In this document: one piece after another, positions 1 through 64,000 of the stretch
How the letters are laid out: each line of letters starts with the position of its first letter
Numbering within the stretch: position 1 is the stretch's first letter
Assembly: GCF_041146795.1 (NCBI RefSeq)
Contig: NC_135176.1
Location: 12,027,286-12,091,285 of the forward strand
Source of the DNA: Maylandia zebra
Lineage: Eukaryota; Chordata; Actinopteri; Cichliformes; Cichlidae
Length of the DNA stretch: 64,000 nt
Direction: 5' to 3'
Notes under the pieces: model-generated
Told to the model about the DNA's origin: nothing
The model's input: the letters and a program-made list of their open reading frames with translations, nothing else
Database searches by the model: none
Made by a program: the position numbers and the translations under genes

Positions 1-467
1 TGGGAAAGCTGGTCTGCTCAGGGAAGCATCAGCTCTGTTCCTGCTCCACCCCTGGCTGCTGGTGGCTCTGCTGCCCCTGTCTCCACAACAAAAATCACAA
101 ACAGAGGCGTCAACTGCGTCAACTGGCACACTTTAGGCCAAAACGCATCAAACGCAACGCCGTGCAGCCCATCTCATCCCACCACCGCTACACAGACGGC
201 TCGGTTGAGACTGTGTGCGACAGCGAGACGGATGCGGGCGCGTTGGCTGAAGTACAAGTGGGGCGTCGTTTGTCAGGGGAGATGATCTCAGTGAATGAGT
301 TCATGGTGTCCAACAAGGTGTCTCTGGCACTGCTGCAGAAACAGCTGAGTGAAACAGCTCACCAGGGCCCGCGGCAGAGCTACAGCCATCAGAATGGTTT
401 CTCTGGTGGTGTGGGAGCACTGGGGATTATGAATAATCGCTTACAGGAAACCAGTGTGGATAGATAG
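1..467 (+). CDS. 3' end of an unrecognised protein-coding gene (partial)
   Basis: An open frame runs to a TAG stop at 465-467. From about position 136 it encodes a basic stretch (RPKRIKRN) and then an acidic, Ser-rich tail of about 100 residues with motifs such as RRLSGEMISVNEF and LALLQKQLSE. I do not recognise the family. The frame stays open to the window edge, where it reads through a Cys/Trp-rich stretch (GCWWLCCPCL). A different frame there reads hydrophobic (WLLVALLPL), so an exon boundary near 120-135, for example after an AG at 119-120 or 133-134, is possible. The tail looks cytoplasmic, but that is inference. A candidate poly(A) signal ATTAAA lies at 563-568. The gene converges on ppm1n, which ends on the other strand. 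Confidence 0.5.
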   Translation, partial: GKLVCSGKHQLCSCSTPGCWWLCCPCLHNKNHKQRRQLRQLAHFRPKRIKRNAVQPISSHHRYTDGSVETVCDSETDAGALAEVQVGRRLSGEMISVNEFMVSNKVSLALLQKQLSETAHQGPRQSYSHQNGFSGGVGALGIMNNRLQETSVDR

Positions 468-3389
468 CATCATAACAACACCTCAATTGTTCTTTGGGTT
501 CTCTATATTTAAGCCTTACATTTCCTTAGGATTGTTTTTTTATTATGAGTAATTTGTTCTGTATTAAAAAATATCCAAGAATAGAATATTCTGAAAAGCA
601 GACTGTAGACAGCAAATAATTGTTCATACGCTGTTTGGTGAGGTGAAAGAGGAAGTTAAAGGACAAATATGTGTTAAAGACTTCAGCATCATTTGAAGAG
701 GGGTTTGATGTCCTGAAGTGACTGACTCACAGAAACGCAATCAGATGAGAGAAGCTTTGAAGGAGCACTTAAAGAGGACTGCTGATTTAAGGACACTGCA
801 CATGTCCCCCTCCCTGAGCTCCTCAGAAGACAACGTTGTACATAAGGTGGTTAGTGAACGTAGAAACCAAAATATCTCCTCTTAGATAACTAGCTGCATA
901 TATAAAACAGTTCAAATATGATTTGTATTTAAACAGAGCTTCTCAAACAAACTGCAGGAGCTCAGAAGCACCAAGAAAGACATTTTTCAATTGGACGTCA
1001 TTGAAATTCAGAGTAATCATGAAAGAGATCCAGGGTTTTCAATTGAGATCTAATGAAACATGACTCTTAGAGGACGTCCTTATGTCAACGAGGGCTTTGC
1101 AGATAGTCACAGGATCACGTCAGCAGAGCAGAGAGAAAGATTTAGGTAACTAGATGAAATCCTTTACTATGCAACAAAAGCCGTTTGTAATTCATTCATT
1201 TATAAGGAGGGTTTTTGTGAGTAGATGATGAGTGTGAGGTTAAAAACTTCCATAGAAATCATAATCACCCATTTTCGGCAGTCGCCGCTCATACTTTGTC
1301 TTCACTGTGTTCAAAATGAATTATTTAAGAAACGAGCACAGCAAGTCATCAGACAAATATTCTTTATTTAGATTTAAAACAATAGTGACACTTAATGTAA
1401 TTTCCTTAATGTAACACAGAAAATGACTCGCTGACGTAATGTTACAATGCAGTAAGCAGTAAAATAACTCATCCAGAAACTGACCCGCTCTGGTGCTGTT
1501 TGTTTTGTCAGCTGTAAAAAAGGGGAATAAGGCATCAGTTCATGGAGAAAATCCCATTTCATGTAAACTTTACCTTTGAATGTGTTTAGAAATAATATAT
1601 GTTTAGAAAGAATTGCAAATTGTGTAAATGCTGAACGCATTCATGTAAATTTAGACAGTAATCACAGCGGGATGCATTTTAGGGGGGAGACTTTTAGTTC
1701 CATTTGTAAGGTATTTCAAATTTGACATATTTTGTTCTTGTTTTTGAAAATGTAAAACACTTTGTCAAAAACGTTTTTAGATCCCGTGACATGAATTGTG
1801 AGTAGTCAGATATCTAATGAGTTTATTTGCCTTTCACTCACAGCAACGAGGGAAAAAGATTGTGCGCATCCCCACGAGCTGTCTCATGAACTACTAGCAT
1901 TTCCTGTCACAACAAATGGACACATGTTAGCTGCATGCTAGGTTTTATTTAATGGTGACAATGTTTCCTGAAGAGGAAAGGTAAACCTGTTCATTCTTTA
2001 ATACGCACACACACATGCACACACACATATGTACAGTCTTAAATCATAATTTTCAAAATGCAACCCTGCATGTACTAATCTTTCTTATTTTATCCAATGA
2101 AAACGAACTACGCCACAGTTGGTTGTTATTCAGTTCAATTTGTCATCTGCACTTTCTGTTTATTGAGGTTGAGGTTTGGTTGCTGGGTCAGTGTCTCTGA
2201 GTCATTTTTACAAAATATCTTTCTTGTATAAATATAAAGTATCAGGCTTTACTAGATCTGTTTTTGCATTTTTTTTGTCATGACAAGATGGTGCTGCTAA
2301 CAAACACCATTGTCTTGTTGTGAAACTGCACACATGAAAAAAAAAAACAGGTTTAATATTCACATTTATTACAGTCCCTTTCCTTTGAGGAACTTTGGAG
2401 ACAAAATCTAAATCCCTTGGCCTTCTCAAGAGCCTCCCAGACCCTGAACAGACAGACAGATAAAGTAACAAAGAGTGAGCTCACTGTGTAATAACAATGT
2501 CTTTTTACTTGTATTGTTAGGTCCATTAGTTGTTTTTTTGCCTTTCTACATCATGACAGTGGATATTTACATCAACCAATCAAGATATAATTACAGTGCA
2601 GCCTTTCAGCTTTAATTCAAGGGGTTTATCAAAAAAGTTTGCATTGACTGTGCAGACATGGTTTTACCATAAATGTGCATATGAGGATTGTTTTTATGAC
2701 TCAGGTAAAAATCCTTTGCTTGGTTGTAGACAGAGAGGCCCCTGACACCAATAAATGCTCTTTCCTCCCTTGAGATGCTCTTCCAAACCTTTACTGCAGT
2801 TGCCTTCACTTGCAGCTTGACTGTGGGTCTTTCTGCCATCACTATTGTCTTCAGTCACTTTAGTAAAAGCATGCTCTGTCCCAGTGAGATCAGTTGACTG
2901 AATTGGCCATTGAAAAATATTCCTTTTCTGTGCTTTAGGAAACTCTTGGGTTGCCTTTGCACAATGCTTTAGGTCCTTATCTTTTTGCACTGTGAAGTGC
3001 TGCCTGATCAGATTTGCAGCATTTGGCTGAACCTGAGCTGAGAGTACAGCTTTGTACTCTCACAGTTCATCCCGCTGCTTCTATCAGCAGTCACATCATC
3101 AATAAACACTAATAACCCAGTTCCACTGGCAGCCTTACAGGCCCATGCCATAACACATTTCTTTTTTTTACAGAACCGTGTTTTTTGGGCAAAGTCTAAT
3201 CCTGCATTCTTGTTTTTGACTGTAACCAGTGGTTTGCACATTATTGTAAATCCTGTTGTAAAGCCTCTTTAATTAAAGCTGAAGAAACATTACAATCATA
3301 TCTCTACTGTTTGATTTAAAATCCACTGCGTTGGTGCAGAGAGGAAAAACTATCAAAAAAAAAGTCTCATTGTCCAAAAACGTATGGAC
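468..3389. other. Intergenic region and probable 3' UTRs
   Basis: No convincing coding exon was seen. Low-complexity AT-rich sequence dominates. The part nearest 3389 is probably the 3' UTR of the minus-strand phosphatase gene. Candidate minus-strand AATAAA signals sit at 2365-2370 and 1363-1368. Short open frames here lack splice support or similarity I can recognise. Confidence 0.4.
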
Positions 3390-6300
3390 CTAATTGTAAC
3401 TGTCACTCACATTTGGTATCATGGGCTTGTGCGCATCACATTGTTGATAGTAAGCAGAGATAATGCAGTTCCTCCTGTAACACACAGAAGTAACACAATG
3501 TAATCACTATTGCATCCAGCAGAACGTGGTTTACATGCACAAATGCACATAGATGCTCATTTGTGTCTTACTTGCTCTGTATGCCTCCACCTGGTGGTAA
3601 TCCAGGGATGACAGTGGATGCAAGAACTGTGAGGACGGACAGCAGCTCAGGCTCTTCCCCTCTGACACACAGCTCATCATAAATCTCTGATTAAAAAGAA
3701 AGATGCATTTTTAGAGAGTTTCTTTCTAATATACACTGGACACTTTAGATTTAGGCAAAAGTCTGTAAAGAGCAGAGTTTTTAGGACTATTTTCAGCTGT
3801 GGATCAATACACATCAGGATTTCTAATGAGTATTTACCACACTAGGGTAAATGTGGGACTTACTCAGAATAAATGATAGTGCCCGTGTTCACAAGTAAAT
3901 AGGTTCATGGCAAGAATCACAGATTTGGTGTTTTGCTTTTGTTTTTTACCCAAGACACGTGATGTCAGAAATCATTTAAATAATTATCTTGGAAAAACAA
4001 CATTGATTAACAAATCGTTCAAACTTTTTTTTTTGCAAACCATTGAAACACCAAAGAGAATTGAAACATTACACCATGGCAAAAACAGACTCCAGGTTGC
4101 TAATATGAAGGTTGTCACTGTCCTTTGCAAAGCATCTTTACCCACACACCTGCCACCTTGGACTCTAGCAGGTCCTCCAGCTCAGCCTCCTGGTGTAATG
4201 CCTCTGTTGACAGCTGGGGGGCTCCAGGGAAGCACAGCAAGATGATGCTGATGTTGTCCAAGCTGCCCTGTGGAACAAAACGGCATCAGCAGAGGTGAGT
4301 AATGATGGCTGACCTTACAAATGTCAACTCACGAAACATCCCACTTGAGCAGTTTTACAAATAGATCTTTCTTTTTTTTTTTTCACATCAGCGTTTGCAC
4401 TCCAATGTCACACAGACTCAGGGGAGCTGCAAAATGGAAATGGAGTGCGGAAGAAGGCATGACATTTTGAGGTCATTGTGCACATCCAAGCTGAAGCACT
4501 GTTACATAAGCGTGATATGAGGACCCAACAGAGTGCACATGTGGCTCAAGTTTATCTTAATGTGTTTCTGTGCTTGTAATCTGCCAAGTAATTTTAATCC
4601 AATATCTACTTTCTTTCGTTACATTCCTGTAACATTCTGTAAAATCTCTGAGCGAGAGTGTCGGTAATTAGGCCTCATGGGAACCCTGAATAATGCGATG
4701 TAACCTGTTCCGACACCCCTGCAGTCTATTTTAAGGCTGTCTGATAGTCTGTTGTACCATGAACAGCAGCGGCAGTCTCAGTGAGACTAAACCAAAGCTT
4801 AAGCTGAGGTCAGTCTTGCTTTTTAAATTTTTAACTTTTGCCATTTCAGCCAAAGATCCTGTTCATTTTAAATTGTAGGCTGTAAATGGATTGATACGTA
4901 TGGCAGAACTTGCTGAAAAGGATCAGGAAAAGCCACATTTAACCACACAGGACTGGCATGACATTTTAAACTAAGAAGAAAACAAGACATTTAACAAAAG
5001 GCGCACGTCTTGTATGTGCCTCTGCTCGGGCCTCAGTTGTCATCTCACTCTGCAGCTCCCCTCAGCTCCATGAGAAAGTGACCCTGAGAGCTTACATTAG
5101 CACACTCTAAGAAGAACATTACTTATCTATGGATTTAAAAAAAAACTTTTATATTCTAAGCTTCCATATATGGATGTGTTTATTGACTTTGGAGCACCTT
5201 TCACAAATATGCTGCATGTGCTATAGAATTAGTGAGGAAGTTCACTTAGTCTGCTTCTGTTTTATCTCGTGTTTTTTCCTAAAACTCAGTGGGTTCTCAG
5301 GACCAACATGGGCCAAACTTTAATGGTGACTTCGTGCTTATTTTTGATTTAAAACAGTTTTACCTCAAGATAAGTTTTTAGTTGCAGAGATGAACATTTA
5401 TGTAGTAGGAAAATATTTCCACGTGTGACTCTGCACCCTTTACAACCTCAGAACTTTTAAAGGGTTATCTTTAAAAGAGGAAGCAGAGCCCATTACCTTA
5501 TATCAAAATGAATATCCAGTCCATTATGTCTTTGTTTAAAAACACAGTCAGTCTTGTAGTAGATTACTTTACTTGATTAGAAGCCATAAAATTCAAAGCT
5601 GATTAAAAATTATGTAACTCAGCTTGAAACTGAAATTGTGTTTTTAATCAGTTGAAAGGATTTGTTATTCAGACTACTGAACAGCAACACAAGTGCATGC
5701 AGTAAGTATGTGTAACAGTGCTGACCTTATAGAGGCAGAGGTCAATGACCTGAGTGCAGACGTCCCTCAGGTCGGTGCAGACACGCAGCCGGTTGTGGAT
5801 GAAGGCGCACAGCTCCTCGTTGCTGATGGTGTCCCACACGCCATCACAGGCGAGCACCAGGAATTCATCTGCCGGCGAGCGCTCCACCACACACACTTCT
5901 GGCTCAGGTGAAACCATCTGCTGGCTCGGGGTCCGGTTCTCTGCCCCCTTGTAGCCGAAGTCTCCCAGAGCGCGTGACACTGCCAAGGAGCCGTTGATCC
6001 GTTGGAGGGACACGGAGCCACCCGCGCTCTCAATACGTTCTTTCTCCAGAGGGCTGTAAGGTTTGTGGTCCTCAGTGGAGAAGCAGACCTGCCCAGACCG
6101 GCACAGCATGGCCCTTGAGTCACCGCAGTTGGCAAAGTAGATGTAATATGGCGAAATGAGAGTGGCCACCACAGTGGTGCCACCCCTCTCCCAGCCCTCT
6201 CGACGGGCCACAGAGTGCAGGTGCTTGTCTGTCTGGAGGAAGCCCTCTTCGATGGCCCCTTTCACTTTTGGCGGGTCATCTTCTGGTCCTATTCCATCTG

Positions 6301-6889
6301 TGAGCACAAACAGTATTTTCTGAACCCAGCAGCTATAGCAGTCATCATATTGATGACTAATAACAAAGGAAAATCACCAGCCTGTTTAAAATTCTGAATA
6401 TCTCATAAAATAATATCCTTATAAGATAACACCCACACACACACCCACACACACTGTCAGGTGTCACTGAACAGATCTCTCACCCGTAGCCAGGATGTGA
6501 CCCAGAAGGTGTTGGGAGCAGTACTGAGCCACCGTGCTGCCTGCATGGCCATCGAACACTGCAAAGAAGCTCCAGTCAGCTAGCTCTCCACCCAGCTGTG
6601 GCACACAGTTGTGGAAGTCCTCCATGTTGGCCCTCCAGCCCTGCATACTTCCTAGGGCATAGGTGAGGCCCCAGCGGGCGCAGCCCTCCTCTGTGAGCTT
6701 GTCCAGGACTGGCCGGTCTAGGTAGGGGCTGGGGATGACCTCCTCCTTCTCCCCCTCCCCTTGCTGCTCTCCTTCTGCTGTTCCTCCACGGCCCCCTTTG
6801 AAGAAAGAGCTGACCCTCTTTTCTGTTTCTTTCACCAGCTGGCGCACAAACGCAGGCATCTCTACACTGCCCTTCCTGGCTGTCCTCAT
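3390..6889 (-). CDS. ppm1n: PPM-family (PP2C) Mg/Mn-dependent Ser/Thr phosphatase, PPM1N-like
   Basis: Five coding exons: 6889-6484, 6297-5726, 4267-4150, 3686-3572 and 3474-3390. All junctions are GT-AG and phases agree, giving 431 residues, about the size of mammalian PPM1N. The enzyme removes phosphate from Ser/Thr using two metal ions. Visible PP2C motifs are SMQGWRANMED (81-91), FFAVFDGHAG with metal-binding Asp113, CGDSRA (193-198), NGSLAVSRALGD (237-248), ACDGVWD with Asp287, and DNISI with Asp330. After these comes the PPM1A/B/N-type helical C-terminal region, with LPPGGGIQSKRN near residue 400. The N-terminus (MRTARKGS...) is an extension absent from PPM1A/B, and there is no Gly2 for myristoylation. 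The neighbouring divergent reticulon gene supports PPM1N over PPM1A/B. Family call is firm; paralogue (na or nb) is open. Confidence 0.9.
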
Positions 6890-9393
6890 GGCTTTTATGC
6901 ACAGGTGTTGTGAAGGGAATCTTGTCTTGTCCCTGCCCCGGTGTTGCTGGCCGGGATGGAGGGCTGAGCTATAGGCCTGATGTGGGGCCTGTGCAGTGTC
7001 TGCGTAGCCCTGCTGCTCCAGGGCTCAGAGCATGGCTGCCTGAGCTGATGGATGTTGTGTGTGCTGGCTGCTTACCCCCCTCTTGCTGCTCATCTCTTTC
7101 TTCTCCTCTCCCTCTCTGGAGACCTCACTGATCAGCGCTTTCACCTCCGATCATCCTTCCGCTCCTGCTTGTTTGGCCTCTTCTCTGTGCTGCTGAGATT
7201 TCACCTTCTCCCTCGCTTTTTCATAGCTCTTCCCTCTTTCACCAGCTTCTCCCTTGCCTTGTTATTTTCCCTGCCCGTGCTGTGATTGGCTGGCTATTTG
7301 TGCGCACCAATCATTGCCTGGCTTGCTTTGCCACTGTCATGTTTGCGCTCACTCTCACTCACCATCCTCCTGTCTGCAGCTCTCTGCCCCTCCCACATCT
7401 TTCCTAATCTCAACCTTTGATCGGTCGGGATTATAGGCTTGTGGATTACAGTACTGTTGGACACGCAGCACAAAGTGTGAGATGGTTTGAAGAAGACACA
7501 CAGAGGTTGGAGGTTGATCCTGTTAAACTGATCGTACATTGTCCTTATCTTTTTGTTTATTAAACACAATAATAGTACATACACTTCAAACCACAGGTGT
7601 TTTTTCCTGAAATCAAAGCTGTGTTCATTCTTTAGGCGGGAGATAGACTGTATTTTTTTGCAATATCTGCTCAGTAATGAAATGTTTATTTTATTACTTA
7701 TTTTTTCTGATGTTATTTAGAAACTGAAACTGTTTAAACTTTTAAAATTCCTGCGTTTTATAATCACAGAGGCAGAAATATGCGTGTCTTCGCCATTTAA
7801 ACTGCAATTTTTATTTTCATGATTAATCACCATAACAGGACTTACAGCTGTTTTTGTTTGGCCCCGTTCCCCAAACAACAGCTTACATCTGTGCAGTGAA
7901 CATCAGTGACATCACCACTGTGTAATTCTCCACATTACTCTGACTTGGGTACAGATATTAGTAAAGCTGCAATCAGACAAGAAGGGAGGATTTTTTTTTA
8001 ACACCTAATAAGTCATGATGGTGTAAAAACCACTTGTCAAAGTGATACACGCCATAAAAATAAACATCTTAGTTTGTTTTGTCACCACCTGCCAAGAGGA
8101 GGCAGAATAGATGTGTTAGATGTTCCTCGGCTTGATCAACAGTTTTTATCTCTCCATCCTTTTTTTCACGCTAATGTCAGATTTTCACTGCAGAGATCTC
8201 GTTTTCATGAACAACATTGCCATTGTGCTTGCACTCATAGGGGATCGTCGGATCATTAGGGTTTTCGCTTTGATGCTGTTGGGTCTTTACTTTACAGTAT
8301 AAAGCACCTTGAGGTGACTGCTGTTGTGGTTTGGAGTTATATTATATAAATAAATCTGAATTGAATGTATGATCAGTGTAGAATCACCAGTTAATCTAAC
8401 ATACATGCCCTTATTCTGCTTACATGGCTCTCTAGAGTAACTGTCGAGAGCCATACAAGCACAGGAAGAACATCCTAATGCAACTCAGAAGGGTCCAGCA
8501 AGAATCCTTTTGATATGAAGCCACAGTGCTAGGATAGGACACGTCAGTATAGCCCTCTACAACCATAAATGTAGAAGAGCATACAAAAAAAAGTACATAC
8601 TTTTATTTTCATATGTGTATTAGACACTATTAATTAGCAATATATCAGTTGTTGAATAACAGTTATATAACACCCTTAATTCGTACTAAATACCGTACAG
8701 CAAACACATCATGGCTTTTTAAAATACAAATGTTAGTACAGCTCCCTTTTATAGTATACATCTGAGCCTGTGCTTTTCTAACATGGATTTCCTCTTTTAT
8801 AAGGTTGTTCTTATGTTATCTTTAGAGCTTTAAAGGTGTGAGTGAAAGTGTTAAATATACAGATGGCGAGGCGAGTTTGGCTCCGTGTTTTGGTCTGACA
8901 CACAGAAGGTGTCATGAGGGATATTTGTGCAGAGTGAATAATAAATCTATAGAGAAACTCATCTTTCTTGCTTATCTGTAAAACGTGGCAAGTGACTGCA
9001 GTGACTGTATGTATTCAGCTTGATGTCAGTGCTGTAGCACGCAGCTTTTGGCATTAGCTTCCTGCTAACATTAGTTGTTTTCTTATCAGTTTGGATTGAT
9101 GATCATTTTACGTTAAAAAAAACTGTCATGGTCTGTCGTGCATGGAAAGGCCTCTGTGTGCAAATCAGCCACCAACTGGTTGAGGAAGCATTAGCCTCTA
9201 CAAGCTGTGGGGCATGTACATGCTCAAGTCTCAAGTTCCCAATTTGAGTGTGTGTGAATCCAATACAGGATAAAATTAGGCCAGCCGGGCCTTATATTGC
9301 TGACGGAGCTGGGGTGGCCAAAAAAAGCCTGGAGTGCAAGCCAACGGTGGAAGCACAAGAAAGAGAGGAGAGCAAGCAGGACCGCCGCTGAAA
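6890..9393. other. Divergent intergenic region between ppm1n and rtn2
   Basis: This 2.5 kb separates two start codons that point away from each other, so both promoters should lie here. The ppm1n-proximal part (6900-7300) is pyrimidine-rich on the plus strand. A LINE 3'-end fragment lies near 8226-8364. I see no clear TATA box and no additional coding exon. Upstream exons for a long reticulon isoform could hide here, but none could be supported. Confidence 0.4.
8226..8364 (+). repeat. Fragment of an L2-like LINE 3' end
   Basis: The sequence reads like the reverse complement of the repeat end at 11058-11140, sharing the module TATAAAGC-CCTTGAGG-GACTG-TGTTGT. It ends in a TATATAAATAAAT...GAATTGAAT tail, as these elements do. 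It is only a short 3' piece. Confidence 0.7.
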
Positions 9394-12300
9394 TGGCCAC
9401 CAAACGTAAGGAAATCAATATTGACAGCTTTAAGTAAAGTGAAGGAGAGCAGACGGGGTCAGAGTGCAGCTGTCAGGTGGAGAAGAAGGGAATTTATTTA
9501 CTTTCCCTCTGCTGTGCAGGTGTGAATGCAGGCAGGATGGCAAGTTAAACACTGAATCCAGTGTGTCTTTCATTTGGTCGACAGATGGGCTGAATGGGAT
9601 TGAGCTAAATGAGAGCCCACTGCTGACTGAATGTAGTTTGTTTTATTTGTAAAGGCTTAAATTGTTATAGGAGATAAGAAATGCTGTCTTGTCAGGGCTG
9701 TTTTACTTCTGATAACACATAACTCCAGTTATTCGGATAAGAATGAGAGGGCGTACTTGTGCCCAGCTCTGAAGTGACTTCACTGGTGTGACAGCATTAA
9801 TGTTTCTGTTTTTATAAATGAATAAGAATACATCTACTTTTATAATTCTCAGGAAACCCAACTATGAAAACCAGCAATACTCTGCTGCTTTTAAATAATG
9901 TTTTAATCATAAAATGATCTTAAATTTGTGCTGCAGTTAGGATGCTCGTGTAATGTTGGTGGGTAAGGATCTAGTGTCTAATCTAAGGATTTATGATTTA
10001 CTTTCAGACATGTACAGATCCCATTAAAAACAGCATTCATTCAGAAAGATTTTCTCCTTTAATAAAGGAGCATGGCATGGCATGAAACGAGGTGAGGGTG
10101 TCCTTCATTTTCTGTAAAATTGTTTTGTCATTTGTCTTCGTTACCCTTTTCTCTTTCTTATCCACACTTTAAATAACAATGTGTCCATTTTTCAAACACC
10201 CGCTGGCTGTGGTCGTTGTGGTAGAGAGAATTTTAGATGACTTTTATGAGACCATGTGAAAAAGTCTCAGTCTCTATTTATGGCTCAAAACAGTTCAAAT
10301 ATCCACAGTGGGACTTATCAGAGAGAAAAGGGAGAATATGATACAGCAACTCATAGCATCTGTTTAACTTTAGTTTAAAACATTCACTGTACTAGCAAAA
10401 GTAGCACATGGCATCTTTTGTATACCTCATATGTTTTCAAAACCGAATGAATTAATTTTTATTTACACGGCACCAAATCACAACAACAGCCTCAGGGCGC
10501 TTTATATTGTAAGGTAACCCTAATGTAACCCTGCAGTAATACCAAGAAAACAGGGAAAACCCCAACAATCATATAGCCCCGGTGAGCAAGCGCTTTGACA
10601 ACAGTGGGAAGCAAAAAACTCCCTTTTAACAAGAAGAAACCTCCAGCAGAACCAGGCTCAGGGAGGGGCAGCGATCTGCTGCGACTGGAGGAAGACAGGA
10701 CAAAACACATGCTGTGGAAGAGAGCCAGAGATTAACAATAAGTAATGATTAAATGCAGAGAGATGTATAAACAAAAAGAGAGTAAGAATTGTGATTGAAG
10801 GAGAAATACTCAATGCATCATGGGAATCCGCCAGCAGACTACACCTACTGCAGCATAACTACGGGAGGATTCAGGTTCACCTGATCCAGCACTGACTATG
10901 TGCTTTAGCAAAAAGGAAAGTTTTAAGCCCAATCTTAAAAGTGGAGATGGCGTCTGTCTCTCCGTCTACTTCTAAATACTGTAGGAACCACAAGTAAGCA
11001 CACAGTCTGAGAGCTAATGGGGTGATACGGCCTGATTATTCAAGATCTTGTATTTCATTTTTATTTCATTTCAATTTTATTTATATAGGGCCAAATCGCA
11101 ACAACAGTCGCCTCAAGGCGCTTTATATTGTACAGTAGATCATACAATAATAGATACAGAGAGAAACCCAACAATCATATGACCCCCTATGAGCAAGCAC
11201 TTTGGCGACAGTGGGAAGGAAAAACTCCCTTTTAACAGGAAGAAACCTCTGGCAGAACCAGGCTCAGGGAGGGGCGGCCATCTGCTGCGACCGGTTGGGG
11301 TGAGAGAAGGAAGACAGGATAAAAGACATGCTGTGGAAGAGAGACAGAGGTTAACAACAGATATGATTCAATGCAGAGAGGTCTATTAACACATAGTGAG
11401 TGAGAAAGGTGACTGGAAAGGAAAAACTCAATGCATCATGGGAATCCCCCGGCAGCCTACGTCTATTGCAGCATAACTAAGGGAGGATCCAGGGTCACCT
11501 GGTCCAGCCTTAACTATATGCTTTAGCAAAAAGGAAAGTTTTAAGCCTAATCTTGAAAATAGAGATAGTGTCTGTCTCCCGAATCCAAACTGGAAGCTGG
11601 TTCCACAGAAGAGGGGCCTGAAAACTGAAGGCTCTCCCTCCCATTCTACTTTTAAATACTCTAGGAACAACAAGTAGGCCTGCAGTGTGAGAGCGAAGTG
11701 CTCTAATAGGGTGATATGGTACTACAAGGTCCTTAAGATAAGATGGGGCCTGATTATTTAAGACCTTGTATGTGAGGAGCAGGATTTTGAATTCAATTCT
11801 GGATTTAACAGGAAGCCAATGAAGGGAAGCCAAAACAGGAGAAATCTGCTCTCTCTTTCTAGTCCCTGTCAGGACTCTTGCTGCAGCATTTTGGATTAGC
11901 TGAAGGCTTTTCAGTGAGTTTTTTGGACATCCTGATAATAATGAATTACAGTAGTCCAGCCTGGAAGTAATAAATGCATGAACTAGTTTTTCAGCATCAC
12001 TCGGACATGTGTTGGTCAAAAATGACTCCAAGGTTCCTCACAGCGTTACTGGAGGCCAAGGTAATGCCATCCAGAGTAAGAATCTGGTTAGATACCATAT
12101 GTATAAGATTTTCTGGGCCGAGTACAATAACCTCAGTTTTATCTGAATTAAGAAGCAGAAAGTTAGCTGCCATCCAGGTCTTTATGTCTTTAAGACATTC
12201 CTGCAGTTTAAGTAATTGGTGTGTGTTATCTGGCTTCATGGACAGATAGAGCTGGGTGTCATCTGCATAGCAGTGAAAATGTATGCTATGTCTTCTAATG

Positions 12301-15300
12301 ATGCTGCCTAGGGGAAGCATGTATAATGTAAACAGAATTGGTCCTAGCACTGAACCCAGTGGAACTCCATAATTGACCTTAGTGTGTGAAGAGGACTCTC
12401 CACTTACATGCACAAATTGGAGTCTAATAGATATATATGATACAAACAACTGCAGTGCAGTACCTGTAATACCTACAGCATGTTCTAATCGCTCTAATAG
12501 GATATTATGGTTGACAGTATCGAATGCTGCACTAAGGTCTAGCAGGACAAGCACAGAGATGAGTCCACTGTCAGAGGCCATAAGAAGATCATTTGTAACC
12601 TTCACTAAAGCTGTTTCTGTGCTGTGATGAGCTCTGAAACCTGACTGACATTCTTCAAATAATGTTAATGTTAATGTTAAAGGAATGGTTAGCTTAACAG
12701 TGCTCTGACTTTTTGTCAGTCAGGCTACACTAATGAAGAGAAACCTAGGGCTGTTCTTACGTTCTTCAATCAGTGATGAACAGTAAGGTTTTCTAGCTTT
12801 ACGAAGGGCTTTTTTTTTTCTTTTTTTTTTTACAAAGCAGCAGTATTTCTCCAGACTAAATGACAATCTTCTAAATTACTGAGATCCTATTTACTCTCCA
12901 GCTTTGGAGTTATCTGCTTTAAGGTGCATATTTGATTTGAGAGTTATAGTAGGAGGTCTTTTTCAGAGGAGCTACAATATCCAGAGTCCTACACAGTGAA
13001 GAAGTAAAATTATCAACAACATAACTGACCTCTGTGGGATTAAAATAAGTAGAGATAGATAAGTTCTTTTCCTGGGTTTTCAGTACTTTCCTCATTTTGA
13101 ACTACTTACTGCCTCGTTGCTAGTTTTATCTCCACTCCAGTTTTATCGACTTCTCTACACCCTTCTGTCATGTTACCACTCTTGGTAACCCTGCTTCACA
13201 GTCAGGTCATGAAGTATAAGAAACATTAGCCTGTATCTAATTTAAGCTTAACAACTTCCCATTTCAGTTGCATATTCACTCAGATATACCGCGCTCTCTG
13301 TGCATCACTCATTTAAGATGATGTCTTGTGCTTAATTGCTTTGCAGTTGTGGATCTGGTGTACTGGCGCCACATGTGGAGGACTGGTGTGGTGTTTACAG
13401 GGCTGGTAATCGGTCTGGCCAGCTTGTTCCAGCTTAGTGCCGTGACTGTGGTCTCCAACGTCTTTCTGGGTGTCATGTGCATCACCTTCCCCCTCCGTTT
13501 TTATTATAAGCTCCTGGAGCTCCTGCGCTGGAACCCCGGGGTTCACCCCTTTCAGTGAGTCCATCAGTGTTCACACACAGGTTTTTCTTTTCCAGCTAAA
13601 TATGCTGCTCCTCTGCTTTCTGGAAGCATGTTGAACTTTCTCACAAATGTGTTATCCTGTGCTTAGGTCATGTCTGGATTACGACAGCTCTCTGACAAAT
13701 AAGGAGACGGTGATGCTGGTGGAGGAGACGGTGCTGCTGATCGCATTTGCTGTCACAGAAATCAAACGGCTCATTTTCATTGAAAACATATTTGACTCTA
13801 TTAAGGTATGAGTGTGATGGTAAAGCAATAGTATAGATGTCACAAAGCCAAGATTAAAAGACTTTTTGACTTTGGTGCCACCTGGTGGCAGCTACACACC
13901 ACACACGCTCGTGTGGGGCTCTGAGCAGCTGTACTGTTTTAATCCAGGCTATATTGCTTAAAAGCAGCTAAAAATTAAACAGAGCCACCATGCAGTGTTC
14001 ATTTTCTCATGGGATCAAGACTACATTCAGCAGCTTTAAATCTCAGCGAGACATTTATTAAAGCAGCATCATTCACAAATCAAATTACAGTTAATAAACT
14101 AAACTATTAAACTGTTCAGTAATCTTTTTCTGTGCTCTTTCTCTCAGTTTGTTGTGCTTCTGTATCTGCTGACCTATGTTGGCATCCAAACTAATGGACT
14201 GACCCTGGTAATAAGTGGTAAGTTGCACCCGCTGTATACTTATGCTTTGTGCTAACACACGTATCTAATTTCCTCCATGTCTCTTTCCTCCACCTACATA
14301 TATTAAGCTCCCAGCACCTTCAAATGTATCTTCCTCTTTGTAAGACTCATGAGTGATCTATCATCTCAGTAGTTAAAGTGTGACTGGGTTTAGGCAGAAA
14401 AAAGCACTTTGCACATGACGGTTAAGATTTAAGGAATAACTTTTACTGCAAACCTCAAGTTCCTTTTGAAGTCATGCCTCCATCAGTCGCCTCAGATGAC
14501 TGGTTTGCACCAATTATTTAAGTAGGAGAATGTTTTCATTAGAACCAATTAGATTATTTTTGTGCAATGCTAAAGTGACATAAAGCCCAGGAGGTAGAGT
14601 GGGTCATCTACTGATTGGAAGGTTGGTAGATTGATCCTTGGCTCCTCAACACTGCATATTAAAGCATGCTTGAGCATGATACTGAGCCCTGAGCTGCCTC
14701 TGATGCATCTACTGAAGTGTGTGTGTGTGAATGTTAGACAAAGCTCTCAAAAACAAAGATTGAAAGTGGAGCCTAAATGTGTGTGTGAATGGATGAATGT
14801 GGCTGGTAGTAGAAAGTGTTTAGAGTGCTCAGCTAGAGTGCTCTAAAAGTAGCAGTCCAGTCATTTACATGAATAATTTGTCTGTCCAGCTGTGATCGCT
14901 GTTTTCTCCCTTCCTTTGCTGTACAAAAAGCAGCAGGTGAGTTTATTTTATGTTAAAAAAAATTTCAATGAAAATGATTCAGCAAAGTTGATTAATAGTT
15001 AAAACCAAACAAAACAGAAACATATCTTAGTAAAAATCGCATGTAATTCTACGTAAGATGCAGAAATTGCTGGTTTGCACTGACCTTTGTGATATTTTGG
15101 TGACAGGTGCGGATAAGAAGGATTGCTAGAGCCGTCAGAGCTTTTCTAAAGAGAGTCAAAAGCCTGTAAGTGAGCTACCCATTTATGTGATATTGTTTTC
15201 TGTTCTTGGTCATGTCATGCTAGCAAAATTGTGGCTTTTTCTTCGGTGCTGGTATTTTCTTCATTGTGATGCCCCCGTTTTGTTGTAGGTTCTCCAGTGT

Positions 15301-15391
15301 GTACGATTCGGTGAGGCCCCCTCCAGCCCCTGCACCAAAACCTGCAATTTCAGCTGTGAATGTGCCCAAACAGAAAGCCAAGTCAAAGTAA
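9394..15391 (+). CDS. rtn2: Reticulon, short isoform (RTN2-like)
   Basis: Seven coding exons: 9394-9406, 13347-13554, 13667-13805, 14148-14217, 14890-14936, 15107-15165 and 15289-15391, all GT-AG and phase-consistent, giving 212 residues. Reticulons are ER membrane proteins whose two long hydrophobic hairpins shape tubular ER. The reticulon homology domain starts at once: LVDLVYWRHMWRTGVVFTG, first hydrophobic hairpin, HPFQ, a roughly 50-residue loop (SCLDYDSS...), second hairpin (FVVLLYLLTYVG...NGLTLVIS), then a basic tail ending KQKAKSK. The first exon carries only MATK plus one base, in good start context (GAAATGG), like the MGSK start of the short human RTN2 isoform. The last two exons diverge from other reticulons but keep the Lys-rich end. 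The gene is divergent from ppm1n, as in mammals. Longer N-terminal isoforms cannot be excluded. Confidence 0.87.
10446..11056 (-). mobile_element. Truncated L2-like LINE copy (3' end only)
   Basis: Block by block it repeats the 3' UTR and RT end of the adjacent larger element. Shared modules include CTCCCTTTTAACA-GAAGAAACCTC, AACCAGGCTCAGGGAGGGG, CAATGCATCATGGGAATCC and CTTTAGCAAAAAGGAAAG. The orientation is the same (minus). It lies in rtn2 intron 1 and is non-coding. Confidence 0.8.
11057..13100 (-). mobile_element. Degenerate L2/CR1-like non-LTR retrotransposon
   Basis: On the minus strand the 3' tail (ATAAAATTGAAATG) is at 11058 and a 3' UTR follows up to 11509. A broken reverse transcriptase comes next: frame 12605-11997 has LDLSAAFDTVNHN, GVPLGSVLGP (Gln of the usual PQGS changed) and the catalytic YADDTQLYLS. 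Frame 12031-11510 has the C-terminal part, from SDAEKLVHAFITSRLDYCNS to NQLPVW. The two frames are shifted, and the stretch normally between FDQ-MSF and SDAEKL appears deleted. The upstream part (12606-13100) is weakly recognisable and lacks an endonuclease frame. The element is 5'-truncated and dead, and lies in rtn2 intron 1 antisense to that gene. Confidence 0.85.
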
Positions 15392-17440
15392 CTGTGTTGG
15401 TCACGTATTGAAAACACCCAGCATTTGGGATTTGGGGAAAGACTGGAAGGGCACATCCTCTGGGGGGCGGCTGGAGGGGCTGCTCGTTTCCACTTCTCCA
15501 CCATGATGTTTGTTTATGGGAGCAAGATATAATTGATCCTGACAGCTTAAACAAAGCTGCCATTCACTGAAGGAGGGAGAGGATGAGGAGGTGTATGAGG
15601 AGGGGAATTTTAGTTACTGTGATGCTCTCTGTGGGCAGCGTCTAATAGAACCAGTTCACACAGTCATACTCTTCGAGTGGGCTATGGATGGCACAGAACA
15701 TCACAGCTTTTTTTTTTCTTTAATAACAAGTGTATTTTTACATAACTAGTCCGCTGTGTTCCTGTCAAACTGTGGAAGTATTTATAATGAAGCTCTGCAG
15801 CATTATTGCTGCCTTTATTATGAAGCATCATTCATTGTTAGCTTCATAGAATAAAAAGACATGAACATCGCCTGCTATTAATCAGCATTAATAGTGCTGC
15901 ACTTGCTAAGTCGAGGAAAAAGCTTGGTAAGCAGCCAGCCCCACAACCTTTAAAAGACTTACATGAGAAATAATGAGAGTGTTCTCCTTTAATCTTAGTG
16001 CTAATCACTTTTAATTAGAAACAAACAGTGACCTCATATTTGTGGGGAAAGCAGTTTGCTAATAAAAAAAGTACAACTCTTAACAAGTGGGAGGAATATT
16101 GACTCTTGTAGTAAATGCAGTTCATTTTGATTGATCAAAACACAAAAAGGCACTTTCTAGATAACATCTTAGACTGTATACAAAAGATAGACATAGCAAC
16201 CATGAAATCACCCAATGTTTTTAAAAAAAAATTGCCATGTTTTTTTAAACCACACGACATGAGTGTGGGACGGTTTTCGTTGTGTAACTGGGTGACACCA
16301 CACTCTCCCTGGCTAATGACTTGTCAATCAAATGGTAAAGCATTCCTTGCTTTATTGTCCTTCTGTCCTTCTGTGATTCGCTGTGCATATAAATATGAGT
16401 ACAGCGCTGTGTAGAGTAATTTAGTATTATGGCTGTATTCACTAATCTTCCATTGTTTTGAGTTACGACTTGCTAAGCCATCACTAACTAGCTAATCAAT
16501 TATCACATGTCCATAACTGCAGGAACCAGATGCTTAAACTGCTTTCAGGGAACATTTGAGGAAGCCATTAAATCAGTTATAGTCAAATTTGGTGCAGTTT
16601 CAGGAATTTCATGGAATTATCAGCACTGATGGCAAAATAGTGGACTTTAATTTCATTCTTTCCCCCCAAAATAATGAATATATCCCCACAGCATTACAGT
16701 TTGTGAAGTATAAAACATGCTTTTTACACTTTTACCACTTATCTAGAAGTAGTTGCTACCACATGCTGTAAACATAGAAATTAGGTGACTTTGTACAAAC
16801 ATGAGCACAGAAAACAACATGACATGTGGGCGAATGGGAAAGAAGAGTTTGGGTGAACTCTTTCGTTATTGTAGCAACCAGCTGCCAAGCCTGAGCCAGT
16901 AGTCAGCAGTGTCGTTTAAGCCTCTAACGCTCCGTGTTTTAGACCATAAAAAAGAAGCTGCTGCTCATACTAATGTGTCTTAATGAGCGTGTAAAACTCA
17001 TGTTGGATAGTTATGCTTTTATTTACCAACAATATTCTGTCGATTTATTTTCAAAAGTCTTATTTTTAGAAAGAGTATTTTTTCTAATCTTCAACCATAT
17101 TTACCCACCTCTGCAGTATACAGAGAACAGTAAAACGTGGATATTCTAAACAAAAACTGTTGATTGCATAAATGATGCATTAGTGCAATATCAGAATTAG
17201 TGTAGTATCAGTGGTACTGCGCACTTTGCGTGTGAAATTAGCAGACTTTTTTCTCTTAGTCACTGTAATAACAATCATCAGTATAAACACATGGTCTTAA
17301 ATAACAGCTGCCTAAAGTCAGGCATCATCTGCTAGCCCATGTTTTAGGTCTACTCTGTATTTGTAATGGATTTTTTTTTTATTGTGATGTTCTATTGTAA
17401 TTTTGCTCCCAAATAAAATCTTGTTTACTACAAATAAAGA
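15392..17440 (+). other. Probable rtn2 3' UTR and flank
   Basis: The 2 kb after the reticulon stop has no coding exon that I can support. Two AATAAA signals lie at 17412-17417 and 17433-17438, just before a transposon begins at about 17465. An earlier AATAAA lies near 15852. A dispersed repeat with ACTGTATACAAAAGATAGAC starts at about 16172. Confidence 0.45.
16165..16345. repeat. Dispersed repeat fragment (ACTGTATA-AAAGAT family)
   Basis: The stretch AGACTGTATACAAAAGATAGACATAG recurs in altered form near 19590 and, inverted, near 54806-54840. The part TAACTGGGTGACACCA (about 16286-16301) matches the inverted copy's GACTGGGTGACACTAC. Class not determined; probably a short non-autonomous element. 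Confidence 0.5.
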
Positions 17441-17464
17441 CGAGTTTCCTCTGTGCCTTCACAA

Positions 17465-17905
17465 ACAGTACCATGCAAAACTCTTGAGCTCAACCCCTCG
17501 TTTATTTGTTTAAGTACGTATACATGAAAATACAGTATATAAGGCAAAAACAGTTTGTACAATTCCATTGAACGTGAAAGTCAATATTTGGTAAAACCAA
17601 CTTTATTCAGTATCGATCAGTCCAAGAGACCTGTTGCAGCTGATTTTTAGTCCATATGTCAGCATTTTCTCCTTGTTTCCCTTCCTTAAGAATGGCTTTT
17701 TGACAGCCTCCCCCCACACCCCACCCCACTGAGACCATTTCTGATGAGACTTCAGTGAACAGCAGATGGATCAGCTGAAGCAGAGAAAAACTTCTGAAAT
17801 CAGATCCATTGTTAAATATCACTTTTAAATGAAAAGAAAGTCTGGCTCCTAGGAAGCAAAACATAAAGAAAGGAGGGGTGACTCTTCACTTTTGCACAGT
17901 AGTGT
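17465..17905. mobile_element. Tc1-like non-autonomous DNA transposon, about 440 bp
   Basis: The left end has ATGCAAAACTCTTGAG. The right end, read inverted, has TGTGCAAAAGTGAAGAG, so the ends are imperfect inverted repeats. Interior blocks (TTCCTTCCTTAAGAATG, CACTGAGACCATTTCTGATGAG, and GGCTCC-AGGAAGCAAAA-ATAAAGAAA) also occur in the element at 62514-63486. No transposase frame remains. Confidence 0.7.
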
Positions 17906-20382
17906 TTAATTAATCAATTTTCCTCCACTGCCTAAGCTAACTTCTTTCATAGTGTATATTTCAGCTGGTGTTATAAAGAATGTAACAACACTCAGTGAGA
18001 CATGACGGCGGGAGCAATCACAGCACCAGGACTCTGATAGAGAAACATCTAAATGGAATTAATGCATCATTTATTCCATCGCTTGTAGTTTTGTGCTGTG
18101 AAAACGACGTCTGTGCCAAAGGGTTAGCAGTTTTCCACTGTGTAAACAGGCTCGACGGTAAGACTGCAGCCACCCAAGTTTTAATTCTCTCTGACAAGGA
18201 GCAGCCAAGGGTCGCATTATGTATTCAGTGATGCACACGCTCTATCAGGGGTTGCGCTGACCCATTTGTCCACTAGGTGTTACCCTAGGAAAGTCTTCGC
18301 AGGAGCCCGTAACACGAGGACTGATCTAAACAAATCACTGATTTCTTTCAAACATCTCCACCCTCACTGTGGTGTCATTACAACGTGAGCTCTGGCTTTC
18401 CACAGCACAAACACCACATCACTGACTCACGGTAATAATAAGAGCTTTTCTCTTTGATGTGGGCGTCACAGTAATTGCAATGTGACTGTGACCTTGAGAT
18501 GATTTTTATTTCCCTTAAAAAAATAAATAAAACCAAACTCTTTTCGTCACTACAAACTCTTTTTCAAATCTTCAAGGACTTCTTCTCTTGTTTCCCCGTG
18601 TCGTGACTCAGAGCTTCCATCTCTCAGAGTGTTTACTTTAAAAAGGTCACTGAACACCCTCATCTGGAGCGTTCTGTCTTCACACAGCAATTCAGTAGAC
18701 TCTTTCTTCTATTCCTATAGCTTTTCAAGTGGTTTTGATATGTTTCCAACTGAGAACACACTTGGCAACAATATGCACTTTTAATACATACGCCAGTCAA
18801 AAAAATAGCTCAAAACCATCTAGTCACAGTGGAGGAATGTGAGCACTACAGCATACACGTATCAGCAGGGAATCCCCTCCCCCCTGCCAAATGTTATAAT
18901 GGCACTTTAAAAATATTCTTTCTCTGGCTCCTCACAATAATAATCAGACACTGTATATCCTACAGGATTATGAACTATGTAATCTATTTTAGTTTAACAA
19001 AAACAATGCAAGCATCTTTCTTCAGTGCACATGAAACCAAAAAACAGTAATCTGTACTGTTGCATATCGTCGTTTCCCTGATTTGTGGTAGGTTAAGTCT
19101 CCACAGGATTACAAATCTACATGTTTTGTTCCTAAAAAAAGAACAGCATCATAACATTACAACCGCACATCACAGGGCTGCGATAGAAGTACTTTAATCC
19201 CTTTATGTCTGTGTTGCCAGCTAGAATATTTAGTCTCACTGGACCTCACAGTTTGGTCTGGTGATGTGACTGAGAATATGGATTTATGCTCTCCAACAAA
19301 GAAAAAAAAGAAAACTTTATTTTTGCAGGCTAACTCTGACATTAATCTAGTCTCTAACCACTTTTACTCATGTATTGGCATATAAACTGATGCAGTTAGT
19401 TCTTCTAAAGCACTTCGGTACCCTAAGTAATACACACTGAGAACTTATAACAAAAGGTAATTAAATGAATAGTTGGACCTTTTGTGAAATGCCCTTTTCC
19501 CCCTAGTATCTCTAATTTTGTGCTAAGCTAAGCTAACAGATTGCTGGCTATAGCTACATATTTACTGTATAGACAAGAGTGTGTCACCATAGACTGTATA
19601 TGAAAGATGGATGTAGCTTTTGCGTTGGAGGAGTGTCTTTAGGAGTGCCTTATTTTTGTTTCTAAGAAAAATGAGAGCCACATATGAGGATATTCCTTTA
19701 AAATTTCGATCGAACAGTAGCAGTATAATGTCCTCGTAAGTGGATATCAGGCCCTTGTAGAGCAAAATGTAGTATTTTGGTCTAAATAACCCAAAATGTG
19801 ATGTCCACATATGTGGACGCCAGGGTTAAAAATGCTTTTTAACAGCCAGCAAGAAAGCCTGTGATTTCAAAAGAAATCCGGTTTCATAAAAGTCTATGGG
19901 AAAGCAGCTGCTGAGCCCTCAGTGAACACTTATCTGATGAGTTTTTAGGCTCTACTTTTCAATCTATGATGATACTAAATAACGTTGTTTGTGTAAATTT
20001 TAGTCCCCATTTGTATGAAAAATAAACGCTTTAATGTGAGCCTACTTTGTGACTGACAGGTTTCTACTGTATGAGCTTGCAGTGTCCCTCAGCTTTATAT
20101 TCAGATCTGCCTGCAACTGTGAGATTTGGTTTAAAGGAGCTAACATGACAATGTCCACCTTCTTTGTACAGTCTACGGGTGACAGCCAGCGTACAGCAGA
20201 AAGGATTTATGTTTTAAGGAGAAAAAAAAAGCCTGCATATAGAGAGACACTTTCCTCATACACTACCAACCGCTTCCTTCTGTGGACTGATGGCTCTGTG
20301 AATCAGGTGAAGCCTATAAGCTCGCTGCTGCTCAGGCAGAGTGACTGCCGGGTGATTGGTGGACTGCGATTGGAACTGTTCC
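17906..20382. other. Intergenic region and probable 3' UTR of the alternative nectin-3 transcript
   Basis: This lies just downstream of the minus-strand stop at 20383. No coding exon was seen. A minus-strand AATAAA candidate lies near 19318-19323. The repeat fragment near 19586-19620 (AGACTGTATATGAAAGATGG) belongs to the family noted at 16165. Confidence 0.35.
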
Positions 20383-23300
20383 TCACACGTAGTGTTCACG
20401 GTGGTTGATGTACACCTGGTCTGTCCCACTCTGATGACACACCCACTCCAGACGGGAGCGCTGATGGGTGGGGCTTTGGGCTCCCCGCCTTGCTGTGGGT
20501 GGGTGCTGCCTCTCCGTGACCGCGTGCCTGTGCTCTGCCCTGCGAGTCTGTATATTAAAAGCAAAAAAACCCAAATCATCACCTAAATCATCTTCTATCA
20601 TCGTCACCCTTTAGGCCTCTATAATGTGTGAGACTCCAAAAAAGGACAGGGAAATAAAAAATCTAACTCTCCAACATATTAAATTAATAAAGCCAAAGAG
20701 CCTCCTGCTTAATATAAACAGATTATGACATGAGTTAGCTCGTTGTTACTGCTGCTTGTTGTGACTCAGTGCGCTTCATTCAGTGTTAATAATTGTGGTG
20801 TAGAGCTGTCATGATTCACATACGTGACTTTCAGCTGGTTGTAAAAAGAAAGTGGGGTTTTACCTGACACAGCCAGGCCACTTGTGATGCGTGGACTCCC
20901 AGAGGAACAGCCGGTGCTCTCTCAGAGTAGGGAGGAGGCGGCTTGTGTGTCGGAGGAAGGTCAATCCTTCAGAGGAAGAAAAAGGGGAAGAAGAAATGTC
21001 AATGGAGACAAATTTCAGAGTGGAAAAACACTGTACTCGCAAAGAAACAGAATAAAACGATCAGCGATAGATAAAATCGGTACAAAATCAATTTACTGGA
21101 TCAAATTTGAAGGGCAGCCACTATAACGAGTTCCTTCTGAGGCATATTGATGTTGTTTATGGTATCCTGCGATAAACTTTGAGATGGATTCACAACAGAA
21201 GAGGCAGCAAAATCAACTTGATGTGCAGAGCTTTAAAGATGTGAGAATTTTTTTAGGCGGAGACGATGAAAAACAGACGCTCTGTGGAAAACATCGGAGC
21301 CTACAGAGGCCCTGAGGTGCAAAACACAACAACACAAAGGCATAAGATTTCAGAAAACATGGCAGAAAACAACAACAACAACAAAAACAAACAAACAAAA
21401 ATCACAAAATGATGATGCACTTTTTCGCCTTTTGCTGTGGTTGTGTTTGTCTTGTGTGTTTCGTCAAATAGTTTTTATTATTTGCACCTGAGGGCCACCG
21501 TACAGATACTGCATGTCTGAAACTTGATGAAATTTTGCCTCTCTTTTTATTTTTAAATGCATCTTGCAAGTCCTGCAGTTTAATAGTCCTAGACAGGGTA
21601 TTCCTCGAAGCCCTGGAATCCATTATTACAGATGATTAAATGAAGATGGCTCAGTGTACATGACAGCAGGTGTATGAAAGTGACGGACTTCCACGCGGAC
21701 GAGTAAATTAGAACATTTTCTGACAGCTGTTCCTCTAAACCCCTGCAAGACGCTGAAGTCAGACTCGCTCCCTCGCTGGCTGAAATCCCCCTGCCTGCTA
21801 AACTGAAGCCTAAGAACAAACCTCAGCCATTCACAACACAGCGTCATGACAGGCATCGATTTTCTAACACTGTGTGTCACTTAATGCCGAGTCTCTCTTT
21901 CATATTTGGGATTCGAAGTGACCGATTACAGTCAGAGCTTCTCATTGACCCGCCGTCTTACTCTCACGTCTGCGTGTGATGAAGGAGGTGATGAAGCCTC
22001 CTCCTCCCCCTACCCACGCCTTGTTCCACTGGGACTTCCAGCCACGGTCACACTTAAGATGCTAAGTTTGTCGTGGCATTGACCAGCCTGACACACGGGC
22101 TACATACATTGAACCTGCACCCAGAGGCTGATGGGTTGTTCGTTATTCAAGCCGCACCTTTGAGGCGCAGTTGGGAGCATGTACACTAGATTTCTTCTGA
22201 CGACGCAGTCGCTGAAATTAGGATGTAAATGTTTACATGGGAGAATAAAATTGGATTGAGGGAACAAATGACTGAGTGTTCTTATTTAGGACGATGACAG
22301 AACACATACTTGTGTCCTGGTAATTAAGATAAGATAAGATAAAACTTCATTAATCCCTCGGGTGGGTTCCTCTGGGAAATTCGGTTTCCAAAAGCACAGC
22401 ACCGACAGAAGTTACAGAACGTGAGCAGAATATTATATATATACACATCTATAAATACAGAGACATATATAAATAAAATATACGAAAGGGATAAATAGAA
22501 TAAATAGGAATAAGAATACAAGGGAATTGCACATTTCAAGTATTGAAGTCTATTGCACCGTTGACTATTAATAAAAAGTATTGCACAGTGAGGTGAAGAG
22601 GCACTACAGCTTAGTTGTTCCCCCCTCCTTTGTCCTCCTGTTTCCCCTCCCTCTCCCCTCCAGAGAGGCGTTAAACAGTCTGATGGCGTGTGGGACAAAG
22701 GAGGTTTTTAAGTCTGTTGGTTCTTGTCTTTGGGAGAAGCAACCTGTCACTGAACAGACTCCTCTGGTTGTTTATGGCCGTGTGCAGAGGATGCCCAGCA
22801 TTGTCCATAATGTCCAGCAGTTTTTTTAGTGTCCTTTTCTCTACCACTGTCACCAGAGTGTCCAGCTTCATGCCGACCACAGAGCTAGCTTTCCTGATCA
22901 GTTTTTCCAGCCTGGATGAGTCCTTCTTTGCTGTGCTGCTCCCCCAGCACACCACAGCATAGAAAAGTACTCCCGCAACCACCGACTGGTAAAACATCCT
23001 CAGGAGCTTCCTGCAGATGTTAAAAGACCTCAGTCTCCTGAGGAAGTACAGTCGGCTTTGGGCTTTTTTATACAGGTGCTCTGTGTTGCATGACCAGTCC
23101 AGTTTGTTGTCCACCCACAGCCCGAGGTACTTGTTGACCACCTCCACCTCCTCCCCCTCTATCTGAACCGGCAGTGGACCTTCTCTGGACCTCCCGAAGT
23201 CCACAACCAGTTCCTTAGTCTTTGAGGTGTTGAGTTGCAGGTGGTTTGTGTGACTCCATGTGACGAAGTTCCTCACCAGACTTCTGTACTCCTCTTCCTG

Positions 23301-25102
23301 ATCATCCCAGATACACCCCATGATGGCCGTGTCATCTGCAAACTTCTGAATATGGCATAATTCAGAGTTGTAGCAGAAGTCAGAGGTGTACAGGGTGAAG
23401 AGAAGAGGGGACAGCACAGTTCCCTGTGGTGCTCCTGTGCTGCTGACCACAGTGTCAAACGTGATGTCCTTCAGCCTGACGTACTGTGGTCTGTCAGTGA
23501 GGTAGTCAGAGATTCAAGCGACCAGGCAGGGGTCCACCTCCATCCTGTTCAGTTTTTCATGGAGCATACAGAGCCGGATGGTATTAAAGGCACTGGAAAA
23601 GTCAAGAAACAGGATCCTGACCGTGCCTTTTCCCTTGTCCAGGTGTGAGTGGGCTCTATGTAGGAGGTACAGGATGGCATCCTCCACTCCGACATCCGCC
23701 TTGTATGTGAACTGTAGTGGGTCCTGGGATGTTGTACCTGTGGTCGGAGGAGGTTGAGGAAGAGCCGCTCTAGAGTCTTCATAAGATGTGACGTCAGTGC
23801 CACCGGTCGGAAGTCATTCAGCTCATTGGGCCGGTTCCTTTTGGGGCCCGGGTCGATGCAGGATGTCTTCCATAGGACGGGCACTCTCCCCAGTCACAGA
23901 CTGAGATTGAAGACTTGTTATAGCGGCTCTCCAAGTTCAGCAGCACACGCCTTTAGCATCCTCGGACACACCTTGTCTGGGCCTGCTGCCTTCCTGGGGC
24001 GAAGCTTCCTCAGTTGCCTCCTGACCTGATCCACTGTGACACTGGGAGATGATTGGAAGGAGGGGGGAGGATGTCCTGCTGTTGAGAGAGGGGTTGGAGA
24101 AGGGGGGTGTCATAGTGTCAGGAGGGGGGGGGGGGGGGGGGGAGCGGAGGTAGGAGAGTGGGGGGTTGTGGGCTGGTCAAACCTGTTGAATTACTGCCAC
24201 TTTTTCCATGTGTCACTGACATATTTGCAGTGGCTATAAAACCACTAGTATTAAAGAGACTGCAGGACTGCGTTTAGCCCTTATAGCTGCCTAACTTGAG
24301 AAATACTTGGAGTGGAGTGTTCATGCTGAATCATACACTAACAGGGATGGATGAGAGGATCAGCCTGCATGCAACCTTGCAGATATGCTCCACAGGTACA
24401 CGACAATGTTTCTTATATAAGGGGTATTAGGCTTGTGAGCACTGCTGGACACATTAAACATACCTTTTGAGATGCTACATGAACTTCAAAGTCAAAAATA
24501 GTGTTAATCAAAACCTCCCAGGCTTCATCTCTGTCTGCAAAAAACATGTATAAGATGCTGCTCAGATCTGTTTTCTTAGAGTATAAAAAACAAAGAAGGC
24601 ACACACACAAAGATTTTAATGTTGGTCATGGGACTCTGGCAGAGGGTGACCCAGCTCCTCCTGTAAATAATTTAACCTCAGAGTTATTCTTCTTTGCTCT
24701 AACATTAACATGAGTGCTGGTGCACTGTACAAAATAGGACAAGGGCTTGCTGCCAAGACAGCAATTATCCGCCACCCCTCAACCTTGTCCCGCAGACTCC
24801 CTGCTCCAGGGCGCGCACCGCTGCAGCATTCTCCACAGCAGGAAGGAGCTACTCCCTGAACCCACCGGTGGGCTCCCATCACCTCACACTGTATCATGCA
24901 ATTAATTAACCAGCTGAGCATGTTCTGCATGCGACATGAGTAATTCGGTCCACTTACACTTTGTCTGTGAAGGCCGGTGGTTGGGCTTTGCGAGCGGTGT
25001 GGATCACAATGATGAAGACCACGATGAGGAAGAGAGCGAGGACTGCGCCCATCACAGCTCCTGCCACGGTGATGGAGTTTGACCTCTCTGCTTGAGACTG
25101 GT
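20383..25102 (-). CDS. nectin3: Alternative 3' exons of nectin-3: second transmembrane segment and tail
   Basis: Three exons: 25102-24958, 20966-20864 and 20547-20383, with clean acceptors (TGTCTCAG, CTCTGAAG, AATATACAG) and donors (GTAAGT, GTAAAA). The first begins in the phase left by the exon at 36047-35896, so it can replace the alpha exon at 33612. It encodes QSQAERSNS, then a transmembrane helix (ITVAGAVMGAVLALFLIVVF), then ARKAQPPAFTDKV. The second encodes IDLPPTHKPPPPYSER, with a PPPY motif of the kind WW domains bind. The third ends QVYINHREHYV and a TGA. The final EHYV fits the E/A-X-Y-V motif by which nectins bind the afadin PDZ domain. With the shared exons the isoform would be 469 residues. 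A similar alternative nectin-3 tail exists in mammals as I recall; expression here is untested. Confidence 0.85.
22328..24110 (-). mobile_element. 5'-truncated CR1/L2/Rex-like non-LTR retrotransposon
   Basis: The minus strand encodes reverse transcriptase: frame 23450-22671 has TGAPQGTVLSPLLFTLYTSDF, KFADDTAIMG, NHLQLNTSKTKELVVDF and VNKYLGLWVDNKLDW. An upstream frame (23884-23549) has LNDFRPVALTSHLMKTLERL. The frames are broken by shifts and a stop near 23515, so it is inactive. The 3' end is at about 22328, with a tail of repeated TTATC units. It sits in the intron between the first two alternative nectin-3 exons, in the same orientation as the gene. It is a different family from the element at 11057-13100. 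Confidence 0.85.
24125..24142 (+). repeat. Poly-G tract
   Basis: An uninterrupted run of 18 G lies in a wider G-rich stretch (24056-24175) at the 5' edge of the LINE. It can form G-quadruplex structures in principle, and its length may be unreliable in assembly. Confidence 0.8.
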
Positions 25103-28100
25103 CTGAGACAGAGAGGACAGAGAACAGTCCAGGATACCACCAACAACACAACGATGACAGACCACTAACATCCTGGCAGTGAATGAATCAAAGTGTACAC
25201 ACAGTCAGGCGTCGATTCAAAGATTCTCATTCATAGTCCCAATTTACAACATTTAACCCATAAAGACAATTAGAGTAGAGCAACAGCAGTTTAGACCTAG
25301 AGGTAAGGAGAGTAAACTAAGTTGTTCCAGTTTATTTTACTTATCTTATGGAGATAATATTCTGCCCACATTAAAGATCTGACTATAATTAGAAGCACTA
25401 CTTCTCTACAGTATGAGAGTCCAAACTGCTGCTGTCACTTTGGTTGGTGCTACATTGGGTCAGCCAGAGGACTGCTCAGCTGTGGTTGGTTGTCACATGC
25501 ATCAACTCAATTATCAAACAGTTGTAGAAAAAGAAAAAGAGTCAGGAGAAAAATGTCACTGCTCAAAAAGGAAATCAAAACAAAACAAAACCCCTCCGAC
25601 CTACACTTTGCAGGTCGGCACCCCTTTTTGTTTGTTTTTACTTCACTATATTTGATTGAGCTCTAAGTCACGCGCATGCAAAATGTTTGGAGAAGCCTAC
25701 CTGATTAGCCTTTATTTAGCCACCCAGCAAATTCTTGTTTAAAACACTACCAGCCATCTCAACAGTTGTGAAGGTTGAAGTTGTCTTTGAAGTAAAGACT
25801 GAAATAACAACTTTTGATGCTTTCTGCCTTTTAAATATGGCTGTTTGCTGTTTGTCATTTCAGTAATTCAGATATGTTAGGTTTGGGCTGTTGGTGACAA
25901 CTTACTCTGAAATCTGAGTCGGAAAGTTGAAATTTTGTGATTCCCAACTCTGCCTTGCAAATTTGTATTCATTATATGCTTATTTCTTTATTTATTCACT
26001 TCCAAACTGAAACAAGCATCCTTGAATTTTTAACATGGGTACCACTGTCATTTCTACATGCTGAATATTAAGCTAGTAGGCTAGTATGGGAACAGTTAAG
26101 CCCACCATAATGCATTATTGCACTTCTTACAACTTGTCTTGTTAAACAAATAAATTTCATAAATCTGTGACACACTCCTTTACTACTTTTAGATTTGCAC
26201 ACAATAACAAGCTCCCCAAAACTGAGCTTTTTATTGAGCCATTGCACAAACCACAGCTGTGCAATGATCTGATTTTACTTTGTAAAATCAAGTTAAAACT
26301 GAGGGTTTTAACCCTTTATTGTTCAGTCCAGACTGAAGTATGCTAAAGGACTACTTGGAGAAAGATTATGCATACTGGAAGCATGATCTTTGGTCAGTTG
26401 AAACATGAATAGAGCCCTTTGGCCACAGAGATAAGAGGAGGAGAAGGGTACAACTCAAAGATCGCCGTTCCCACAGTTAAACACGGTGGTGGGAGTATTA
26501 CACTGTGGGGGACATGTCAGTGCGCCAGGAATTGGGAATCTCATCAAGGTGGAAAGATTTTGGAAAGATGTGGAAAGATTAAATAAACATGGATGTGTGA
26601 CAATTTCAAAATAAAACCTCAAGCAGTCAGCAGCAAAACTGGATCTGGCTAATTAGTTTGTCTTCTAACACAGTGGCCTAAAACATGTCACTCCTGGTGA
26701 AGAACTACCTCCAGAGGACCAAAATAAATGGTACTGATTGGCCTGCACAAAGCCCTGACTTAAATTGAAAATCTGTGGGGTGAACTGAAAACCAAGGTCC
26801 ATGCCGTTAGACAATCAAATCTGGAGGAGGTTGAGAGATTCACCAAAGAAGAATGGGGTGGGAATGCTCAGGACCCATGCGTGTTAGTGGCATGTTGGAA
26901 TTAGGTGTTTAGCAACACTTGGGAAATACTTTTTAGTTTAGTTTTCATAGGGAAACTAATAATGGTTTTCTCATCTGTATATTTCCCAGCAGCTACAAAG
27001 ACAGTTTCTCTTTTCAAAAGAAAAAAGAAAATAACAAACACTACTGGCCATGAAAAAAAAGTGCTGATACTTTGCTCCCAGTAGCCTTTTACTGTGTCCG
27101 AGTCTGTACTGGACAGCCCTGTATTATTGGTATTCATGAAAGGGCTTTTGCAATTTAACTGAGGTATAAAAATGCCATTTAAAAACTCTGTTACTCACTA
27201 AAAATTCACTGTCAGGGTTAAAACACTGAATCCATCCGTTGCTTTACCTCAGTCTTGTGTGTGTGTAACAGTATTATCAAAGTGTTGAATTAGCTTTGTT
27301 AGAACATATGCTCCATGCTGTCCACAGAGGGGATTAAGGATTAATCGTGATTAGGATGCATTAAACTCGCAAAACAGCAAGCTTTGGCAAATCAGCAGTA
27401 ATGTATAAAACCAAATGTAGGACACTAAAGGAACTGAAGGACAAAAGGTGACAGAGGAGGCATAAGCATAATGGTCAATTCCCCTTGATTTAGCTCTTGA
27501 GAGGGGAAGAAAAAAAAAAATCAATGTGCTGAGATGAGAAATCTAAATAACAGTTCAATTATGATGCATATTGAACAAGCTGGGATTTCTGAGCTCACCC
27601 CCGAAAGTCACTTCTTCCGCCTCCTCCATTCCTGCCGTCCTCTAACGGTTAATAACCATTCGATTACCTTTGATGGCTGCTGAACTATGTCAAGAGCCTC
27701 TTGAGTTGATCAAAACGCCTTTAAAAATGTAGTTCATCAAGCCGGCTGCTTTAATGCCTTGTGACAGACATTTTCAGGGGACCTGCACAGGGTGGCTGCT
27801 TTAAAGCCACAACGCATGGAGCAGCTGTAGGAGTTCATTAACGGAGGTAGTGTTTCGTGCATGCTTCTAGCTAAGAAATATCGAGACAAATTGTACTCAG
27901 AAACAATCCTGCATGTTCCGCCCTGACATTTTCTCCTCATTGTTTTAAATACCATGTATTCTGGGGAGGGGTGGTGGGCCTCGGATTACTGGTGTTAGTG
28001 GTGGATCAACTGCCCCACACTGGGATCTGGCTTTTTACCGTCCCTTCTCGAGTCTCTCCCGCTTCAGCACTTCATCACACAAACAATGCTGCTGTGAATC

Positions 28101-29520
28101 CAGCAGAAGCACATGCTGATCAGTGAGGTCAGTTTCAGACGGACCCTTTCTGGCCAAAACAGAAGTAAGACAGAGCGAGTTGGCCAAACACCGCCCCCCT
28201 TCCCACCGATACTTAAGGCTCAGGGGTCACACTATTGCCTAGACAACAGACCCCCCTGGGAAGCAGATGCTGGTGTAATAACGATGGGGGGGGGGGAGGT
28301 TAGAGCAGCATTTCAATATTTTGAGTTTTTGTGATAGTTACAATGTGATGCCACCTCTGCTGGGGAGTTAATATCAAAGTCTCTCCCCTCACTCACAGTT
28401 GTCAGAGCTGCATCCCTCTGCGCTGCCTGAGACGTTCGCTCACTCCTTTGTGTCTTGTGAAAAGTATCCTTGGAAACTGTTGTGTCGCAGGCAGCGAATC
28501 CGCTGATCTTCTGCACGAGTGTCTCAAACAAATTCAAGCATTGGGGGGTGACATCATTACTGCCACCGAGCTGCTTCCCCATGCGTTTTCACACTGCCCT
28601 GTTTCAAGGTCAGGATGAGAAACTGCTGTGACCATGATAAGATCTGTAAGAGACAAGACAGGTCAGCTGATGAAGACTTTTATGGCAAGTACGTCTTGAG
28701 GACCTAGAGTGCCAGCGCAACACTGAGTCACACTTGTATATGTCCTTATAAGCCAGAAGAGCTCTGTGTAGTGCTGCAGGGAGTAATGGGCCATTTTCAG
28801 TCTGTCTGCACGAGCTGTCACAACAGCACAGCCCAGCTCTGAGCTCCACGCAGGCCCCTACTTTGTGTGGCCAGGTAGAGCTCGTAGGACGACAGCCTCC
28901 ATCAGCAGCTCCAGATGAGCTTGTTGCCATGGGGACAGTCAACGGGCTGGAGAGCAGGGACTTTGGGCCAGTCAGAAACACTCAGCGTTTAATTTTACCA
29001 GCTGGTAGACAGTGGGAGAAAGACATGGGGGTGGGAAGGTGGTGGATTTACAAAGGAGAGGTGCTGCAGGGGAGCGCAGGGCCTTTCTGTCCTGAAACAA
29101 AGCAAACTAGGACTATTAATGAGGGAACCTCGAGCACATGAGGTGCTGGGTCTCCCCCGACCACAGGAATACCACTGGAGATCAACTGATCAGTATTTAA
29201 CCAGATGGCAAACGTAATAGGGTAACATCCGAAAGAAATCTTTGTTATTAAAGTGTAATGAGGATCAGTTGAAGTGAAGGAGGGGAAGGAAAAAAAAAAA
29301 AAAAAAAAAGGGAATTACATCATTTGTGGTGTCCCACATATGCATACTGGATTTGAGGTGTGTGTGTGTGTAGGGGGGGGGGAGGTTATGCAGCATTACG
29401 CGTTACGGCGCTAGAGATGATGTCATTTATAGATGAACAAAGAGGCTGAGACTGAGCAGTCTGAGTAATAGGAAGCTCAAAAACCTCCAGAGAATAAAAG
29501 AAAGAAAAAGAATTCACAGG
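25103..29520. other. Intronic sequence between the two nectin-3 3' ends
   Basis: No coding exon was recognised. Contents are a Tc1-like relic (26380-26940), poly-A near 29290 and G-runs near 28285 and 29373. If the alternative transcript is made, this is all intron; otherwise it is sequence downstream of the alpha transcript. Confidence 0.4.
26380..26940 (+). mobile_element. Tc1/mariner-like transposase relic
   Basis: Broken frames on the plus strand read VPTVKHGGGSI-LWG near 26470 and DWPAQSPDL-IENLWGELK near 26738-26790. Both are hallmarks of the C-terminal half of Tc1-type transposases. Stops and shifts show it is inactive. The element ends were not defined. Confidence 0.75.
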
Positions 29521-32500
29521 TGCTAAGGTGCTTTATTGAACTAAAGTATCTCAAAGAGATTGACAAAATAATGTTTGACTGCTTTTGATGACATAAATAT
29601 TTTCCCTCGTTCAAGAAATGTACATTTTCTGTATATACAAAAAACAACCCACAAAAAAAAGAAAACCCCCCTGAAAAACCAAACCAAACAACATGACTGC
29701 AAGGTGCTTTTCATTGACAATTTGAGACTGAAGGTAATTATACATTTCTCTGAATAAAAACAAAACAAAACAAAAAAAAAACCAGTGGCTATACAGAAAC
29801 CAAAACCCCTGACAGAACAGTACAGAGGATGCAAGTCATTTTACATCCAGATGTATTCAAGCTTTGTTTTTTTTTTGTTTCTTAATGCCTTTAGGTTCGG
29901 AAACATACTGCGTTTCACTGCCACAAAAGGGCAGAAAGAGTGAATTTGGCACTACGAATTCCTCCTAAAATACAGAATGCAATGAAAATCAAAACCCAGA
30001 GGTGACACATCAGGTCATTACATACGCAGGTAAACGATAAACACATTTCTGCTAGATATCTAAGGCACTAGGTGTGTATTTCTCAACAGAAAGTGAAGGG
30101 CATTTCTCAAGGTAAGGATATTGATGACTGATCTCTATACAAAATGTCACAGTAAAACTGTACTTCATTAATCCAAGTGCAGGGCTTCAAACTGACGAGC
30201 CAAGCAAAAAAAGTCTATCGATCAGAGGAATTTCCGTTTTAGTGCATAGGAGCAAACACAACAAGGGTTTAGGCTACCGTGCTTCCTGTTAGTTTCTGCA
30301 TTTATGTGAAAGTGACCAGAAGGGCAGACTGAATAGGTGTCAGCAGCGGACCAATACATGTAATTATTCAGTCAAAATGAGGCTACAGGGCTAACAAATG
30401 ACCAACTGTACATTTCCGTGACACCTCCATTAAAGAGTCATCCAATTTACAAAGACTCACATTCTCAATTACAACCTAGCTGTGCAGACCCCCCCCCCTA
30501 TAAATGCTTTTTCATTTCAACTACTTTCTACCAAGGAAATTAGTGCAAATTAAAACCTTTCGCGAAAAGAAAACATGCTCAGTTTTCAGAAGTGTGAACA
30601 TGATTCAGGAAGTCATAGAAATGTGCACCTTCAGTCTATAAATTATTTCTACTGTACAGCATTCAAAAACAACATGAAACACAGTCAGGGGCCAGAGTCT
30701 CAGACTGATAGTTACAGTGGCGCATTATCAAATCTCATGACGACAACTGCAGCCGATCCACTGCACAAAATTCACACCCTGACAGAATTTGTGAAGGTTC
30801 ATTATAACCTAACTAGCTTCGATTTTGACAACTGTTACTCTAATGTTAAAGCATCTTCCTCCCCCCCCCCCTATTTCGGGCTACAAAACCCCCGTTTACA
30901 ACAGTGATGCATTAGTCATTTAAGTAAGCTAATTATCAGTTGTTATCTAGTCGGTAATACGAATGTGAGACACTGTCATCGTCATATATATACACAAGTT
31001 AAACAAAGATTTGGCATCTGGCAGAAAATACTGTATAAGTAACCATACTACTAAAGTTGGCAAGTATTCACATCTAGTGTATATGAAAGAAAAGTCAGAT
31101 CTCTTCCATGCAGTCTGGTGAACATGTGCCAAAATACTCTAATTTTTACGTTTCTACAAAAACCTAAGTTTACCTTTAAATCCATTATAGCTTTGTTTGA
31201 TTCCTGAACTACTGGGGCTGCAGAGCCCAATGACACTAACACGTACAATGCTTTCTCCGCAGTTTAATCACAGTTCTTGGTATGGCATGTGATTTTTGAG
31301 AGTCCTGATTGGCAATAAAAGGTGACTGGTTCTAAATGAATAAAACATGTTTTTGGGGAAAAGAAAAATCATAGGGTGTGTCATTATCATTTAATAGCTA
31401 CTCAAAGGATAACTGTGTTAAAGATTTAATGATGATGGCAACAAAATATTGTCTCCAACTCCTGTGCTGTGGAGTTTAGTCAAAAGTGCTGATAATCACA
31501 GGTGAAAGTGACAACACAGCCATTACAAAAACTACATAACACTTTTAAAAAAAAAAAATTTTTTGAGTACCAAATGTTTAAATCGTAAATGAAATGGTGA
31601 ATATCTGAGCATGCGGCCGCACACTCCAAACAATACATGTCACAGATCTGTGACACAGTCATGTCTTGTTTCTATAGATTACTCACAGTAGACAAACAGT
31701 CCAACGTGGTTGAGTGTGGTAGTGTGTACTGGCTGCATGGTTTCTCTGTGCTACAAAATACTAAGAGGCCAGCTTACGGTGGCTCCCATACAGTAGCCTC
31801 TTTAAACAATGCCCCTGCTGATGGCGCTCTTGAAATTCCAAGAGTCCTGGTTTAGTGCCAGGCTTAAACTTCTCAAAGAGATCCATTATCATCCGATAGA
31901 CAACATGATAATGTGGTTAACTAAAGGGAATGTTTAACCTGAAACTCTTCCCAAAAACCAGCAGCTTACATAAGTTCTAATAAAAATGATAAACTAGAGA
32001 AATATTTTTCCAGGCTTCAAGGCTTGACCGATATGACAAACCCAGTGTGCTGGCACAGCAGACTGTGCCCCATTCATGTAGCCCTCCTGCCTGCTCTCTC
32101 ATCACTGGGATAAAAGACGAGCTGAGGACAAGCAGGAGAAACGCTCACAAGGTTTACACAAAATGTGCCAAAACCTTACTGGTCAACTCCTCAAGCTCAG
32201 TTCTTCCATTGCGATTTACCTAAGATTTTAGTACAAAACAAAAAAGGTCTGATGACTCAGCAATCCATTACAAAATCCTGCAAAAACAGCAGTTCAATAA
32301 ATCTTATGACCAAGAGTGTGTTTAGGTAATTAGTCAAAATGGAATTCAGATTTCTCAGGAAGACAAATCCTGTTTTAAATAAACTGATGTACGGCGGCTC
32401 AGCTGTGTCTTACTGAAGAAAAATGACCATCTGAATTTTATGGATTTACCTGCAATAACTACATGACATCATCTAATTGCACTAAGAGGCCAGAGTTCAT

Positions 32501-32944
32501 TTAAACAAATGAGTACAAGCAACATGAACACAAAAGGCAGAGTTTGTGAAAAAAAACTCTTCTCTCAGACAATCGTGCGTGATCTTAAAGCCACCGGGGC
32601 TTCTGCTCAGTAACACATTAGTTATACTCAATCAGCTGTAGCAGTCCATGTTGTAAGGCTGAGACAACACATACATCGGCTCTTTTGTTAGTCCGCACAC
32701 GCACCGTCCACAGGCTGCCCACACTCAAAACAGAAATGTATACATTACATCTCAAGTGTCATCCAGGACGCTTGAAAAGAAAAAAAAAAAAAAACAAACA
32801 AACAAAAAAAACATGTTAACTACAAAACACACAGAGATGCTGTGTGTGCATACAGAAGAAAATAATGTGTTTTCCCCTAATTTGATAAACAAAACTTTCC
32901 AACTCATGTTGCATTTTTTCGTTCCTGCAGAACTAGGTACCTTG
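29521..32944 (-). other. nectin3: Probable long 3' UTR of the alpha nectin-3 transcript
   Basis: About 3.4 kb between the alpha stop (32945-32947) and a good minus-strand AATAAA at 29532-29537. It holds no recognised transposon and no coding frame, unlike the sequence below 29.5 kb. That is consistent with transcribed, constrained UTR, but I have no direct evidence for the end. Confidence 0.5.
29532..29537 (-). terminator. Candidate poly(A) signal, nectin-3 alpha
   Basis: AATAAA in the context TTCAATAAAGCACC on the minus strand. It lies 3.4 kb downstream of the alpha stop codon. Confidence 0.4.
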
Positions 32945-35900
32945 TCAAACATACCACTCCCTGCGTGAAATGACTGAGCCATCTTTATGAGATACATAAT
33001 CACCGTCGGGCCCGCTATCGTAGCAGTCGTCTGACATGTAGGGGGAGCCGTTTCCCTGTAGTTTGGGTGAATGAGGGTATCTGACACATCTGGCCTGCTG
33101 TGGACTAGAATACTGTGTGTGTTCATGATGGTGATTCTGTTGATGACTGTGGCGCCTGCTCTCCCTCATTGCCCTAGTGTACCCATTAACAGGATACTCT
33201 TCTCCGTTATAGTCACTATGGTGGCGGCGGTCCCGCTCCTGCTTCAGCTGGCGGTCGCCCCACTCCTCTCGATCATGGTCCCGATGCTGAGATCTGCTGC
33301 CAGCTTTGGTAGGATGGAGTTCGTGCTGAGTGGGAGCTTTCTGGAGATCATTTGGGCCCAGGTACTGCTTGGTGTAGTAGTTCCCATGAAAGGTCTGCTG
33401 CTTCCGTAGGTAACACACACCAACCAGAGACAGCAGCAGCAAGAGGAATAAGGCCCCTCCCACGGCCCCACCCACTATGGAACCAAGATTACTTTCGGGA
33501 AGGGCTTCAAGTGTGGGGGAGCTCAGAAGGACGTGGCCCTTATCATCCACAAAAGTGGAGGAGAAGCCAGTTAGGACAGGAGTGGTAATGGTGGAAGGCA
33601 TGGTGGGAGGATCTAATGGAAGGAAGGAGGGTGAGGGGGGGATAAAGAGTGAAAGACAGAAGCAGAATGTCAATGCCAACTACATTTTGCTAAGAAGGAA
33701 GAGGTTGACTAAAACATCTAAAACTATAGCAGAATCAGGTTTGCATATTCCCACTGTTACAGATTAGTAAGTAAATATAAAATTGTATCACAGAGAACAA
33801 TGGCCTCACCTATTAGATGATGGATTAATGAGAAAAGTTGGATCTAAAAACCTGTCCTAATCACTATATCCTCACTATGTGTATTGTTAAGCATACTCTG
33901 ATTTTCAGTAATGTCTTTTCAGATGCTCTTAACAATAAAAGCATACTCTCTGCCAACATGGACAGCCGACTACTCATTCTTACTATGCTTATTTGAAAAA
34001 TGAGTGCATTGTAGAGTAAATTCTGCATGATTGAGTTTGCTTTGTTTCTTTGACCGCAGAAAAACAGGAATGCACACAGATGTCCAGCAATGTCACCACC
34101 ACACTGCACTGTGTTTCTATGTGGTGTAGTATGCTGTGCTTACATACACCATTCCACTTGAAATGGAGTTTATTGGGATTGAGTTTAATGTACCTAAGAG
34201 TTAGTTTGTATGTACCCAAAAATCATAGCACTAGATCTCTGTAAAGTTCAACGAGACACCACAACATAACAGCTATTCTCTTGTGATCAAAAAAGGAAAA
34301 AAGCAGGTGACAGCGATAGCAGACCTGACATGGCTCAAACTGTTACTTAAAATCTTTAAGTTAATGTGCATTCTTTTACTTTGGGCAAATCAGGCCATGC
34401 CATGTGTTCAACACTTTGTTTTTCATAGGCTACAACTTTGGGTATTTTTGCTAAATTAAAAAACCCATTGAAAACACTTTTATGGATTTATCTCTATCAT
34501 AAATCAAAGTCTTTAGAAACTGTCTAAAAGGATCAGGTCATGTTTTCAGCTACTTCTGTATTAATTTAAACTAAAAAATAAAATAAAATATGACAACAGG
34601 CTTTGTCCCTGTTGTCCCCTCAATCAATTTGTAACTTCAAAGTATTTGCACATGCTGATGGCAGCTCAGCACATTTTCTACATGCAGAGAGAAACAAGTG
34701 ACTTGACTACATGATAAGAAACACCAAACAGTACCAGTGATGTCCTTAAAATTCTGCAGTCTGTAGGGGTTATCAATGGTATAAGCAGATTATTTTGGGT
34801 ACATGTTTTAAATGATCAAGAACATACATTTAAGACCCCACTTTTCAAGTATAAACTTTCACTATTCCACGAATAGAACACCAACCTTAAAATGTAATGG
34901 ATTAGTGGTTTTTATCCACAAACAGACAAGCCAAAGGCTATAATTATAAGAAGCTAGAGTAATGGAAAAAATCTGAGTCTAAAAGCTTTAATGGTGCTGC
35001 AAAATTGCTCTGCCACTTTAACCCTGGTGCCAGGCCAGATGTGAGGCAAAGATTCACATCTGAAAGAGCAAACACATGAACCCGGAGGTCTGTGGTCTCC
35101 AAGTATGTGAAATGTACAACTCCATGAAGAGTGAACTGATGAGTACACCCACAACACGACACACACACACACGCACGCATGCACAATGGAGGGTACACCA
35201 ACATGCATAAGCTTGTGAACACCCGTACAGGTCTCTCAAAGGAAAATGAAATATGAATGATAAATAATAAATAGGAGTTGAAAAGAACTAGTTAATGTTT
35301 TATGAATCTGGGACATCATCTCACAGTGAGGCTGCAGGCTTTTGCCTCTCACTGCATGACACATGCAGGAATAAAAGAAACACAGAAAGGAGGCGAGAGA
35401 GTGATGAAAAAGGAAATCACATCATAATCAGAACTTCATTCAGAAAGAGAGCTTCCACTGGCAAGACAGATTTTGTGAAACCAAAGGAACATGCTCATCA
35501 TTCACAACAGAGAGACACGACGCACTCAGATGCCAAGCCAGCAGGACAGAGCAGAGGCAGCGCACTGTGGTCTGAAGAGGCCAAAATTATTTGCAGCTGT
35601 TTGGCCCAGGAACTCTCTTTTGAACATCTGGAGGCGTAATGTTAATCAAGCCTAATAAGCATGCAATTAAGACCAAATGTATTAATATCAGTATGAACAC
35701 AGTGTACCATGGGTGATTACTTGATAAACTGTCAGTATGTACAGAACGAGCGAGAGTGATAGTGTCACATTTCAGTTTGAAGGACAACGACACAGGCACC
35801 GATACCCTCTATGACGTGCAAACATGCACAATGCTTCCTAAGGGAAGAGAAGGCACTAGGAGTCAGCTTTGTTCCGGTGTGTATACTCTGCTCACCTTGT

Positions 35901-38900
35901 ATGAGAATACGCACATCCCGACTGCGGAGGTTGATGTCATTGGCAACCTCACACCTGTAAACGCCAGAGTCATTCCGCTGGAGGGGACGCAGGAAAAGCA
36001 AAGTGCTGTTTATCATTTCCACCCCTTCAGGCATCTCTCTGTCCAACCTGTGACACACAAGAGACAGAAACCTTAAGACACGCAGAGGGACACACAATTG
36101 ATTGGGACATTTCATGAGGAAAGCATAATAAATTATCATTTGAAAATTATTTCAAGGATGTGAAAACCTTCATTTTACTGTTTATTTTATATCAAATGTA
36201 AAGCTCTCTTACTAAAATATCAGAGTATAATACAACCTAGCTCGATCAGCAATTGGCCCGCTGGGTCAATTTCAATCCCAGACAAACCGTAAACGTTACA
36301 CACAGACATACGGATACTCATACCTGATCCATCTGAAGTGATGAGCTGGCGGGTTAGCGTTGGCTTTGCACGTCATTTGAACATTTTCCCGGCCTACGTA
36401 CCAGTCTCCATCATACCCAACGACGGAGATATCAGGAGCAACTGAAGAGAGAGAAAAGCAATTATGTGACATGACCACAAAATGGCCAGACACAGTAAAT
36501 GGCCTTAGAGAACAGTGCTCCAAGTACAACCATTTTCCTGGTTTGTCTGAAGCATTATAGAGAGTCTGAGGTCAGTAATGGGCTAAAGACATAAGCTTGC
36601 AAATATGCACTAAGATGCTAGATAATCTATAAACATAATCTGCAGAGAGAAGCAAACATTCATGAGTGCTTGTATATTGCAACGTTTTTCACAATCCTAA
36701 AAGAACCATCAACACTACACAACTGCAACCATGAAACAGTGTCCCCCCCATTTTTATCGGTTTACCGTTTTCATTTGCACATTCATTATGAAAATAATGT
36801 AACTGAAATATTGTGTTGACATTGCACAAATATATTCATTAAGGTGCTCACAAGGTTTCTGAGAAGTCATCTGCACCACCCTGGCTCTTCTGCTGGTATG
36901 CATTTGTTTCACACAAATATACTATTACAAAGTAAAAGATTTTGTTACATGCAAAAATTGTTGCCACATTTTTTCCACTGTTGCATTCAGTGAATGAGCA
37001 GAAAATCCTTTATAGTTACCATATGTCACAAAGCAGTAAATCAGAGCAAAGAAAAAAAAAGTATCTGTCAAACAAAGACTTTGGAGGTGGTCACTTTACT
37101 CTTTTCCTAAGTTGGTAGCACATGTTACGTAGCGAAATAGCTGTACTACGCTGAGTACATTTACTGTGGCATCTATGGGATTTGACTGGAAGAGAACACT
37201 TTCTAGACAACGAATATTAAAACATAATCAGCTTTTTGGAGTTTGTGTTTGTTTGTTTTTTAAATTTAGTGAAGCTGTGACACCACAAGTGCAATGGGTA
37301 ACTGGTTTAATGATTATCGCAATCTTACAGCACAAAATCTTCTCTTACTAACTTACTAACTCTGGCAGGAACAGAATTATTAAACACATTCTTCACATAT
37401 TTATTATTCTTTCAGTTTTTAATTTGTTAGCCCACACCAATCACTCACAAGGCACTTACACTGCACATTGAGCTGGTAGGGGATCCTGAAGTCATTCTGC
37501 AGAGCTGGGTGGCGGACCACGCAAGTGAGTGTGTTGCCCTGAACATGACGTGTAGGCTGCCAGATGTAACGCACTTGTGTGTTGGTAGTACCATTGGGTT
37601 CATCAAATAGCTGCACCTCTGACTGGCCAAAAAGGTTGGACTCCCAGGACACTTCAGCAGGTGGTCTGGCTCGCTCAGCGATGCAAGTAGCGACCACAGT
37701 TTCATTGCCACCATCAATCAGTGCAGTTGAACCAGCAGACACGTAAACCTTCGGCTCCACTGTTATTAACAAGAGTGAAAACAGAATCAACAGAGACAAC
37801 AGTAAAGACTTTGAGGTTGCTTTACTGAGTTTCAAATGTTTACAGTACACTGATATTTTTCCTGCTTAATTAATTGCATTTTATTCCTTTTTGTCCAAGT
37901 TAATGTTAGCAGCTAGACCTGTGATCTGTTCTGTGAAAACAAAGAACACTCTAGGCATTGAGAACGCAGAGTAACTAATTAAATGACTCTCAAAAGACCG
38001 CAATTCTGCAATGTGTGATATATTGGAGGACGATCTATGATGATCCTGTGGATTTCTGTTTTACGTTTGTTGGCTTCTATTCACTTCACTATAATAATGG
38101 CAACAGCAAACATACATAAAGTACTATTCTGTTAAATAATATCACAAGACATGACAATTTGTTTTATAAATGCAACACAAAACTAGAAACACAAGATTTA
38201 ACCTGCACATAAAAGCTTTCTATGCAAGCATCAGGAGTAGATGCTGACTAAATTCGTTTTTTCTGTCTTTTTCTGGACCTTTTCAGTGTATTCAATGCAT
38301 GATTGCACATTTTGTAGAGTACAGCGTTTGTTCACGCACGAGGGAGGACACATTACCTACATTGAACATTTGAACACAAAAGAGCATAAATATTAAAGAT
38401 CAAAAAACAAACTTTCCTCCCAAAAAGATTTGGACAGAAACATAAAAACTGAATAATTGATCTAATTATTTTATCTCTACCAAAAACCGCCTAAAGGAAA
38501 GCCAGTGTTTTCTCAAGAAAAGTATATCAAATGAAGACACACACTTACCAAGTACACTGACTGTGGTGGATGCTTGAGTATTTCCCAGAGGAAATGTGGC
38601 TACCTTACAGGTATAGATCCCGACATCAGCAAAGCCCACGTTTTCCAGTACGATGGTGGCATCATGGGAGGAGGGTGAGCGGAAATACAAACGATGGATG
38701 AATTCTGGAGGGATGGAGGTGCCAAACTCCGGGTTGTACACAGCCACTGTGACAGAGCCTGAAGGCAGACGGCGCTCCCAGGAACTCTGAGTAAGAGTAA
38801 GGTTTGTGCCAACCTCCACCCTGCATTCTAATGTCACATTCTTCCCCAGCACGGCACTCACTCTTTTAGGCACCACCACCTGGCTGCACCACACACCTGC

Positions 38901-41900
38901 CAAAGAGACACACAAAATAACACTGATATACAAATCACCTTGTTAATTTGTAAACAAGGGTTTAAGGACACCTGCTGAAGTGTCCTGGGAGTCCAACCTT
39001 TTTGGCCAGTCAGAGGTGCAGCTATTTGATGAACCCAATGGTACTAGCTATTAATAACTATTTTTGTGTTGTTTTTGAATTCTTAACTGGCGAAACTTCA
39101 AGCAACTAAAGACGGAAAAACAAATGAGTACAGAATCCAGAGCCATTGTGCTCAAACTATGTGGGAATTCAAAAATACTATCATACCTCCATTGAGAAGA
39201 GGGTATTTCTGGTGTTACTTCTGGCTTTACTAGTTAAAAAAAAAATCAATTTAATATCTATACAGAACTATCTGACATCTGTGGGTATCAGACTAGAATC
39301 CAAACTTGATCCTACCACAGCAGACACTCGGATCTTCAACAAATAATACAGTTTACTGTGTGATTCAGTGTTCCCATTGATGAGTTTGTTTTGTCTCTAC
39401 AGTGTTCCTCCTCCTGACCTGAATTCAGGACTTCAAAGCAGGCTGCCTGTATGCGTTTTGTCCAAATATAACTAACCCATGCACTCTGTCACCTGCGCTT
39501 GTCAGAAATGTGGCATGTCTTGAAAGCAGGAGCTCAGTGTTGTGGAAGGTCAAAGAAATATGAAGACAACAGACTGCGACCGGGCAGGGAGAGAAGGAGG
39601 AAATGGAAAGGAAAAAAAAAAAGGAAACGGTGAAGGGAAGAGATATGCTAACATGATGACATCATCGATGAGAGAAGAGAAAGCTGAGCGTGAGGAAAAG
39701 CAAGAGAGAAGTCATATAAAACACAGGGGAAGGAAATGCACCATCAGGATTCCTGTACAAAAAAGAGGAATTACTGGTTTAAAAATAAAAAATAAATAAA
39801 CACAACACTGCAGGACTGCCAATGCCTTCAACTACGCTAATTGCAACAAGCTGCCAGCAGGAAGACATCATCATAAATCAAAACCTGCTGCGCTGCTTGG
39901 CAACAGACTTCAAATATTCTATTGTTGTTTTGCCAAAAAATAGCTCCGTCTCTGACCAATCTCCCTCAAAAAGGCCATGTCCGCAAATACTGGCACAGCC
40001 CAAGGAATTTTTCCTACCCCTACAATATGAGAAGCAAATATCTGTTTTCTAATGTTACCGTCACTGGAGCCCTTTGAGTTGTGTAACAACACTGTACTTA
40101 TTTATCAGTTTTTCTAGTTTTCACTAAAATTTAAGATTCATTTAATTACAAGTTAATCATTAGGACTTCCAGATGACAGACGACTCTTGTAATCAAAGTT
40201 AAGTTGCTTATAATGTGACTTTGTCATTATGACATAGAATAATCTACCTTACAAACTGCAGTATAGATTGTTGTGCCCTTAGCGTTTCTTTGTTTGCACT
40301 TTTGGCTGAAAACATAGATATGTAGCTATATTCGAGAAACAGGATGACATGTAAAGTAGGGGAACTGACAGGCAATTTAAGAACTTTAATATGCTATGAA
40401 CACTTTAAACTAGGAAGTGTGTCATCAATGAGTTTCGCTTTGGAAACAAAATGGAAAATGAATTTGCTTACACTTTTCCTTGTCATCAGAAATATCCTGA
40501 TATAATTTAGGGCCTATGTCACTGACCCTCGGTTGCAATCAGGTCCACGTGTTGGTTCTTCAGGCGCTAAAATAATGGGTTCTGAAACCTTCTGGCGAGC
40601 ACTGCTCTGTAGCAACATTTGTGTAACGGCTCGTTTGTCTCCCTGTGTTTATTTCCCTCAAAGTCCAAAATTTTCCAAACAGCGCTCCTTCTGTTTTATT
40701 TATCAATCAAAACCATTTGGAGAGACTCTGTTTGCCATCTGTTTAACATACTGCTAGTTGACTGGAGAGAATGGAACAAGTCACTTGAAAAGAATCGCAC
40801 CAAGAGTCAGTGAGAGGGCAGCATGGTGTGTGTGTGTGTCTGTGTATGTAATAGACCAAGAAAACCTGCTGGAACTGGTGCATCAATACTCAGGATAAAT
40901 ATAATGGAAAAATACTGGTGACTGCCAGCGCTACCCCTCAGTCTCCTATGTTATCAGTCTCAAAGTCCTACGTTTTTCTCAAGTTATCACATCCACAAGA
41001 TTTCACTGAGATTTAAAATTGTCCAAGATCTTTAATAGATGCACTTACTGTATCAATTTGAAAATCCTACATGACTTTGTTCTTGAGTTAATGTATTCAC
41101 AAGAATTTCAGAAATCTTGACCGTTAACCTTGAGATCGATGTCACTGAGGTTTAAACTCATCTGAGATTTTTATTAGAAAGACCTATGGCATCAATTTGA
41201 AAATTCTACGTCGCCACGTTCGAGTTATTGCATTCACAAACTTGGGTGACGACAATACCCCATCAGCCTTTTATGGCTGACGGATACAAAATGACATTAT
41301 CTCATCGAAGCTCAAACATTTGTGAATTATTTATCTACTCGTATTAAGAAACTAACAACATTTTCATATTGCTTTCAAATATTACTATGATTTAATCATT
41401 ACCATTAAGCTCATTACATGGAGGTTTGCTGCCATCTGAAGCCAGTTTTCTGTCAAACAATGCTACACTACTCTGGAGAGAGTAAAATGATTTATTAAAA
41501 GCGTGACTGTAAGCTATGTCTATTCCTTTCTACAAGCATACTGAGCTTATTCACAAATGGAAGGCACCACATGTTTATGCAAATAAGAAAAAATTACAAA
41601 TACAAGATGGATAAGGATGACTGCAAACCAACCATCAGCAGTCGAGCTACTCTAAAACAGGCGTATGCCCTATTTCGCCTAACACACAGTTAACAACTTC
41701 CTCAAGGGAGGAAAAGCTGTTCAGAACATAAAAGAATACCCCACAGCAAATGTTTGCTATTCGTTCAGATGCTCAAATTAATTAGAAAGTTCCCCCAAAC
41801 AGAGCATCTTCGAAACAAGGGAAAGCCATTTAATTTGACACGAGATGCATGTCACCACAACAAGGTTTAGAAATAAATATCAATATTGATTAATACATTG

Positions 41901-44900
41901 TGTGAAATGCCAGACTGTAACTACAGTACAGCACACTGTAAACAAACCTTTTCCTGGAGTTAAAAGAAAGCTCGTTGTACAAGCTTTTGAATGATTTGAC
42001 TAAATTACATGAGTGAAGGCATAGTGAAGGAAGAAAGCAGCACTTTTCCTGCACTGAATGTGTAATGGAGAGGTATAGCGACTGCATTAAATTTTTTATT
42101 CGTGACATGACGACAACCTTACATAAGCGTGCCCTCGTTTTCTCCAACTCGGAGTAAAAAAAGAAAAAAAAAGTGAAGAGAAAGTCTATCAAATCTTATG
42201 TGAAGTCTATCTTCACATAATAGCGATTCCTTCCCTCTCCTTTTGATGCTCTCAGACAGCCAAAAGAAAGTGTTTTTTTTTGATCTTGCAATCCTTAAAT
42301 CCTCAGAAAGAGCAGAATCTTCAGACACTTTCAGTTTGCTTTGCAAATTCAACACAGTCTCTCATTGACACAGAGCAGAAAACAGATTATAGATATCCTG
42401 GCATCAAGGACACACTGCTCCCGTGGGACATTCTGCTACTCATTCTCACTTTATTGGGCATTACATGTGTGGCAGCAATATCTTGGTACAGGACACCATG
42501 TCTTGTTAAAAGTGGAAATCACAATATAATAGGTGATGGTTATAGAACTGAAGATGGAAATCCAGTTTTGTAGAGAGGGACATGAGTGCATTAAACACCT
42601 GTTTAATAAGCTGATCTTAACCCATAGTCACATCAACTTCTTACTTCAAATGACTCCGTCTTAAAATGGCTGTCCATCAGTGGTGAATCAGCAGGAGCTA
42701 TTCAAGTTCAACACTGAGCTAATCTTTGTGTGCATGTTGCAGCGTTTTTCTTTTAACTCCAGGAGAACGTTTGGAGAATGTCTTGTAAAGTTACATTTTT
42801 ATGTTGCCTGTACAAATCCAACACCACAATTGAAAATAAAACAATGAATGAATATTGAATGTTTCATATTAAACTGAAACCTTGAATATTAAACTTGAAA
42901 ATGCTGCCATAAACACCATATTCAAACACATACACATAATAATGGCAGTTGCCTAATAATTATGAGAAGCACTTTGCTCACCCTAAAAAAAATAAATAAA
43001 AGATAAATAAACAAAGCACAGATAAACCTATTGTGTGTGCCATTTGAAGTCAAAATTTCTGAATTTCCAGTTAGAATTTTATTTTTGATATACATTTTTT
43101 GTGCTTTGAGCCTTTATTGTGATAGGCCAGTGAAGAGAAGGCAGGAAAGAAACACCCAGCAGAAGATGGGCAGTACATAATCTCAAGGTTGACTTTGAAC
43201 CCGGGTTTCTGCATTTGCCTTATGGCATCAACCCACTGGGTATGGCTAGTGATGCATGAATGGCTCTATGTTGCCGTTTTCCCTTGCTTTTTACTACAGG
43301 AACATGTTCAACTCTGGAGTGGTGTCACTCCCATCTCTGATATCCAAGTCAAATGGGACACATCATTAGTCATGGTGAAAACTGTGCAGAGCATTGCTGC
43401 AACTGATGGCTACAGCCGCAGTTCCCACACAATAAAAGTAACTGTTTCAGAATCACAACATGTTGATGACAGCACATTGTTACAAGTTTAAAATGTATGT
43501 GACCACTCTGTGATATGCCCACATGCCTCTCTCTGAGGTGCTAAGCTAAGTTTGAGGCCTCCTGTTTGTTCTGGAAGCTTTGCAGAATAGTTGGCATGAT
43601 GATTTTGGCTGTTGAACCCGATTATCTGAAGCTCAAGCACAAATTATCTTGATTGTGGGGTCCTACCTCGGAATGTGCCTTCAGAGGTGTGACTAGCCCA
43701 CAGTAAAGGCAAAGTCTGTTTTACTGAAATCAGTATATGCCCAATCCATATTCCAGTCACAAAAACATTATTTTTCTACAAAACTACAAGAGAAAGCCTG
43801 ATTTCCATACATGACTCTTGGTGTATTTTTTCAAACACATAGCACCAGACCTGTTGCTGAACTTGTACTTAACACTTCTGCTCCACATGTTGTTATGACA
43901 TCTATGATAGGTCTGGTTACTTTTTATTTTTATTCATCATATTTTATGTTTATTTCCCTTTAAGGCCTAAACATTATTAGCCATAAATGTATATGCATCT
44001 ATTTTGCATTCAACAAAGACAAGGTCAACCTTCTCATTGAAATGTACCGCAGTCTTAGAGTGAGTCAGTAAACTCATGTCAGGTCTTTAGAGAGTTATGG
44101 AGCTTCACTGTGTTTTGGTGTAGTGTAGGAGACCAGAGCTTTCTTTGGTCTGCTTGCAAAACTACAAGAGAGTCCCTCTGCTATCAAAACAGGGATATGG
44201 TGCTGGTGTGTCCACACAGGTAGCCTACAGTGGCATGTGTACCTGCTTTTTTGTTCCCCCCTCTAAGCAGTGTATAGATCTACTTTGTTGATGCGTTTAG
44301 TCAGTCTCATGGCCCTTTAGATATGGAAAGATTGCTGAGTGAAGTAAAGTGCTTGCTCTGATTCACTCTAGCTCGGGATACCTGGCTGCAGCTCATCATT
44401 ATTCTTGGGCATGACAAAGATTTAATTATAGATGTTCAACTGGGAAAAAAAAAGTATATTTTGTTCAGATAGTTTTAGCATCATTCTTGATTAAAGCAGT
44501 TTAGAGGCAGGGTTAGAGCTACACTGTCATATTCGTGCTTTTGAGTCAACACTTAGCACAAAGTTGGCGTGCTTCAGGGTGGAGTCAGGAAACTCCCCAC
44601 TCCCTGATTAAACCATAATGAGCTCAGGCTCCTCTGCAGGCACATGGTGGCTGACCCTCATCCCGACCTGATGATGAGGGGGGCGGGGGGAGTGCTGCGC
44701 TAGCATTGTCCTCTCTGGTGACACGACTTGAAGTTCCTCAACATTTCTGCACGAGCAGCTGGCGTGACATACTTCACTGCATCATGTTACTTTAACAGAA
44801 ACTGTTTCGGGAGCTAATATGGCTGCCACTGAGTCTGCAGTGACCTAAGTGTAGGCTGTGTAGCGGACGGTATATCTGACTGACTATCACCGCTCGCGCT

Positions 44901-45285
44901 CCTCGGCGGTTTCTCCGGACTGTTTCTATGGCAGCCCGGGTTCGCACCAGCATCCGCTGTGGTGGCGCTGGCTAGCTACTACTCCCGAGGCGTCGGAGTG
45001 AACTTGTAACCAAGTTTGGGGCTTTAAATGCCACCGGCTAAACTTGCTAGACTTGCGGCTTCAAATAAGCACGCGGCGGCAGCTAGTTTTGCCGACTGAA
45101 ATTTATCCGTGATGCGCGAGACACTCACGCAGGCTCCTCACAAAACTTCTCTGTAACGTTGGTAGGACCCCCCAAAAATCACCACACACACAAAATCAGC
45201 ACTCACCTGTAATACTGAACAAAAGGAGGAATAATGCAACCTTCCTCTGCTGTCTGAAGTAACTCCTTTGAGAAGACGGTAACAT
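32945..45285 (-). CDS. nectin3: Nectin-3, alpha-type isoform
   Basis: Six coding exons: 45285-45207, 38896-38549, 37759-37460, 36441-36324, 36047-35896 and 33612-32945. Sites are GT-AG and phases agree, giving 554 residues (human nectin-3 is about 549). Nectins are adherens-junction immunoglobulin proteins that pair across cells and bind afadin. Exon 1 gives a signal peptide ([14 protein letters not shown]). Then come an IgV domain (Cys in VTLECRV and GIYTCKV), a C-type Ig ([15 protein letters not shown]) and a second C-type Ig over two exons ([15 protein letters not shown]). The last exon holds the transmembrane helix ([20 protein letters not shown]) and a His/Arg-rich tail. The juxtamembrane [18 protein letters not shown] and the end [15 protein letters not shown] match nectin-3 rather than nectin-1, -2 or -4. 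EWYV is the afadin PDZ ligand. Intron 1 is 6.3 kb. Whether this is copy a or b is not determined. Confidence 0.92.
43085..43210. repeat. Fish dispersed repeat fragment
   Basis: Sequence such as GATAGGCCAGTGAAGAGAAGGCAGGAAAG ending in GAACCCGGGTTTCTG resembles a very common teleost interspersed repeat. A related piece lies at 52340-52450 (AAGACATGCAGCAAATTACC). It is within nectin-3 intron 1. Confidence 0.45.
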
Positions 45286-48200
45286 TTTCAAAAGCCGTGG
45301 AGCCTTCTACCACAGGACCAAAGCGTAGGATGCATGCCAATCTAACAGTATGTGCGGAACAGTGGAACCTCCTCAGCAACAACTCCGAACTGCATGCGGA
45401 CTGTACCATCTATGATCGTGGAGCGGGGAGACTGGGGGCTCACCTGACAATTGATGTAAATGGTAATTTGTCGAGGTTCGACAGCAACCTCCCCCTAAAG
45501 GAATACTCCATTAGTATACACATTACGTCATCTCTGTTGATAACCCGACATATTATATTGATTCATCAAATCACTTCCCCCCCTTATGTGTCTTCTCACA
45601 GAATAAATAAATAAATAAATAAATCCACATCCTTTACGGCTGCCAAAAATATGAATTCGGTCTACTTTCTTTGTTTCTCAATAGGCACCAGGATTTACAA
45701 TTAAATGATATCATATTTTAGTTAAAAAATAAATTGGTGGAAGGCTTGGCCTTTTAGTAATTAAACTTATTTTACATGCAACGTCTTCTACTCTAATTCT
45801 TTAACATCGAAATGTAGAAAAAGCATTTTTTATTTGACATATGTGGTCTAACCATTGACTCCAGACATTCACCACCATTTTGAATTTGAGCAACACATTC
45901 AACCAATCCTATCAAAATTGGATTACATTTCATACCATTCAACCCTTTAAAAATTCTTATTAGTATTATTTGATATGATTGACAATACTTTCACAAGGCA
46001 GCTTCCTCCTCCCATCTGTTTTTTCTCTGAAAAAATTCGGTTGAAAATGTGATTAAAACATCATAATTCATGTATTAGACCTCCCCCTAAATATATTTGT
46101 CGTAATAATGATGATGGAGTACTTTTTAAAAAGGGCATCATATCACAGTGCTGACATCCTGTTCATCAGGGAGTTCACAAAATGTCAGACAAATATGTGG
46201 AAACTTAAATCTCAGCATAGGATTGGAAATCAGCATTCATGGAGTTCAGACTGGCATGGTGAATATACACCTCTGATTTACAAACTGTTACTGGCTCCTT
46301 TAAACATATGTAACTCCTCCCAGGTCAAATCATATGATAAAAACATGCCAGACATACAATTCACTGTAATGCTGTTTCACTGTGTTTGGAAGTGTAGAGA
46401 GACATTAAAATATTTTAGAAAACAGTAGGTGATGTGAGAAGAGTATTTCAGATCCAGCTAATTTGTTTTTACTTGGTTTGTTTCCAAAAGGAAATAATCA
46501 TAATAGAAATGAACAAAAACAAATCATTGTCAGTTTACTGAGTGCTAAAAAGATAAGAGCTTTGCTTTGTTAGAACCAAAACAACAGAATAAAATTAACC
46601 AAACAAAAATATTTAAAAAGGTTTGGGAACATTCTCGACTTTGTAAATAACTTGGACTTTATCTCAACCATGCAGTATTTGAACCGGTGTTCTTTTTTTT
46701 TTCCATGTTTTATTTTTCCATGTTTTATTTTAGAGGAGTTTGCTTTTTCATGTCTGTCATTGCTTGTGCTTACAGTCAATTTAGAATCACCAGTTAACCT
46801 AACCCCATGCATGTCTTTGAACTGTGGGAGGAACCCTGAGTGCTCAGAGAGAACCCACAGATGCACAGGGGAAACACACGAACTCCTTAGAGAAAGGTCC
46901 CAGGCTGAATTTGACCTTCTTGTGGTGCTAACCGCTGCACTAGCATGCTGCCCAGCTTTTTTTTGTTGTTGTTGTTGTTAAAGAAAATTAAAGATATTAT
47001 CCAAAAAACATCAACCCCGATAACTCTGAGCAGTCCTCTGTTTTCCTTTTGAACTGTTATGTAAAAGGTGCTGGTGGCAAAGGCATTCATGCTTGTAATT
47101 CACTGGTTATTGGGCGGCACAGGTGTAATTAATAGCATTAATAATGCCCCAGTTACATTTAGCGTGGGTTTTCCATGGCACATTGCATGAGCAAGTCATT
47201 ATGGCCCTTCTGGGACACTTACATCTAACTGAATCATTGATAATGTTATTACTTCCACCTCTATTTTTTCTGCAATGACAAATCAAAAGGTCTGCAGTAA
47301 AAACAAAGGTCAAGGCTGTTTAACCTGCTCGTGGCCCCCACGTAAAGAAATGAAATTCATGAAACTGGCATGATTTGGCATGCCACCGGGCAATGTATCT
47401 GTGGCGTTCAGGAGTTTGTAGTGAAGCCCTTCCAAATCTGCCTTACTATCACTGCATTGCTAAAATGAAAGAAACAACTCATCTCCCAATGCGTGTTCTG
47501 TTTTTATCAGCAGATGAGAAGAAGATGGCTATTAAGCACTTGTTAACATTTTCTCTTCCCAAGGCTATCCCTGGGTGTGTCACTTCCATGATTCTGTGGC
47601 TCAGGGTGCTCCTCATGGTTCAGTCAGTCAACAAGTTAATCTTTGAAGAGTTAATGTGGGTGGGAATTGTGGGGGCAGCACCCCCACCCCTTCTTGCTGA
47701 CAGAAAGCTAACCAGGTCAGTGCTTTAATTCGAGTCACAGGGGATACAATTACTCCCCCACCATGACATTCATCTGCAGCTCTATAGTGCGAACGGCTGC
47801 GCACGTCCGTGTGCACGCGAGCATTATAGCACGTCTCTTTGGCTCTCTACTGAAGTGAGTAAAAATGCATTGAATATTCCCATTGTTTCTAAATTCATTC
47901 AGAAAATATTGCCTTGAGTGCAGTGCATCAACTTGAAAGCTATATGTTGTCATGTGTTCTGAGAAACTGAGATGAGGGAGAGTGAAGAGTGTGCTAAAAG
48001 ACTCTGTAATTCGATTTTGACTCTTCTTCTATAGCATCACTTGTACATTAGAAAGTCCCCCCTGACTTTTCCACAACCCTTCACAAGAAGCGGTAAACCT
48101 TTCCATCCATTATAATATTCGACAATGGTATACCTTTTTTATTTTTCTTTGTAAATTATATGCTCTGTGTGTTTCATTCATTTCATTTTCTTTCATCAGC

Positions 48201-50441
48201 GGTTTATTAAGACAACTGAATTTCCATTTTATCCTAATTGCTTACAAATGCTTCTACAATTTGTCAAATCAGGATACACAAATAAATATGTGGCAAGCAC
48301 AGGGATTTAGGAGAAGGAATTCCGCTTTGCACTGTAATATGCAAACAAAAAATCAGTCCCCCATATGTGTGAGCAACAGCAAAGCAATGGTTTTTCTCCC
48401 ACGTCTTATCTTTAATTAACAAACACAAAGATAAGCTTTCTGTCTGTCTGTGCCATCTCTTCTTTATCTTTAGCTCTCCTCTGGATGCGCTTCCTGTGAA
48501 CAGCAGAAAGGGAGATCCATAACTTGTATCATCAAAAGTAATATTGGAACTCCAAAGAAAGCTGCCATTAATAATAAAAATAAAAAAGCCCACAGAATCC
48601 ACTTTCTTGGGTTAGCCTGTGAATGGTTTCATGCTCATGATAAGAACCTTTCCCTCCCGCTCTCTCTCTAAACTGAAGCCGCTCTCTGTCACCAGGTACT
48701 TTCTCGCTCTGGAATGTTTTTCAGCCGTTCAAGTGCTCTTTCATGAAGGCCAGAGAGGTATTGAGAGGGCTTCAAGTTTGCAGCGGAGTAAAGATCGGTT
48801 AAATTAGTCCACCTCCTGCTCAGATGCTTCTTTTATTCTGTGGGTCAGTACTTACCTCCCTGTTTACCCACATAAATTGTTCCCTCTCCCTGCGCTCTGT
48901 CTAAGCTCTTTCTCCTACACAAGTGTCTGTGTGCATTGTGAGAAAGAGGGAAAAGGAATTTTATCAGTCAGATCAGATATTCTAAATGCCGTACTGATGG
49001 AATAAGTTAGACTAAATCATAGAAGAGTTCATGATCCGGCTGCTTACATACCACACAGACTGAAATGAAAGGGCTGCAGCTGGAGCCACAGCTTCTGCAA
49101 CCACTTACAAAGCAAAGGTGACATCTGCTGGCTAAAACAATGAACTTTTTACATGCAGATTTAGACTTACTTTTACTGCAGTTTTTTCTATTGTAGATTT
49201 AATGAAATTGAACCTGATCATCATGAAATATGTTACAGATAATTATATTATTAAATAGTTACTTTATAGTGACTCTATAATGTTTTATTCAAGGTTAAAT
49301 AACATGCGTTTCATCTTTCCGGTTTAACTAACACACCCCCAGCAAAAGGTAAAGACTTGATAAAAAAGCCACTAACAATTGTAGACTTGAAATATTATTA
49401 TTATCATCTTTAAATCTTAAAATCAGTTTGTCTGTTTGTGTGAAAAAAAATCAAAAGGCAGAGAGATCTATTATGAGGTTACATCATTTAAAAAAAAAAA
49501 AATCAAATTGAAAAAAAAGTCTATGTATCTCTTTTAGTATTTAATATTTTCTTATATAAGTAAAGCGATTCCACAGACAAACACTTTCCTTCTTTTTACA
49601 CCAGCAGTTATTCTTGCCCGACCTTGAATGCAAAGTATTTCCACAAAGGATAAGATGACGTACGCAGATGAGTTTGAAATGCTTTTGTTTTTCATAATTA
49701 AGGGAAAGAAAGACTTGAATAAAAGTATGAACATCTCTTTTTCTTTTTTAAAAAAAAATGACAAATGGATGGTCTGATGTTTGTTTTTCCCTTTATGACA
49801 CATGTTAATGCATAATCACACATGAGCAACACAGTCAAAAAGTAAATGATATTATTATTTCTTGTATAGATTTTATATTTCATGACATGTAATATAGAGA
49901 TAGTTAATTGCACTGTTTGAATCAACATGTTTGTACCATAACTTTGCTTTAGTTTTACTCACCCCCAACCCATAAGTATAAATTAACTTACAAATAAGTC
50001 TCTTTTTTTGCACATTTGTCATTATTACTATTAAATAATAAAAGTCATCCCTAAAATTGATAATCAAATTACCTGATAAGCAACATATAACGATAAAAAA
50101 GAGACTGAAAGGCTGCTGCACTTCATGTCTTTGAAATGACTAAGCAAAGCCGACCCTGCAGAACTTTAATAGTGCAATAAAAAGAACTGATCTTAGAAAG
50201 GATATGAGTACAGATATGTCCTCAAATTCTGTTATGGATAAATACTCAAAACTAAGTGGCACTTCAAATGTGCATAAAAATATTCAGTATCTCCAATTCT
50301 GTAACATAAATACGCAAAAATAACTCTCACTGGATAACATTTCTAAAACCTTGTGATTCTTGTGAAATCAGCCACATTTAGAGTGTGTCCATGCAGCAAC
50401 TACACCAGAATCAGATGTAATTTTAACATATTTTTTTGTTC
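45286..50441. other. nectin-3 promoter side and intergenic region
   Basis: The 5' UTR and promoter of nectin-3 should lie just above 45285; no TATA box was evident. The first-intron flank (44600-45200) is relatively CpG-rich. Beyond 45600 the sequence is AT-rich, with a repeat fragment at 46768-46935 and no coding exon I can support. The longer open frames, for example 47375-47728 (+), show no recognisable domain. Confidence 0.4.
46768..46935 (+). repeat. Fish dispersed repeat fragment
   Basis: The module TTAGAATCACCAGTTAACCTAAC followed by TTTGAACTGTGGGAGGAACCCTGAG and CGAACTCC is a familiar teleost repeat. A short relative is at 8375-8400 (GTAGAATCACCAGTTAATCTAAC). Confidence 0.55.
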
Positions 50442-50447
50442 TTTATT
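50442..50447 (-). terminator. Candidate poly(A) signal of the odorant receptor gene
   Basis: AATAAA on the minus strand (TATAATAAAGAAC), about 250 bases past the receptor's stop codon. Confidence 0.4.
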
Positions 50448-50697
50448 ATAACAGGAGATTAGACAATAAAGCTAGTAGAAGACAGATATTGTAATGAATA
50501 AATACAATCTACCCTGCAGAGCTTAAGTTCATATACAAGGATAAATATTCAAAACTATGTTGAACTTTCAATATCTGTAATTCTGTAACATAAACAAAAA
50601 AAACCATCTTTGTCTCTGGCTAGATCAAATTTTTATAAAAACATATCATAGGCTGTAACCCCTAAACCACACAGTTAGAACACAGTTAGCGCTGAAA

Positions 50698-51627
50698 TCA
50701 GGACAAAGGTGATGGTTTAACACTGGCTCTAAAGCCAAATGTAAAATAGTATTTGAAGACACGGCAGAGAGTTTGATCTCTGAGGCCGTATATGAGTGGG
50801 CTCAAGCACTTTGGGAAAATGATGAGACCCACAAAGAGGACGTACTGAGCATGAATAGCCATATCAGGAGGCACTTTCAACATCATGCTGGGGTTTATCA
50901 TATTGAACAGGGTGGAGGTGAGATACAGCCACAGCTGAAGCAGATGTAGCAGCACTGTCTTGGGTGCCTTATTGGTATGACGCCCTCTAGATGAGGCTGA
51001 CTTCACAGTGATCATGATTGCAGTGTATGTATAGATAATAATCATACTCACAAACACAAAATAGAGAATGGTGAAGGCCATGTTTAAAGTCACATAAACT
51101 TCTAGGCGAAAAACACTGTTTCTGATGCAGAACGACTGCATAGGGAAGATCGTCTTCTCCATCCTGACAAACAGGAAAAGTTGTATGAATGAGTCTAAGG
51201 ACGCCACTATCCACATAACGGCAATGGCTTTACCCGTCGACCTCGGCGTGGCAAAGCTGGGGTGCCTCAGCGGAAAACAAACTGCAACATATCTCTCCAA
51301 AGACATCACGGCAAGGTTGAGAGGAGACATTTTAACAGTGACGGCCGCAAGCAGTGAGACAAAAACACAAACATAGTTGATCATTCTGACCATCATCACG
51401 GCAAAGATGTAAAGCAGCATAGTCAGCAGCAGCTGCACAGAGTCACACATGAGCAAATGACCAAACAGGATGTACCGGGAGGACTCTAGTAACAGAGGCT
51501 TCTTCAACAGGGCAAACATCATGATGGCATTTACATACAGGAAGAAGAAACACGGCAACATAGACAGCGCAGCTTTGACTGAAGTCTGAAACGGCAACGA
51601 CTGGAACTCGGCCGTTGTGGCATTCAT
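50698..51627 (-). CDS. Odorant receptor 131-2-like class A GPCR
   Basis: A single intact coding exon of 309 residues. Seven hydrophobic segments are visible. It has an N-glycosylation site at Asn2 (NAT), the TM2 region ILFGHLLMCDSVQLLL, and the TM3 end SLERYVAVCFPLRHP (an ERY version of the DRY motif). The TM6 region is KTVLLHLLQLWLYL, TM7 has LSPLIYGLRD, and the C-tail is short. This pattern, in particular MSPLNLAVMSLERYVAVCFPLRH, is that of the teleost 131-2-like receptors, thought to detect odorants in olfactory neurons; the ligand is unknown. I chose the start at 51627 because a splice acceptor (CCTTTGCAG) ends at 51649, which puts the upstream in-frame Met (51675) in an intron. The only GPCR in the window. 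Confidence 0.88.
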   Translation of the reverse strand: MNATTAEFQSLPFQTSVKAALSMLPCFFFLYVNAIMMFALLKKPLLLESSRYILFGHLLMCDSVQLLLTMLLYIFAVMMVRMINYVCVFVSLLAAVTVKMSPLNLAVMSLERYVAVCFPLRHPSFATPRSTGKAIAVMWIVASLDSFIQLFLFVRMEKTIFPMQSFCIRNSVFRLEVYVTLNMAFTILYFVFVSMIIIYTYTAIMITVKSASSRGRHTNKAPKTVLLHLLQLWLYLTSTLFNMINPSMMLKVPPDMAIHAQYVLFVGLIIFPKCLSPLIYGLRDQTLCRVFKYYFTFGFRASVKPSPLS

Positions 51628-51836
51628 GACTGCAGTTTCGCACCGTGTCTGCAAAGGCATGAAAAACACAAACACGGACTGATTTTTAATATTATAAACA
51701 ATTCCGAAAAGTGTAGATTGTGCAAGATGATTCTGTCAAATATCACAAAAAAAAAAAAACAGCATCAAAGTGAGAATTATGTGCCAAACGTAGATGGATA
51801 ATATGAAGTTATATGCTTTGTAGACATATTACTTAC

Positions 51837-51895
51837 ATGTCACCTGTATGGTTTGACTTCATTTGGCAAACACGTTTCGGTGAACAAATGTGAGG
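51837..51895 (-). promoter_or_regulatory. Non-coding first exon of the odorant receptor gene (predicted)
   Basis: A strong donor (ACAT|GTAAGT) follows position 51837 on the minus strand. It can pair with the acceptor ending at 51649 to remove a 188-base intron. The upper limit is estimated as about 30 bases downstream of the TATA box. No ATG-initiated reading frame from this exon is required. An alternative donor (CATACAG|GTGACA) lies just upstream. Confidence 0.5.
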
Positions 51896-51919
51896 AAAGA
51901 AGAGCAGCCTGTCATGTCC

Positions 51920-51927
51920 TTTTTATA
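51920..51927 (-). promoter_or_regulatory. TATA box of the odorant receptor gene
   Basis: TATAAAAA on the minus strand, in the context CACCTATAAAAAGGAC. It sits about 300 bases upstream of the receptor start codon and just ahead of the predicted first exon. Confidence 0.5.
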
Positions 51928-52039
51928 GGTGAGCCATGTCCTGACATCACCATCTGTATCAGCGTCACAACCACTCAATACTCTGCATTAGCTGTGGAGT
52001 GAAAGTTTGGCCAAGTTGTCTAACTGATGTTATCTTTCC

Positions 52040-52255
52040 ATCTACTTTTTACTCCACTTACCATTAAAGGATATCACACAGTTTGTTCTACATTCTGTGA
52101 CCTTCACTTGTTTTGTATATATTTCTCCTGTTTTGTTATTTATTCCTGCTGTCTTACCATTTACATGTTATTCATGCACAGTTGGTGTGGAACACCCATA
52201 ATTTTATTGTACATGTACAATGACAATAAAGGGCTCTTCTCTTCTCGTGACATTT
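52040..52255 (+). repeat. Fish repeat with LINE-like 3' end
   Basis: The end ATTGTACATGTACAATGACAATAAAGG, followed by a TCTTC simple tail, is typical of 3' ends of interspersed retroelements in fish. It lies directly upstream of the receptor promoter. The class is not certain. Confidence 0.5.
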
Positions 52256-52339
52256 TCCTGTTTAGGGAACTGTGCAGGAATTAGATATCCATTTTAACAT
52301 ATTTTGTTTTCTTGAAATTTTATAATTATCATTCAAAAA

Positions 52340-52450
52340 GAGCATGGGAGAAGACATGCAGCAAATTACCTGGGGTGATTATACCCAGACCTCTGTTGTT
52401 GCGCTACAGCACACAAGCTGCCTGCTCAACCCAGTGAGCTGCACCAACAC
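52340..52450. repeat. Fish dispersed repeat fragment
   Basis: AAGACATGCAGCAAATTACC followed by TGTTGTTGCGCTACAGCAC resembles the family noted at 43085-43210. Confidence 0.4.
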
Positions 52451-55031
52451 TCCAGAAGCAGATATTCTTTTAATAGGCAGTTTAATGTGAGTCATTAAAG
52501 AGATCAGTGATGCTGTTTGAGTTTGATCTGTGAATAGTTGATGACACAAATAAGCCTGAAAAGGGAATCACATGACAAACATATATTTAATATGCCGTTT
52601 GTGGCAGCAGATATGAATTTTAAAAACATTTCTTTTTTCTTTTGGGTCTAACGCTGCTGGAGGCTTGTTGTTTTTAGTTCTTTTTGCTGACAGCACTAAT
52701 ATCACCTTACTCTTGTTTTTCATAATAAGATGATTCACCTAGACGATAATAAAACCCAACTGGATCTTTTCAGTCAGATTGTAAGAGAAAACAGTAACTC
52801 CGGGCATTTCTTCATGGATCCTTGATTAATGTACATTATGCTTTCAAAACCAACAGAGAACAGAAGTGCAGTGTGACACAGATTGTAATTTTCTTTTCTT
52901 CTTTTCTAAAACAAAGCAAATAAAAAATGAAACATAATTTGCTGCGCCCATAAACTTTGCCCCAAGCAGCCATTATTTCAGTCAAATGAGTCACCAGAGA
53001 AGCTAAGGCAAAGAACAAACAAACAAACAAAAAAAAACTACAGTTTTCTTATTTATTTTTGTGGCCCAGTCCCACTGATACCTGCTCTATTTTGTGCAGA
53101 GGAAAACTGTCTTGAAAGCTGGGCCTTAGGTACAGCTCCAGAGGACAATGTTATATCATGAGTGCCCATTACATTAAATCTAGTGAGCTTGCTGGGCTCA
53201 GTTCTGCACTGTTTGTTGAAGGCAAGCAATATGAAGGCATTTCAGATTTGTTTATAGCAGGGATCCTAAAGATTTGATCACGCAGTGCCAATTCAGTGAG
53301 CTAATGTATTATTTATTTGCTATTATTTGTAATGTCTGTTCAAAGGAGTCGTCAATTACGCCTTACGTATGTAGAATTGAACTCAAAGTAGAAATGTCAT
53401 TACACTACATAGTGACCTTTTTTTTACTCACATCAGGTCTGTTTTATCCTCTGAGGATCATGAATTGTGTCATATTGCGAGATTAGGTATTAAACACCCT
53501 GGCCCATCAATACATTGGACAGATATTCACTATAAGGTAATATCATGTAATATAGTGGAGTTTTATTGATAGAAGGGACCAATTTGTTGACCCCGTTTTA
53601 GTATTTCAGCACCACTGCATCATGGACAGCTCCTGCATTTTCATGAGGCTGGAGTTGTGTAACTAACGCTGACAGCGAAGTTGTTTTTTGCTGTATTTTT
53701 TTCTTCTTTTCTAAAAAAATAAATAAATCAATCAATAATAAAAAAAACAAAAACATAATTTGCCGGGCCCATAAACTTTGCCCCTGTTGGGAGCGGTGCA
53801 CGTCAGCTCTGTTTACAGACTCGGATCACAAAATAATCTCAGAGGCTTCAGCTCTTTGGAGGACAGTCATTATGGCTCATTAATAATTCAGGTGTTTATA
53901 CTGCACATCTCTGCAACATATTTCTCACTCTGATAATTCACTGTGGGACAATTAAAAACCTTTTGTTATTCCACGGAGTGTATGAAGGACATGAGGAAAA
54001 AGATGTCACCTTTTTCATAAAGTTTAGAAATTGCAGCCAACCTTGGATTTCTAATCTGCAGAATCTCAGACTTGTTTGCATATCTGTGATGATTTTGTAA
54101 AAGAAATGTTTAATACAATTTCATACTGCCACTGATCCGGCTAATTACATACATGAGCTACACATGCTTCACAAAAAATAATGATGGGAATGAATGCCAT
54201 GGTAATATCATGAATGATTGTACAGCATAAATCTCGTATCCACACTGGCTCAAATGTGCACATTTTCTCTGCTAATATTTGGTTGAACCCCTGTTGGCTA
54301 GTTGGACCTCAACTACATGCTTTTGGTAGCCATCAACAAACTTCTGGCGTAATTCTGGCTGAATATTTTTACCACTCTTTTTGACAGAAATCATGTAAAT
54401 TTTTGGGTTTCTTGGCACAGACCAACTTTTAAATGCAGTGGACATATTTTCAGTAGTGTCGAGGATACTCACTGTTAGCGTGCTTTATACATTCCAAAAC
54501 CGATTTTAACATCATTTTCCTGCTGGAACACCCAACTGTGTCCAAGATTCAATAATCTAGGTGTTGTAAACAATGTGTTGAAACATTGCTGGACAAGAGC
54601 TGAATGTGCCATTCAGGCTTTTACAAACTGGGGCACCTGGTCAACTTAATTCACCTACTGGATAAAAAAGAAAAAAAAAGGGACTAACAACCAGAACTCA
54701 CTCAGAACAGCAGAACGTTCTAGTAGTTATTCTAGTGCGAACAGCATAGAAACGATAGAAAACTAGAATTAAGTACAACATGCATATTAACACGCACATA
54801 TTAAAAGACTGGGTGACACTACTGGCTGTATCCATCTTTAATCACTGTTTAAATTCAAACATTAAACACACATTAATAATGATGCAATCACTCAAAATAA
54901 AACAGGAGAACATTACAAATCAGAAATTTAAAAAAAATATATAAACAAAAAGGAAACATACAAGCAAATCTGATGATTTAAAATAAAAATAAGGCAAAGC
55001 AGAAAGGCAAAAATATCAACATGACAAAAGC

Positions 55032-55079
<48 letters not shown>

Positions 55080-55319
55080 GCAGCTATATTTTCCTTAATT
55101 GGACAATGATGTTGATAAATCTTGAGACACTTCTTCTACGGCTGCTGGCTATATGTAGACGCAAAACTGGAAATTAGCTGCAGAAAAAGATAAGAAAAAT
55201 GGAATCAAGTAAGATTAGGTGAATTCTTCATGTGTCTCTACCATTACCATTTATTCCAGCCTCCCTGACAGGAACAAGCAAGGATAAATTCCTTATCAAC
55301 CAATTTAAAAATCTAGATT
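52451..55319. other. Intergenic region between the receptor and ppme1
   Basis: AT-rich, with no supported gene. It includes a weakly transposon-like stretch (54270-54480; GTTGAACCCCTGTTGGCTAG...), the inverted ACTGTATA-family repeat near 54806-54840, and an ATA microsatellite at 55032-55079. Confidence 0.4.
55032..55079 (+). repeat. (ATA)n microsatellite
   Basis: About 16 uninterrupted ATA/AAT units. Confidence 0.95.
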
Positions 55320-55325
55320 TTTATT
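55320..55325 (-). terminator. Candidate poly(A) signal of ppme1
   Basis: AATAAA on the minus strand (CAATAAAAATC), about 100 bases beyond the ppme1 stop codon. Confidence 0.5.
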
Positions 55326-55421
55326 GTTAAAGCAGAACTGAAACGATTATCATATTATTCTACATATATTTAATGCATCTCTTGGAAATTTAACAACCTC
55401 ATTCCTTAGTAGTGAGCTCAC

Positions 55422-58400
55422 TTACCACAGGTATCCCTCCTTAAACTCAGTGAATTTGTGCCGAACCATAAATGTTGCTAGTGCATCTGCTACCTAGCAA
55501 CAGATGTCAGAGGAGCAAGTTAAAACATTGAAAACAGACATAACAACACGCAGCACGCATACATAAATATATAACGTTATGGGCCTCTGACATGAGTACA
55601 GTGCCAGTAAATTCGGGTAAGAACGCTCACTTTCTCAGGTGCATCCTCGTGAACAGCGTGACCGCACTGAGGGAGGACCTGCATCTGAAACTTTCCTGCA
55701 AACAAATAATATTTTTTTAAATGCGTTTATTCTTACAGAAAATTGCAAAAAAAAGGGAGAAACAATCTGTGCACTTTACCCTGCATCTGTCCAATGGTAA
55801 GATCTTTGTCAAGCCTGTCTATTCCTGTACAACGAGATAAGTCAGGCGTGAAACTGTGCAGTCAGTGTGTGTGTCCTATTTAAACTACTAGATATTTGAG
55901 AAAAAAAAAAAAAAAAAAAAAGAATAAATCAAACCTGCGAGAAGGAGCAGTTTTGGCACAGGGGTGGTGAGAAAGAGGGCAGACAGACCCTTGAACCAAC
56001 CCTCCCAATATTTTTCTGTCTTGGAAAGCTCTACTCTCCAGGTGAAGATGCTCTCCTTTTTCGTCTGTGTGAAAGAATTCAAATACTCTTTTATAGCTTT
56101 CAATCTCTTTCCAAAACACTTACAGATGACAAGAGAAAACTAAGAAGCAAGAGACCAAACCTCCTGGTCATCCTCCTTTGCTCTTTTCTTGCTGGATTCT
56201 TCTTCTGCTTCCTCATCTTCCTCTTCTTCTATAATACCTTCACCAATGCTATTAGACACCCCTGAACTGCTGCTGGATTCCTCACATCTGTAAAAGTCAC
56301 AAGAGAGGAAATTGAAATGGTCAGTTAAAGCCACAAACCCACACGGAAAAAACTGCAGAGAAGAGAGAGCCCAGACACACTTTTTCACTTGGCCTCCCAT
56401 GGACACCCGGGCTGACTCGATGTTTCGGATCTGGCCGCTCTTCACACTGAAAGGAAAAAGGTGAAGAACACCTTTAGGCACTTGTATACAACAATTAAGA
56501 ATTGAAGCTCTTCAAGGTAAGGAACTGCAACGAACAAATAAATAAATAAAGAAGTTATTTCAGTGTGCTTTGGACAAATAACACTTGGCACAATTTGCAA
56601 ACTAAAAGACAGAATATATATGTATGATGTAATCTAATCAAACAAAAAGATGCAGCAGTGTGGCTCACTGTTTAACATTTACCTCCACTCAATCGCATTT
56701 TCCAGAGATCTAAATGTTTTTGGCCGACTTCTGAGGAAATTCTGCATACTGTTCAAAGCATCCATTGCTGTCCCTGAGTGTTAACACAAACAAAATTATT
56801 TAACAAACCCACAATTAGTGCTTATGGCATTTATTAACAATATTCAGCATAATAACTTACATTTTACATCATTAAAAAAAACTAAACAACTAACAAAAAA
56901 AAAAAAGAAGAAAGAAATGGCAAATGCTTTCATAAAAATCAATGAGAGCATCCTGTACTGGAAAAGACCCAATCATGTGATCTGCTCATGTTGTTGCATA
57001 GACTCGTGCACACAGTTAAGTGTTTAAGTATACTCATTGTTTTTCTTTGTTCCCAGTATTGAGAACATTGATTAGCATAATATTTGTTCAAGTGCTCTTA
57101 GTAGAACAAGCCAGTCACTGATCAAATTTGGACTGTTAATGAAGTTGTACTGACATGTGACTTTGCCCATTCAGAATAGAAGAACAACTTGTGGATCATT
57201 TAAGCCATTTTCAGTCTCCTCAGTAAGGGCCTCAAAGTAACTGCCCAAATAAGTGACCTGAGGCGTTACCAAAGCAACTCGCAGGATTTGTCTTTAACGA
57301 CTTTGGAAATATGCACTTATCTGTGGAGCTTACCCTCTACGACGTCAATGACGCACAGACCAAGCAGGGATGGTATATGATTGGCAGTGGCAGTGTGAAC
57401 TGCAATGGCCCCTCCCATGCTGTGTCCAATAAGCATGATTGGAGGTGGGTTGTCTCCATAAAGTGCCTCCACCACTTTGCCAATATCCCTTTGGGGAAGA
57501 AAAAAAAAAAAAGAAGCAAGAATATAACCTGTCAGCCTGTTTTTCAGTTATGATTGAAACTCTAATCAGGAAGCTTGTAACTACTTTTTACATTTTACAC
57601 CGCAATCAATAATCCAAATGTGAGCCACAGGAAGTCACCACACTCTTCCCACTTTTAATGAGCGGTGAAATCAAAACTTTCTTAATTAAACTCATGCCTG
57701 CTGGATCATCACCACCTTCTGTGGCGTCCCATATGTTCCTGTGATGTAAACCCAAGAAGCAGATGTTTAAAAACCATTCCCACAAAAAACTGTGTTCTCT
57801 TAAAGACTTACTTCGCCATCGTATCTGCAGAGAGATCTTCAGGATTTTTCACTTTAGTGTCACCTGCAGGTGATGACAGAGATTTAACTCATTTGATCCA
57901 TGTACGCTGAGGCAAAGAATGCCATAATCCTCTAACCACGTGCAAAAATAAAAACTTGCTGTGTCCTGCAACCTACCATGAGCTCGGAGGTCCATAGCTA
58001 CCACCCTGCAATTAATCCTGCTGTATATGATGGCCTGCAAGAACATAGATAAAAATCATTTCAATTAAATAGATCACAGACGATATGTTGACATTAAAAA
58101 AAAAAGCTTTATAAATATTCTGCCCAACATTGCTGTTAACTTTAATGTAGACTGCTAACAGATCATAAAGGGTCTGTAATAGTTATGAAGCTCACAGTGA
58201 ACACCGCCCAGGATAGTGCAGAATGGCCTCCTCCGTGAAGCAGGAGCAGCACAGGACCATGGGAGCCACTGCAGTAAATTCTGAAAATGTTCACAGTGGT
58301 CAAAGAAATACTAATTGAAAGAATAATGAAGTAAGCAGATGCTCGTCCAACAATAATGCACATTAATCTTCTGCATATACTCTAGTCATATAGCACAATG

Positions 58401-59166
58401 ATATCAGGAGTTAAATCTGAAGACTTGGACCCAAAGTGTGTGTCATTCATGCTCAATTTCCTCTTACAAACTGGAACAGCAGTCAAGGATATATCTTTGC
58501 CGTTTTCATTTTCCACCACTATGTCTTCCATGGTTTCAAAATACTGACTCCAGGGCAGAGGAGAGAAATCTCTCTTACGCCCAGGTCTGTAAATAAAAAG
58601 AGCAAAAGTAAATAAGTAACCGAATCCATGTATGATGTGACTCAACACTGCAACAGGACTGTTAAACTTTGTAGAAGCAATTGAAAGACAAAAAACCCTC
58701 CAGACTAAAAATAACTCTCCCCTTCTTTTCACATCATCAAACATTGCAATAATAACAAAATAGAAAAATAAACAAAAAGACAAAAAAAAATAATAAAAAA
58801 CAAAACAGAATTTTCAGACTGAAAGGATATCCTTTTAAATTTTAAATGCTAACACGCAAAAGCGCCAGGCTAAATCAATCAGTGGTGTATAACACTGATT
58901 ATCTAAACTCTGGTAGCAGATGCAGCTAACCTAGCCGGGCTAAAGCAATCAGTTACGCAGTGCAATTCAGTGAGTCTAAATATACGATTACACTCCCTGG
59001 CTTTGGGAATAAAAAAAACACAACCGGCGTGATAGTGCACACAACTAAACAAATAAATGCTAAGATCCTAGCTAACTCACCCCATTTTCATTTTGGAGCC
59101 AGACTGAAAACCACCTGCCATGGGAGGTCTGGAGGCTAACAGGTTCAAATGCAACTGTTTCTCCAT
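55422..59166 (-). CDS. ppme1: Protein phosphatase methylesterase 1
   Basis: Thirteen coding exons: 59166-59081, 58586-58493, 58288-58196, 58034-57977, 57863-57812, 57488-57334, 56773-56683, 56446-56381, 56287-56161, 56064-55935, 55824-55780, 55695-55631 and 55493-55422. Phases agree throughout, giving 377 residues (human 386). The enzyme is an alpha/beta hydrolase that removes the methyl ester from the C-terminal Leu of the PP2A catalytic subunit. Visible features: SRPPMAGG and MKMGPGRKRDFSPLPWSQYF near the N-terminus, the oxyanion-type LLLLHGGGHSALSWAVF, nucleophile Ser151 in IGHSMGG, Asp176 in CVIDVVE, and His345 in LPQCGHAVHED. An acidic Glu/Ser-rich loop (residues 234-274) lies between VSMGGQVKK and the TWRVELSKTEKYW-GWF block. 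The C-terminus ends KEGYLW, shorter than in human. Intron 2 is not GT-AG: it starts ATATCCTT and ends AC. The first ATG after an in-frame TAA was taken as start. Confidence 0.95.
58289..58492 (-). other. ppme1: U12-type AT-AC intron (ppme1 intron 2)
   Basis: No GT donor fits the end of exon 2, but GGCAAAGAT|ATATCCTTGA matches the minor-spliceosome 5' site ATATCCTT exactly. The intron ends GTGAAC|ATTTTC, so the termini are AT and AC. A branch-like TTCTTTGAC (consensus TTCCTTRAC) puts its branch A at 58300, 11 bases from the 3' end, in the usual U12 spacing. Joining at these points gives GKD-IFRIYCSGS, the expected methylesterase sequence. The intron is 204 bases and of phase 0. Confidence 0.88.
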
Positions 59167-59704
59167 GTTGTCAAAAGTGAGGCCGGTCTTTGTCAGGAAC
59201 TCTTTGATGTGACCTTCTCTCGCTTTCGCAGCATATGATTTTCTTCGACACCTACACCGATGTTAGCCAGACATTGGTTAAACTGCGTTTGCCTGGCAAG
59301 CTAACGGCTAGCGTTCTTCTTCTTCGGCAGCTGAAATGACGGTCTCTTTTTCTCAGATGATTGACGCAGATTATTTCACAGCATCGTCGCCATCTACTGG
59401 CTACAAATTCAACTGCAATTCAAAAGCGGCTTACACTTCATAGCTCTCAGCAGTTCGGAGTACCGTGAATGAAAGTCAGACTCTTTACACTAAAAACTGA
59501 GACTGATTATTATGAATATCAAGTGTAAACCGAGTAACGTATAGTAGCGTGATAGCTAGCGCTGTCAGTTTAAAGCAAAAAAGGAGGTGGGTTTAAGTCC
59601 ATCTGCCCCCTTTGCAGACTGCATTACCTGGCCTCAACGTACCGCGGCCTCAACTTAAAGATACGCATGTTTGAGAAACAAGTGATTTTTAACTAGCTGT
59701 AGGT

Positions 59705-59830
59705 TTGAGTTGTTGTCTGCCCTGGGACGGACTTGTGCGGGTTGTATCTTCCTCTCTTGCCCTGTGACAGCGCGAAAAGCCTTAATCCCCCCGTTGTGAT
59801 CCCTAACTGGATAAATGGATGAAAACGGAG
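59705..59830. repeat. Fish dispersed repeat fragment
   Basis: TGTCTGCCCTGGGACGGAC...CTTGCCCTGTGACAGC...ATCCCTAACTGGATAAATGGATGAAAA resembles a very common teleost repeat module. It is degenerate. Confidence 0.5.
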
Positions 59831-60549
59831 TAATGGGCAAAAAAATGTAGATATTTTTATTCCACCCATATTTTTGGTCAGCTAAATTCAGGTAATCCTA
59901 TTTATTTATTTATTTTATAATACTAAAGCTGTTTTTCATTAACAATGGGATTATGTTAACAGAACTTAAACATGCTGTTTTATATTATCCTAACTTAATA
60001 TTCTTACCCTATTTATATGTGATTTTAAATAATAAATAAACAGTGTAGAACTGTTATTTCACTTTAGTTACTTAGTGAGCAGTAATGTAAAGGAGTAATG
60101 TAATTAGCTGCCTTCTCAAATTCAACGACACAGTTACAGCTGCTGATTCTCTAACTGGATTGTTACAAATAACATTGACTTGCATTAAACTTTTGTTGCA
60201 AGCAGCGATTCACTCTTAATAAACATCGCTGGGCCTGTATTGTTACATTAAGCAGAGGTTAACTTTAGTCATCAAGCCCAGCAACCCACTGCATCTGTGG
60301 TGTCACAGACATAGCATCAAATCTTTTCACAGCTTTGCTATAGTAACATTAAAGGAAAATGAACTGTAAACATGAATGAACCAACAGCTATAAGTATGGT
60401 ATACATGATCCTCTATTCTTTCTTCCAAGAACCAAACTTTCAGCGTGTTCTGAAAGCACAACTTTGTATACAGCTCTGCATTTAAAAGCAGCACTTGAAA
60501 AACTCTGCTGTGTCACAGTCTGCTGCTTTACGTAGGTCGAATGTTCAGG

Positions 60550-60606
60550 TCAATTCAGTTTTATCTATATAGCGCTAAATCGCAACAACAGTTGCCTCAA
60601 GGCGCT
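60550..60606 (-). repeat. L2-like LINE 3'-end fragment
   Basis: CAATTCAGTTTTATCTATATAGCGC followed by AAATCGCAACAACAG and GCCTCAAGGCGCT matches the 3' terminus of the element at 11057-13100. Confidence 0.75.
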
Positions 60607-60709
60607 TGTTGTGATCTGGACCCAAATGCAGATGCGTGAAGGCAGAGTAAATTCAACAAAAAGCGAGAATTCAGAAAAAAACAAAAACAACAACACTCCT
60701 ATATTTATA

Positions 60710-60807
60710 TATATGTGTGTGTGTGTTTTAGGTCAGTCGTGTATATATATCTATATATCTATATATCTATCTATATATATCTATCTATATATATATATAT
60801 CTATCTA

Positions 60808-60859
<52 letters not shown>

Positions 60860-60890
60860 TATATAGATATATAGATATATATATTTTAGC
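60710..60890. repeat. TG / TA / TATC microsatellite
   Basis: A compound simple repeat: a short TG run, then interspersed TATC and long TA runs. The perfect TA core is at about 60810-60856. Confidence 0.95.
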
Positions 60891-62513
60891 TTACTATATA
60901 ATTCCTGAACACAGACTGGAAACAGTGCCCATCCAAGAATGTGACCCACTATGTCCACACATATAAAGTGCAAAAGTAAACACACACATTCCAATAACAA
61001 AAACTGTTAAGAGGAAATTTAAGTTGTTAAAGTGTGAAACCTTCCAGACGCTGAAGTCAAGCGACATAGTGAGAGACACCAGAGAGAAAGAATCGCAGTT
61101 ATGTAAAATGAACATGTTATGACAGCCAGTTCTCCACAGTTGTAGACGAGAGGACGGGAACAGGTGCTGGTGAGCAAACATAAGAGTCACGTGTAATTTT
61201 AGGAGGACTCAGCTGATTATCATCCTAATCAGTCAGCACTGACGCACATTTGAAGTAGGGCAAAGGTCTAAACACTGAGGAGTATCTGCATAAAGAGCCT
61301 TTCCAGTAGATATCTTTTAAATACTAAGTTGAATTTGTGATATTGTTAAAAAAAAAAAGCTCTCTGGAATACAATATTAGGCAATTTTCCAGACTATTCA
61401 AGCATTTTTCATCATGTACTTTACATGAACTCTTCCTTCCGTATCTTCTCAACAGTGCTTATATTACATTATAATCCCTGTGTTTGCTTTCTAACCCATC
61501 AACTCCTTAACAACATGTGTGATCTGATCTTTGCTCACTGATCGAACCTAGTATTAGAAAATATCATCTAGCCAGTGAGAGCCAGAATAAGCACTAAGTT
61601 TTAAGAAAAATGCAAGCCAAAGCAAAATCCGAACAGTCTGCAAACCCCTGAGTCATCTCTGCTATGCGGGGCCTTTTGCTGTCTTAGTGGAATATCTGTT
61701 TTGTGTACGGTGAAAAACTGTAAGTCAGCATAAATGATAAAAGCTGTTGATGAAGTTGGAAAAACATTATAAACTTGAGGTAACTACAGATATTAAAAAT
61801 AAGCAGTTTTAGTGTCCCTTTATTCTTTTCCTATTTAATTATCCAGTGAAGCAGAACCAGGACAATCCAAGTCTGAGTTGATTTTGTGAATGAAGCAAAG
61901 ATGCTGAGCCATAAACCTGTGCCCTACTAACCTTTAAGTGATGACCTTATTTATAGAGTACTGATTTAAAGTTCACAGTATTCATAGCACAGGGGTGATC
62001 AGGTCTGGGGGCTCAGTGTCTTTTTAAGGGGAGGTCACTGCAGACTGGTTGAAGCCAGCCCACTGACTTGTTTACTGGCCCGAGCGTGTGCTTAAATGTT
62101 TCTCACAGAGTGTTCCCAGGAAACTGTTTTTAGAGAGCAGGTGGTGAAACCACCTCCACCATCTCCTTAACCTTTTCATGGAATACAGTATAAATGGATT
62201 ATTACCTCTCAAATGTCCTGTAATGTCGTTTGACATCACAGGACCCAGTCTGAATATGTTTGCTAAACGTAAATATGTTCTCACTTTACTAATCTCCTAC
62301 GAATGCCTTGTTTAATATAGAACCTTTATAGCTGTAAATATGAGGAGTGGAAAATATGCAGGTGTATGGCTTTACTTTGACCCTGTTTACCAAAACTGCT
62401 TCAGAGTTTCTGAGTAAGTCGTCACACTGAAGATGAATTATGACACTGTTTTATGTGTACAGGGTAATATTGCTATAAAGCAGCAGTTTATGGGAAAGAA
62501 AGATGTTTACAAT

Positions 62514-63486
62514 AATGTGCAAAAGTCTTGAGCTATGGAAATATAGTGTATAAATATAAGAAATACAAGGCAAAGACTGAATTTATACAATTCTAATAAG
62601 GTTGAAAGTCAATATCTGGTATGACTACTTTTATTTTTCAACACAGCCGGGCTTTTCTGCATTTATAATTTCAGCAATTTTGATAGGATTTCCAACACCA
62701 CTGCCTGAAATGAAGCCCCAAACCATGAAAGAGCATCCACCGAGTTTTACAAGTGGCTGTAGATACTCACTGTTGTACGTCCTTCTTGATCTCCTCCCTA
62801 CACATACTGACAATGATGTGAACCAAACAATTCCAAATTCAGATTCAGATTTTCAGTCCAGTTCTTGTGTAATTTGGATTACCTCAGCCTACCTGTTTTC
62901 CTTCCTTGAGAATGATTTCTTGTCAGCCATCCTCCCACTGAGACCATTTCTGATGAGGTTTTAGTGAAGAACAGGTGGATGATGAAGGGTCAAGTCCCCT
63001 GTTTTTTCATTTTAAAAAAAATCATACAGTTCTTTTCTGGTTTCTGTATTTAAGGACAACCTTCACACCGTGGGACAAGTTATTATTTTTTTTAAAACAC
63101 AGTTTTCTGTCTGTCAAACTGTGTTATCTTTGGCATATTTTGTGGATTCAACAAAATAAATGAGAAGAAATTTTTTTGTGACAGGCTTAGCAAAGATCCT
63201 AATGATGCAATTCAAAACTGGCTCTTGGCTAAGTTGTCTTAGGTGTTAATTGCTTTAGCTGGGTGTGTTTTCTAATTCATTAACAGGTCAGTGTTAAGTG
63301 GCTTAACAAATAAAAAACATTCTTCTAAAAATGGTTAAAAGACTTGAATGAATATAAGCAAAAAAAGCAGCCTGGAGAACTATGGCTCAGTAGCACCAGG
63401 TCTTATCTTAAAGAGTTATCTTATCTTATCTGGCTCCTTGGAAGCAAAATATAAAGAAACGAGGGAGGTTCAAGACTTTTGCACAG
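62514..63486 (-). mobile_element. Tc1-like DNA transposon relic, about 970 bp
   Basis: The ends are good inverted repeats: TGTGCAAAAGTCTTGAGC on the left and, read inverted, TGTGCAAAAGTCTTGAAC on the right. The minus strand near 62631-62760 reads VKLGGCSFMVWGFISGSGVG and then INAEK, a degraded Tc1-type transposase segment. It shares interior blocks with the shorter element at 17465-17905, but carries extra sequence at about 63180-63410. Confidence 0.75.
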
Positions 63487-64000
63487 TACTAGTATGGTTA
63501 CAAAATTTAGTAGTGTTGTCTTGGGAACAGAACAACTTCCTGACACATGTTGCAGCAGGTGAATCCTTTGATATTTGGAATATGAGGCTGTGCTTTCTGA
63601 CTTGATTAAAACTTGGCGACCTGTGACCCAGAATGCAATGGAAACTCATATGTAAGGAGGCATGCACTCACAGAGAGCCAACACCCACCTACAAAGAGTG
63701 CACCTCCTCCCCCTGACACTTTCCATTTGGCAGCTGCTCCTCTTGTTGGAAGCAGCTTGTGTCCCTGTTACAAATCAACCCAAATGATTGCATTCAGATT
63801 CTCTCTGCACCCAACCACACTGACCCATGGTATGAATTGGCTTGCTGGGATGGAGAGGTGGGGGATTCCTAAAGCTTCTAAACTTCTAGAGCTAATTCTG
63901 TTCCCTGGGCACAAACAGTAAGAAATAATGCGGTGGAAATATTACCCAGCCAGACAAAAATCCCAGGCAAACATCTCATGAATCCAGACAAGCCTTCCAG

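Follow-up and report, generated by a model that had tools for sequence, protein, structure and literature searches.

A U12-type AT-AC intron predicted in the ppme1 gene of Maylandia zebra

Introduction

In human, 770 minor introns are distributed over 714 genes (PMC6717393) and, for zebrafish, 612 genes with a U12-type intron are counted by IAOD (PMC9501576). The AT-AC subtype makes up 8-26% of the U12-type introns over 13 vertebrate rows, with 22% for zebrafish (PMC7367187 Table 2). Table 1 of the same paper contains the U12-type AT-AC intron of human SMYD2, ATAAAT/ATATCCTTTA...CTTTCCTTGACT...AGCAC, and the U12-type intron of opossum RNF121 (TTTTCTTTAACC). Furthermore, twintrons, in which U12 and U2 sites occur at one position, are described for vertebrates (PMC3564746).

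The intron considered here is intron 2 of the ppme1 coding region in Maylandia zebra, for which the following features were determined:

58289..58492, minus strand: ppme1 intron 2, 204 nt, phase 0, AT-AC ends, very probably U12-type
58485..58492, minus strand: U12-type 5' splice site ATATCCTT, by sequence match; pairs with the U6atac of the same genome at -10.0 kcal/mol
58299..58307, minus strand: branch-site-like 9-mer TTCTTTGAC, one base off TTCCTTGAC; the presumed branch A is 58300
58289..58290, minus strand: 3' splice site AC of intron 2, read directly

The SMYD2 and ppme1 introns are alike in the start ATATCCTT, in the end of the branch motif (TTGAC) and in the terminal AC. They differ in phase, which is 0 in ppme1 and 1 in SMYD2, and in the branch motif, which is TTCTTTGAC in ppme1 and TTCCTTGAC in SMYD2. 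In RNF121, as in ppme1, the second C of the branch motif is replaced by T, but the RNF121 intron has GT-AG ends, whereas those of ppme1 intron 2 are AT-AC. As in the twintrons, the ppme1 intron contains a GTAAG donor and is closely followed by a TTTTCAG; unlike in the twintrons, this U2 pair is a candidate only, and its product runs into a stop at once. The twintron genes in the available part of PMC3564746 Table 1, which covers fewer than its 18, do not include PPME1.

Materials and methods

The window is the whole stretch of DNA analysed, 64 kb in length, taken from a genome of 962 Mb in 63 contigs; ppme1 lies on the minus strand. For the boundary between exons 2 and 3, 35,440 donor/acceptor pairs were enumerated, with donors from 58546 to 58387 and acceptors ending from 58517 to 58217, at least 30 nt apart. 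Joins of five splice-site classes (GT-AG, GC-AG, AT-AC, AT-AG and GT-AC) were scored against the human PPME1 segment. Chance expectations are rough values from a first-order Markov model, and the branch pattern used for them tolerated either pyrimidine (C or T) at the one base by which TTCTTTGAC leaves the consensus. The presence of a minor spliceosome was judged from the snRNA genes U11, U12, U4atac and U6atac.

Results

Gene model of ppme1

The coding model of ppme1, built from the regions flanking the intron, comprises 13 exons, encodes 377 residues and ends with a TAA stop. Eleven of the 12 introns are GT-AG, and AT-AC ends are found in intron 2 only. The coding parts are:

59081..59166, minus strand: coding exon 1, from the ATG (gene model, human PPME1 alignment)
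58493..58586, minus strand: coding exon 2, PGRKRDF...NENGKD (gene model, 7soy_P match)
58196..58288, minus strand: coding exon 3, IFRIYCSG...SWAVFT (gene model, 7soy_P match)
55422..58195, minus strand: remaining coding region with exons 4-13 and the GT-AG introns 3-12, to the TAA stop (gene model, alignment)

Residues 1-371 of the 377 in the spliced product align to human PPME1 (7soy_P 4-375) with an E-value of 2.8e-200, and the alignment is free of gaps at the junction. The 62 amino acids across the exon 2/3 junction match 7soy_P on their own with an E-value of 5.5e-33. The exons join as ...NENGKD/IFRIYCSG..., which is the counterpart of human NETGKDTFRVYKSG. A Pfam search with the product gave the alpha/beta hydrolase fold (Abhydrolase_6, E-value 2.9e-27).

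A donor-like sequence, GTAAGTGAG, at 55417-55430 (minus strand) overlaps the final ppme1 codons (CTGTG/GTAAGTGAG). An alternative C-terminus via a further exon is therefore possible, and the exact C-terminus is uncertain because this GTAAGT donor overlaps the last codons. Beyond the 3' end of ppme1, an intronless frame for a rhodopsin-family 7TM receptor is present at 50704-51735 (minus strand; Pfam 7tm_1, E-value 3.6e-18), which by eye looks like an odorant-receptor-type gene.

Position of the exon 2/3 boundary

Among the 35,440 pairs, 614 have ends of one of the five splice-site classes; the reading frame stays open in 288 of these 614. The highest score of the 614 joins, 296, was obtained for AT-AC 58492/58289, and no other join among them brings GKD and IFRIY together in a product of human length. 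The second-best join (AT-AC 58490/58296, score 283) adds three residues, and the best scores in the other classes are 281 for GT-AC, 278 for AT-AG, 261 for GT-AG and 256 for GC-AG. None of the other open joins among the 288 of the five classes gives the same protein; accordingly, all GT-AG, GC-AG, AT-AG and GT-AC joins enumerated were rejected, no open one yielding the GKD-IFRIY protein. Products of 62 residues result from five of the 288 open joins. GT-AC 58477/58274 is the only other 62-residue join that keeps the downstream frame, with SLTA replacing FRIY and a score of 269 versus 296.

When the dinucleotides are ignored, seven joins encode the identical protein, since the exon ends can slide together (TC-TT, TA-CA, TA-AA, CC-TT, AT-GA, AT-AT and AT-AC). 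Only AT-AC 58492/58289 of these seven falls in the five splice-site classes. The initial annotation had stated that only these ends give GKD-IFRIY in frame; this holds among the five recognised splice-site classes, but not for the reading frame as such, for which seven joins are equivalent. The coordinates 58289..58492 given there, the AT and AC ends, the branch-like 9-mer and the distance of 11 bases from the branch A to the end agreed exactly with the minus-strand sequence.

An ordinary GT-AG intron removed by the major spliceosome, with its donor at 58467 (TTTGTAAGA) and its acceptor ending at 58281 (ATTTTCAG) or at 58342, is a very unlikely reading of this region, even though its donor contains GTAAG and the TTTTCAG of the first acceptor ends just 8 bases after the AC of intron 2. 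The 58467/58281 join makes a TAA at the junction. The 58467/58342 join is open, but it adds 26 residues that human PPME1 lacks and its acceptor (TTGTTGGACGAG) is poor, and the best of the 56 open GT-AG joins stays at 261 against 296 for the AT-AC join. The positions concerned, together with the stop met on retention of intron 2, are:

58281..58467, minus strand: possible GT-AG fallback with donor TTTGTAAGA and acceptor ATTTTCAG; candidate, TAA at the product junction
58382..58384, minus strand: in-frame TAG on retention of intron 2, codon 97, from translation of the retained intron

Two GTAAG donors (58578 and 58467) allow 27 GT-AG fallback joins, 19 of which meet a stop upstream of the exon 3 end; the other eight are open as far as the end of exon 3, to which point the reading was followed. 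When intron 2 is retained, the reading frame extends over 36 codons of the intron and terminates at codon 97, upstream of GHSMGG, the nucleophile motif of the alpha/beta hydrolase fold.

Splice signals of intron 2

On the minus strand, intron 2 reads ATATCCTTGA...TTCTTTGACCACTGTGAAC. Its 5' end matches the consensus RTATCCTT of U12-type 5' splice sites at 8 of 8 bases. Near the 3' end, TTCTTTGAC deviates from the branch consensus TTCCTTRAY at one base, which was counted against the U12-type reading. The 9-mer begins at 58307 and its A58300 is followed by 11 bases up to the intron end. From the branch site to the 3' end there is no pyrimidine tract, and PMC2846911 states the same of U12 introns. 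Intron 2 is in phase 0, which is comparatively infrequent among minor introns (about 22% on average; PMC10639083), and this was also counted against the U12-type reading.

Removal of an AT-AC intron by the major spliceosome was considered as a further explanation, and it is equally improbable for intron 2. An ATAAG-type start is known for U2-type AT-AC introns, whereas the 5' end of intron 2 is an exact RTATCCTT, and the branch-like motif lies close to the intron end, with no pyrimidine tract after it. U2-type AT-AC introns do exist, since 85 major introns of AT-AC or related subtypes were analysed in human cells (PMC8280824). That intron 2 is an ordinary GT-AG intron whose ends were changed by an assembly error is the least probable explanation of all: intron 2 was read in a single assembly, but the two separate ends, the 8/8 match to the U12 5' consensus and the branch-like motif would all need to be errors, and the flanking exons are intact.

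Seven copies of the octamer ATATCCTT are present in the window, both strands counted, compared to approximately 2.2 expected copies (first-order Markov, 1.7e-5 per base), and hence the octamer means little on its own. By chance, it would coincide with one of the seven joins encoding the identical protein with a probability of about 1.2e-4, and a branch-like 9-mer would fall in the 12-position zone before the intron end with one of about 1e-3 (both rough first-order Markov estimates). Thus, it is the placement of ATATCCTT, not its mere presence, which exceeds chance.

A second exact ATATCCTT is located at 58823-58830 (minus strand) in intron 1 of ppme1, 338 bases upstream of the copy in intron 2; the plus strand at this spot likewise reads ATATCCTT, from 58827. 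The intron 1 copy at 58830 pairs with U6atac at -8.9 kcal/mol, which was counted against the U12-type reading of intron 2. We regard this copy as a decoy and not as a competitor of the intron 2 5' splice site, because joining 58830 to 58289 would skip exon 2.

Minor spliceosomal snRNAs and pairing

All four minor snRNA families were found above the Rfam cut-offs in the same genome, with bit scores of 127.9 for U12, 133 for U6atac, 122.3 for U11, and 88.4 and 84.1 for the U4atac-like loci. U11, U12 and U6atac have one locus each, compared to two for U4atac. The two U4atac-like loci are located on different contigs (L004 1501-1632 and L005 1501-1629) and differ at many positions.

The U6atac stretch CAAGGAUG forms 8 bp with UAUCCUUG of the intron 2 5' splice site, the last being G-U, at -10.0 kcal/mol, versus -0.5 to -5.7 kcal/mol for the other 11 donors of the gene. 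Of 20,000 12-mers drawn at random from the strand, 99 pair with U6atac at least as well. Pairing of U11 at the same 5' site gave -4.4 kcal/mol, a value equalled by 5,594 of 20,000 random 12-mers, and five of the 11 GT-AG donors of ppme1 pair better with U11 than the intron 2 donor does; U11 pairing is uninformative for the class of intron 2. The U11 and U6atac values together were matched by 67 of 20,000 random 12-mers.

At the branch site, U12 pairs with TTCTTTGAC at -4.4 kcal/mol, compared to -7.1 kcal/mol for TTCCTTGAC; by sequence, the departure from TTCCTTGAC replaces a G-C pair with U12 by a G-U wobble. A free duplex calculation between the U12 5' end and the last 30 nt of the intron did not choose the branch site, and 794 of 1,000 shuffles were as good or better. 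When the intron was scanned in this way, the branch-binding stretch of U12 found its best partner at the intron's 5' end, not at the branch site.

Discussion

Intron 2, one of the 12 introns of the ppme1 coding region, almost certainly does belong to the U12-type AT-AC (A-type minor) class and would be removed by the minor spliceosome. The gene model, the sequence of the splice sites, the pairing with the U6atac of the same genome and the four minor snRNA families lend good support to the U12-type class proposed in the initial annotation. The position, phase and ends of the intron, the continuity of the protein, the potential to pair with U6atac and the minor snRNA genes are read from the DNA itself. 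As expected for this class, U11 and U12 would recognise intron 2, U6atac would take the place of U11 at the 5' splice site, and A58300 would act as the branch point.

Most vertebrate minor introns are old, and the PPME1 intron is therefore expected to be listed already. In a literature search, no publication was found linking PPME1 to U12-type, minor or AT-AC introns, the minor spliceosome or ZRSR2; the gene lists of U12DB, MIDB and IAOD lie outside that search, and no novelty is claimed. The ppme1 intron is a real but ordinary member of the known U12-type AT-AC class.

The orthologue search of viral contigs found no locus. Matches of bacterial origin to the part of the query from PPME1 exon 3 comprise four beta-proteobacterial loci (L006-L009), with 71-79% over 18-21 residues. 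They originate from two Rhodoferax, one Burkholderiales MAG and one uncultured beta-proteobacterium MAG, and are uninformative on the intron.

Were intron 2 left unspliced, translation would end at codon 97 and hence no active enzyme would be made, because this stop precedes GHSMGG. Productive ppme1 mRNA should thus depend on minor splicing, since a stop arises both when the intron is retained and when 58467/58281 is used as a GT-AG join. Such a dependence would hold for many genes with introns of this type and is not by itself proof of a control of PP2A methylation. The tie between PP2A demethylation and minor-spliceosome function suggested in the initial annotation is, in any regulatory sense, a hypothesis, and U12-type introns are present in hundreds of other genes too. 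CENATAC depletion in human cells led to retention or use of cryptic major sites for 92% of the A-type minor introns (PMC8280824), which makes the prediction for ppme1 testable.

A more far-reaching proposal, to which we give little credence, is that the splicing speed of the A-type intron 2 sets ppme1 output in this lineage. The weak branch site would make splicing slow, unspliced or mis-spliced transcripts would be wasted through the decoy U2 donor at 58467 and the in-frame stop, and PP2A methylation would rise when CENATAC or U6atac activity falls.

With the AT-AC intron, the ppme1 model is correct at a junction which would escape a gene finder restricted to GT-AG introns, and ppme1 is predicted to be among the genes sensitive to the loss of the minor spliceosome.
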